Source of the DNA: Gammaproteobacteria bacterium
Lineage (GTDB): Bacteria; Pseudomonadota; Gammaproteobacteria; SZUA-140
NCBI GenBank assembly: GCA_015488555.1
Contig: WFNO01000011.1
Location: forward strand, 1-45,881
Direction: 5' to 3'
Length of the DNA: 45,881 bases
The notes below the pieces were generated by a model that saw only the letters and a list, made by a program, of their open reading frames with translations, did not search any database and had not been told where the DNA came from. This document shows positions 1 to 45,881 of the stretch, one piece after another (the first letter of the stretch is position 1; every line of letters begins with the position of its first letter). Position numbers and translations under genes: made by a program.

Positions 1-278
1 GTGGAGGCCGGCGAGGTGGGGCGGATCTTCTCCTGGGTGTTGCCGCCGCCTTCCACGTTGGCCTGGGCCAGGTACTCGGCCTCTTCCGGCGTGGTATCGC
101 TGCGCTGGTGTACGAGGATGATTTCCAGCGGCGGGTGTTCTTCCTGGGGCGGATCGAGGAACTCCGGCTGGAAACTCACGCCGAGGATGAGCACGGCATG
201 GAGCACAACGGCGAAGAACAGGGCCAGGCCCAGGCGGTCCGCCGGGGAGACGGGCGCCGGGCGCAGGGCCATGTTCAT
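1..278 (-). CDS. TonB-like energy transducer, N-terminal part (runs off window)
   Basis: The first 92 residues are visible; the rest lies beyond the left edge. It begins with a short basic cytoplasmic stretch (MNMALRPAPVSPADRLG) followed by one hydrophobic helix (LALFFAVVLHAVLILGVSF, about residues 18-36) and then a Pro/Glu-rich periplasmic stretch, including LEIILVHQ. This is the usual TonB N-terminus: an inner-membrane anchor that contacts ExbB/ExbD, followed by a proline-rich spacer. The start ATG overlaps the stop of the upstream Gx transporter gene by 4 bases, so the two are translationally coupled. The C-terminal receptor-binding domain cannot be seen, so a TolA-like or other anchored protein is not excluded. 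Confidence 0.75.
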   Translation of the reverse strand, partial: MNMALRPAPVSPADRLGLALFFAVVLHAVLILGVSFQPEFLDPPQEEHPPLEIILVHQRSDTTPEEAEYLAQANVEGGGNTQEKIRPTSPAS

Positions 279-895
279 GGGCGCAGGCCCTCCCTGTCCT
301 GAACCTCCGGGGCGGCCGCTGCCCGCGGGGGTTGGCTTTCCAAGTGGGGCAGCATGGCGGCCACGACCAGGCCGCTGGCGAAGCCGAAGAAAGCGGCCAG
401 GGTCATGAGCGGCGGCAACAGGGTGAACAGGCCCTGGTGGGGAATGAAGAAGGCGTAGGCGCACAGGAATTGCCCGCCCATGTGGGCCAGGGCCGCCAGC
501 AGGGCCATGCCCACGGGCCCGAGGTGCAGGCCCGGAGACAGGCGCGCCAGCCCCCGGGACAGTGCCAGCGCCGCGCCCAGAACCGCCAGGCTGGCCAGGG
601 CACCGCTCAGGCTGAGGGCGAAGGCCGGGGTGAGAAAGGTGCCCAGCAGGAGGCTGCCCACCAGCACCCGCAGCAGGCTCACCCATACCGCCGCCCGCCA
701 GCCGTAGAGGAACAGTACCGCCAGGGTGACCACGTTGGCCAGTCCCGGTTTGGCCCCGGGTAGGGGACTGGGCAGGGCGCTCTCGGCCACGTGGATGGCG
801 ATGGCCAGAGCGGTGAGCCAGGCGATGCGCAGGTCCTCGCGGGTGGGGGTGAGCGTGAGGGTGCGGCCGGATTGAGGGGTCCGGTTCATGTTCAT
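275..895 (-). CDS. Gx transporter family membrane protein
   Basis: A 206-residue membrane protein with about five hydrophobic segments. It carries the family signature PGLANVVTLAVL near residues 50-61, as found in Gx transporter / HepS1-like (heptaprenyl diphosphate synthase component I-like) proteins, which resemble ECF-type S components. The substrate is not established. In other bacteria these genes sit beside apbE and NusG-II-domain genes in flavin-linked extracytoplasmic electron-transfer loci, and that is exactly the arrangement here. It starts 6 bases after the NusG-II gene and ends inside the TonB start. The start could be residue 1 or Met3, since the first codons are a duplicated Met-Asn pair. 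Confidence 0.8.
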   Translation of the reverse strand: MNMNRTPQSGRTLTLTPTREDLRIAWLTALAIAIHVAESALPSPLPGAKPGLANVVTLAVLFLYGWRAAVWVSLLRVLVGSLLLGTFLTPAFALSLSGALASLAVLGAALALSRGLARLSPGLHLGPVGMALLAALAHMGGQFLCAYAFFIPHQGLFTLLPPLMTLAAFFGFASGLVVAAMLPHLESQPPRAAAAPEVQDREGLRP

Positions 896-901
896 GGGGC
901 C

Positions 902-1303
902 TCAGAAATTGATGCTGTCGTAGAGGGTGCGCGGGCCCACCACCGCCACGCTGATGCGGTTGGGCAGGCAGGCGGCGAACTCCCCGCCATGGCGCAGCCA
1001 GCCGGCGTGGATGCAGAGTTTGCCGCGGCACGGCGAGGACAGGAAACGCACCGCTCCGTCGCGGATCTCGAGCACGGTGGTGCCCAGGGGGCCCGCCAGT
1101 TCCAGGATCTGGTCGTGATCCAGGGGAAGAGTGAATTCCCGCCCATCGGCGGTGGCGATGCGGGCGGCCTCGGCCCGGCCGTCCCCCGGGAACCCGGCCC
1201 GGGATTCGGACCAGAACAGGGTATAGAGCAGCACCAGCAGGAGCAGGGTGGCGGCCGCCACCCCGTAGTCGGCGCGGGTCATGAGGGCACGGGAATGGTT
1301 CAC
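902..1303 (-). CDS. NusG domain II-containing protein
   Basis: A 133-residue protein with one N-terminal membrane helix (VAAATLLLLVLLYTLFW, about residues 15-31) and a small extracytoplasmic NusG-II domain. The domain shows the family pattern around SPCRGKLCIHAGW and FAACLPNRISV, with three cysteines that could carry a disulfide or bind a cofactor. In known families such proteins accompany ApbE and Gx transporters and are thought to be exported redox or flavin-handling partners; no reaction is proven. The start ATG overlaps the apbE stop by 4 bases, which supports the first Met, although Met8 is an alternative. Confidence 0.8.
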   Translation of the reverse strand: MNHSRALMTRADYGVAAATLLLLVLLYTLFWSESRAGFPGDGRAEAARIATADGREFTLPLDHDQILELAGPLGTTVLEIRDGAVRFLSSPCRGKLCIHAGWLRHGGEFAACLPNRISVAVVGPRTLYDSINF

Positions 1304-2484
1304 AGCGGTGTCTCGATCACTTCCGGTAAGGGTTCAGACTGGAAAATCAGGCGCTGGTTCATGGACGGGGTCACGTGGATGCGGCCGTCCTCGTCGATGA
1401 GCATCACCTGTTCGATACCCATTTGTCGGGCGACTTGTCGCCAGCCTTGAGGGCCGGCCACGAACAGGGCGGTGGCGGCGGCGTCCGCGGTGGCGGCGTC
1501 GCGGTGGATCACCGTGACGGACAGCGTGCCGGCGGCCGGATGGCCGGTACGCGGGTCGAGGATGTGGTGATAGCGCACTCCCTGGTACTCGAAGAAGCGC
1601 TCATAGTTGCCGGAGGTGAAGACACTCTCGTCCCCGCGGGTCTCCAGGGCGGCGATGATGCCCGGACCGCGGGGATCGCGGATGCCGATACGCCAGGGCC
1701 GGTCGCCGTGGCTGCCCACGGCGCGCAGGTCGCCGCCGGCGTTGACGATGGCGTTGCGCACGCCCAGGGCCAGCAGGCGCTCCACGGCCCGGTCCACGGC
1801 ATAGCCCTTGGCGAAGCCGCCCAGATCCAGTTGCAGGGCCGGGTTGGTGCTGCGCACCCGGCCACTCGCGCCGTCCGGCGCTGCTTCCAGCACCAAGTCT
1901 TCCATGGTGGGGCGGCGGGCGAGGAAGTCTCGGATGGCCGCCGCCGGCGGCGGCGGGCCGTTCGGGGGATCGTCGTTGTGGAAGCCCCACAGGCGCACCA
2001 GCCCGCCGATGGCGGGATCGAAGAGGCCGCCGCTGCGCAGGGACAGATCCCGGGCCCGGCGCAGCAGGGCCAGGCGTTCGCTGCTCACGGGCACGGTCTC
2101 GCCCGCCGCCAGGCGGCGGTTGAGTTCGGCGAGGGGGCCGGGGCGCCAGGCGTGCCACTGGCGGTGGAAGCGGTCCAGTTCTTCTTCCACGACCCGCACC
2201 GCCCGGGCCCCCAGGTCCTCGTCCACGCCCCAGAGATTCACGTCCACCAGGGTGCCCAGGGCCAGGAAGCGGCTTTGATAGACCTGCGGATCCGCCGGCG
2301 CTTGCCGCTGGCCGCAGGCGCTCAGCAGGAGGGCCGCCAGCAGGGCCGGCAGGAAGGCCCGCCAGAGGGCCTGCCGGAAACTCACTGGGAAACTTACTGG
2401 GAAACTCGGCCGGAAACTCAATTGGGGATTTCGCCGGCGGCGGGCACGCCCGCCCGGCCGGCCCTTGTTTTGTTGGGATGGCAT
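1300..2484 (-). CDS. apbE: FAD:protein FMN transferase, lipoprotein
   Basis: ApbE transfers FMN from FAD to a Ser/Thr of partner flavoproteins outside the cytoplasm, using Mg2+. The 394-residue protein has a lipoprotein signal: hydrophobic stretch at residues 44-54 and lipobox LSAC with Cys57. Family motifs follow: DLGGFAKGYAVD (220-231), NAGGDLRAVG (248-257), SGNYERFFE (291-299) and HHILDPRTGHP (306-316). I chose the ATG at 2484, two bases after gshB, because upstream codons only mirror gshB. The region before the signal is unusually long (about 40 residues) and includes four copies of a Ser-Phe-x-x unit from a 12-base tandem repeat. The target flavoprotein is not in the window. Confidence 0.93.
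   Translation of the reverse strand: MPSQQNKGRPGGRARRRRNPQLSFRPSFPVSFPVSFRQALWRAFLPALLAALLLSACGQRQAPADPQVYQSRFLALGTLVDVNLWGVDEDLGARAVRVVEEELDRFHRQWHAWRPGPLAELNRRLAAGETVPVSSERLALLRRARDLSLRSGGLFDPAIGGLVRLWGFHNDDPPNGPPPPAAAIRDFLARRPTMEDLVLEAAPDGASGRVRSTNPALQLDLGGFAKGYAVDRAVERLLALGVRNAIVNAGGDLRAVGSHGDRPWRIGIRDPRGPGIIAALETRGDESVFTSGNYERFFEYQGVRYHHILDPRTGHPAAGTLSVTVIHRDAATADAAATALFVAGPQGWRQVARQMGIEQVMLIDEDGRIHVTPSMNQRLIFQSEPLPEVIETPL
2374..2421. repeat. Four-copy 12-base tandem repeat inside apbE 5' end
   Basis: Four adjacent 12-base units of the type ccggaaactcac are seen, with a few substitutions between copies (tgggaaacttac, tgggaaactcgg, ccggaaactcaa). They lie within the apbE reading frame and encode SFRP-SFPV-SFPV-SFRQ just before the signal peptide. 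Because the unit is a multiple of three, copy-number change would lengthen or shorten the protein without a frameshift. Confidence 0.9.
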
Positions 2485-2486
2485 GT

Positions 2487-3461
2487 TCAAGAGGAGCGGG
2501 CCTCCGTGCGGGCCTGCAGGCGGGCCTCCAGGCAGTCCATGAGCCGGGCGCCGATGTCCAGGCCGTAGAGCCGGTCCAGTTCGCGAATGCAGGTGGGGCT
2601 GGTGACGTTGATCTCGGTGAGATGGCCGCCGATCACGTCCAGGCCCACGAACCACAGTCCCCGCTCGCGCAGCGCGGGTCCCACCTGCGCGCAGATCCAG
2701 CGTTCCCGCTCCGTGAGGGGCAGGCCCACCCCCTGGCCGCCGGTGGCCAGATTGGCGCGTGTCTCTCCCGGGGCCGGGATGCGGGCCAGGGCGTAGGGAA
2801 TGGGTTCGCCGTCGACGAGCAGGATGCGCTTGTCACCCTCGCGGATCTCCGGCAGGTAGCGCTGGGCCATGGTGAAACGCCGTCCCCGCTGCGTCATCAC
2901 CTCGATGATGACGTTGGCGTTGGGGTCGTCCTCCGTGACCCGGAACACCGATTCCCCACCCATGGCGTCCAGGGGCTTGAGGATGATGTCGCCGTGCCGG
3001 GCCAGGAAGCGGCGCAGGCGATCGCCGTCGCGGGTCACCAGTGTGGGCGACATGCATTGCGGGAACCAGGCGGTGTGGAGTTTTTCGTTGACGTCACGCA
3101 GGGCCCGGGGGCGGTTGAGCACCACCAGTCCTTGCGCCTCGGCCAGTTCCAGGAGGTGGGTGGCATAGAGGTATTCCAGATCCACGGGCGGGTCCTTGCG
3201 CATGAGCACGGCATCCAGCTCGTGCAGGGGGCGGTCGCTGCAGGGGCCCAGCCGGTACCAGGGCTCGGCCGCCTCGTCCAGGGCCACCTCGATGGCCTGC
3301 ATGCGGGCATGGCAGCAGCCTTCGTGCAGATAGAGATCCCCCACTTCCATGACCCACAGGCGCCAGCCCCGGCGCTGGGCGGCGCGCATCATGGCCAGGG
3401 TGCTGTCCTTCTTGGGCTGGATGGCCGCCAGCGGGTCCATCACCACGCCGATCTCGATCAT
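2487..3461 (-). CDS. gshB: Glutathione synthase
   Basis: GshB joins gamma-glutamylcysteine and glycine with ATP, the second step of cytosolic glutathione synthesis. The 324-residue protein has the normal length for the proteobacterial enzyme. It begins IGVVMDPLAAIQPKKDST, and shows the ATP-grasp segments ILKPLDAMGGESVFRV, the flexible loop RANLATGGQG and the metal-binding end TEINVTSPTCIREL. The ATG at 3461 is preceded by a GAGGTGG ribosome site; an upstream extension only mirrors gshA. It lies 55 bases after gshA, so both steps are probably co-transcribed, with apbE following two bases downstream. Confidence 0.96.
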   Translation of the reverse strand: MIEIGVVMDPLAAIQPKKDSTLAMMRAAQRRGWRLWVMEVGDLYLHEGCCHARMQAIEVALDEAAEPWYRLGPCSDRPLHELDAVLMRKDPPVDLEYLYATHLLELAEAQGLVVLNRPRALRDVNEKLHTAWFPQCMSPTLVTRDGDRLRRFLARHGDIILKPLDAMGGESVFRVTEDDPNANVIIEVMTQRGRRFTMAQRYLPEIREGDKRILLVDGEPIPYALARIPAPGETRANLATGGQGVGLPLTERERWICAQVGPALRERGLWFVGLDVIGGHLTEINVTSPTCIRELDRLYGLDIGARLMDCLEARLQARTEARSS

Positions 3462-3516
3462 CGAAGGGCCACCTCGCGCGGCGCAGGGGCGTGTCCGGTG
3501 GGATCGATATCGGGAT

Positions 3517-4839
3517 TCATGTACGAGCGGGATGGCGCGGGATGCCGCCGCTGCCGGCCTGCTCGCGGGCGGCGGCCAGCAGGGCGAGGCGGGCGACGAC
3601 CCCGTAGGCATAGAAACGATTGGGCGAGGCGTCCGGGGCCAGGTCCCGCTCGGGGGTGATGCAGGGCTTGGCGAAGGCCAGGGGTTCGAAGTGCATGCCC
3701 GGGGCGTTGAGGTTCTCGTTGGCCCCGCGCCGGGTGTGGACGCGGTAGAAGCCGCCCACCACGAAATGGTCGATGAGGTAGACCACGGGCTCGGTCACCG
3801 CCTGTTGTTCGCCCCAGGTCTCGAAGGTGTAGACCCCCTCCTGCAGGATGACCCGGGTGGTGGCCAGACCGCCCTTGGTGGTGGCCATGCGGGTCCGCTG
3901 TTTGCGATTGAGTCCGCGCACTTCCTCGGGGCTGTGCACGGTCATGACCCCCATGCCGTAGGTGCCGGCGTCCGCCTTGATCACCACGAAGGGTCGGCAG
4001 TCCAGGCGGTATTCGTCGTATTTGCGCTGGATGGCCTCCAGCAGGGTGGCCACGTTCCGGGCCAGGCATTCCTCCCCGGTGTGGGACATGAAATCGATCT
4101 CCCCGCATTGCAGGAACAGGGGCGTGATCAGCCACGGGTCGATGCCAACCAGCTCGGCGAATTCCTGCGCCACTTGGCGGTAGTGCTGGAAGTGTCCGGA
4201 TTTGAGGCGCCGGTGCCAGCCCAGGGCCAAGGGCGGGATCACCGGCTGTTCCAGGTCCTCCAGCACCGGCGGGCAGCCCGAGGCCAGGTCGTTGTTGAGC
4301 AGGATCATGCAGGGATCGAAGTCGTCCAGCACCAGGCGCCGGCCCTCGCGCCGAACCGGCTCCAGGAGCAACCGCCGTCCGGAAGGGGTCTCCAGGGTCA
4401 GGGGTTCCTTCAGATCCGGTAACAAAGAACAGATGCGCACCCGATAACCGGCCTTCTCGATGATGTCCTGGAGCGCGGCCAGGCTCTCCAGGTAGAAACG
4501 GTTGCGGGTGTGGTTCTCCGGGATGAGCATGAGCTGGCGGGCCGTGGGGCAGATGCGTTCGATGGCCGACTGCATGGCCTGAATGGCCAGCGGCAGCAGG
4601 TCCGGATTGAGATTGTTGAAACCGGCGGGGAAGAGATTGGTGTCCACCGGCGCCAGCTTGAAGCCCGCGTTGCGCAGGTCCACCGAGGCGTAGAACGGCG
4701 CCGTGGTGCGCTGCCACTGGGCGCGCAGCCAGGCCTCGATGTCCGCCTGGCGGTCCAGGAAATGGCGCTCGATGTGCTGCAACGGGCCCGTCAAGGCCGT
4801 GGTCAGATGGGGAACCGGTTGCAGATGGCGGATATTCAT
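3517..4839 (-). CDS. gshA: Glutamate-cysteine ligase, Acidithiobacillus-type
   Basis: Catalyses the ATP-dependent joining of glutamate and cysteine, the first and rate-limiting step of glutathione synthesis. At 440 residues it matches the family named after Thiobacillus/Acidithiobacillus ferrooxidans (TIGR02049) rather than the E. coli-type GshA of about 518 residues. Recognisable blocks are KLAPVDTNLFPAGFNNLN, MLIPENHTRN, FVVIKADAGTYGMGVM and VVYLIDHFVVGGFYRVH. The starting Met (MNIRHLQPVPHL) fits the family N-terminus. It is the first gene of a minus-strand run to gshB and apbE; 144 bases separate it from rsmE, leaving room for a promoter that I could not identify. Confidence 0.93.
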   Translation of the reverse strand: MNIRHLQPVPHLTTALTGPLQHIERHFLDRQADIEAWLRAQWQRTTAPFYASVDLRNAGFKLAPVDTNLFPAGFNNLNPDLLPLAIQAMQSAIERICPTARQLMLIPENHTRNRFYLESLAALQDIIEKAGYRVRICSLLPDLKEPLTLETPSGRRLLLEPVRREGRRLVLDDFDPCMILLNNDLASGCPPVLEDLEQPVIPPLALGWHRRLKSGHFQHYRQVAQEFAELVGIDPWLITPLFLQCGEIDFMSHTGEECLARNVATLLEAIQRKYDEYRLDCRPFVVIKADAGTYGMGVMTVHSPEEVRGLNRKQRTRMATTKGGLATTRVILQEGVYTFETWGEQQAVTEPVVYLIDHFVVGGFYRVHTRRGANENLNAPGMHFEPLAFAKPCITPERDLAPDASPNRFYAYGVVARLALLAAAREQAGSGGIPRHPART

Positions 4840-4983
4840 GAAATCAAAGATACAGGTTCCTCTTCTGATCAGACAAGGACCTGTCTCAAAATTCTCCGCG
4901 GCCGAGGCTCACGACCCGACTGCGCGGACTTCGAACAGGTTCGGATGCGCGCGTCTGGAGCTGCGCCGGTGGACGACGGGCCG

Positions 4984-5724
4984 TCAGCGGAAATCCCCCC
5001 ACAAGGCCTGCAGGGCGGCCAGCGCCGCCAGGGCCGCGGTCTCGGTGCGCAGGATGCGCGGGCCCAGGCGCAGGCCTTGAAATCCCCGTTCGTACAGGAG
5101 GCGGCGTTCGCGGGGGTCGAGCCCGCCTTCGGGGCCGGCGAGCAACAGGATGGTGCCGTCCGGTGGGGCGAGCCGGGCGAGTCCGGTATCGGCTTCGGCA
5201 TCCAGCAGCAGGCGCAGTGCGGCATCGGGGAGTGCGTTTGCCCAGGATTCCAGCTCCTGCGGCGGATCCAGCACGGGCAGGTGGCGGCGGCCGCATTGTT
5301 CACAGGCGTGGACGAGAATGCCCTGCCAGTGTCGCCGGCGCCGCTCCAGGCGTTCGCCGCTGAGGCGTACGGTGCTGCGCCGGGTGAACAAGGGTACGAT
5401 GCGCGAGACGCCCAGCTCCACGGCCTTTTGCAGGGTGTAGTCCATGCGTTCTCCGCGGGAGACGCCCTGGGCGAGGACGATCTCGAGGGGCGATTCGCGG
5501 GCACCCCCATCGGGGTAGGGGCTGCCCACGGTCACGCGCGCGCGGCGGCCTTCCCGCGCCAGCAAAGTGGCCCGGTGTTCGCCGCCGGCGCCGTCGAACA
5601 GGCGCAGTTCGGCGCCCGGACGCAGGCGCAGCACCTGCAGCAGGTGGCGGCTGGCGGACTCGCCCAGCAGCAAGGCTTCTCCCTCGCGCAGGGGCGCGGG
5701 GTGATGGATACGGGGGATGCGCAT
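4984..5724 (-). CDS. rsmE: 16S rRNA (uracil-1498-N3)-methyltransferase
   Basis: A 246-residue SPOUT methyltransferase that methylates U1498 of 16S rRNA in the 30S subunit using S-adenosylmethionine. The N-terminal PUA-like part (MRIPRIHHP ... HLLQVLRLRPG) precedes the SPOUT domain with VSRGERMDYTLQKAVELGV and the knot signature LLLAGPEGGL near residue 196, ending in LGPRILRTETA. Length and motifs match the family. It lies 82 bases after bioA; in many gammaproteobacteria rsmE is adjacent to gshB or bioA, as here. Two copies of a 12-base sequence similar to atccagattctg lie just upstream of its start (5742-5765). Confidence 0.95.
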   Translation of the reverse strand: MRIPRIHHPAPLREGEALLLGESASRHLLQVLRLRPGAELRLFDGAGGEHRATLLAREGRRARVTVGSPYPDGGARESPLEIVLAQGVSRGERMDYTLQKAVELGVSRIVPLFTRRSTVRLSGERLERRRRHWQGILVHACEQCGRRHLPVLDPPQELESWANALPDAALRLLLDAEADTGLARLAPPDGTILLLAGPEGGLDPRERRLLYERGFQGLRLGPRILRTETAALAALAALQALWGDFR

Positions 5725-5806
5725 GCGGTCACCCCCGTTATCCAGATTCTGATCCAGGTTCTGGTTGCAAGGCCACGTTCCGGTTTCCTCGCCGCGGCGG
5801 TTACCT

Positions 5807-7165
5807 TCAGTCGTTGCAGACCCGCTGGATGCCCGTCCAGGCGGCTTCGGTCATGAGGGCGATCTCGTCCTCCGTGATGACGTAGGGCGGCATGAAATAG
5901 ATCACGTCTCCCAGCGGCCGCAGCAGTACGCCTTGCTCCATGGCGTAGCGGCACACCTGGCGGCCGCGGCGTTCCTGCCAGGGATAGGGCTGGCGCGCGG
6001 CCTTGTCCTGTACCAGTTCCACCGCCAGGATCATGCCCTGGCGGCGGACCTCCGCCACGTGGGGGTGCTCGGCGAAGTGGGCGGTACAGCGTTCCATGTG
6101 GCGGCCCAGTTCGCGGTTGCGTCCCAGGACGTCGCTCGCGGCGAAGAGGTCCAAGGTCGCCAGAGCGGCGCTGCAGCCCAGGGGGTTGCCGGTGTAGCTG
6201 TGCGAATGGAGGAAGGCGCGCAGAGTGGCGTAATCGTCGTAGAAGGCCTCGTAGACCTCGTTGGTGGTGAGCACCACCGCCAGCGGCAGGTAGCCGCCGG
6301 TGAGTCCCTTGGACAGGCACAGGAAATCGGGGCGGATACCGGCCTGCTCGCAGGCGAACAGGGTGCCGGTGCGGCCGAAGCCCACGGCGATCTCGTCGGC
6401 GATGAGATGGACCCCGTGACGGTCGCAGGCCTGGCGCAACAGTTCGAGATAGACGGGATGATACATGCGCATGTAGCCCGCACACTGCACCAGGGGCTCC
6501 ACGATCACGGCACACACCTCGCGGGCGTGCCGGGCCAGGGTCTCTTCCATGGCCGCGAAACGGCGCCGGGAATGGTCCTCCCAGGACTCGCCGGGGGCGC
6601 GCAGGTAACAGTCGGGTGAGGGGACGGTGATGGGCTGCATGAGCAGCGGCCGGTAGGTCTCCTTGTAGAGGGCCACGTCACCCACCGCCAGGGCCCCCAG
6701 GGTCTCGCCGTGGTAGCTGTTCTCCAGGGTGATGAAGCGGGTCTTGTCCGGCTGACCGCGGTTGCGCCAATAGTGGAAGCTCATCTTCAGGGCCACTTCC
6801 ACCGCCGAGGAACCGTTGTCGGCGAAGAAGACGCGCGTGAGGCCCTCGGGTGTGAGGGCCACCAGGCGTTCGGCCAGTGTCACCGCCGGTTCGTGCGTGA
6901 AGCCTGCCAGGATGACGTGCTCCAGGGTCTCCAGCTGCCGGGTCACGGCGGCGTTGATGTGCGGGTGGGCGTGGCCGAACAGGTTCACCCACCAGGAACT
7001 GATGGCGTCCAGGTAACGCCGGCCGTCGTAGTCCTCCAGCCACACGCCCCGGCCGCGGCGGATGGGCACGGGCGGCAGTTCCTCGTGGTCCTTCATCTGC
7101 GTGCAGGGGTGCCACAGGACCCGCAGGTCCCGGGCGGCGAGACCAGCATTGTCGAGCGCTGTCAT
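5807..7165 (-). CDS. bioA: Adenosylmethionine-8-amino-7-oxononanoate aminotransferase
   Basis: BioA makes 7,8-diaminopelargonate in biotin synthesis, with S-adenosylmethionine as amino donor and PLP as cofactor. The 452-residue protein opens with the family signature LWHPCTQMKDHEELPP, then YLDAISSWWVNLFGH (substrate and fold contacts), the PLP-phosphate segment NGSSAVEVALKM, the Asp motif LIADEIAVGFGRTG and the Schiff-base lysine in LCLSKGLTGGYLPLA. HSYTGNPLGCSAAL follows. The ATG at 7165 gives the expected N-terminus; a longer frame upstream only mirrors the VWA gene. Biotin made here would be used by the BirA encoded at 11057. No BirA-like operator was recognised upstream. Confidence 0.96.
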   Translation of the reverse strand: MTALDNAGLAARDLRVLWHPCTQMKDHEELPPVPIRRGRGVWLEDYDGRRYLDAISSWWVNLFGHAHPHINAAVTRQLETLEHVILAGFTHEPAVTLAERLVALTPEGLTRVFFADNGSSAVEVALKMSFHYWRNRGQPDKTRFITLENSYHGETLGALAVGDVALYKETYRPLLMQPITVPSPDCYLRAPGESWEDHSRRRFAAMEETLARHAREVCAVIVEPLVQCAGYMRMYHPVYLELLRQACDRHGVHLIADEIAVGFGRTGTLFACEQAGIRPDFLCLSKGLTGGYLPLAVVLTTNEVYEAFYDDYATLRAFLHSHSYTGNPLGCSAALATLDLFAASDVLGRNRELGRHMERCTAHFAEHPHVAEVRRQGMILAVELVQDKAARQPYPWQERRGRQVCRYAMEQGVLLRPLGDVIYFMPPYVITEDEIALMTEAAWTGIQRVCND

Positions 7166-7218
7166 GGTGACATTGTACCCCAGGATTGCGCGACCCGGAG
7201 GCGGAGGAAGGGACTGTG

Positions 7219-9147
7219 TCAGGCGCCTTCGCGCGGGGATTGGCTCCAGTTGCGGGGCAGCCGGACCTCGAGGCAGGCGCATTTGCGATAGGCGAGGTAC
7301 AGCCCCCCGCCGAGCAGGAGATTGATGAGGAGCACCTCCAGTGTCACCCACAACCAATTGACATCGCCCGCTGCCGGTGCATCCGCTGCGGCCGCTTCCC
7401 GGGCGTGCTCTTGGGGGGCTTCTTCCCGTACTTCTGTGATGGAGGCCTCTGGCTCTTCGGCCTCTGCCGGGGCGCCATAGGACAGGGGTCCGGCGGAGGC
7501 CGCCAGCGGCCGGCCGTCGGGCCGCAGCCCTTCGATGTGCACCTGGATCTCGTGATGTTGCCGGGGATCGTAGGCGTCCAGCGGCAATTGCCACAGGTTG
7601 TGGTGGGCGCGCGGGACGGCGGCGCTGTGGCGGGCGCCGTCTTCGCTGGTGATGGTGGCCGTGACATGCATGGAATCCGGCTCCACCAGCCCCGCGCGGG
7701 GAATGACCTGCAGGAAGGCATGGCCATCGCGTTCCACCACCAGGGTTTCCACGGGACTGGTGTGCACCTGGAAGTGCTGGCGCAGCTGGCGGTGGAAGGT
7801 GGTACCGTCCACGTCCACCACGAGGGTGTGGCGGCCCGGCTGCAGGGAGTCTTCCAGCACCAGGGTGTAGACACCGTCACCGGGGGCGGCGTCGTGGCGG
7901 CGGCCGTTGTCGAGCAGCAGCCAGTCCCAGTGCCTGCCGCCCGCTTGCTCCTGGCGCACGTTGACCGAGACGAAATGGAGGAATTCCTTTTTCTGGATGA
8001 CCCGCCCCTCGTTGGTGATCTGGACCAGAAAGGTGTAGCGGTCCTCGGGGGACAGATTCTCCGGCAGGCGGGTGGTGATCACCCGCAGATCGCTCACCAC
8101 CAGGACCCGGTTGTCCGGATCCGTGGCCGCCTCGATGCGCCAGGTGCCGGTCATGGGCTCGCGAATGGTGACCAGATCGTAGCGTTCTTCGTGATGCCAG
8201 CGCACGTTGGGAGGCAGGCGCCGGTGATCGAATTGCACCCCGTGGGGGGTGGTGAGGCGGGTGGGCTGGTCTTTTTCCGGGTCGCGGAAGACCAGCAGGG
8301 TCAGTTCCTCGACGCTCTCGTCCACCAGCACCGTGCCCGCCTCCAGGGGCAGGGTCTCGGGCATGGTGCTGGTCTCGAAGAGGCGGAAGAACAGGCGCTC
8401 CAGATCGGTGGCCGTGGCCTTTACGTGGCGGCCGCCGGTGGCGGTGGCTAGTTGCGCCAGCAAGGCGGCGTCGGCGTCTTCCCCGAGGGCGATGGTGTGG
8501 ATCACGACAGCGGCCTTTTGCAGGCGGGGCAGGATCTGGTCGAGGATGCGCCGGCGCGAATCCGCGTTGGCCTCGGGATCTGGCGCCACGTCCACGTAGC
8601 CGTCGGTGAGCAGGATGAGCGTGCGTTGCTGCGGCGCCGCCGGGTCGGGGGGACGCGACCAGTCCCAGGTGGCCTCGGCCAGGGTGGATTCGATGTCGGT
8701 ATAGAGGCCGTGGGCGTGGATCTGGCCGCTGGCCTGCAGGGCCTGGCGGCGCCAATCCTCGTCCACTTCCCCCAGCGGCACCAGCATGTTGACATAGCGC
8801 GCGAAGGTCCACACCCCGGCCCGGCTGCCGCGCGGCAGCAGGCCGGTGATCAGCTTGAGGGCAGGGGCCCGCAGGTTCTGCGGGTCGTTGCGCTTCATGC
8901 TGCCCGACACGTCGATGAGGATGCGGATGTCTTGCCCGGCGGCCTGAGGGGGTGGGGGCGCGGCCGGAGCCGGGGTGCCCGCGGCGGCTCGGGCATCGCT
9001 CCAGGACACTGCGAAGAGGGCGGCGACCGCAAGACCGCACAGGAACAGGCGTGCATCCCGCAGATGCCCGTCCCACCGTCCATCGGGCTGCCCGCCATGG
9101 GGCTGCCCGTAGGCGGCCGTTCGTGTCTGTACGTGGATCATGCGCAT
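7219..9147 (-). CDS. VWA-domain exported membrane protein
   Basis: A 642-residue protein of unknown partner. An N-terminal hydrophobic segment (about 34-48, ending ARA) looks like a signal peptide. A von Willebrand A domain follows, with the metal-ion-dependent adhesion motif DVSGSMKRND from Asp79 and a second site in LILLTDGYVD. The middle is predicted beta-sandwich, with the phrase DAAPGDGVYTLVLED typical of such modules. Near the C-terminus is a membrane helix (WVTLEVLLINLLLGGGLYLAY) and a short basic tail, so the bulk is likely periplasmic. I chose the ATG at 9147 because CTCCCT at 9155-9160 gives a well-spaced AGGGAG ribosome site. It is transcribed toward bioA, divergent from the bactofilin. 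No MoxR ATPase is nearby. Confidence 0.8.
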   Translation of the reverse strand: MRMIHVQTRTAAYGQPHGGQPDGRWDGHLRDARLFLCGLAVAALFAVSWSDARAAAGTPAPAAPPPPQAAGQDIRILIDVSGSMKRNDPQNLRAPALKLITGLLPRGSRAGVWTFARYVNMLVPLGEVDEDWRRQALQASGQIHAHGLYTDIESTLAEATWDWSRPPDPAAPQQRTLILLTDGYVDVAPDPEANADSRRRILDQILPRLQKAAVVIHTIALGEDADAALLAQLATATGGRHVKATATDLERLFFRLFETSTMPETLPLEAGTVLVDESVEELTLLVFRDPEKDQPTRLTTPHGVQFDHRRLPPNVRWHHEERYDLVTIREPMTGTWRIEAATDPDNRVLVVSDLRVITTRLPENLSPEDRYTFLVQITNEGRVIQKKEFLHFVSVNVRQEQAGGRHWDWLLLDNGRRHDAAPGDGVYTLVLEDSLQPGRHTLVVDVDGTTFHRQLRQHFQVHTSPVETLVVERDGHAFLQVIPRAGLVEPDSMHVTATITSEDGARHSAAVPRAHHNLWQLPLDAYDPRQHHEIQVHIEGLRPDGRPLAASAGPLSYGAPAEAEEPEASITEVREEAPQEHAREAAAADAPAAGDVNWLWVTLEVLLINLLLGGGLYLAYRKCACLEVRLPRNWSQSPREGA

Positions 9148-9224
9148 ACTGTTTCTCCCTAACGCATATCGACTGCCCACTCCCTTCCTTGAACCGGCGG
9201 GTCCATCCGGCGGATAATCGGCCC

Positions 9225-9686
9225 ATGGTCATGCACGGCACCGGACAGCGCCGGGACACGGGACAGAATACGGGACAGAAAAGCGGCCTGCTGGGCCGGC
9301 GCAACAAGAGCCGGCGGGTGCTGGACGGCGTGCACCGGTTCGATACCCTGCTGAGCGGGCGGGTCAGCCTCCAGGGCCTGTTGCTGGGCATCGACCACTG
9401 TATCGTCCATGGTACGGTCAAGGGGGATTGCCGCCTGCAGGGCATCCTGCTGCTGGGACGACAGGCGGTGTGGAAGGGCAACATCCGCGCGGAGTGTGCC
9501 GTGATCTCGGGAACCGTGGAGGGCGACATCGAGGTGGTGCGCAAGCTGGAGCTCACGGACACGGCGCGTATCCATGGGCGCATCACCAGCCCGGTGGTGG
9601 CCATGGCCATGGGCGCGGTGCACGAAGGCGAGCTGCACACGGCCGGCCGCACCCTGCGTTTCGAGGAGAAGCGTAAGGCCCCCTGA
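9225..9686 (+). CDS. Bactofilin-like polymer-forming protein
   Basis: A 153-residue protein with a basic, Gly/Gln-rich N-terminal tail followed by a right-handed beta-helix rich in short turns: FDTLLSGRVSLQG, HCIVHGTVKGDCRLQG, WKGNIRAECAVISGTVEGDIEVV, DTARIHGRITSPVVAM. This pattern is that of bactofilins, cytoskeletal proteins that polymerise at the membrane and help cell shape or polar positioning. It is divergent from the VWA gene (77 bases apart) and convergent with the ATP-grasp gene. The tail repeats Thr-Gly-Gln, encoded by short tandem repeats of the acgggacag type. Start: the ATG at 9225 or the second one at 9231. Confidence 0.8.
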   Translation: MVMHGTGQRRDTGQNTGQKSGLLGRRNKSRRVLDGVHRFDTLLSGRVSLQGLLLGIDHCIVHGTVKGDCRLQGILLLGRQAVWKGNIRAECAVISGTVEGDIEVVRKLELTDTARIHGRITSPVVAMAMGAVHEGELHTAGRTLRFEEKRKAP

Positions 9687-9713
9687 AAGGCGTTCCTGCG
9701 ATCCCGCTGCCGA

Positions 9714-9757
9714 ATCAGTACCGGATCAGTACCGGAGCAACACCGGCTCAGCGTCGG
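9714..9757. repeat. 11-base imperfect tandem repeat at a convergent gene junction
   Basis: Two perfect copies of atcagtaccgg (9714-9735) are followed by two degenerate copies (agcaacaccgg, ctcagcgtcgg). The tract fills the space between the bactofilin stop and the stop of the convergent ATP-grasp gene and enters the last codons of the latter. No terminator hairpin with a T run was seen here. Confidence 0.85.
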
Positions 9758-10767
9758 CGGTGTCGGCGCAGGCCCAGGTTGAGGATCTTCTGGATCAGGG
9801 CGTCGTAGCTCAGCCCGGCCTTTTCCGCGGAGAAGGCGCTGTCCTCGCTTTCGGCGATGGCGGGGTTGGGATTGGCCTCCAGGACGTAGACCTGCTGCTC
9901 GCCGTCGATGCGCAGGTCGAAGCGGGCGTAGCCGTCCAGATCCAGGATACGATAGGCACGCTTGCACAGTTTGCAGATGCGTTCCGCCATGCCGCGCGGC
10001 AGGTTGTGGGCGAAGCGATAGTCGATGCCCCAGCGCTCGCGATAGTCGTAGTTCCATTTGACCCGGTGGGTGGCCACCCGCAGCGGCCCGTCGTCCCGCC
10101 TGGAGAAGGTGATCTCGCGAAAGGGCAGCACCGTCAGGCGCCGGTTGCCCAGCACGGTGACATAGAGTTCGCGGCCCTCGATGTATTGTTCGGCGATGGC
10201 GTCGCCATGGGTGCGCCGGTGGATGAAGGCGACCCGTTTGCGGAGCTGTTCATCGCTGGTCACCAGCGAGGCCTGGGACAGTCCGGTGGAGCCTTCCTGC
10301 AGCAGCGACTTGACGATCAGAGGATAGCGCCAGCGGCGCCGGGTGTCGATGGCCTTGCCGCGGGGAAAGACGGCGAACTCGGGTACCCGGATGCGATGAT
10401 GCGCCAGCAGGATCTTGGACAGGGCCTTGTCACGGGCCAGGAGCAGCCCCCGCGGATTGCAACCGGTGTAGGGGATGTCCAGCATCTCCAGGTAGCTCAC
10501 CACGTAGTGGTCGAAGGCCGGATTGCCGGCGAATTCCTCCAGGAGATTGAAGACGATGTGGGGCCGCCAGTCCTCGATGGTCTCCCGGATGGGTGCCAGG
10601 TCGTCGTAGGCCCCCACCACCCGCACCTCGTGTCCCAGGCGCAGCAAGGCGTGTTTGACGTCGAATTCCGTCTGGTATTTGGGCATCCTGGGGTCTTCGT
10701 AGTCGTCCAGGTCCTCGGGCGGTACCAGGGTGGCATGGACCAGGAGCATGACGCGCAGTTTTCTCAT
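9748..10767 (-). CDS. D-alanine-D-alanine ligase-like ATP-grasp protein
   Basis: A 339-residue ATP-grasp enzyme related to Ddl/RimK-type ligases. The N-terminal domain contains HIVFNLLEEFAGNPAFDHYV; the central part YTGCNPRGLLLARDKALSK and YPLIVKSLLQEGSTGLSQ corresponds to the substrate and ATP loop; the C-terminal part has DGYARFDLRIDG and VYVLEANPNPAI, which carry the metal-binding residues. True Ddl enzymes share these motifs, but the N-terminus (MLLVHATLVPPEDLDDYEDP) and the lack of cell-wall gene neighbours point to the large uncharacterised ligase group found as isolated genes in proteobacteria. The carboxylate and amine substrates cannot be named. It is convergent with the bactofilin. 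Confidence 0.85.
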   Translation of the reverse strand: MRKLRVMLLVHATLVPPEDLDDYEDPRMPKYQTEFDVKHALLRLGHEVRVVGAYDDLAPIRETIEDWRPHIVFNLLEEFAGNPAFDHYVVSYLEMLDIPYTGCNPRGLLLARDKALSKILLAHHRIRVPEFAVFPRGKAIDTRRRWRYPLIVKSLLQEGSTGLSQASLVTSDEQLRKRVAFIHRRTHGDAIAEQYIEGRELYVTVLGNRRLTVLPFREITFSRRDDGPLRVATHRVKWNYDYRERWGIDYRFAHNLPRGMAERICKLCKRAYRILDLDGYARFDLRIDGEQQVYVLEANPNPAIAESEDSAFSAEKAGLSYDALIQKILNLGLRRHRRR

Positions 10768-10848
10768 GACAACTCGTGCTGTGTGCCCGTGCGGCTGCCA
10801 ATCGGATTCCCGCCGGGTTGTGGCAACCCGCGGCAGGCCGACTCCATT

Positions 10849-10995
10849 CTAGCAGCTGTTGAAATTCGCTCAGACGAGCGCGAGACAAGGCGAAAATGGC
10901 CAAGAAAGCGCAGTTGACACGTAGTCAATGAGCATTTTGAGGCCATTTTCAACACCGTATCGCGCCGCATGAGTAGAATTTCAACAGCTAGCTAG
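10849..10995. mobile_element. MITE-like element with 14-bp perfect inverted ends
   Basis: A 147-base non-coding element lies between the ATP-grasp gene and birA. Perfect inverted repeats agctgttgaaattc (10854-10867) and gaatttcaacagct (10976-10989) mark its ends; allowing one inserted base, the match extends outward by a CTAG. CTAG tetranucleotides at 10849-10852 and 10992-10995 could be a target duplication of the kind made by IS5-group transposases. Inside are secondary palindromes, such as aaaatggcc near 10893 with ggccatttt near 10942, and gttgac/agtcaa. There is no coding frame, so it would depend on a transposase elsewhere. Confidence 0.8.
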
Positions 10996-11056
10996 TGCGC
11001 TACACTGGCAAGACGCACACGAGTGTGCCCCGTTTCCGTGATGAGGGGAGTTTGAC

Positions 11057-12079
11057 ATGAGCCTGCGCCGCGCATTGCTGCACATCCTGAACGATGGAGG
11101 TTTCCACTCGGGAACCCGTCTCGGTGCCGCCCTGGGCGTGAGCCGAGGCGCGGTCTGGAAGCAACTGCAGGCCCTGGCGCAGCGGGGCGTGGAGATCCAT
11201 GCCGTGCGGGGACGGGGTTATCGCCTGGCCCGGCCGCTGGAGTTGCTGGATCGGGAACAGATCCTGGCGGCCCTGCCGGCGGGGAGCCGCCGCTTGCTGG
11301 CGGCCCTGGAGATCCACGAGGAGACCCATTCCACCAACCGCCTGCTGGCCGCGGTGCCGCGCTCGCGGCCCGCTCCTCGCGCCTGTCTCGCCGAATACCA
11401 GTCCGCCGGCCGGGGGCGGCACGGGCGGTCCTGGGTGTCGCCCTATGGGGCCAACCTCTATATGTCTCTCTTGTGGCGTTTCGCCGAAATGCCTTCGTGG
11501 CCGGCGACCTTGGGGTTGGCCGCCGGGGTGGCGGTGATGCGGACCCTGGCCGATCTGGGGTTCGGGCGGCTGGTGCCCGGCCTCGGTCTCAAGTGGCCCA
11601 ATGACGTGCTCTGGGAAGGCGCCAAGTTGGGCGGCGTGCTCGCGGAGTGTTCGGGGGAGGTGGAGGGACGCTGCCAGGCGGTGGTGGGCGTGGGCCTGAA
11701 CGTCCACATGCCGGAGCCGGCCGCGCGCGGGATCGACCAGCGCTGGGCGGATCTGGCGCAGGTCTTCGGCGGGCGGATCTCGCGCAATCGCTGTGCCGCC
11801 CGCCTGCTGCACCATCTGCTGCAGGTGCTGGCCGATTACGAACGTGCGGGTTTCGTCCCTCTCGCCGCCGAATGGCGCCGCTACGATCTGTTGCGCGATC
11901 GCCCGGTGAGGGTGGTGCACGGCGACCGGATCCAGCGCGGCGTCGCCCGGGGCATCGATTCGAGCGGGGCACTGGTGTTGGAGGCGGGCGGCAGGCGCTG
12001 CCTCGTGCATGCGGGGGAAGTAAGCCTGCGCCCCGAGGCCGTGCCCGCCCGGGCTGCGGCGGAGGCGGGCGGCGAGTGA
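11057..12079 (+). CDS. birA: Biotin-protein ligase / biotin operon repressor
   Basis: A 340-residue bifunctional BirA. The N-terminal winged helix (about 1-65, LGVSRGAVWKQLQALAQRG) binds DNA. The central ligase domain carries the biotinyl-AMP loop SAGRGRHGRSWVSP (about 116-129), KWPNDVLW and KLGGVLAE. A C-terminal SH3-like domain follows (RDRPVRVVHGDRIQRGVARGIDSSGALVLE). It activates biotin with ATP, attaches it to the biotin carboxyl carrier protein, and may repress bioA when loaded. The C-terminus has an Ala/Gly-rich extension. A weak GAGGGGAG ribosome site precedes ATG 11057. It begins a three-gene plus-strand operon with coaX and the SPOR gene. Confidence 0.96.
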   Translation: MSLRRALLHILNDGGFHSGTRLGAALGVSRGAVWKQLQALAQRGVEIHAVRGRGYRLARPLELLDREQILAALPAGSRRLLAALEIHEETHSTNRLLAAVPRSRPAPRACLAEYQSAGRGRHGRSWVSPYGANLYMSLLWRFAEMPSWPATLGLAAGVAVMRTLADLGFGRLVPGLGLKWPNDVLWEGAKLGGVLAECSGEVEGRCQAVVGVGLNVHMPEPAARGIDQRWADLAQVFGGRISRNRCAARLLHHLLQVLADYERAGFVPLAAEWRRYDLLRDRPVRVVHGDRIQRGVARGIDSSGALVLEAGGRRCLVHAGEVSLRPEAVPARAAAEAGGE

Positions 12080-12096
12080 GCGGCGGTGGAAGCGGG

Positions 12097-12981
12097 ATGA
12101 ACCAAGTCCCGCGCATCCTGGTGCTGGACGTGGGCAACAGCCGGCTGAAGTGGGCCTGGGGCGGGGGCGGGCGCCTGGAAGCGCGTGGGGAATGCCTGCA
12201 TGGCGAGACGGATGCGGACCCGCGTAAAGGAGCGGCGCAGGCCTGGTTGCGGGCGCCCCCCTGGGGAGGGCGGCGGCCCGCCCGCATCGCCGCGGTGAGC
12301 GTACTGGGAGCGGCCGCGAACCGGGCACTGGCCGAGGTCCTCGAGGCCCATTACCGGGTGCCCGTTCAGCTGTATTCCGCCAGGTCCGAGGGCTGGGGCG
12401 TGCGCAATGCCTATCGCCGGCCGGAACGCCTGGGCGCCGACCGCTGGGCGGCCCTGGTGGCCGCCCGCCGGCGCCGGCCCGGTACGCCGCTCTTCGTCTG
12501 CGACTGCGGCACCGCGGTGACCCTCGATGTCCTGGATGCCCAGGGCCGCCACCTGGGCGGGCTCATCGCGCCGGGGCTGGGGCTCATGCGCCAGGCCCTG
12601 GCCGCCGGAACCGCGGACCTACCCCGGGTCCCCGTTCCCGCAGGGACCGCCGGGGAGGAAGAGGGTGCAGAGCTGCTGGCCTGTGATACCCTGCGGGCCA
12701 TGACTGCGGGTACGCTGGAGGCTCTGGCGGGAACGGTGGAGCGCTGGTGCGCGCTGGCCCGCCAGGTGCTGGTAGCGCGCGGCGGCGGGCGGGAGTCCGC
12801 CACCGGCTTCATCACGGGGGGCGACGCCGCCCTCGTGTTCTCCCGCCTGCGTTCCCGAGCCTCCATGCCACCATCCGTTCAGGAGCCCGGCGCCTCGCCC
12901 GATCAGGCCGGCGAGGCGCTGCAACACGTGCCGGAGCTGGTGCTGGAGGGCGTATTGCACATGACGGAGCAGCCGGCGTGA
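12097..12981 (+). CDS. coaX: Type III pantothenate kinase
   Basis: Phosphorylates pantothenate, the first step of coenzyme A synthesis. The 294-residue ASKHA-fold protein shows the phosphate-1 loop LVLDVGNSRLKWA (about 7-19), the pantothenate/dimer segment RLGADRWAALVAARR, the phosphate-2 segment CDCGTAVTLDVLDAQGRHLGG, and the adenosine loop GFITGGDAALV. Type III kinases are not inhibited by CoA and need a monovalent cation; that is family knowledge. I chose ATG 12097, 17 bases after birA, since upstream codons mirror birA. In gammaproteobacteria birA-coaX pairs are common. It overlaps the following SPOR gene by 4 bases (GTGA). Confidence 0.95.
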   Translation: MNQVPRILVLDVGNSRLKWAWGGGGRLEARGECLHGETDADPRKGAAQAWLRAPPWGGRRPARIAAVSVLGAAANRALAEVLEAHYRVPVQLYSARSEGWGVRNAYRRPERLGADRWAALVAARRRRPGTPLFVCDCGTAVTLDVLDAQGRHLGGLIAPGLGLMRQALAAGTADLPRVPVPAGTAGEEEGAELLACDTLRAMTAGTLEALAGTVERWCALARQVLVARGGGRESATGFITGGDAALVFSRLRSRASMPPSVQEPGASPDQAGEALQHVPELVLEGVLHMTEQPA

Positions 12982-13676
12982 GAATCTGGTTCTGGTTGTT
13001 GCTGCTGCTCAACGTGGCCGCCTTCGCCTGGTTCACGCGCTTCGCCCCGCCACCGGAGGGGGAGGCCGGTTTCCCCGTACCGGCATCGCCCCAGGACGCC
13101 GGGCAGGCGGGCAAGCCCTTGTTGTTGCTCAGCGAGCGCCGGATGCAATCCGCGGCGGTCGCCCGGGAAGAGACGGCGAAGCGGCCGGATCCGGCGGAGA
13201 CTCCAACGCCGGTACGCCGCTGTTTCGAGGTGGGGCCCTTCGCGAATGCGGTAGCGGCGCAGCGTTTCCTCGAACGGCTCTCGCCGCCGCCCCGCCGCCA
13301 GCGGTTGTTTCAGCGCCCGGTGGAAGTGGCGGCGGGGTACTGGGTGCGCTGGCCCGAGATCCTGGACCTGCGCGCCGCCCGCAAGGTGTACCGGGAGCTG
13401 CGCGGCCGCGGCGTCACCGATATCGCCATCGCCGCCCAGGGGGACGGGCGCTATGCCGTTTCCCTGGGGGTCTTCAGGCGCCGTGACACCATGGAGGAGC
13501 GGCGCCAGCGGCTGGCGGACTTGGGTTACGAAGTGGCGGTGGTGGAACGCACGCGCGAGGAGCCGCGCAGCTGGCTGCATCTGGAGTATGGGACCGAACG
13601 GCCCACTTCCTGGACCGCCAGGGGAGAGGAAAGCGAATGGCGGGTCCGGGAGCAGGATTGCCCGCAGGCGCGATGA
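12978..13676 (+). CDS. SPOR-domain inner-membrane protein
   Basis: A 232-residue protein beginning with a single N-terminal helix (RIWFWLLLLLNVAAFAWFTRF), so it is anchored in the inner membrane with the rest in the periplasm. The C-terminal half (about 75-200) fits a SPOR-type fold: CFEVGPFANAVAAQRFLERL, then YAVSLGVFRRRDTMEERRQRLADLGY. SPOR domains bind denuded peptidoglycan, often at the septum. A GTG start at 12978 overlaps the coaX stop, supporting translational coupling; no ATG is suitably placed. The birA-coaX-SPOR order recurs in gammaproteobacteria. The peptidoglycan target and any division role are inferred from the family. Confidence 0.8.
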   Translation: MRIWFWLLLLLNVAAFAWFTRFAPPPEGEAGFPVPASPQDAGQAGKPLLLLSERRMQSAAVAREETAKRPDPAETPTPVRRCFEVGPFANAVAAQRFLERLSPPPRRQRLFQRPVEVAAGYWVRWPEILDLRAARKVYRELRGRGVTDIAIAAQGDGRYAVSLGVFRRRDTMEERRQRLADLGYEVAVVERTREEPRSWLHLEYGTERPTSWTARGEESEWRVREQDCPQAR

Positions 13677-13689
13677 GCGGAGCGCCTGG

Positions 13690-13752
13690 ACACCGATACC
13701 TGGAACCGATACCTGGATGCCGGTGCCTGAATGCTGGTACCTGAATGCCGGT
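13690..13752. repeat. 14-base imperfect tandem repeat after the SPOR gene
   Basis: Four to five copies of a unit resembling accgatacctgga / ccggtgcctgaatg follow one another directly after the SPOR stop codon. The copies differ at several positions, and the last one touches the -35 box of the tRNA promoter. I see no coding role. Confidence 0.85.
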
Positions 13753-13780
13753 TGCACCCATCCCGCACCTCCCGTAAGAT
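13752..13780 (+). promoter_or_regulatory. Sigma-70 promoter for tRNA-Thr
   Basis: TTGCAC at 13752-13757 and TAAGAT at 13775-13780 are separated by exactly 17 bases, and transcription would begin near 13787, about 40 bases before the tRNA. A GC-rich stretch (cgcgctgcgg) follows the -10 box, as is common at stringently controlled stable-RNA promoters. The functional assignment is inference. Confidence 0.6.
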
Positions 13781-13827
13781 CGCGCTGCGGTTTCCTCGGT
13801 TCCGCGACCGCCTGCGTGGCGGTTCCT

Positions 13828-13903
13828 GCTGGCGTAGCTCAGTTGGTAGAGCAGCTGATTTGTAATCAGCCGGTCGGGGGTTCGAATCCCTTCGCCAGCT
13901 CCA
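13828..13903 (+). tRNA. tRNA-Thr (anticodon TGT)
   Basis: A complete 76-base tRNA including the encoded CCA. The acceptor arms GCTGGCG and CGCCAGC pair perfectly, the D-arm contains agctcagttggtagagc, the anticodon stem gctga/tcagc closes the loop TTTGTAA with anticodon TGT (reads ACA and other Thr codons), and the T-arm holds gggttcgaatccc. It stands alone between the SPOR gene and a small membrane protein gene. Confidence 0.97.
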
Positions 13904-14122
13904 TCATGTCTCGGTTCCATGCCCCTCGACGCTGCTGAGTTTTCGGCCTGGAAACGGCGTATCGCCCATGGCGCACCCTTCTCGAGAGGATGGGCGTGTG
14001 GGGTGCACTCGCTGCTCCTGTATGCCCCCCAGCGTGGGGCCGGCTTCGTGCTAGAATCCTGAAGGGGCGGATAAAGAACTCAGATCTCGGCTGCAGTCGC
14101 GTTGTTCGAGAGTTGCGTATCC

Positions 14123-14500
14123 ATGGCCGAAGGGTCGAGCAAGGTACTGAAATGGGGATTGGTCCTCGTCATTGCCGTCGCGGCCGTGGCTGGCGGCCTG
14201 ATGATGGTACCCGTCCTGCGTCCCGCCTCGCCCTGTGACACCCTATCCCTGCAGGAACTGGTCCAACGCCATCCCGAATTGCAGGCGTTGCGGGACCGGC
14301 AGCGCCTGGAGACGGAGAGGTTGCTCGCCCGCCACCGGACCGAGGATGTGGTGATCAACATGCAGATGAGCAGCCAGCGCATCAGCCCGGAGGAAGCATT
14401 ACAGCGCTCAATGGATCAGGTCCAGGAAGTGGCTGAGCTACGCAGCCGCCAGGAACGCGACTTTCGCGCGCGCTGCCGGGAACTCGAATCTGATCGCTGA
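14123..14500 (+). CDS. Small anchored protein of unknown function
   Basis: Not recognised. The 125-residue product has one N-terminal membrane helix or signal anchor (WGLVLVIAVAAVAGGLMMVPVL, about residues 11-32), and then a charged, helix-forming stretch rich in Glu, Arg and Gln (QELVQRHPELQALRDRQRLETERLLARH) that may form a coiled coil. Two cysteines (about 38 and 118) flank this region. ATG 14123 is preferred over an upstream TTG because it gives a more usual anchor. An extended -10-like TGCTAGAAT lies at 14049-14057 without a clear -35. The gene lies alone after tRNA-Thr. Confidence 0.6.
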   Translation: MAEGSSKVLKWGLVLVIAVAAVAGGLMMVPVLRPASPCDTLSLQELVQRHPELQALRDRQRLETERLLARHRTEDVVINMQMSSQRISPEEALQRSMDQVQEVAELRSRQERDFRARCRELESDR

Positions 14501-14819
14501 GGATTACCTGTGGGTCTCTTCAAATGGAAGCTATATAGCCATCTTGAAATTCCCCCGGCTGCGTGCCGAGCGTTTTTCGGCGGGGTAGCATGGTGCTGCT
14601 GGCCAGGGTGCAGGTTATACCGACATGTTTCCTCCAGCGGGCGCCTGAATGAAAAGCGCTGGTGCTGCATGGGGTTGCGATCCACGGCTGCGCCGGTGGT
14701 ATTGCGCTACTTGCTTGTGCCACAAGTACTGTATTGGCAGCCCGCCTGCGGACGCACGACGCAACTCGCGCGAAATTTCGAGCCAGGTTCTAGCTAGTAG
14801 GTTCTAGGGATGAGTGGCG
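14501..14819. other. 319-base gap with no convincing gene
   Basis: No reading frame here shows family motifs, and its composition is less GC-rich than the neighbouring genes. A frame from about 14650 to 14795 encodes a short Ala/Gly-rich hydrophobic stretch (GCAGGIALLACATSTVLAA) that could be a gene relic, but nothing identifies it. Near the right end, aggttctag occurs twice (about 14787-14808). Confidence 0.5.
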
Positions 14820-15227
14820 TTAAGGCTTGCGCTGACGCAGGGGGCTCACTGTCCCGTCGGCGAGTGGAAATTTTTCATGCAAGCGTTCGGCCAGGGCCGA
14901 CAGCAGAGTGGAGAGCACGGTTTCCACGATGAGATCGGCGTGCACGTGGTAGTAGTGCAACCGGCAAGGGACCGGTTCATGAATGGCACATCGCGCTGCG
15001 GTTTCGAAGTCGGTCCAAGCCAAGATGGGCAGGTCGTAGAGGGTGCGGTCCACACAGATCCAGGCTTTGTCTTCCACCACCACGTCCATGCCTCGTAGTC
15101 CCGTCAGGGCCAGACGGATAGGGCTGCCCAGACGCAATAGTCCAAGCTTGACTTGATTGAAGCGACCTCCCTCGATTTGGGTCTGGATAGTTCTGAGTTT
15201 GGGTACGTCTTCGATTCTGGACTTCAT
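14820..15227 (-). CDS. Conserved-looking small cytoplasmic protein, unknown
   Basis: Not recognised by family. The 135-residue product (MKSRIEDVPKLRTIQTQIEG ...) lacks a signal peptide or membrane helix and is of even composition: a core with GLRGMDVVVEDKAWICVDR, then YDLPILAWTDFE and a helical end (HADLIVETVLSTLLSALAERL). The overlapping frames on either strand are of poor composition, which supports this one. Its start codon directly follows a 15-base tandem duplication (15228-15258), and the ribosome site would be the weak GGGAAA in that duplication. It is divergent from the antiporter gene with 204 bases between them. Confidence 0.65.
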   Translation of the reverse strand: MKSRIEDVPKLRTIQTQIEGGRFNQVKLGLLRLGSPIRLALTGLRGMDVVVEDKAWICVDRTLYDLPILAWTDFETAARCAIHEPVPCRLHYYHVHADLIVETVLSTLLSALAERLHEKFPLADGTVSPLRQRKP

Positions 15228-15258
15228 GTGTATTTCCCGAGAGTGTATTTCCCAGAGA
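15228..15258. repeat. 15-base direct duplication just upstream of a start codon
   Basis: Two adjacent copies of gtgtatttcccgaga, the second with a one-base insertion, touch the start codon of the minus-strand small protein gene. Each copy includes the gggaaa that could serve as its ribosome site, so the translation initiation region appears to have been duplicated. Confidence 0.85.
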
Positions 15259-15431
15259 CTTTCGATGGCACGTCCTATCGAGATGTAGCGGCAAGTAGGG
15301 CAGGTCTCTGAAGAGCAGATGACGGCGAGCGGACGACGGGCGGGGCGGTAGATTTGTTACCATGGGCCTGTGAGTGGCATGCTGCGGAATGCGCGAGCGG
15401 GACGCCAGATGCGACTGGGACAAGGCCTGAG

Positions 15432-17492
15432 ATGGAATATCAGATTCTTGAAGAGATTCTGATCCTTTTGCTGGTGGCGGTGCTGGCGGTAAGCCTCTTT
15501 CACCGCCTGCGCCTGCCGCCGGTACTGGCCTATTTCAGCGTCGGGGTGTTGGTGGGGCCCTACGGCGGCGGCTGGATCGCCGACAGCGAGGACATCCATT
15601 TCCTGGCGGAATTCGGGGTGGTGTTCCTGCTGTTCACGGTGGGTCTGGAATTCTCTTTCTCCCATCTGGTGGCCATGCGCCGCGAGGTGCTGGGCCTGGG
15701 GGGCGCCCAGGTACTGGTGACCACGGTGCTGGCGGGGTTGGGTGCTCTGGCCATGGGCGTGGATCCGGGCGGCGCGGTGGTGGTGGGCGGCGTGCTCGCC
15801 CTGTCTTCCACCGCCATCGTGGTGAAACAGCTCGCCGAACAAGTGGAACTGGGCTCCCGTCACGGGCGCGTGGCGGTGGGCATTCTCCTGTTCCAGGACG
15901 TCTCGGTGGTGCCCTTCCTCATCGTCATTCCGGCCCTGGCCGCCGGCAGCGAAGCCTCCATCACCGCGGAGTTGCTCCTGACCCTGGGCAAGGGGGTGGC
16001 GGTGGTGGCCGCGATGCTGGCCGCCGGCCACTGGTTGTTGCGCCCCCTGTTCCACGAGATCGCCGCTTCCCGCTCGGCGGAGTTGTTCACGCTCACGGCC
16101 TTGCTGTTCACCCTGGCCGCCGCCTGGGTCACCGAGTTCGCCGGCCTCTCCCTGGCCCTGGGGGCCTTCCTCGCCGGCATGATGCTGGGAGAGACGGAGT
16201 TCCGGCATCAAGTGGAGTCGGACATCCGCCCCTTCCGCGACGTGTTGCTGGGCCTGTTCTTCATCACCGTGGGCATGCTGCTGGATCTCAAGACCCTCAT
16301 GCCCCTGCTGCCCCACGTGCTGTCGCTCACCGCCGCCCTGATGCTGGGCAAGGCTCTGCTGATCTTCATCCTGGGCCGCCTCATGGGGGTGGAGGCCGGC
16401 GTGGCGGTCCGCACGGGGGTGGTGCTGGCCCAGGGGGGGGAGTTCGGTTTCGCCCTCATCTCCCTGGCCCTGGGAGCCGGGGTGCTGGATACCCACACCA
16501 CCAATCTGCTCCTGGGGGCCCTCATTCTCAGCATGGCGCTGACCCCCTTGCTCATCCGCTACAACGGCATCATCGCCAAGCGGCTCTGCGGTCAGGGCTA
16601 CCTGGGCCAGCGCGAGAGCCTGGTCCAGGAGTTGCGGGCGGAGGCAGAGGCCTTGCGGGATCACACCCTGCTCTGCGGCTATGGCCGCATCGGCCAGAAC
16701 CTGGCCCGCTTCCTGGATCAGGAGCAATTGCCCTATCTGGCCTTGGACCTGGACCCGGAACGGGTGCGCGAGGCCCGTCTCGCCGGCGAGCGGGTCAACT
16801 ACGGCGATGCCACCCGCATCGAGATCCTGCAGGCGGCGGGTCTGGAACGGGCCCGGGTGCTGGTGGTCACCTTCGCCGACGTGCGCGGGGCCCTGAAGAT
16901 CCTGCCCCAGGCGCGGCGCCTGCGTCCCGACATCCCCCTCCTAGTGCGGGCCCAGGACGACAGCCACCTGGACCAATTGCTGGCGGCCGGTGCCACGGAA
17001 GTGATTCCGGAGACCTTCGAGGCCAGTGTCATGATCGCTTCCCACCTGCTCTATCTGCTGGACGTGCCGGTGACGCGCATCGCGCGCCGGGTGCAGGAGG
17101 TACACGAGCAACGCTTCCAGATGCTGCGCGAGATCTTCCACGGGCAGGAGGTGGATTTCACCGGCTGGCGCCGCGGCGGTCAGCTCGCCACCGTGGTCCT
17201 GGATCGGGGTTTCCGGGCGGTGGGACGGCGTCTGGGAGAATTCGACCTGGCGAAGCTGGGGGTGGAGATCAAGGCGGTGCGCCGGGGGGGCATCCGGGGC
17301 GAGCGGCCGGATGCGGAACTGGTGTTCAAGGCGGGCGACGTACTGGTGCTCTACGGTCCCCCGGAGGGGATCAAGGGCGTGCGGCGCCTGTTGCAGCAGG
17401 AGGAACGCCAGGAAGATTCCCGCCGCGGCGAAGATGCGCCCCCAGACCCCTCTGGCAAGCGGCCAGGAGACGGCTCCGATTCCGGGGTATGA
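15432..17492 (+). CDS. KefB-type monovalent cation:proton antiporter (CPA2)
   Basis: A 686-residue membrane transporter. The first 385 residues form about 12-13 hydrophobic helices of the CPA2 fold, including FLLFTVGLEFSF and VVLAQGGEFGFALISLAL. An RCK/TrkA-N nucleotide-binding domain follows (about 409-530, HTLLCGYGRIGQNLARFL with GxGxxG; acidic end at LALDLDP), then a TrkA-C-type regulatory domain (about 570-655). Such proteins export K+ or Na+ in exchange for protons and are gated by NAD(H) or glutathione adducts. Glutathione genes occur in the same window, but a link is only a guess. ATG 15432 was chosen because the upstream extension lacks a plausible N-terminus. Kef subtype is not certain. 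Confidence 0.9.
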   Translation: MEYQILEEILILLLVAVLAVSLFHRLRLPPVLAYFSVGVLVGPYGGGWIADSEDIHFLAEFGVVFLLFTVGLEFSFSHLVAMRREVLGLGGAQVLVTTVLAGLGALAMGVDPGGAVVVGGVLALSSTAIVVKQLAEQVELGSRHGRVAVGILLFQDVSVVPFLIVIPALAAGSEASITAELLLTLGKGVAVVAAMLAAGHWLLRPLFHEIAASRSAELFTLTALLFTLAAAWVTEFAGLSLALGAFLAGMMLGETEFRHQVESDIRPFRDVLLGLFFITVGMLLDLKTLMPLLPHVLSLTAALMLGKALLIFILGRLMGVEAGVAVRTGVVLAQGGEFGFALISLALGAGVLDTHTTNLLLGALILSMALTPLLIRYNGIIAKRLCGQGYLGQRESLVQELRAEAEALRDHTLLCGYGRIGQNLARFLDQEQLPYLALDLDPERVREARLAGERVNYGDATRIEILQAAGLERARVLVVTFADVRGALKILPQARRLRPDIPLLVRAQDDSHLDQLLAAGATEVIPETFEASVMIASHLLYLLDVPVTRIARRVQEVHEQRFQMLREIFHGQEVDFTGWRRGGQLATVVLDRGFRAVGRRLGEFDLAKLGVEIKAVRRGGIRGERPDAELVFKAGDVLVLYGPPEGIKGVRRLLQQEERQEDSRRGEDAPPDPSGKRPGDGSDSGV

Positions 17493-17628
17493 GTATGCGG
17501 GACATGAGTAGTATGGCGGAAAGGGAAATACTTGCTGCCGCGAGTGCTTGTCGCTACAGTGCTCGGTCCCCTCGCCGATAAGCCGGTGAAGAGACGGGCC
17601 CTTCGGGCCTTGGAATCACGCACACACC

Positions 17629-20199
17629 ATGATGGAAAAGTTTATCGATCGACTGCGCCGGCGGGTGTTGCTCTGCGACGGCGGCACCGGAACCCTCATT
17701 CAGGCCGAGGACTGGGATCTGGAAAAAGACTTCCTTGGCCTGGAGAACTGTTCCGAGATCCTGTGTCGCACCCGCCCCGATTTCGTGCAGCACGTGCATT
17801 GCACCTATTTCGAGGCCGGGGCCGATTGTGTGGAGACCAACACCTTCGGCGCCAACCGGGTGGTATTGGCCGAATTCGGGCTTCAGGACCAGGCCTTGGA
17901 GTTGAACCGTCTGGCGGCGAGGCTGGCACGCGAAGTGGCGGAACGTTTCACCACCACGGACTGGCCCCGTTACGTGCTGGGATCCATGGGGCCAGGCATC
18001 AAGCTGTGCAGCCTGGGGCACGTGGATTACGACACCCTGGAGGACTCCTATGCGGAGCAGGCCCGGGGCCTGCTGGAAGGCGGGGTGGACGCCTTCTTGT
18101 TGGAGACCCACCAAGACCTGCTCACCCTGAAGGCGGCGGTCAACGGTTGCAAGCGAGCGCGTCGCGAACTGGGGCGGGAGGACGTGCCCATCTTCACCCA
18201 GGTTACCATCGAGACCACCGGCACCATGCTGGTGGGTTCGGACATCGCCTGCGCCGTCACCACCCTGGCCGCCCTGGACGTGGATGCTATCGGTCTCAAT
18301 TGCGCCACGGGGCCGGCCGAGATGGCGGAACACGTGCAGTACCTGGGTGAACACTGGCCGGGACTGATCTCGGTGATGCCCAATGCCGGGTTGCCCATGC
18401 TGGTGGAGGGGCGCACCGAATATCCCCTGTTGCCGGACGAGCTGGTGGACTGGCAGCGGCGTTTCATCGAAGAGGACGGCGTCAATCTCATCGGCGGCTG
18501 CTGCGGCACCACACCGGAACACATCGCCGCCTTGCGCGCCATGCTGGATGCGCGCAAGGATCCGGCGCCCAAGACACGCCGGGTGACCCTCACGCCGGCG
18601 GTGAGTTCGCTCTATACCTCCGTGCCCTTGCGCCAGGAGAACGCCGTCTTCGCCATCGGCGAGCGTACCAATGCCAACGGCTCCAAACGCTTCCGCGAGC
18701 TGCTCGCCCAGGAGGATTGGGACGCCCTGGTGGGCATGGGCCGCGAACAGGTCAAAGAGGGTTCCCATGCCCTGGACGTGTGCGTGGCCTATGTGGGGCG
18801 TCCCGAGGCCCAGGACATGTACGAACTCGTCTCCCGTTACCGGGGACAGATCACCGTGCCGCTGGTGATCGATTCCACCGAGCCGCCGGTGATCGAGACC
18901 GCCCTCAAGCTGCTGGGCGGCAAGAGCATCATCAATTCCATCAATTTCGAGGACGGCGAGGACAAGGCCGCCACCATCCTGGGATATGCCAGGAAATACG
19001 GCACCGCGGTGGTGGCCCTGACCATCGACGAGCAGGGCATGGCCAAGGAGGTGGAGCGCAAGCTGGCCATCGCCCACCGCCTCTACGACTTCGCCGTGGA
19101 GCGCCACGGCCTGCCGCCCGCCGATCTCATGTTCGATCCCCTGACCTTCACCATCTGCACCGGTGTGGAGGAGGACCGCCGGCATGGGATCCACACCCTG
19201 GAGGCCATCGAACGCATCGCCGCGGAATTGCCCGAGTGCCAGATCCTGCTGGGCCTGTCCAACATCTCCTTCGGGCTCAAACCCGCCGCGCGCCACGTGC
19301 TCAATTCCGTGTTTCTCCATCACGCCCAGCAACGGGGCATGACCGCCGCCATCATCCACGTCTCCAAGATCATGCCCCTGCACAAGATCCCGGAGCAGCA
19401 GCGCGAGGCCGCCGAGGACCTCATCTTCGATCGCCGGCGCAAGGGCCGCGATCCCCTGCTGCATTTCGTGGACCTGTTCAAGAACGTCACCGAGGCCGGC
19501 ACCGCGCAACGCAAGCCGGCCACGGTGGAAGAGGCCCTCAAACAGCGCATCATCGACGGCGACAAGCAGGGCCTGGAAGAGGATCTGGCGCGCGCCATGG
19601 AGAAATATTCACCCCTGGAGATCATCAACGAAATATTGCTGGACGGCATGCGGGTGGTGGGCGACCTGTTCGGCAGCGGCGAGATGCAACTGCCCTTCGT
19701 GCTCCAGTCCGCGGAGACCATGAAGGCCGCGGTGGCCTGGTTGGAGCCGCACATGGAAAAGGTGGAGGGGCAGGAGAAGGGGATCCTGGTGCTGGCCACG
19801 GTGAAAGGGGACGTACACGACATCGGCAAGAACCTGGTGGACATCATTCTCACCAACAACGGTTACAAGGTCGTCAATCTGGGTATCAAGCAACCCATCG
19901 CCAACATCATGGAGGCCGCCCGCAAACACCGGGCCGACGCCGTGGGCATGTCGGGATTGCTGGTGAAATCCACGGTGATCATGAAGGAGAACCTGGAGGA
20001 GATGAAGCGCGCCGGCATGGACATCTCGGTGCTACTGGGCGGCGCCGCGCTCACGCGCCGTTACGTGGAACAGGATTGCCGCGCCGCCTACAGCGACCCG
20101 GACAAGGTCCACTATGCCAAGGACGCGTTCAGCGGCTTGAAGATCATGGACCGCATCATGGCCCAGAAGAAGGAGAATCAGTGGGGTCAGAGTACTTGA
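17629..20199 (+). CDS. metH: B12-dependent methionine synthase lacking activation domain
   Basis: Transfers a methyl group from methyltetrahydrofolate via cobalamin to homocysteine. The 856 residues contain the homocysteine domain with the three zinc cysteines (Cys225 in GLNCATG; Cys291 and Cys292 in GGCCGTTP), the pterin-binding domain (about 338-600, FAIGERTNANGSKRF), a helical cap, and the B12-binding domain with the axial-ligand motif DVHDIGKN (His730). The C-terminal AdoMet activation domain of E. coli MetH (about 330 residues) is absent. The last codons (WGQST, stop) lie inside a REP palindrome, so the natural end may have been altered. Short forms without the activation domain are also known. 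No strong ribosome site precedes the ATG; Met2 is an alternative. Confidence 0.9.
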   Translation: MMEKFIDRLRRRVLLCDGGTGTLIQAEDWDLEKDFLGLENCSEILCRTRPDFVQHVHCTYFEAGADCVETNTFGANRVVLAEFGLQDQALELNRLAARLAREVAERFTTTDWPRYVLGSMGPGIKLCSLGHVDYDTLEDSYAEQARGLLEGGVDAFLLETHQDLLTLKAAVNGCKRARRELGREDVPIFTQVTIETTGTMLVGSDIACAVTTLAALDVDAIGLNCATGPAEMAEHVQYLGEHWPGLISVMPNAGLPMLVEGRTEYPLLPDELVDWQRRFIEEDGVNLIGGCCGTTPEHIAALRAMLDARKDPAPKTRRVTLTPAVSSLYTSVPLRQENAVFAIGERTNANGSKRFRELLAQEDWDALVGMGREQVKEGSHALDVCVAYVGRPEAQDMYELVSRYRGQITVPLVIDSTEPPVIETALKLLGGKSIINSINFEDGEDKAATILGYARKYGTAVVALTIDEQGMAKEVERKLAIAHRLYDFAVERHGLPPADLMFDPLTFTICTGVEEDRRHGIHTLEAIERIAAELPECQILLGLSNISFGLKPAARHVLNSVFLHHAQQRGMTAAIIHVSKIMPLHKIPEQQREAAEDLIFDRRRKGRDPLLHFVDLFKNVTEAGTAQRKPATVEEALKQRIIDGDKQGLEEDLARAMEKYSPLEIINEILLDGMRVVGDLFGSGEMQLPFVLQSAETMKAAVAWLEPHMEKVEGQEKGILVLATVKGDVHDIGKNLVDIILTNNGYKVVNLGIKQPIANIMEAARKHRADAVGMSGLLVKSTVIMKENLEEMKRAGMDISVLLGGAALTRRYVEQDCRAAYSDPDKVHYAKDAFSGLKIMDRIMAQKKENQWGQST

Positions 20200-20253
20200 A
20201 GGGCATCGATTTCCAAAGGGAGAGTGTCTGCCTCTTCAAGTACTCTGACCCCA
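20182..20253. repeat. REP-type palindrome, 20-bp perfect arms, at the metH 3' end
   Basis: Arms at 20182-20201 (tggggtcagagtacttgaag) and 20234-20253 are perfect reverse complements around a 32-base loop. The GGGGTCAG...CTGACCCC base is typical of REP sequences moved by RAYT (IS200-like tyrosine) transposases. The metH stop TGA (20197-20199) is inside the left arm. The structure could act as a bidirectional transcript end between metH and the convergent outer-membrane protein gene, but no T run follows. Confidence 0.85.
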
Positions 20254-20263
20254 TTGACCCCTC

Positions 20264-21271
20264 TCAGAACTCATAGGACAGATTGAGGGAAAAGCCGAGC
20301 GCGTCCTCGAATTCGTATTCTGCTTCGATGTTGCCGTTGCGGTCGACGAAGGCCATTTGCCGGTCGAAGGTGTTCTCGATCGAGAAGGAGAGAAAGCTCT
20401 CGTGTCCCCAGTGATAGGACAGTCTGGCGCCGACTCTCCGGTATTCGTCCTCCAGATAGCCGCCGCGCATGCCGAGCACTGGGCTGTTGTCAGACAGCCG
20501 AATGGTGTTGGTGCCGCCCTCATTGAAGAAGAACGAGGTAGAGAAGGCAGGCGTGAAATGATAGGTCAGGCTGGACTCCGGAAATTCGCTACTGACTTCG
20601 AATACCCCTGACCAGCCTTTCTGATTGTGGGGTTTCCATTCGATTTCCATGTCCATACCCAGTTCGGCGCCTTCTGCATCCAGGTATTCATAGTTGAAAT
20701 TCAACACGAGCACCCAGTCACGATTCGGTTCGAAGTCGATGTCGACGCCGATCTCGTACTCGTTGGAATTGCTGGTTTCATTCTCGAAGGAAGATTCAGC
20801 TTCGATATAGTACTGCAACTCCCAACGCGGGTTGATCTCCATTTCATACTCGAAGCCCAATGCCAGGGTGTAGAAGGTGTTCCATGGCTCGACGCCGGAT
20901 GCAGAGATGAAGGGAAGGTTTTGCGGTTTGCGCCAGTCGTACTGCCAGCGTTCGAAGGCGAACGAGAATATTTTGTAGTTTTTCTCGTATTCGGCTTCGA
21001 GGATGAACCCGGCTGTCCTGACCGAGGCATCTCCGGATACCGACCGCGAATCCCCAGCAGTGGTGAACTCGAGATCCAGGACTCGTTCGACGTCTCCTGG
21101 GTCATGTCCAGCTCCATGATGGCCTCCGCCGCCACCGCGGCCACCCCGATCGATGCCACCGGCGCCATTGGCGAGAGCGCTCTTCGAATGTCCAAGTACC
21201 GACAATACGGCCAGCAGGATGTACGCCATCAATGTCTGAAAACAGTTCGTAGGATTGCGCATGAAGATCAT
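20264..21271 (-). CDS. Outer-membrane beta-barrel-like protein, Gly/His-rich N-terminus
   Basis: No named family was recognised. The 335-residue protein has a signal peptide (about 14-34: LMAYILLAVLSVLGHSKSALA), then a Gly/His segment GGGGGHHGAGH that could bind metal. The remainder alternates polar and aromatic residues in strands such as LGFEYEMEINPRWELQYYIEAE, WVLVLNFNYEYLDAEG and VGARLSYHWG, and ends in the aromatic residue Phe (LNLSYEF), the usual outer-membrane barrel ending. AAAGG precedes ATG 21271 at good spacing; Met4 is an alternative. The DNA looks less GC-rich than its neighbours, and the gene is divergent from a two-component system, which may control it. Confidence 0.7.
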   Translation of the reverse strand: MIFMRNPTNCFQTLMAYILLAVLSVLGHSKSALANGAGGIDRGGRGGGGGHHGAGHDPGDVERVLDLEFTTAGDSRSVSGDASVRTAGFILEAEYEKNYKIFSFAFERWQYDWRKPQNLPFISASGVEPWNTFYTLALGFEYEMEINPRWELQYYIEAESSFENETSNSNEYEIGVDIDFEPNRDWVLVLNFNYEYLDAEGAELGMDMEIEWKPHNQKGWSGVFEVSSEFPESSLTYHFTPAFSTSFFFNEGGTNTIRLSDNSPVLGMRGGYLEDEYRRVGARLSYHWGHESFLSFSIENTFDRQMAFVDRNGNIEAEYEFEDALGFSLNLSYEF

Positions 21272-21602
21272 TCCATACCTTTCTTGAGTTTTTCAGAATA
21301 GATAGGTCGACTAAAATGGGCGACTGAGAGTGGAGATGCCACTTCGTTTGATCTGTGGTGCTCAGTCAAGCCACGGGTCGCACATCGTTACTCTTCTTGA
21401 AGAAGATGCATTCCTGAAAATGCTGCGACCAATTATAGAGAAGAGCGGATTACCGGCCGTTTACGCCGCCATTACCAAATCGTAAGGTTGGGTGGGCTTT
21501 CGGGATTCAAGTCGTGAGGCATGATATAAATGGATTGCAGCGGCACGATCGTGGGTCGGCCGTATCTTCCGCCGGTAGGTAATTACATGTGAGACCGCAC
21601 CC
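21272..21602. promoter_or_regulatory. Divergent regulatory region between barrel gene and two-component genes
   Basis: This 331-base gap is AT-richer than most of the window, as expected for a control region. A TGATAT (about 21521-21526, followed by AAAT) could be a -10 box for the response-regulator gene, but no good -35 box is seen at 16-18 bases. I could not identify an OmpR-type direct-repeat binding site with confidence. No small gene is evident. Confidence 0.4.
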
Positions 21603-22280
21603 ATGAACATCCTCCTGATCGAAGACGACCAGGGAGCAGCAGACTATCTGTGCAAAGGGCTCACCGAGAGCGGCCACAACGTGGATCATGCCTCCGATGG
21701 ACATGATGGGCTGCACCTGGCGCTCAGTGCCACCTATGACGTGCTGATCATAGATCGAGTACTGCCGGGACGTGACGGCTTGTCGGTCGTTTCCATGTTG
21801 CGTGCAGGTGGGGTCTCGACACCTGTGCTCGTCCTGTCTGCGCTCGGTGAGGTGGATGATCGGGTGGCTGGTCTGCGTGCCGGAGGAGACGATTACATGG
21901 TAAAGCCCTTTGCTTTTTCCGAGCTCTTGGCGCGCCTGGAGGCCCTGGCCCGGCGGGCTCAACCGGGAACCGGCCACAAGCGTTTCCAGGTGGCCGATTT
22001 GGTGCTCGACTTGACTTCCTATCAAGTGACTCGTGGTGGTCAGAAAATTCACTTACAACCCCGTGAACTCCGGCTTCTCGAATTCCTGATGCGGCACCAG
22101 GGCCAGGTCGTCACGCGTACCATGCTGTTGGAGAAGGTATGGGGATACAATTTCGATCCCCAGACCAACGTCATCGATGTCCATATCAGCCGCCTCCGCA
22201 ACAAGATCGACAAGGGGTTCTCCAGATCCCTGCTGCACACGGTACGTGGTGTGGGATATAAGCTCGACGAGATGCCTTGA
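21603..22280 (+). CDS. OmpR/PhoB-family response regulator
   Basis: A 225-residue regulator. The receiver domain (1-115) shows acidic pair Asp8/Asp9, the phospho-acceptor Asp51 (LIIDRVLPGRDG) and the invariant Lys101 (YMVKPFAF). A winged-helix DNA-binding domain follows (about 127-222) with LQPRELRLLEFLMRHQGQVVTR and VIDVHISRLRNKID. It overlaps no neighbour but lies only 4 bases before the histidine kinase, so the two form an operon. Overall it resembles CusR/CopR/QseB types used for metals, antibiotics or envelope stress; the signal cannot be named from sequence. The divergent barrel gene is the most likely target. Confidence 0.93.
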   Translation: MNILLIEDDQGAADYLCKGLTESGHNVDHASDGHDGLHLALSATYDVLIIDRVLPGRDGLSVVSMLRAGGVSTPVLVLSALGEVDDRVAGLRAGGDDYMVKPFAFSELLARLEALARRAQPGTGHKRFQVADLVLDLTSYQVTRGGQKIHLQPRELRLLEFLMRHQGQVVTRTMLLEKVWGYNFDPQTNVIDVHISRLRNKIDKGFSRSLLHTVRGVGYKLDEMP

Positions 22281-22284
22281 GACG

Positions 22285-23748
22285 ATGCAATTGTCGGAAT
22301 TGGGACGTACTTCGGTAGTCAAGCTGGCGGTGCGCTACACGCTGTTTTATGGCGCCATCTTGACCGCGCTCCTCATCGTCCTGCATTGGTCCAGCAGCCG
22401 CTTCGTGAGCGAGGAAATGGAAGAAGAAATCGAGCAGGAATTGTTGCGGCTCGCCGAGATCCACGCCAAAGGGGGTGCGGCAGTACTACAAAGAGACATC
22501 GACGCTCGCTTGGAAGATGCAATCCACTCGGGGCGTTTCTATCTCTTCGCCGGAAGCGATGGCCAGCCCATCTCTGGCAACTTGACCAAATGGCCACACG
22601 AGGCCAATGTCCTGTTGGGGGTGGAAGTCGAGGTCGAAAACATCTGGTTGGATGATGACATCCTGATCGGTAACTATTACACCAACGATGCCTATCTACC
22701 GGCGGCTGCCCTACGGCTGCGGGACGGTAGCCGGCTCTTGGTCGCCAGAGGTGTGGAGCAGCACGACGCCTTGCGGGAACTCAGCGAGAATCTGTTCGAA
22801 TCGTTGCCGGCCGTGGTGTTTTTCGTTCTCCTGGTGGGGATCTCCATGGGCTGGTCCATCCTGAGGCGTCTGGAGGCCATCCAGCTCACCGCTCACGACA
22901 TCATGGCCGGCGACCTCTCGCGCCGAATACCCGTGAGCGACAAGAACGACGAATTCGATGCCTTGGCACGCTGCCTCAACGAAATGTTGGCCCGCATCGA
23001 GGACGTGCTGACGGAGATGCGTGAGGTAACGGACAATGTGGCACACGATTTGCGCAATCCCATATCCCGGATTCGCAACCGCATGGAAGTGACCCTATTG
23101 GAACGGCGTTCCGAAGAAGATTACCGGGAGGCCATGTACCAGACCATTCGTGATGCCGAAGCGATGATGCGGACCTTCAACGCCATCCTGCACATCGCCC
23201 AGGCCAATGCCGGTATGGTGCGGGCGCGACTCGAAAAGGTGGACCTGGTCGAGTTGGCCCGCCAATTGGGCGAACTCTACGAGCCGATCGCCGAAGAGGC
23301 AGGTCTCAGCTTGCAGGTGCAGGCGGACGGCATGCACGAGATTCGCGGTCATCCCGACCTGCTCGGTCAGGCCGTGGTGAATCTGCTGGACAATGCCGTG
23401 AAGTATACGCCTCGAGGGGGCAGGATCATGCTTGCTGTGCAAACCCATACCAAGGGAATCGATCTGATCGTGGCGGATACCGGTCCCGGCATCCCCGAGT
23501 CCGAATACCAGCGCGTCAAGCAACGTTTCGTGCGTCTGGGGTGCGATCGTCCTGATGCCGGCAGCGGCCTGGGGCTGAGCCTGGTGGACGCCATCGCCCG
23601 CCAACATCAGGGAATGCTGCTCTTTGCCGACAACCATCCTGGGCTGCGCGCCATCATCCGTCTCCCATTGCCCAGGGGCTCGCTCGAAACGCATGTCCCT
23701 GTGACGTATCCGGATGATCGGTCGGATGCCGGCCTTTCTCAAGTTTGA
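22285..23748 (+). CDS. Membrane sensor histidine kinase
   Basis: A 487-residue inner-membrane kinase partnered with the preceding regulator. It has two membrane helices (about 16-33 and 172-191) bracketing a periplasmic sensor of about 140 residues, followed by a HAMP linker (about 192-245), the dimerisation box VAHDLRNPISRIRNR with phospho-acceptor His254, and a HATPase domain with the N box VVNLLDNAVKYTP, G1 box ADTGPGIP and G2 box GSGLGLSLV. ATG 22285 follows the regulator stop by four bases. The periplasmic part (FYLFAGSDGQPISGNL) resembles that of CusS/QseC-like kinases, with no metal-binding motif obvious. Stimulus unknown. Confidence 0.93.
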   Translation: MQLSELGRTSVVKLAVRYTLFYGAILTALLIVLHWSSSRFVSEEMEEEIEQELLRLAEIHAKGGAAVLQRDIDARLEDAIHSGRFYLFAGSDGQPISGNLTKWPHEANVLLGVEVEVENIWLDDDILIGNYYTNDAYLPAAALRLRDGSRLLVARGVEQHDALRELSENLFESLPAVVFFVLLVGISMGWSILRRLEAIQLTAHDIMAGDLSRRIPVSDKNDEFDALARCLNEMLARIEDVLTEMREVTDNVAHDLRNPISRIRNRMEVTLLERRSEEDYREAMYQTIRDAEAMMRTFNAILHIAQANAGMVRARLEKVDLVELARQLGELYEPIAEEAGLSLQVQADGMHEIRGHPDLLGQAVVNLLDNAVKYTPRGGRIMLAVQTHTKGIDLIVADTGPGIPESEYQRVKQRFVRLGCDRPDAGSGLGLSLVDAIARQHQGMLLFADNHPGLRAIIRLPLPRGSLETHVPVTYPDDRSDAGLSQV

Positions 23749-23850
23749 CAGCCCGCGCCGGGCGATGAAGAATCCGTGTTTTCCCGGCTCGGTGGGGCTC
23801 TCGCCGTCGAGCCCTCCAATAACGACACATTCTAACAAACGAGCGAACCC

Positions 23851-24912
23851 ATGGCGCAACGAATTCCTGCTTTACCGAGCCTGGAGAACTGGCGCGAAGA
23901 GAAGCAGGCGGCTTATCTCTATCTCCTGGTAGCCGAACGCGAGCAGGACGAGGCCAAGGCCCGCCTGTTCCGCGCCCTGGCGCGCGCCGCCGAGTCCCAG
24001 GCCGAGATCTGGGCGCGGGAGATCGAACAGGCCGGCGGCCGGGTTCCGGAACGACTGGAACTCACGCCGCGCATCCGCATCGTCGCCTGGCTGATCCGTA
24101 CCTTCGGGCCGCGCGCCATCCGCCCGGTGCTGGCGGCGATGAAGGTGCGCGGGCTGTCGGTCTACAGCGGCGGTCACCTGCATGCCGGCCATCCCATGCC
24201 CACCAGCGTGGAGGAGGTGGGATACCGCCACAGCAGCCTGGGCGGGGGCGGCAATCTGCGGGCGGCGGTGTTCGGAGTCAACGACGGCCTGGTGTCCAAC
24301 GCCAGCCTGGTGCTGGGCGTGGCCGGCGCCACCCAGGACGGCCACATCGTGCTCATGAGCGGCGTCGCCGGGCTGGTGGCCGGAGCCGCTTCCATGGCCG
24401 CCGGCGAATACGTCTCGGTGCGTTCCCAGCGCGAACTCTACGAATACCAGATCCAGCTGGAACGCGAGGAACTGGAGCAATATCCGGAGGAAGAGGCCGA
24501 GGAACTGGCGCTCATCTACAACGCGCGCGGCGTGGACATGGAGGAAGCGCGGCGCATCGCCGCGGAGATGCTCAAGGATCCGGAACACGCCCTGGCCACC
24601 CTGGCGCGCGAAGAACTGGGGCTCAACCCGGACGACCTGGGTTCGCCCGTGGGGGCGGCGGCGGCCTCTTTTTTCTCGTTCGCCTTCGGCGCCCTGCTGC
24701 CCCTGCTGCCCTTCCTCTACGGTGCCGGCGACCGTCCCCTGCTCGCGACCGTCTCGATCACGGGCGTGAGCCTGTTCGTGGTGGGGGCCACGCTGAGCCT
24801 GTTCACCGGCCGCGGTGCACTGCGCGGCGGCCTGCGCATGCTGCTCATCGGCGGCAGCGCAGGACTCGTCACCTGGCTGGTGGGTCGCTTGCTGGGTGTG
24901 AGCCTGGCATGA
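23851..24912 (+). CDS. VIT1/CCC1 transporter with N-terminal ferritin-like domain
   Basis: A 353-residue fusion of a ferritin-like four-helix domain (about 10-95, EKQAAYLYLLVAEREQDEAKARLFRALARAAESQAEIW) to a VIT1/CCC1 membrane domain (about 130-353) with GNLRAAVFGVNDGLVSNASLVLGV, SMAAGEYVSVRSQRELYEYQI and two C-terminal helix pairs. This is the arrangement of membrane-bound ferritin (MbfA-like) proteins, which sense or bind iron at the soluble domain and move Fe2+ or Mn2+ out of the cytoplasm. The second helix has ESQAEIW rather than the usual ExxH, so the di-iron site may be incomplete. It stands alone between the kinase and pip, with no Fur box seen. Confidence 0.88.
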   Translation: MAQRIPALPSLENWREEKQAAYLYLLVAEREQDEAKARLFRALARAAESQAEIWAREIEQAGGRVPERLELTPRIRIVAWLIRTFGPRAIRPVLAAMKVRGLSVYSGGHLHAGHPMPTSVEEVGYRHSSLGGGGNLRAAVFGVNDGLVSNASLVLGVAGATQDGHIVLMSGVAGLVAGAASMAAGEYVSVRSQRELYEYQIQLEREELEQYPEEEAEELALIYNARGVDMEEARRIAAEMLKDPEHALATLAREELGLNPDDLGSPVGAAAASFFSFAFGALLPLLPFLYGAGDRPLLATVSITGVSLFVVGATLSLFTGRGALRGGLRMLLIGGSAGLVTWLVGRLLGVSLA

Positions 24913-25040
24913 GCCTGGTGTTGAACCCTGATGTGAAGGGGGCGTGAGAAGGGTCCCGGCGGCGCTTTACCTCTCCCCGCGCGGGATGCTAGGTTTTTTC
25001 ACGGCCGGTCTCTTCGCAAAACCGGTAAGGACATGACGCC

Positions 25041-26003
25041 GTGACCGATCTCTATCCCGACATCCGTCCCTACGTCCAGCACAGCCTGGCCGTGGAACCG
25101 CCTCACGTGCTGTACGTGGAGGAGTGCGGCAATCCCGAGGGCCTGCCGGTGCTGGTGGTGCACGGGGGGCCGGGTGCCGGCTGCGAGCCCTATCAGCGGC
25201 GTTTCTTCGATCCCGAGGTCTATCGCATCATTCTTTTCGATCAGCGCGGCTGCGGGCGTTCCACCCCCCATGCCGAGCTGGCGGGCAATACCACCCAGGC
25301 CCTGGTGGCCGACATGGAGGCCATCCGGGAACACCTGGGTCTCGAGTCCTGGGTGTTGTTCGGCGGTTCCTGGGGTTCCACCCTGAGCCTGGTCTACGCC
25401 GAGACCCATCCCGAACGGGTGCTGGGACTGATCCTGCGGGGCATCTTTCTGTGCCGCCCTTGTGAGATCCGCTGGTTCTATCAGGAGGGGGCCAGCCGGA
25501 TCCATCCCGACTACTGGCAGCAATACCTCTCGGTCATACCGGAAGCGGAGCGGGACGATCTCCTGCAGGCCTATCACAGGCGGCTCACCGGCAGCGACGA
25601 AGTGGCGCGCATGGCCGCGGCCAAGGCCTGGTGCCGCTGGGAGGCCCAGGCGGCCACCCTGCTGCCCAACGACAAGCTGGTGTCCCATTTCACCGACCCC
25701 TTCACCGCCTTGAGTCTGGCTCGTATCGAGAACCACTATTTCATGCACGGTGCCTTCCTGGAGCCCGATCAGATCCTACGCCAGGCCCACCGCCTGGCGG
25801 GTATCCCGGGCTACATCGTGCACGGCCGTTACGACGTGGTCTGCCCGCTGGAGAACGCCTTTCTCCTGCACCAGGCCTGGCCGCAGTCCGAGCTGCGGGT
25901 CATCGCGGACGCTGGCCATTCCGCGCTGGAACCAGGCATCCGCCGGGCCCTGGTGGAGGCCGCCCGCGCGCTCGCCCGCCGCCTCAGTCAAGATCGCCCA
26001 TGA
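25041..26003 (+). CDS. pip: Proline iminopeptidase
   Basis: A 320-residue alpha/beta-hydrolase of peptidase family S33 that removes N-terminal proline from peptides in the cytosol. It shows the oxyanion segment VHGGPGAGC, the FDQRGCGRSTPH signature, the nucleophile elbow GGSWGSTL (Ser110), the acidic residue in HGRYDVVCP, and the His in DAGHSALEPG. Length and the NTTQALVADMEAIREHLG helix are typical. No overlap with VIT1; it overlaps dtd by 4 bases, so the two are coupled. Between VIT1 and pip (128 bases) a CCCGCGCGGG palindrome is followed within 8 bases by six T, which could be a weak terminator for VIT1. Confidence 0.94.
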   Translation: MTDLYPDIRPYVQHSLAVEPPHVLYVEECGNPEGLPVLVVHGGPGAGCEPYQRRFFDPEVYRIILFDQRGCGRSTPHAELAGNTTQALVADMEAIREHLGLESWVLFGGSWGSTLSLVYAETHPERVLGLILRGIFLCRPCEIRWFYQEGASRIHPDYWQQYLSVIPEAERDDLLQAYHRRLTGSDEVARMAAAKAWCRWEAQAATLLPNDKLVSHFTDPFTALSLARIENHYFMHGAFLEPDQILRQAHRLAGIPGYIVHGRYDVVCPLENAFLLHQAWPQSELRVIADAGHSALEPGIRRALVEAARALARRLSQDRP

Positions 26004-26455
26004 TTGGTTTGTTGCAACGGGTGTGTGAGGCCTCGGTCACCGTGGCGCAAGAGACGGTGGCCCGCATCGGCCCGGGATTGCTGGTGTTCCTCGCCGTGGA
26101 ACGGGGCGACGATCCGGCCCAGTGCCGGCGCATGATGGCGCGCATCGCCGATTATCGGATCTTCCCCGACGCCGCCGGCCGCATGAACCGCAGCCTGCGT
26201 GACTGCGGTGGCGAGCTGCTGCTGGTGCCCCAGTTCACCCTGGCCGCGGACACGCGCAAGGGCAACCGCCCCAGTTTCACCCCCGCGGCGCCACCCGCGG
26301 AGGGCGAGCGCCTCTTCCACGAGTGTGTGGCCCAGGCGCGGGCGCTGGGGGTTGCCGTACAGACAGGGCGTTTCGGCGCCCACATGCAGGTGGCGCTGGT
26401 GAATGACGGTCCGGTGACCATCCACCTGCGGGTGGCGCCGGACGAGACCCGCTGA
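26000..26455 (+). CDS. dtd: D-aminoacyl-tRNA deacylase
   Basis: Removes D-amino acids mistakenly loaded onto tRNA. The 151-residue protein has the normal length and both family motifs: the segment LLVPQFTLAADT, in the place of the usual SQxxL motif, and NDGPVTIHL, matching the (N/D)xGPVT motif. The first motif has Pro where the E. coli protein has Ser (SQFTL). It starts MIGLLQRVCEASVTV at ATG 26000, inside the pip stop, and is followed by apaH after 7 bases, so pip-dtd-apaH form an operon. The Ser to Pro change occurs in some relatives as far as I recall; activity is likely kept. Confidence 0.93.
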   Translation: MIGLLQRVCEASVTVAQETVARIGPGLLVFLAVERGDDPAQCRRMMARIADYRIFPDAAGRMNRSLRDCGGELLLVPQFTLAADTRKGNRPSFTPAAPPAEGERLFHECVAQARALGVAVQTGRFGAHMQVALVNDGPVTIHLRVAPDETR

Positions 26456-26462
26456 AGGGGCG

Positions 26463-27281
26463 ATGGCGGTATTCGTGATCGGTGACGTGCAGGGGTGTTA
26501 CGACGCCCTGCGTGCCCTGTTGCGCAGGGTCCGTTACTCGCCGGATCGGGATCGGCTCTGGTTCGTGGGTGATCTGGTCAATCGCGGCCCGCGTTCGCTG
26601 GACGTGTTGCGTTTCGTGCGCGACCTGGGCGAGGGGGCGGTGGCGGTGCTGGGCAACCACGATCTCCATCTGCTGGCCGTGGCCGCCGGTGCCCAGGCCC
26701 TGCGGCCCGCGGACACCTTGGCGCCGATCCTGGCGGCCCCGGATCGCAGCGCCCTGCTGGACTGGCTGCGCCGCCGCCCACTGTTGCACGAGGATCCGCA
26801 CACCGGATTCGTCATGATCCATGCCGGCCTGCCGCCCCAGTGGGATCTGGCACAGGCCCGTGCCCGGGCCCGCGAGGTGGAGGCGGTGCTGGCCTCGGAC
26901 GCCAGCGAGGCATTCTTCCGCCATCTCTATGGCGACCGGCCTGCGCGCTGGTCGGAGCGCCTCACCGGCTGGGACCGCCTGCGGTTCATCGTCAATTGTT
27001 TCACCCGCCTGCGTTTCTGCACCCCCGAGGGAGAGCTGTTGCTGGCCGAGAAGGGGCCACCGGAATCGATCGCGGGTTCGGCCCTGCCCTGGTTCCGGGT
27101 GCCGGGGCGGGCCAGTGCCGGCCTGTGCATCGTCTGCGGGCACTGGGCGGCGCTCGGGCGCCACCGGGAGGCCGGAGTCTGGGCCATCGACAGCGGCTGT
27201 GTATGGGGAGGCGCGCTCACCGCCCTGCGCCTGGACGAGAGCCCGGTGTGGTGCAGCGAGCCTTGCGGGGGCTGTGATTGA
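26463..27281 (+). CDS. apaH: Symmetrical bis(5'-nucleosyl)-tetraphosphatase
   Basis: Hydrolyses diadenosine tetraphosphate to ADP, and in E. coli also removes Np4 RNA caps. The 272-residue protein is a calcineurin-like metallophosphatase: metal motifs GDVQGCYDAL, GDLVNRGP, GNHD and MIHAG appear in order, followed by the ApaH-specific part LYGDRPARWSERLTGWDRLRFIVNCFTRLRFC and CGHWAALG. A good AAGGGG ribosome site precedes ATG 26463. The C-terminus is Cys-rich (VWCSEPCGGCD). Its last codons sit in a 13-base tandem duplication. Confidence 0.95.
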   Translation: MAVFVIGDVQGCYDALRALLRRVRYSPDRDRLWFVGDLVNRGPRSLDVLRFVRDLGEGAVAVLGNHDLHLLAVAAGAQALRPADTLAPILAAPDRSALLDWLRRRPLLHEDPHTGFVMIHAGLPPQWDLAQARARAREVEAVLASDASEAFFRHLYGDRPARWSERLTGWDRLRFIVNCFTRLRFCTPEGELLLAEKGPPESIAGSALPWFRVPGRASAGLCIVCGHWAALGRHREAGVWAIDSGCVWGGALTALRLDESPVWCSEPCGGCD

Positions 27282-27301
27282 ACGCGGGGATTGAACGCGG
27301 G
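27276..27301. repeat. Perfect 13-base tandem duplication at the apaH stop
   Basis: Two perfect adjacent copies of gattgaacgcggg overlap the apaH stop codon (TGA at 27279-27281). The first copy therefore contains the stop and the second a duplicate of it. No stable hairpin with a T run was seen between apaH and the convergent hemF. Confidence 0.9.
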
Positions 27302-27372
27302 ACATCCGGTCCGCTCGATCCCGTTCCCCCGCTTCGTTTCGGGCGGCGCGGATGATGGGAAGATGGCGTCGC

Positions 27373-28341
<969 letters not shown>

Positions 28342-28351
28342 CTATAGCGCG

Positions 28352-28915
28352 TCAGCCGCCCGGGCGCACGATGCGCCCGCTGCGGGCATCGCGGATCTGG
28401 GTGGGTGCGCCCAGACCGCCGGTGGCGCCGGCGAGGACGAGGTCCACCGCATCACCGAAATAACGCCGCACCTGCAGGGCCGTACGCGCCGGGGGCCGGC
28501 CGGCGGGATTGGCGCTGGTGGATACCAGGGCGCCGCCCCAGACCCGGCACAGGGCTGCGGCCAGCGGATGGGCGGTGACCCGCAGGGCGATGGTGTCGTG
28601 GGCGCCGCGCAGCCAGAACGGCACCTGGGGGGCGGCCGGCACCAGCCAGGTGACCGGCCCGGGCCAGCTGCGCCGCAGCCGGCGCCACAGAGAGGGCTCC
28701 AGCGTGCCCATGTAAGGATGCAGGGCCTCGAGGTCCGCCGCGATGAGAATCAGCCCCTTGTGCAGGGGGCGTCCCTTCAATATCAGCAATTGTAGTACCG
28801 CGACGGGATCGAGGGGATCGCAACCGAGCCCGTACACGCCCTCGGTGGGATAGGCCACCACCCCCCCGGCCCGCAGGACGGCGGCGGCGCGGCGCAGTTG
28901 GAAGGCCGTGCTCAA
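28352..28915 (-). CDS. tsaC: Threonylcarbamoyl-AMP synthase
   Basis: Makes L-threonylcarbamoyladenylate from threonine, bicarbonate and ATP for the t6A modification of tRNAs reading ANN codons. At 187 residues it is the short YrdC/TsaC form without a SUA5 domain. It shows [16 protein letters not shown], the KGRP segment in [28 protein letters not shown] and [10 protein letters not shown]. Its start overlaps the purE stop by 4 bases. In E. coli tsaC is near other housekeeping genes; here it is coupled to purE. Confidence 0.95.
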
Positions 28916-29421
28916 GCCTTGCCCAGCCGTGCCTGCAACTCCTGGTTCTTGGCCATCACGGCCGCGGCGTTGTCCAGGCGTGCCTGGCGCAGGCGCTCCG
29001 CCAGTGCCGGGTCATTCAGGGCCAGGATCTGGGCCGCCAGCCAGGCGGCGTTCTTGGCCCCGGCCTTGCCCACCGCCACACAGGCCACGGGGATGCCGCC
29101 CGGCATCTGCACCGTGGAGAGCAGGGCATCCATGCCCTGCAATGGGCCGGCGTCCAGGGGCACGCCGATCACCGGGCGTATGGTGAGGGCCGATACCGCC
29201 CCGGCCAGGTGGGCGGCCAGGCCGGCGGCGGCGATGAACACCCCGCAGCCGCGGCGTTCGGCGTCCGTGACGTAGTCGTGGGTGGCGGCCGGCGTGCGGT
29301 GTGCCGAGGTGATGCGCACCTCGTGCGGGATGTCCAATTCCCGCAGCACGTTCAGCGTGGCTTCCATGACGGACAGGTCGCTGTCCGAGCCCATCAACAC
29401 GGCGACGAAAGGTTTCGACAT
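28912..29421 (-). CDS. purE: 5-(Carboxyamino)imidazole ribonucleotide mutase
   Basis: Class I PurE rearranges N5-CAIR to CAIR in purine synthesis. The 169-residue protein has the usual length and blocks [12 protein letters not shown], the catalytic-histidine segment [34 protein letters not shown], and [24 protein letters not shown]. The ribosome site is GAGGAGAG just before the ATG at 29421. It lies 82 bases after purD, so purD-purE-tsaC are probably co-transcribed. The usual partner purK is not in the window. Confidence 0.97.
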
Positions 29422-29503
29422 GGTTTCTCTCCTCGATCAGGTGTTGGAATCCCACATGAGACGAAGGCAGGTGGCCCGGCCGTCTCTGGAAGGCTTCACG
29501 GTA

Positions 29504-30811
29504 TCACGGCACCGCACGTTCTGCGCGTGCCAGCGCCCGGTAGCCGATGTCCTTGCGGTAGAACATGTCCGGCCAGTGGATGCGCGCCGCCCGGCGGTAG
29601 GCCTGCTGCTGGGCCTCGCGCACGCTTTCACCCAGGGCGCACACGCACAGGACGCGGCCGCCGGCGGTGACCACTCGCCCGCCGCGCAGGGCGGTGCCGG
29701 CATGAAAGATCTTCACGCCCTCTTCCTCTGGACCCTCCAGGCCTTCGATCGGGTCCCCCTTGCGGTAGCTGCCGGGATAGCCGCCGGCGGCCAGCACCAC
29801 GCCCAGGGCGCTGCGCGGATCCCAGTCCGCACGGGCTTCGTGCAGGCGGCCTGCCAGCGCCAGGCGGCACAGGTCCGCCAGGTCCGAGCGCAGGCGCATC
29901 ATGATGGGCTGGGTCTCGGGATCGCCGCAGCGGCAGTTGAACTCCAGGACCTTGGGTTCACCCACCGGGGTGATCATGAGGCCGGCATAAAGGAAGCCCG
30001 TGTACGGGTGTCCATCGGTGGCCATGCCGCGCAGCACGGGGTCGATGACCTCCCGCAGGATGCGCTGGTGCAATTCCGGGGTGATCACCGGGGCCGGGGA
30101 ATAGGCGCCCATGCCGCCGGTGTTGGGACCGCGATCACCCTCGTCGCGGGGCTTGTGGTCCTGGGAGGTGGCCAGGGGCAGGGCCTGTGCGCCGTCTGCC
30201 ATGACGATGAAGCTCGCTTCCTCTCCTTCCAGAAATTCCTCCACCACGATACGGTGCCCGGCCTCGCCGAAGGCATTGCCGGCCAGCATGTCGCGCGCGG
30301 CGGCCTCCGCTTCCGCCAGGGTGCGGGCCACCACCACTCCCTTGCCGGCGGCCAGCCCGTCAGCCTTCACCACCAGGGGGGCGCGCCGCTCGCGGATGTA
30401 GGCCAGGGCTTGGTCCAGGTCATGGAAACTGGCGTAGGCCGCGGTGGGGATGCCGTGGCGTTGCATGAAGGACTTGGCGAAGGCCTTGGACCCCTCCAGC
30501 TGGGCCGCGGCGCGGGTGGGTCCGAAGCAGGCCAGGCCCGCCTCGCGAAAGGCATCCACGATACCCGCCACCAGGGGGGCCTCGGGCCCCACGAGGGTGA
30601 GGTCGATGGCCTGGTCCCGGGCGAAGCGGCGCAACGCCTCGATGTCCCCGGCGTCGATGGCGACGTTTTCCATGCCCGGCTCGCGCGCGGTGCCGGCATT
30701 GCCCGGCGCCACGTATACCCGATCCACTTGCGGCGACTGGGCCGCCTTCCAGGCCAGGGCGTGTTCGCGCCCGCCACCGCCCACCACCAATACTTTGAGT
30801 CGTTCGGCCAT
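29504..30811 (-). CDS. purD: Phosphoribosylamine-glycine ligase
   Basis: PurD joins phosphoribosylamine and glycine using ATP in purine synthesis. The 435-residue ATP-grasp enzyme begins LKVLVVGGGGREHALAWKAAQSP, followed by LVGPEAPLVAGIVDAF, the ATP loop VVKADGLAAGKGVVVA, DHKPRDEGDRGPNTGGMGAYSP and the metal-binding segment VLEFNCRCGDPETQP. The ATG at 30811 gives the normal N-terminus; an upstream Met (30862) has no support. Upstream lie a Fur-like motif, a REP palindrome and the divergent giant gene. In E. coli purD sits next to purH; here purH is on the other side of the giant gene, about 6 kb away. Confidence 0.97.
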   Translation of the reverse strand: MAERLKVLVVGGGGREHALAWKAAQSPQVDRVYVAPGNAGTAREPGMENVAIDAGDIEALRRFARDQAIDLTLVGPEAPLVAGIVDAFREAGLACFGPTRAAAQLEGSKAFAKSFMQRHGIPTAAYASFHDLDQALAYIRERRAPLVVKADGLAAGKGVVVARTLAEAEAAARDMLAGNAFGEAGHRIVVEEFLEGEEASFIVMADGAQALPLATSQDHKPRDEGDRGPNTGGMGAYSPAPVITPELHQRILREVIDPVLRGMATDGHPYTGFLYAGLMITPVGEPKVLEFNCRCGDPETQPIMMRLRSDLADLCRLALAGRLHEARADWDPRSALGVVLAAGGYPGSYRKGDPIEGLEGPEEEGVKIFHAGTALRGGRVVTAGGRVLCVCALGESVREAQQQAYRRAARIHWPDMFYRKDIGYRALARAERAVP

Positions 30812-30874
30812 TGCGGTCCCTACTGCGAAAGCGCAAAGATGACAGTCTAGAAGCAAAGCCATGCCGCTGACAAC

Positions 30875-30889
30875 CGAGAATCATTTTTA
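30875..30889. promoter_or_regulatory. Possible Fur-box-like motif
   Basis: CGAGAATCATTTTTA matches about 11 of the 14 informative positions of the 7-1-7 Fur consensus (tgataatnattatca). It lies between purD and the giant propeller gene. A related but weaker CGAGAATCGTTCTCG (30909-30923) is in the REP arm and loop. This is sequence resemblance only; binding is not known. Confidence 0.3.
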
Positions 30890-30893
30890 TCTG

Positions 30894-30938
30894 GGGGTCG
30901 GTGGCAAACGAGAATCGTTCTCGTTTGTCACCGACCCC
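30894..30938. repeat. REP-type palindrome upstream of the giant gene
   Basis: Arms of 21 bases (30894-30914 and 30918-30938) flank a 3-base loop TCG; one G:T mismatch occurs at the eleventh position. The GGGGTCGGTG base resembles the GGGGTCAG base of the REP near metH, so both may belong to families moved by a REP-associated transposase encoded elsewhere. The right arm overlaps the -35 box of a promoter. Confidence 0.85.
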
Positions 30939-30951
30939 TGCGTGGTATAAT
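30925..30951 (+). promoter_or_regulatory. Strong sigma-70-like promoter of the giant propeller gene
   Basis: A perfect -10 box TATAAT (30946-30951) carries the extended-10 TGG just before it. TTGTCA (30925-30930) is a 5-of-6 match to the -35 consensus, at a somewhat short spacing of 15. Transcription would start near 30958, about 29 bases before the preferred ATG at 30987. The -35 box is inside the REP right arm. Confidence 0.65.
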
Positions 30952-30986
30952 TCAAGTGTTTGATCACCTGGATTTGCCCGCCCTGC

Positions 30987-33900
30987 ATGTCTTCCTCTTG
31001 CTCCTTGCGCTTCTCCACACGGGTGGCATGGCTCGCGTCCTGCATAGTCCTGCTGGTCTGGTGTGCCCAGGCGCAGGCGGTGCGCACGGCGCTGTGGACG
31101 GCCAACGGTCCCGTGTATGCCAGTGCCGTGTTCGGCACGCACACGGGTGAGGCCACGGGCGGTGGGATCGTCTTCGACGTGGCCACGGTGCTACTGGACC
31201 GGGCCTATCCCCGTATCCAGGGCACGGTGTATGCGGTGGTCTCCGATGGTGCAGGGGGCTGGTTCGTAGGCGGGGAGTTCACCACTGCGGGTGTGGCGCG
31301 CAGCAATCTCCTCCATTTGCGCCCCGACCGCAGCGTGAATGCCTTTTGGGATCCGGCACCGAATGGTCCCGTCTACGCCTTGGCCTTGTCCACTGATGGC
31401 GCCGTGCTCTACGCAGGCGGGGACTTCACCCACGTCGGCGGCGCAGCCCGCGCACGCCTGGCGGCCCTGGATGCGGTTACCGGAGCGCCGCTGGCCTGGA
31501 ATGCCGGTGCCGACGCACCGGTGCGGGCCCTGGTGCTGGCACCGGATGGGGCCACCCTGTACGTGGGCGGGGACTTTGCCAGTGTGGGCGGCGAACCGCG
31601 CCAGGGGCTGGCGGCCGTGGCCACCGGGGACGGCTCGGTACGGGCGGACTGGCAGGCGGATACGAATGGCAGGGTACTGGCTTTGCTGGTGGCGGGAGAC
31701 CAGGTCTATGCCGGCGGGGATTTCACCACTGTGGCGGGGCAGGCCCGCAATCGCCTGGCGGCTCTGGCGCTGGCCGATGGCACGCCGAGCGCCTGGAATC
31801 CGGATGCCGACGCCACGGTGCGGGCGCTGGCCCACGCAGGCGAAGGACTGCTCTACGTAGGCGGGGATTTCACCAGCATCGGTGGCGAGCCCCGCGCGCG
31901 CCTGGCGGCCTTGGATCTCGACGCCATTCATGCGGACCGGGCCACGGCCTGGAATCCCGGTGCCGACGGTCCGGTGCACGCCCTGTGGCTGGACGGTACC
32001 CTGCTCTATGCCGCCGGAGCGTTCACCAGCGCAGGAGGTGCGGTGAGGGCGGGTCTGGTGGTACTGGATACCAATGTCGTTTCCGGCGGAGCCACGGACT
32101 GGGATGCTGGACTCGCGGGTCCTGGCTATGCCCTGGCATTGGCGGACGGGCGCCTGTTCGTGGGGGGGGGCTTCGACGGGGCCACGGACCAGGCCGCGTT
32201 GTATCTCGGCGGGGATTTCGACTACGTGGGGCCGGTCACCGGCCACGGCGTGGTCTTGGCGGCCGATCCGGCACAGCCCGGCGACGACGGCCTGCTGGCC
32301 TTCGAACCGGTGGTGGATGGTCCGATCCATGCCGTGGTGCCTGACGGGTCCGGCGGCTGGTTCATCGGCGGCGAATTTTTCACCGTGGGAGGGGTGGATC
32401 GCAGCCACCTGGCCCACATCCGGGCCGACGGCAGCGTGGATCCCAGCTGGGATCCGTCTCCGAACGCACCGGTGCGCGCCTTGGCCGTGGCAGGCGGCGT
32501 GGTCTACGCCGGCGGCGACTTCACGGCCATGGGCGGCCAGGCCCGCAGCCGTATCGCGGCGCTGGATGCGGCCACGGGTGCGGTGACGGCCTGGAATCCG
32601 GGCGCCGATGCCACGGTGCGCGCCTTGGTCGTGGCGGGCGGCGTGGTCTACGCCGGCGGCGACTTCACGGCCATGGGTGGCCAGGCCCGCAGCCGTATCG
32701 CGGCGCTGGATGCGGCCACGGGTGCGGTGACGGCCTGGAATCCGGGCGCCGATGCCACGGTGCGCAGCTTGCTGGTGGCAGGTGGCGTGGTCTATGCCGG
32801 CGGGGATTTCACGGCCGTGGGCGGCAAGGCGCGCAATCGCATCGCGGCGGTGGATGCGGCCACGGGTGCGGTGACGGCCTGGAATCCGGATGCCGACGGC
32901 CCCGTGTATGCCCTGGTGTTGGGGAGCGACGGCACTACGCTCTATGCCGGCGGGGACTTCACCGCGCTGGCGGGCGGCGCCGTGGCGCGAGCCCGGCTGG
33001 CGGCCCTGGACAGCACTACCAACGTGACTGCGGATATTCCCACCGCCTGGAATCCCGGCGCCGACGGTCCGGTGTACAGCCTGCAGCTCGCAGGCACCAC
33101 CCTGTACACCGGCGGCGATTTCACCACCCTGGGAGGGCTGGTACGTCTGCGTCTGGGGGCCCTGACGGCGGATCCGGCCGATCCGCTGGCCGACGCTCCC
33201 ACCCCCTGGACCCCCCAGGCGGGGGATGCGGTGTATGCCCTGGCGCTGGACGGCACCGCGCTCTATGCCGGCGGTGCCTTCGAGTCGGTGGGGGGCGTTC
33301 GGCGCCTGCGCCTGGCCGCTTTCAGCCTCAACGACGGCGCCGTGCTGGATTGGGATCCGGCGGCGGATGGGCCCGTGTATACGCTCAGCTTCTCCCCCGA
33401 TGGCAATGCCCTGTATGCCGGCGGGGCCTTCACCGCCATCGGCGGGCGCCCGCGCAACCGGGTGGCAGCATTGGATCGCCGCACCGGCGTGGCCAATTTC
33501 TGGAGTCCCAATGCGGACGGTCCCGTCTATGCCCTGGAGCCGGCGCCCGACGGCAGCGTGATCTACGCCGGCGGTGCCTTCGAGGCCATCGGCGGCGAGT
33601 ATCGCCCGCAGCTGGCCGCCCTGCGGCCCAATGGCAGGGCCACGCCCTGGTTTCCGGACCTCGCAGGCTCCAGCGCCGTTCCTGCCACCGCAGGAGCGGT
33701 GTATGCCCTGTGGCTGGAGGACGAGATCCTGTATGCGGGCGGGGATTTCGCCACCGCGGGCGGGACCGCGCACGCCGGTCTGGTGGCCCTGGATGTTACC
33801 AGTGCGACCGCTCTGGACTGGTCTCCCCAGGTGCAAGGCGTGGTCCGGACCCTGTACCTGGACGCTGGCCGCGGGACCCTGTATGCAGGGGGGCTTTTCA

Positions 33901-36900
33901 CGGGCGTCAATGGGGACAGCCGCAACAACGCCGCGGCCGTGGATCTGGAGACGGGACTGGTGACCGCCTGGGATCCCCAGCCGGACGGCCCGGTATGGAG
34001 TCTGGCCCTGGCCCGGGACCGTACGGCGGTGTACGCGGGCGGGGCCTTCGGCACCATCGGCGGCCAGAGCCGGGCGGCACTGGCCGCTCTGGATGTCACC
34101 ACTGGAACCGCCCTCGACGCCTGGTCTCCCGCGGCGGACGACGAGGTGTTCGCCTTGCGGGTGGCCGCCGACGGTCGTTGGGTCTATGCCGCGGGGCGTT
34201 TTGCTCATGTGGGCGAAGAACCGCGTCAAGGGCTGGCCGCGCTGGAGGCGCTGCCCTTGGAGCGTCAGGCGCCGGTCACCACACCGGACCCGCCTGGAGG
34301 GTTCTACAACGGTACCAGCAACCGGCCGGTGGCGCTCGTCTGCGACGACGGCACCGGTGCGGGTTGTGCCGCCACGTATTACACCCTGGATGGTTCCACG
34401 CCCACCTTCCAGTCACCGATCTATCGCCAGCCCATCGAACTGACGGGGGATGCGCAGCTGCGCTTCTTCTCCGTGGATGCCCTGGGCAATACCGAGACCC
34501 CCGGTCGCGCCGATTACGTGCTGGAATTGGGCGCACCGCGCACCACGGCCGATCCCCCTTCGATGGTCTTCAGTTCGCGCCGTCTCGAGGTGACCCTCTC
34601 CTGTCGCGATGCGCAATCGGGCTGTGCCGAGACCTATTATTCCCTGGACGAGGATGCGCCCCCGTCCGCCTTCGCTCGTTACACGGGTCCCATCCGCATC
34701 ACCGGCAATACCGTACTGCGTTTCTACTCGGTGGATGGGGCCGGCAATCGGGAGGTGGTGCGGCGCGAAGACTATGTGAGCAATTACGGCGGTCCCGGCG
34801 CCGTCCATCCTGCCGCTCTCCCTGGGCTGCTGCTGTGGTGGGTCGCCGTCCGCTTGCGGCGGGTAAGACAGCACAGGGGCAGGAGCCCCCACACCCGGAT
34901 CTCCTCCACTGTCCGCTATGCGCTGGCCTTCCTGTTGGCCGGAGGCGGTTTGCTTGCGGCCAGTCAGCCGCTGCGGGCGGCCAGTCAACCCGAGACTTTC
35001 GCCGACGCCAACGGTGCGGTGTACGCCTTGGCCTTGAGCCAGAACGTGCTCTACGTGGGTGGTAATTTCACCGCCCTGTTCGATCCCGCACAAGTGGAAC
35101 GTTTGGGGCTCGCGGCCATCGATCTGGACACCGGCGAGGTGAGGGCCTGGCGGGCAGACGTGGCGGGCACCGTCCACGCCCTGGCCCTGTCCGCCGACGG
35201 CCGCACCCTCTACGTGGGCGGGGATTTCACCCACATCGGCGGCGTGGCCCGCAATCACCTGGCAGCCCTGGACACCACGCTCGAGACCGAGAACGTGCTG
35301 GACTGGAATCCGGATCCCGATGCGCCGGTACGAGCGCTGGCCCTGTCCGAGGACGGATTGGTGCTCTATGCCGGCGGCGACTTCACCGTCTGGAATGCGG
35401 GCGGCGATGCCGTGAGCCGTCCTTATCTGGCGGCCCTGGACAGTTTCTCGGGTACGCTCCTGCCCTGGGACCCGCGACCCGATGCCGCGGTGGAGGTGCT
35501 GCAATTGGAACATGGCGAGCGCCTGTACGCGGGGGGGCGTTTTCTCAACATCGGCGGGGCCTACCGGCCCTATCTGGCCCGCCTCCATCTCGGCAGCGGA
35601 CAGGCCGACGACTGGCAGCCGGCGCCGGACGGGCCGGTGTATGCCCTGGTGTTGGCGGACGGCGGGCGCCTGCTCTACGCCGGCGGGGATTTCACCGCCG
35701 TGGACGGTGGTGCGCCGGGCAGCCGCAATCGGGCCGCGGCCCTGGATACCACGGTGACGGCCGCGGGCAGTATCGCCACCGCCTGGAATCCGGATTTCGA
35801 TGCCGCCGTGCGCGCCCTGGCCCTGTCCGGAGACGAATCCCTGGTCTATGCCGGGGGCGATTTCACCCTGGTGGGCGGCACGGCCCGCAATCGGCTGGCG
35901 GCCGTCACGGCCGCCCCGGCGGGCGGCGCGGTGAGCGTCTGGGATCCTGGTGCCGACCAGCCGGTGCGGGTGCTGGCCACCGATGCCGGGGGCACTCGAC
36001 TCTACGCGGGCGGAGATTTCACCGACATCGCCGCGGATCCCGCCACTCCCGCACCCACTGGATTGGCACGCTTTCCCATCGCTCCGCCTATGACCACCGC
36101 CAGCCCCCCCGGCGGCGGGTATCCGACACCGCAGGAGGTCACCCTGACCTGCCTGGACCACGATGGCAACGCCTGCAGTGCAGTCTATCTGACGGCGGAC
36201 GGTAGCGAGCCGCAGCCGGTGCCCGCGGATCTCTACGACGGTTCACCCATCGCTATCACGGCCAACACCACTTTGAAGTTCTTCGGCGTGGACGCCGAGG
36301 GCAACGTGGAGGCATTGCGCGCGGAAGACTATTACATCGACGACACCGCGCCGCAGGTGGAGGCCTCACTGCCTTCCGGTCTCTACGGCGCCGCGGCACT
36401 TGCGCCGGTGGAACTGCGCTGCGACGACGGGGCGCAAGGCTCGGGTTGTGCCGCCATTCGTTATACCCTCGATGGCAGTGATCCCGATGGCAGTGCACTG
36501 CTCTACGTCTCCCCCCTGCCGCTGGACAACCTGGTGACGGGCGGGATGGGCCGGCTGGTGCTGCGCTTCACGGCCTTCGATCGGGCGGGCAATCAGAGCG
36601 CAGTGCAGGAGCGCATCTACGACGTGGACACCGTGCCGCCGCTGGTGGTGGCCTCCCTGCCCAGCGGGACCTATACCGGACCACAGGTGGTGGAATTGAT
36701 TTGTGACGACGGCCCCGGCAGCGGCTGTGCGGACATGTATTACACCACCGACAACTCGCCGCCCTCCGACGGTATGGTCTTGGACAGCGACGGCAACCCC
36801 ATTCCGCCCTCGCCCCGTTACACCGGGCCCTTGCAACTGGAGCGCGCCACCATGCTCAACGTGCTGGTGCGGGACCAGGCCGGCAACGAGGACACCCTGC

Positions 36901-37046
36901 TGGTGGGAATCTACGCCTTCACCCATCCCCGTGACAGCGACAATACGGTGGGAGCGTTGCAACCCTGGGCCGTATTGCTACTGGGCATGTGGGCGCTGCT
37001 ACGGGGGTGGCTCCGGCGGCGCTCTACCGGGATGGGGCCAGATTGA
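30987..37046 (+). CDS. Giant exported double beta-propeller protein, probable two-gene fusion
   Basis: A 2019-residue surface protein of unknown function. A signal peptide (to AQA, about residue 31) precedes about 21 units of a 40-60 residue repeat whose core reads VYAGGDFTxxGG..R..LAALD..TG...WNP, the pattern of delta-60/DUF5122 beta-propeller repeats. Two chitobiase/beta-hexosaminidase C-terminal-like modules (about 1094-1265) each contain a Cys pair. Then come GGPGAVHPA (1268-1276), a membrane helix and an Arg-rich run, which looks like a C-terminal sorting signal. A second signal-peptide-like stretch (1309-1333), about seven more propeller units, and three more modules follow, with a second terminal signal (VGALQPWAVLLLGMWALL plus RRR). 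A TTG at 30960 could extend the start. Export and anchoring are inferred. Confidence 0.85.
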   Translation: MSSSCSLRFSTRVAWLASCIVLLVWCAQAQAVRTALWTANGPVYASAVFGTHTGEATGGGIVFDVATVLLDRAYPRIQGTVYAVVSDGAGGWFVGGEFTTAGVARSNLLHLRPDRSVNAFWDPAPNGPVYALALSTDGAVLYAGGDFTHVGGAARARLAALDAVTGAPLAWNAGADAPVRALVLAPDGATLYVGGDFASVGGEPRQGLAAVATGDGSVRADWQADTNGRVLALLVAGDQVYAGGDFTTVAGQARNRLAALALADGTPSAWNPDADATVRALAHAGEGLLYVGGDFTSIGGEPRARLAALDLDAIHADRATAWNPGADGPVHALWLDGTLLYAAGAFTSAGGAVRAGLVVLDTNVVSGGATDWDAGLAGPGYALALADGRLFVGGGFDGATDQAALYLGGDFDYVGPVTGHGVVLAADPAQPGDDGLLAFEPVVDGPIHAVVPDGSGGWFIGGEFFTVGGVDRSHLAHIRADGSVDPSWDPSPNAPVRALAVAGGVVYAGGDFTAMGGQARSRIAALDAATGAVTAWNPGADATVRALVVAGGVVYAGGDFTAMGGQARSRIAALDAATGAVTAWNPGADATVRSLLVAGGVVYAGGDFTAVGGKARNRIAAVDAATGAVTAWNPDADGPVYALVLGSDGTTLYAGGDFTALAGGAVARARLAALDSTTNVTADIPTAWNPGADGPVYSLQLAGTTLYTGGDFTTLGGLVRLRLGALTADPADPLADAPTPWTPQAGDAVYALALDGTALYAGGAFESVGGVRRLRLAAFSLNDGAVLDWDPAADGPVYTLSFSPDGNALYAGGAFTAIGGRPRNRVAALDRRTGVANFWSPNADGPVYALEPAPDGSVIYAGGAFEAIGGEYRPQLAALRPNGRATPWFPDLAGSSAVPATAGAVYALWLEDEILYAGGDFATAGGTAHAGLVALDVTSATALDWSPQVQGVVRTLYLDAGRGTLYAGGLFTGVNGDSRNNAAAVDLETGLVTAWDPQPDGPVWSLALARDRTAVYAGGAFGTIGGQSRAALAALDVTTGTALDAWSPAADDEVFALRVAADGRWVYAAGRFAHVGEEPRQGLAALEALPLERQAPVTTPDPPGGFYNGTSNRPVALVCDDGTGAGCAATYYTLDGSTPTFQSPIYRQPIELTGDAQLRFFSVDALGNTETPGRADYVLELGAPRTTADPPSMVFSSRRLEVTLSCRDAQSGCAETYYSLDEDAPPSAFARYTGPIRITGNTVLRFYSVDGAGNREVVRREDYVSNYGGPGAVHPAALPGLLLWWVAVRLRRVRQHRGRSPHTRISSTVRYALAFLLAGGGLLAASQPLRAASQPETFADANGAVYALALSQNVLYVGGNFTALFDPAQVERLGLAAIDLDTGEVRAWRADVAGTVHALALSADGRTLYVGGDFTHIGGVARNHLAALDTTLETENVLDWNPDPDAPVRALALSEDGLVLYAGGDFTVWNAGGDAVSRPYLAALDSFSGTLLPWDPRPDAAVEVLQLEHGERLYAGGRFLNIGGAYRPYLARLHLGSGQADDWQPAPDGPVYALVLADGGRLLYAGGDFTAVDGGAPGSRNRAAALDTTVTAAGSIATAWNPDFDAAVRALALSGDESLVYAGGDFTLVGGTARNRLAAVTAAPAGGAVSVWDPGADQPVRVLATDAGGTRLYAGGDFTDIAADPATPAPTGLARFPIAPPMTTASPPGGGYPTPQEVTLTCLDHDGNACSAVYLTADGSEPQPVPADLYDGSPIAITANTTLKFFGVDAEGNVEALRAEDYYIDDTAPQVEASLPSGLYGAAALAPVELRCDDGAQGSGCAAIRYTLDGSDPDGSALLYVSPLPLDNLVTGGMGRLVLRFTAFDRAGNQSAVQERIYDVDTVPPLVVASLPSGTYTGPQVVELICDDGPGSGCADMYYTTDNSPPSDGMVLDSDGNPIPPSPRYTGPLQLERATMLNVLVRDQAGNEDTLLVGIYAFTHPRDSDNTVGALQPWAVLLLGMWALLRGWLRRRSTGMGPD
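32501..32932. repeat. Three tandem 144-base propeller repeats, two nearly identical
   Basis: The segment starting ggtctacgcc recurs with exact 144-base spacing at 32501, 32645 and 32789. The first two copies are almost identical and the third has diverged at scattered positions. Each encodes one 48-residue unit containing AGGDFTA and GAVTAWNP. Recent unit duplication is the simplest explanation. Confidence 0.9.
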
Positions 37047-37070
37047 AGCTGGATTGAAGCCGGATTGAAA
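37040..37070. repeat. 11-12-base tandem repeat at the stop of the giant gene
   Basis: Three copies of a gattgaagctg-like unit follow one another; the first holds the stop codon TGA (37044-37046) of the giant gene. A run of ten G (about 37071-37080) follows. No terminator hairpin is evident before the convergent purH. Confidence 0.85.
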
Positions 37071-37089
37071 TGGGGGGGGGAGGCGATGC

Positions 37090-38676
37090 TCAGTGGCGGA
37101 AGTGGCGCATGGCGGTGAACACCATGGCCATGCCGTGTTCGTCGGCGGCGGCGATGACTTCCTCGTCGCGCACGGAACCACCGGGCTGGATGACCGCGGT
37201 CACGCCGGCCTCGGCGGCACGGTCCAGCCCGTCGCGGAAGGGGAAGAAGGCATCGGAGGCCATCACCGAACCCGCCACTTCCAGTCCGGCCTCGGCCGCT
37301 TTCCAGGCGGCGATGCGAGCGCTGTCCACACGGCTCATCTGACCGGCCCCCACGCCGATGGTCATGCCCTCGCGGCAATAGACGATGGCGTTGGATTTGA
37401 CGTACTTGGCCACTTTCCAGGCGAACAGCAGGTCTTCCAGTTCCTGCGCCGTGGGGGCGCGTTGCGAGACCACCTGGAGTTCGCTGCTGGTGACCATGCC
37501 GGCGTCCCGGTCCTGCACCAGCAGGCCGCCCGTGAGCCGCTTGTAGTCCAACCCTCCTGCGGTGGGCCGCCGCCAGCTGCCGCACAGCAACAGGCGCACG
37601 TTGGGCTTGGCCGCCAGCAGTTCGCGGGCGGCGGCCTCGGCGTCGGGGGCGATGATCACCTCGACGAACTGCTGGTCGAGGATGGCGCGGGTGGTGGCGC
37701 CGTCCAGGGTCTGATTGAAGGCAATGATGCCGCCGAAGGCCGAGGTGGGGTCGCACCGGTGGGCCCGGCGATAGGCCTGCTCCAGGGTGTCACCCAGGGC
37801 TGCGCCGCAGGGATTGGCGTGTTTGACGATGACGCAGGCGGGCCGCTCCGAGAATTGCTTGACACATTCCAGGGCCGCGTCGGCATCGGCGATGTTGTTG
37901 AAGGACAGGGCCTTGCCCTGGACCTGGCGGGCAGTGGCGATGCAGGCTGCGGGGGGCGTGTGCTCGCGGTAGAAGGCCGCGCGCTGGTGGGGATTCTCGC
38001 CATAGCGCAGATCCATGACCTTGAGATATTGCCGGTTGTGGGTGCGGGGGAAATCCAGCCGCTTGCAGCCGGCCTGCAGGCGGCCCAGGTAATCGGCGAT
38101 GGCGTCGTCGTAGCGGGCCGTGTGTTCGAAGGCCTTGACCGCCAACTCGAAACGGGTGGCGTCGCTCAGGGTGCATTCGTGGGCCCGCATCTCCTCCAGC
38201 ACCCGATCGTAGTCGGCGCTGTCCACCACCACGGCCACGGCGGCATGATTCTTGGCCGCCGCCCGCAGCAGGGTGGGGCCGCCGATGTCGATGTTCTCGA
38301 TGGCGGTCTCCAGATCGCAACGGGGATCGGCCACGGTGCGCTCGAAGGGATAGAGGTTCACCGCCACCAGGTCGATGGGCCCGATGCCGTGGGCCGCCAT
38401 CTCGGCGTCGTCCACGCCCCGGCGTCCCAGGATCCCGCCGTGGATCTTGGGGTGCAGGGTCTTGACCCGGCCCGCCATCAGTTCCGGAAAGCCGGTGTAG
38501 TCGGAGACGTCCACCACCGCCACGCCCGCCTCCCGCAGCAGGCGGGCGGTGCCGCCGGTGGAGAGGATCTCCACGCCCAACTGCGCCAGGCCGCGGGCGA
38601 AATCCACGATCCCGGTCTTGTCCGAGACACTGATCAGGGCCCGCGCGATGGCGTTCGTTTCGTGCGCCCCCCTCAT
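37090..38676 (-). CDS. purH: Bifunctional AICAR transformylase / IMP cyclohydrolase
   Basis: Carries out the last two steps of IMP synthesis. The 528-residue protein has the N-terminal cyclohydrolase (MGS-like) domain (about 1-150, [42 protein letters not shown]) and the C-terminal transformylase domain (about 200-528) with [12 protein letters not shown], the catalytic KHANPCGAA and [18 protein letters not shown] near the end. It is the last gene of the SDR-prmA-DUF3426-dusB-fis-purH minus-strand cluster, 43 bases after fis. This downstream position is usual in gammaproteobacteria. It is convergent with the giant gene. Confidence 0.97.
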
Positions 38677-38719
38677 GTCCCGCCCCTGCGAGGATGCTCG
38701 AAAGGAATACCCACCGGAG

Positions 38720-39004
38720 TCACAAGAGGCCGTGTTTTTCCAGTCGCTTGCGCAGGGTGCCGCGGTTGATGCCGAGAATGGCCGCGGCCTTGCTCTGATT
38801 GCCCCGCGTGTAGTGCATCACCGCCTGCAACAGGGGGTATTCCACTTCGTCCATGACCAGTTCGTAGAGATTGGTGGGCGGCGGGTGGCCGTCCAGGTCG
38901 GCGAAATAGCGCTCCAGGGCGGTGCGGATGCAGGCACTGAGGGGCTGTTTGCGCCGCTCCCTGGCCGGTCGCGCGGGATTGAGTTGGGTGTCGGGGGCCG
39001 TCAT
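38720..39004 (-). CDS. fis: Fis-family nucleoid regulator
   Basis: A 94-residue DNA-binding protein, near the 98 residues of E. coli Fis. The C-terminal helix-turn-helix reads [26 protein letters not shown], and the central part [13 protein letters not shown] matches the Fis dimer core. Fis bends DNA and affects rRNA, recombination and growth-phase transcription. Its start overlaps the dusB stop by 4 bases. The dusB-fis pair is a classic operon of gammaproteobacteria. A Pro-rich patch [12 protein letters not shown] precedes the core. Confidence 0.95.
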
Positions 39005-39987
39005 GCCGCCAGGCCCACACGCTCGATCAACCGGTCAAAGAAGTCCTTGGTCAGATGCCATTGTTCCCTCGGGTCCTCGCAGCGATTGACCTGCTGGCGG
39101 AAGGCGGCGCCGCCCGGCTGGCCCTTGCTGTACCAGGAGATGTGCTTGCGGGCCACCCGCACCCCCACGTGGTCGCCGTAGAAGGCATACAGTTCCCGCA
39201 GATGACCCAGCAGCAGGTCGCGGATCACCGGCAGCGGGGGATCCGGCAAGAGTTCCCCCGTTTTCAGGTAGTGATCGACGATGCCGAAGATCCAGGGCCG
39301 GCCCTGGGCGGCGCGGCCGATCATGATGCCGTCGGCGGCGGTGTACTCCAGCACCTGTTTGGCCTGCTGGGGCGTGCAGATGTCGCCGTTGGCGATCACC
39401 GGGATGCGGACCGCAGCCTTGATGGCGGCGATGGTGTCGTATTCGGCCTGCCCGCGGAAGGCGCAGGCGCGGGTACGCCCGTGTACCGCCAGGGCCTGGA
39501 TGCCGCTGGCTTCGGCGATGCGGGCGATGGTCACACCGTTGCGGTGCTGGGGGTCCCAGCCGGTGCGGATCTTGAGGGTGACGGGTACGGGTACCGCCGC
39601 CACCACCGCTTCCAGGATGCGGGCCACCAGGCGTTCGTCCTTGAGCAGGGCAGAGCCGGCCATGGTGTTGCACACCTTCTTCGCCGGGCAGCCCATGTTG
39701 ATGTCGATGATCTGGGCGCCCCGGTCCACGTTGTAACGGGCCGCCTCGGCCATGAGGGCGGGATCGGCGCCCACGATCTGCACCGAGCGGGGTTCGGGTT
39801 CTCCCGTGTGATCGGCCCGGCGGCGCGTCTTGGCGCTGCCCCACAGCAGGGAATTGGAGGACACCATCTCCGAGACCGCGAGCCCTGCGCCCAGGCGCCG
39901 GCACAGCTGGCGAAAGGGACGGTCGGTGACCCCTGCCATGGGGGCCAGCACCAGGTTGTTCTTGAGTCGATACGGGCCGATTTGCAT
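39001..39987 (-). CDS. dusB: tRNA-dihydrouridine synthase B
   Basis: Reduces uridine to dihydrouridine in tRNA, using FMN and NADPH. The 328-residue TIM-barrel protein starts with MQIGPYRLKNNLVLAPMAGVTDRPFR and shows QIVGADPALMAEAA, the catalytic-cysteine segment INMGCPAKKVCN, VTLKIRTGWD and ALAVHGRTRACAFRG, VIANGDI and GIMIGRAAQGRPWIF. ATG 39987 was chosen because codons further upstream form low-complexity repeats. A 271-base gap separates it from the DUF3426 gene and contains short tandem repeats. Confidence 0.95.
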   Translation of the reverse strand: MQIGPYRLKNNLVLAPMAGVTDRPFRQLCRRLGAGLAVSEMVSSNSLLWGSAKTRRRADHTGEPEPRSVQIVGADPALMAEAARYNVDRGAQIIDINMGCPAKKVCNTMAGSALLKDERLVARILEAVVAAVPVPVTLKIRTGWDPQHRNGVTIARIAEASGIQALAVHGRTRACAFRGQAEYDTIAAIKAAVRIPVIANGDICTPQQAKQVLEYTAADGIMIGRAAQGRPWIFGIVDHYLKTGELLPDPPLPVIRDLLLGHLRELYAFYGDHVGVRVARKHISWYSKGQPGGAAFRQQVNRCEDPREQWHLTKDFFDRLIERVGLAA

Positions 39988-40258
39988 GGTGTCTGTGTGT
40001 CCGAAAGGGACGTTGGCGGGACGGATCCATCTGTCCCCAGATCTGCTTCCAGATCTGCTTCCCGGTGACTGGGAGCCGCCTATGATACTCCGTCCGCCCC
40101 CCCGGATAAAGCGTGGGACGAAAGGCTGGAGTCTGAACACGGGATGGGTCTTGAATGCGGTTCGGGAAGCGATTTGGGATGCCGTTCGGGAGTTGGCAGT
40201 GGCTTTCAGGGAAGGCACGCCGCGCCAGGGGATGGCGGCCGTGCGGACTGGCGTGCGC
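39988..40258. other. 271-base repeat-rich gap upstream of dusB
   Basis: No gene is supported here. A perfect 12-base duplication ccagatctgctt occurs at 40037-40060, and a looser one (gaatgcggttcggga and gatgccgttcggga) lies near 40153-40195. The region could carry a promoter for dusB-fis-purH, but no clear sigma-70 boxes were found. Confidence 0.6.
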
Positions 40259-40966
40259 TCACAGGAAATCGAAGCGGAAGTTGACCGCTTGCTCGCCCGG
40301 ATCCACCAGCTCCAGGACGATGGGCAAAGGGGTGTCCGGTGCCAGACCCCGATCGGGATCGAGGCCGGGTGGCAGATAGAGGCGCGGTGGAAAGCGCCGC
40401 CCGGCCACGATGCGGTCCTCCAGGTCGTAGAAGCGCAGGTCCAGGACGGGATAGGGCTGGGGGAAGGGCGCCCGGTTGAGGATGGTGATGGTGACGACGA
40501 GGCCGTCGGGCACCTCGGGATGGGGGCGCAGATGGCGGGCCACCACCTCGATGCGGTCCAGGTCCCGCTGCAGGGGAAGCGTGCAGCCGGCCACGGCGCA
40601 GAGCCGTTCCAGCCAAGGACGCAGCGCCGGTCGTTGGGCCAGGTCGTCGCGCAGGAAGTAGGCCACCTGCAGCGCCAGCAGGAGCAGCAGGACCAGGTCG
40701 GCCAACAACCAGCCGGCCCGGCGGCCGCTGCGGGCCACAGCCGGCCTCTCGTCCGCCGGCGGGGCCGCCAGTGCCGTCAGGTCTTGAGGCGAGACCCGCA
40801 CCCGGTGGGTGGGGCGCTTGGCGGTCACCGGTTGCGCCGGGGCGGCATCGAGCTGGATGCGGATCTCTCCTTGGCATTGGAGGCAGCAGAGCATTTCCGC
40901 ACCCAGCAGGGTGTGATCGCCCAGGGGGATGGCGGCGCCGCATTGGGGGCATCGGATGTCCATCAT
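40259..40966 (-). CDS. Zinc-ribbon / DUF3426 membrane protein
   Basis: A 235-residue protein with an N-terminal zinc ribbon (CPQCG at about 6-10 and CLQC at about 29-32), a variable linker, one membrane helix (WLLADLVLLLLLALQVAYFL, about 85-104) and a C-terminal DUF3426 domain (DRIEVVARHLRPHP ... LVVTITILNRAPFPQPYPVLDLRFYD). The family is found upstream of dusB in many beta- and gammaproteobacteria, and its function is unknown. Tandem Met codons at 40966 and 40963 mark the start. It lies 73 bases after prmA. A zinc-binding cytoplasmic head and a periplasmic tail are inferred. Confidence 0.85.
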   Translation of the reverse strand: MMDIRCPQCGAAIPLGDHTLLGAEMLCCLQCQGEIRIQLDAAPAQPVTAKRPTHRVRVSPQDLTALAAPPADERPAVARSGRRAGWLLADLVLLLLLALQVAYFLRDDLAQRPALRPWLERLCAVAGCTLPLQRDLDRIEVVARHLRPHPEVPDGLVVTITILNRAPFPQPYPVLDLRFYDLEDRIVAGRRFPPRLYLPPGLDPDRGLAPDTPLPIVLELVDPGEQAVNFRFDFL

Positions 40967-41039
40967 CGGCGAGGGTAAAAGGGATGCGCTTCCAGTACAA
41001 CTTTGGTGCGGCCTGTTACGAGCCCCGGCACGGACGGGC

Positions 41040-41954
41040 TCAGCGGCGCCGGGCGGTGATGCGCAGCCATTCCCCGCGGGCGGTGGTCTCGAAGTGCTGG
41101 AACCAGGGGCGGTAGGCCGCCACCACCGCTTCGCCCTGATGGTCCAGGATGCCGGAGAGTACCAGCGGTGTGCCCGGCCGCAGCAGTGCCGCCAGGCGCG
41201 GGGCCAGCTCACGCAGGGGGTCGGCCAGGATGTTGGCCAGCAGGCAGTGGGCGGCCAGCGGTGGCAGCGCCTCGGGCGTGGCGGTGTGGACCCGTTGCGC
41301 CACGCCGTTGCGGGCGGCGTTGGCGGCGGTGGCCTCCAGGGCCTGAGGATCCACGTCCACGGCCCAGGCCCGGGCGGCACCCAGTTTCACCGCCGCCAAC
41401 GCCAGGATGCCCGAGCCGCAGCCGTAGTCCAGTACGATGGGGGCCTGTGGGCTCCTGTCTCCCATCCATGCCTCGAGCCACTCCAGGCACATCGCGGTGG
41501 TGGGATGGGTGCCGGTGCCGAAGGCCAGCCCCGGGTCGAGGAACACGGGCACCGCCTCCGGATCCGGCGGCGTGGTACCGCCCGGACAGATCCAGAGCCG
41601 GCGGCCGAAGCGAAGGGGCCGGAAGCGGTCCAGCCAGGCCCGTTCCCAGTCCCGTTCCGGCAAGGGGGCGATCTCGTGCGGCGGCAATTCGCCCAGGGTG
41701 CGGCGCAGCCGCGCGAGCACCGCCTGGGGGTCCGTGGCCGGCGGGAACAAGCCCACCACCCGATTGCACCGCCACAGTTCCGGGTCCTCCGGTGCCGCCT
41801 GGGCGTGGAAGCGGGCCTCGCCGCCTGCGTCTTCCAGGGTGAGGGAAAGGGCCCCCGCCTCTTGCAGGGCGGCCTCCACCGCCTCCGTCTCGTCTCGGTC
41901 CGCGATGAGGGCCACCTGCAACCAGTGGCGGTCTGGAGCGGCAGCACCGTTCAT
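41040..41954 (-). CDS. prmA: Ribosomal protein L11 methyltransferase
   Basis: Trimethylates the N-terminus and two lysines of L11 using S-adenosylmethionine. The 304-residue protein has the N-terminal L11-binding domain (1-60), then the linker PLPERDWERAWLDRFRPLRFG, and the Rossmann methyltransferase with FLDPGLAFGTGTHPTTAMCLEWL, the SAM motif VLDYGCGSGILALAA, and ANILADPL. ATG 41954 overlaps the SDR stop by 4 bases and fits the family start. Typical placement upstream of the dusB-fis operon is kept. Confidence 0.96.
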   Translation of the reverse strand: MNGAAAPDRHWLQVALIADRDETEAVEAALQEAGALSLTLEDAGGEARFHAQAAPEDPELWRCNRVVGLFPPATDPQAVLARLRRTLGELPPHEIAPLPERDWERAWLDRFRPLRFGRRLWICPGGTTPPDPEAVPVFLDPGLAFGTGTHPTTAMCLEWLEAWMGDRSPQAPIVLDYGCGSGILALAAVKLGAARAWAVDVDPQALEATAANAARNGVAQRVHTATPEALPPLAAHCLLANILADPLRELAPRLAALLRPGTPLVLSGILDHQGEAVVAAYRPWFQHFETTARGEWLRITARRR

Positions 41955-42721
41955 GGTTTCTTGAACTGCACCACGCGCTTGAGGGGCGAGAGCAGGATCT
42001 CGTCCACCACCATGCGCTGCGGCGCGGCGATGGCCAGGGCCACGGCCGCGGCCACGTCCTCGGGCTGCAGAGCATGGGTCTCCTCCTCGCCGGGGGCGAA
42101 GTCCAGGCCGTCGAAGAAGTTCGTGCGCACCATGCCCGGGTGGACCACGGTCACCCGCACGCCGCTGCGCGCGCATTCCTCGCGCAAGGCCTGGGCGAAG
42201 CCGCGCAGGGCGAACTTGCTGGCGCAATAGACGGCCCCCTTCTGGCGGCCGGCCAGGGCCGCCTCGGAAGCGATGAACACCAGTTGGCCCGCCCCCCGGC
42301 GCTTGAAGGCCGGCAGAAAGACGCGCGCGGCGAAGGCGTGGGCGAGGAAGTTGAGATCCATGAGACCGCGGATCTGGTCGAAGGAGAATTCCTCCAGGCC
42401 GCCGAAGCGGCCCTGGCCGGCGCAGCATACCAGGGTGTCGATGTCCGGGTGTGCGGCCTGCAATTCCTGCAGGCGCGCCGGCAGCCCATCCAGGTCCGCG
42501 AGGTCCAGGGTGACGGCGCTGAAGTTTGGATTGGAGTCGGGATCAGAGGAGGGTGTTGAGCTCTTGCCCGTGAAGTGCCGCGCCGCGCCCACCACCCGAT
42601 GGCCGTCCGCCAGCAGCCGCCGGCAGATGGCGGCACCGATACCGCGGCTGGCGCCCAGCACCAGGACCGCGCGCCGCCGGGGAGCGGCCTGGTTCGGGGT
42701 GGATCGTGGATCGGAACTCAT
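41951..42721 (-). CDS. Short-chain dehydrogenase/reductase
   Basis: A 256-residue classical SDR, substrate unknown. The nucleotide-binding motif VLGASRGIGAAI, the NAG-equivalent segment VCCAGQGRFGGLEEF, catalytic Ser in VFIASEAALAG, and the YxxxK motif YCASKFALRGF are all present, so it should be active with NADP(H) or NAD(H). It begins the prmA cluster, with the prmA start overlapping its stop. A short Ser/Asp/Pro-rich insert (TGKSSTPSSDPDSNPNF) after strand two is unusual and comes from small repeats. It has only housekeeping neighbours, giving no clue to substrate. Confidence 0.9.
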   Translation of the reverse strand: MSSDPRSTPNQAAPRRRAVLVLGASRGIGAAICRRLLADGHRVVGAARHFTGKSSTPSSDPDSNPNFSAVTLDLADLDGLPARLQELQAAHPDIDTLVCCAGQGRFGGLEEFSFDQIRGLMDLNFLAHAFAARVFLPAFKRRGAGQLVFIASEAALAGRQKGAVYCASKFALRGFAQALREECARSGVRVTVVHPGMVRTNFFDGLDFAPGEEETHALQPEDVAAAVALAIAAPQRMVVDEILLSPLKRVVQFKKP

Positions 42722-42757
42722 TTTTTGTTTGAATCGCCTGCCGGAGCCGCTCGCCGG

Positions 42758-43891
42758 CTATTCATGGTGGCCATCCATGGTGTCCGCACCGGATCCGGGC
42801 TGGATGGATCCGGACGGATCCGGACAAGGGCGCAGAATCGGCGACCCTGGGTCCGGGGCGCCAGTCGGCCCCTCGGCCGCCCCCTCGGTCTCGGTGCTGC
42901 AAATGAAGAGTTTGTCAGGGGGGACGTGGCGCTGCAACAGGCGCCGGCAGGTGTCCAACATCTCGGCTTCCAGGGCCTCCCGGTAAGCCGTCATCCCGGC
43001 GCGGCCGGTGAAGGGGCCGGCGAGGAAGGCGTCGTCCGGATGGAGGCGCAGCAGATTGCGGAAATAGTCCTCGGGCATGCGAAAGACACCCAGGCTCACG
43101 GAATGGATGGCGGCCGCCGGCAGGCGGCTGAAGACGGCGGTGAACAACTCCTCGTAGAGCCGGGCGAAATCGCAGCGGTGTTCCGGGTCGTGGAGCAGGG
43201 GATCGAAGCGCAGGCCCAGGGGCCAGCCGCGCCGTGCCAGTCGTTCCATGGCCGCCAGGCGCCGTTCCAGGGGCGGGACCCCGTGTTCCAGGCGCTGGCG
43301 CAGGGGTTCCGGGGTGAGGCTGAAGGCCACCACGCAGTTGGGCAAGGGTTTTTCGCGCAGCAGGGCGCGGATCTGGGTGCTCTTGGTGCGCAGTTCCAGC
43401 AGGCAGTGCGGCAGGCGGCGGAACAGGGGCAGGAAGGCCTGGACGAAGCCGGTGAGCGGCTCCAGGGCCAGGCTGTCGCAGTCGTAGCCGGAGAAGAAAT
43501 GGCGGGGCGCTTCGTCGCGGCCGGCCTGGTGCTCGATGGCCTGCTGGAAGTCTTCGTAGTTGACGAACAGCACGTAGTGGGCGCTGCGGTACATGCCCTG
43601 GAGGAAGCAATAGCGGCAGTCGTAGAGGCAGTTGAGCATGTGGGAGAAATAGAAATTGTGGCGCGCACCCAGACCGTATGCCGCCGGCGCGGGCAGCAGG
43701 AAGCGGTCGCGCTTGCGGGCCAGGATCAGGGCCGGGCGCCGCTTCTGCAGGCGAAAGTGCTGATTGCGGCGGTTGAAGATCTCCCCGTAGTGCCGGCAGG
43801 GGATCACCGCCGCCCGGGGCAGGCGCGCGCGCACGGCACGGGTACGCGGGTGGTCCAGTACCGCTTCTTCGATGTAGAGGGTGTCGATCAC
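42758..43891 (-). CDS. Spore-photoproduct-lyase-like radical SAM protein
   Basis: A 377-residue radical SAM enzyme. The iron-sulfur motif is CxxxCxxC with Cys88, Cys92 and Cys95 inside NCLYDCRYCFLQGMY, as in the SPL family (in B. subtilis at 91, 95 and 98). The preceding HNFYFSHML and later FFSGYDCDSLALEPLTGF and VAFSLTPEP also match. In spore formers SPL repairs the UV thymine photoproduct, but relatives in non-spore formers may act on other DNA lesions or RNA. I see no sporulation genes. A GTG start overlaps the phosphorylase-like gene stop by 4 bases. The C-terminal tail is repeat-derived and low-complexity. Confidence 0.88.
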   Translation of the reverse strand: MIDTLYIEEAVLDHPRTRAVRARLPRAAVIPCRHYGEIFNRRNQHFRLQKRRPALILARKRDRFLLPAPAAYGLGARHNFYFSHMLNCLYDCRYCFLQGMYRSAHYVLFVNYEDFQQAIEHQAGRDEAPRHFFSGYDCDSLALEPLTGFVQAFLPLFRRLPHCLLELRTKSTQIRALLREKPLPNCVVAFSLTPEPLRQRLEHGVPPLERRLAAMERLARRGWPLGLRFDPLLHDPEHRCDFARLYEELFTAVFSRLPAAAIHSVSLGVFRMPEDYFRNLLRLHPDDAFLAGPFTGRAGMTAYREALEAEMLDTCRRLLQRHVPPDKLFICSTETEGAAEGPTGAPDPGSPILRPCPDPSGSIQPGSGADTMDGHHE

Positions 43892-44739
43892 GGCTCGGAC
43901 CGCCGCTGGGTGTTGGACCCGGCCACGGCGTCCACGGCGGCCTCCACCCGGGCCAGGGCCGCCGCCGCGTCCCGGCAATAGCGCAGGCGGGCCCGCAAGG
44001 CCTCGGGGTCCCGCCCCAGGGCGGCGTGGCGCCGCAGCAGGGCATGCAGGCGCGCCCGGCGGGTGTGGCTGAAGCGCCAGCGGGAGGACATCCAGTCCAG
44101 CAAGGGCGGATCGTCCTCCCAGGCCGCCAGTTCCCGGGCCAGGCCCTGCAAGGTGGTCACCAGTCGTTCGATGGCGGAAAGATTGTCCGCCATCCACGCG
44201 CGGACCCGGGCGGCGTTCACCTCGTGGACCGGCTGGTGCCGGTTGTCGGAGATCACCTTGTAACAGTGGATCAGCTCCCAGGGGGCGAAGCGGGCGGCCG
44301 CCCGGCAGAAGCCCGCGGCCTCCATCTCGTAGGCCGCGGCGTGGCGGTATTCCCGCTCCGGGCGGGCCACGGTGAGCAGGGTCTCGCGCGCCGCGGGGGC
44401 GGCGAAGACCAGGCCGGGATACCAGCATTCACCGGTGGCGGCATCGCATACCTTGTGCGCCAGCACCCCTTCCCCCACGGGTCGCAGGGCATGGCCGGCG
44501 GTGCCCACGTTGAGCCAGGCGCTGCGGGGCCCCCCCTCGTGGCGGCCCGCCAGCCAGGCCACGGCGGCGGCGGCGAGGACCTGTCCCATGCCGCTCACCA
44601 CCAGGCGCAGGTCCTCGCCTTCGTAGAGTTTGAACGGGAGTTTGGAGGGCTGGATGGATGCTCGGTCGGCCGCCCGCAGCCCGAAATGGCGGCGCAGCGG
44701 CTCGGCCTCGCAGTCCAGGGCCACCACCAGGTGCAGCAT
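43888..44739 (-). CDS. Nucleoside phosphorylase-like protein
   Basis: A 283-residue protein whose first 170 residues look like the PNP/UDP phosphorylase (MTA/SAH-nucleosidase) fold: GMGQVLAAAAVAWLAG, WLNVGTAGHALRPVGEGV and the active-site-like AAAYEMEAAGFCRAA. The C-terminal 100 residues are Arg/Ala-rich helices with no known domain. Its substrate is unknown; purine bases or damaged nucleosides are possible given the neighbour. It overlaps the radical SAM gene by 4 bases (GTGA) and the glycosyltransferase by 1 base, so the three are a tight operon. The first gene of this operon is the glycosyltransferase. Confidence 0.75.
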   Translation of the reverse strand: MLHLVVALDCEAEPLRRHFGLRAADRASIQPSKLPFKLYEGEDLRLVVSGMGQVLAAAAVAWLAGRHEGGPRSAWLNVGTAGHALRPVGEGVLAHKVCDAATGECWYPGLVFAAPAARETLLTVARPEREYRHAAAYEMEAAGFCRAAARFAPWELIHCYKVISDNRHQPVHEVNAARVRAWMADNLSAIERLVTTLQGLARELAAWEDDPPLLDWMSSRWRFSHTRRARLHALLRRHAALGRDPEALRARLRYCRDAAAALARVEAAVDAVAGSNTQRRSEP

Positions 44740-45587
44740 CAGACCGGCACTCCGCAGGCGGTCGCCGCCTCGTGGGCCTGCAGCAGGGCCCGGTAACGGG
44801 CCGCCTCCTCGAGGCGGCCGCGCTTGAGCGCGCCTTGGGTATAGATGCGCACCTTCTCCCGCAACGTGGCCAGGGCCGCGGCCCGTTGTTCGGGAGACAG
44901 GGGGGCGCTACGCAGCAGGCGGTCCAGGGCCTGGATGCGGAAGCGATCCATGCCCCAGTGGCGCCGGGAGAGCTGATCGGCGTGGCCGCCGTATTTGACG
45001 ATCAGGGGCTCGGCCACGTAGCCCACGGGCAGGCGGCAGCAGATGCGCAGCCACAAGTCGTAGTCCTCACAGGCGGGCAGGTCTTCGTCGAACAGACCCA
45101 CGGTCTCGAAGACGCTGCGATGGACGAGCACCGCGGAAGGGGAGATCACACAACGCGGCAGGCAGCACTCGAAGATCCAGCCGCCGCTCTTGGCGTGTTT
45201 CTTCATGGGATTGACCCGGCGTCCGTGGCGGATCCAGATCTCGTCGCCGTGGACGATGCGCCAGTGGGGTTCGGCCTCCAGCAGCGCTAGCTGCAGGGCC
45301 AGCTTGTGCGGCAGCCAGGCGTCGTCGGAATCGAGGAAGGCCAGCCATCGGCCGCGCGCCCGGCGAATACCCAGATTGCGGGCGGCGCTCACCCCGCGGG
45401 GCGCCTGGTACAGATATTCCACTTCGGGATAACGCCGGGCCAGCAGCGCGGCCGTCTCGTCGCGCGAGCCATCGTCCACCACCATCACCTGGTCCGGCCG
45501 GCGGGTCTGCGCGCGAATGCTGTCCAGCGCGCGAGGCAACAGGGCCGCGCGGTCCCGGGTGGGGATGATGACGGACACGGTGGTCAT
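44739..45587 (-). CDS. Family 2 glycosyltransferase
   Basis: A 282-residue GT-A-fold enzyme that should transfer a sugar from a nucleotide donor to an unknown cell-surface acceptor. It shows VSVIIPTRDR, VMVVDDGSRDET (Asp38/Asp39), RGVSAARNLGIRRARG and the metal-binding FLDSDDAWLP (86-89), then the typical CEDYDLWLRI near residue 178, the place of the catalytic base. No membrane helix is present. It leads an operon with the phosphorylase-like and radical SAM genes, an unusual partnership. Just upstream is the structured 282-base element. Confidence 0.9.
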   Translation of the reverse strand: MTTVSVIIPTRDRAALLPRALDSIRAQTRRPDQVMVVDDGSRDETAALLARRYPEVEYLYQAPRGVSAARNLGIRRARGRWLAFLDSDDAWLPHKLALQLALLEAEPHWRIVHGDEIWIRHGRRVNPMKKHAKSGGWIFECCLPRCVISPSAVLVHRSVFETVGLFDEDLPACEDYDLWLRICCRLPVGYVAEPLIVKYGGHADQLSRRHWGMDRFRIQALDRLLRSAPLSPEQRAAALATLREKVRIYTQGALKRGRLEEAARYRALLQAHEAATACGVPV

Positions 45588-45599
45588 GGCGATGGGTTA

Positions 45600-45881
45600 T
45601 ACTAAGACAAACGATGACAAAGCCTCATTCAGAGCGTGCCCGATGCGGCGCATCAAGGCGCGCTTCGCAGGCAATGGCCCGGCCCTTGGCAAGAAGCGCA
45701 ACACCGAGGCGCCGCATCCGGTGCGCTCCCCCTGGAGCGGATCTCGGGGCGGGTCTCTGGACGGCCATCCGCGGTGTTGCGCCTCCTTGGCATAGCTCGG
45801 GCTATGCCGGTGTCGGCGCGCCTGGCGGACTGACCGTCCAGAGACCCGCTGAATGAGGCTTTGTCATCGTTTGTCTTAGTA
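45600..45881. mobile_element. Structured element with 33-bp perfect inverted ends
   Basis: The first 33 bases (45600-45632) and last 33 bases (45849-45881) are exact reverse complements, ending with tactaag...cttagta. Between them are nested palindromes: gatgcggcgc with gcgccgcatc, gcgcaacaccg with cggtgttgcgc, cgggtctctggacgg with ccgtccagagacccg, and ggcatagc with gctatgcc. I find no gene. The right edge is the end of the window, so any target duplication cannot be seen. It may be a MITE or another structured non-autonomous repeat. Confidence 0.85.

Follow-up and report, generated by a model that had tools for sequence, protein, structure and literature searches.

A probable fusion of two paralogous secreted propeller proteins across an internal sorting tail and signal peptide in a gammaproteobacterial genome

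The window (the whole 45,881-nt stretch of DNA that was analyzed) carries, between purD and purH, a giant gene read as a single plus-strand frame with no internal stop; it opens at ATG 30987 and closes with the stop codon 37044-37046 (Table 1). Each half of its product runs from a propeller through Cys-pair modules to a tail composed of a Gly motif, a hydrophobic helix and basic residues. Pfam matches above the gathering score were obtained in both halves (PF13290, 1.7e-56; PF17164, 9.5e-24; PF12768, 1.3e-23). CHB_HEX_C_1 (chitobiase-C-like Cys modules) was detected by Pfam in five stretches, and by alignment the first half has two Cys modules, the second half three. Pfam and alignment therefore bear out the common order of propeller and Cys-pair modules claimed in a preliminary description of this DNA, and the two halves align with each other as paralogues (36% over 673 aa, E 4e-64). 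Within the first propeller, 144-nt repeats at 32447-32931 are nearly identical as DNA (90% between neighbors); they are likely a recent duplication, and such repeats are a risk for short-read assembly. Upstream, between purD and the fused gene, a near-perfect palindrome, GGGTCGGTGGCAAACGAGAATCGTTCTCGTTTGTCACCGACCC, occupies 30894-30938, right before a TATAAT box. Its pattern has eight matches, several as palindromic pairs, on four contigs of the genome, while the control gave 0.

Table 1. Features of the fused gene and its neighbors (positions in the window)
Feature	Position	Strand	Length or evidence
Fused open reading frame	30987..37046	+	2019 aa
First-half N-terminal signal peptide MSSSCSLRFSTRVAWLASCIVLLVWCAQAQA	30987..31079	+	Sequence; hydrophobic residues 11-29
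First-half propeller region, DUF5122/Rax2-like repeats	31098..34272 (limits approximate)	+	Pfam; DNA repeats
First-half Cys-pair CHB_HEX_C_1/OmpL47-type modules (n=2)	34290..34760 (limits approximate)	+	Pfam, alignment
Internal GlyGly-CTERM-like sorting tail SNYGGPGAVHPAALPGLLLWWVAVRLRR	34779..34862	+	Alignment to sister-genome gene A C-terminus; profile match
Basic linker	34863..34916	+	Codon usage at low edge of coding
Out-of-frame (+1) TAA, possible relic of gene A stop	34864..34866	+	
Out-of-frame (+1) ATG, possible relic of gene B start	34918..34920	+	Sole ATG in 34861-34990
Internal signal-peptide-like segment YALAFLLAGGGLLAASQPLRA	34917..34979	+	Alignment with gene B N-termini of relatives
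Second half: one propeller, three Cys-pair modules, disordered linker, terminal helix	34980..37043	+	AlphaFold2, PDB matches
Second-half C-terminal sorting tail TVGALQPWAVLLLGMWALLRGWLRRR	~36939..37022	+	Profile; helix in AlphaFold2 model
purD, divergent upstream neighbor	29504..30862	-	Pfam GARS
purH, convergent downstream neighbor	37090..38676	-	Pfam AICARFT_IMPCHas

In a structure model of the second half (AlphaFold2, pLDDT 86), a propeller is followed by three Ig-like modules, and a disordered linker leads to a single terminal helix; the best PDB matches were WD40-type propellers. A helix was modeled at both tails of the fused frame. In the model of the junction, confidence is low across the hairpin and the first helix alone appears.

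The resemblance of an internal glycine-type tail to the C-terminal one, reported in the preliminary description, was confirmed, as both tails are present (SNYGGPGAVHPAALPGLLLWWVAVRLRR and TVGALQPWAVLLLGMWALLRGWLRRR). The signal-peptide-like stretch said to follow 15 to 40 residues later was also found: a second hydrophobic stretch, YALAFLLAGGGLLAAS (residues 1311-1326), begins approximately 22 residues past the helix of the internal tail, and the segment containing it is likely cut after LRA, a site chosen by inspection. As had been noted, a TAA directly after the Arg run lies one base out of frame. The ATG at 34918, which that description did not mention, shares its +1 frame. The chance that both codons are coincidental is estimated at a few per cent. 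The same description proposed a one-base indel near 34855-34864 as the cause of the joining. Such an indel would stop the first gene, yet leave the second without a usable start, and a single indel was therefore rejected: the second signal peptide, read in the fused frame, contains neither ATG nor GTG, and the sole candidate, TTG 34935, falls within the hydrophobic core. Because TAA 34864 and ATG 34918 are both out of frame, any account by indels only needs two compensating changes of opposite sign.

The 18 codons of the linker score -0.26 bits/codon; in-frame windows score 0.29 ± 0.24 and off-frame ones about -0.6. The linker thus resembles DNA that was once intergenic, or coding sequence of recent origin, and a poorly coding linker is predicted alike by a real recent fusion and by a double artifact. 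A search of ~530 kb of the genome plus the window for the linker as a mobile or repeated element gave matches no longer than the 14- to 17-nt chance level. A structured RNA or frameshift signal in the linker was rejected on a fold z-score of +0.9.

Twenty genomes of the family of the window were available for comparison, and an order-level search returned the identical set. Besides the window, every family genome that covers the junction (13 of 13) carries two open reading frames in different frames, and none is fused. The stop of the first gene and the start of the second overlap by 1, 4 or 14 nt in 12 of these relatives and are separated by an 11-nt gap in the other; tails and signal peptides are conserved in all 13. 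In the sister genome (G001), gene A ends in SNYGGPGTVHPLLLGGLVLLGLARRRRR up to its stop, with which the internal tail of the window aligns beyond doubt, and gene B begins with MMRRLVFCLLLMIAAVRVDAAA. The earlier proposal, an in-frame joining of two paralogous secreted proteins that once stood in tandem, holds, because the relatives are split and the internal tail matches the C-terminus of gene A. Searches of genome contigs with the junction peptide gave no match, and those with the second half found no second genome of the same species.

Frame breaks in the assembly were surveyed over ~230 orthologues, 230 kb in total, compared against the sister genome. Isolated frameshifts numbered 0, which places the upper bound at ~1 per 80 kb, and the sole real frame breaks were in a degenerate P-type ATPase gene and the aroA-cmk pair. 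The ATPase gene (L126:9640-11377, contig C34 of the window's genome, G000) lacks ~290 codons and contains two one-base gaps when compared with the sister genome, and is most simply a pseudogene. aroA and cmk form one 711-aa frame in the sister genome (L103, minus strand, 10208-12340, G001) and two frames in the window's genome (L063:10597-12622, G000). Seven of the nine automatic frameshift candidates were extensions into neighboring genes or antisense extensions. With isolated indels this rare in the assembly, it would take a large coincidence to place two of them within 60 nt.

Three more junctions at which a sorting tail is followed in frame by a signal peptide were found in the family, in draft metagenome-assembled genomes and with a tail profile derived from the family itself. 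One, elsewhere in the window's genome (G000:C71, L276:3-3635), has the tail SIAGGTGATGPLGLGMIALLGFWYRRR and then, in frame, SAMRGDT-MNAKKKCALSVVMAGILAGSAQA-AEIG inside one 1211-aa frame; its internal signal peptide is of textbook type, with its own ATG and an upstream AGGAG. The end of another contig, C2 (L054:13558-15432, G000), shares 147 nt with C71 and holds the N-terminal part. In the sister genome (G001:C102, L294:6618-11936), the same two proteins stand in reverse order in one 1773-aa frame, joined as ETGGIGASSSILDMISVMLMTLIIMVRRRR-GIKS-MPELRSFRMIFCGVLMTGMVLPEAQA-SND. The third junction, from a third genus (G002:C72, L311), lies in an 1861-aa frame in which a choice-of-anchor-U domain (above cut-off) is followed by the tail RSGSGALSPWWLMLLALLVLRRA (7248-7316, minus strand), a signal peptide that lacks an ATG, and an OmpA-like barrel. 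Choice-of-anchor domains (NCBIfam) typically stand ahead of sorting tails, and the domain in this position therefore argues that the internal tail is a real sorting signal. Two of the three have an intact ATG and no sign of a disturbed frame, and the remaining one shows no relics of the TAA/ATG type. All four junctions have short linkers with a net positive charge (+4 to +8), which fits the expectation for a cytoplasmic loop.

The tail profile was built from 22 family sequences. Its best two matches in the 2.35-Mb genome are the tails of the window, with E values (2.8e-7 and 2.7e-6) that show only that they stand out, as the profile contains both. Across 21 genomes, 34 tails were found at E ≤ 0.02: 27 at protein ends, 4 internal and 3 of unassigned position (G004:C156, G001:C56 and G003:C13). 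The ratio of 4 in 34 is descriptive, given the family-derived profile and two cases of the same protein pair that are perhaps not independent. The match at G004:C156:3668-3751 (E 6.9e-4) falls within an open frame of 1653 aa. When 55 genomes were searched with a composite profile of the joint, the four junctions stood far above all else, although the profile was trained on these four; weaker matches were partial or contained stops. Among 116 propeller frames at other loci, a search for internal tails yielded three formal matches and no real joint, the matches being propeller strands or Thr/Pro stretches.

The machinery expected for such tails is present. All 14 family genomes scanned have a rhombosortase match that exceeds the cut-off, among them that of the window (TIGR03902, 159 bits, G000:C88; cut-off, 84), in which the type II secretion secretin GspD is likewise above cut-off. 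No match above the cut-off of the GlyGly-CTERM model TIGR03501 (15.5 bits) was found in the window's genome, where the tails of the window were unlisted, and the tail of G002:C72 reached 14.3 bits, below that cut-off. Because their scores lie below the curated cut-off, the tails of the window are named GlyGly-CTERM-like. Both have the tripartite structure of a Gly-containing motif, a transmembrane helix and basic residues; the second occupies the extreme C-terminus and the internal one does not. In Vibrio cholerae, rhombosortase cleaves VesB at Gly-Gly and exposes the second Gly, to which a glycerophosphoethanolamine-containing moiety is then attached as an anchor (PMC6219818), and the GlyGly-CTERM tail acts as an independent targeting motif (PMC13393428).

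The gene is probably a real, lineage-specific fusion from whose product rhombosortase and signal peptidase would release two surface proteins. One polypeptide would carry two export units: the first signal peptide would start export of the first half, the sorting tail of that half would stop transfer and leave its Arg-rich end in the cytoplasm, and the internal signal peptide would restart export with the second half. If the basic end of the tail is cytoplasmic, the directly following signal peptide is rightly placed and oriented for a second export. Rhombosortase would cleave both tails at their Gly motifs, and signal peptidase would cut where the internal signal peptide ends, to yield two mature surface proteins much like the products of the separate genes of relatives. 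This reading is supported by the order of the elements, the 13 of 13 split relatives, the presence of rhombosortase and the secretin, and the three further junctions; the correctness of the DNA at the junction, the membrane topology and both cleavages are what we infer. It is opposed by a TAA and an ATG at the positions expected for a stop and a start, which fits a recent or artifactual double frame change well, and by the linker, which scores poorly as coding sequence. Reports that GlyGly-CTERM tails are found at the extreme C-terminus (PMC3237569), the suggestion that rare internal PEP-CTERM tails are non-functional (PMC1569441) and the score below cut-off also count against it.

The split relatives, the shared +1 frame of TAA and ATG and the poorly coding linker would all be explained if two real genes had been joined by two compensating one-base errors in assembly or sequencing, one before TAA 34864 and one after ATG 34918; the signal peptide of the second gene would then have the same length as that of the sister genome. 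An artifact of this kind is nevertheless unlikely, judging from the assembly comparison: it requires two opposite errors within ~60 nt, where the orthologue survey contained no isolated frameshift, and the other junctions lack such relics or are clearly intact. The same other junctions greatly strengthen the real fusion that the preliminary description offered as its alternative, together with an internal membrane hairpin, of which the topology is our inference. That the fusion product stays uncut, as one giant protein held by this hairpin, is somewhat less probable still. The frame is open throughout, and the internal hydrophobic stretch is short (~13 residues), so that its cleavage is uncertain; against this, neither cleavage signal is missing or out of order, and both align with the functional positions of relatives, in a genome that has a rhombosortase.

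Least probable, and by our estimate improbable indeed, is a decaying pseudogene pair, in which real frame changes at an accessory locus under weak selection have left the second half no longer exported. Two relic-like codons, a second half without a good start and the degenerate ATPase gene in the same genome would agree with decay. Such decay is hard to reconcile with ~6 kb free of stops and frameshifts, with Cys pairs, propeller repeats and tails kept in both halves, and with a second half that is 57% identical to the sister genome along its length. A broader proposal, that a rhombosortase tail, a short basic loop and a signal peptide form a recurrent processing joint for fixed 1:1 polyproteins in the family, is tentative, and we would sooner doubt than accept it.

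C-terminal sorting tails are usually viewed as protein ends, and those met inside a protein as probable errors. That tails can be internal joints is suggested by four in-frame junctions from three genomes, among them one protein pair whose order is reversed between two species. If so, a strategy of exported polyproteins would be added to rhombosortase systems, the need of rhombosortase for a free C-terminus could be tested, and annotators would be cautioned against splitting or dismissing such genes.

In bacteria, a polyprotein of this general kind is fbcH of Bradyrhizobium, which encodes cytochromes b and c1 and is cut at an internal signal peptide. The gene in the window likewise has a continuous frame spanning two export units, with an internal signal peptide behind a membrane segment, and two predicted mature proteins. 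Unlike in fbcH, the upstream membrane segment would itself be a sorting signal, removed by rhombosortase. The two genes of relatives, with their 4-nt stop/start overlaps, resemble the described class of translationally coupled overlapping gene pairs (PMC3711429), whereas in the window the frame is continuous, the linker is ~54 nt and the second gene has no in-frame ATG. With GlyGly-CTERM/rhombosortase substrates such as VesB of V. cholerae (PMC3237569, PMC6219818, PMC13393428), the fused protein shares an N-terminal signal peptide and a tripartite tail, and its genome shares rhombosortase and a type II secretin. It differs from these substrates in tails that score below the curated model and in having an internal tail that is followed in frame by a signal peptide and a second exported protein.
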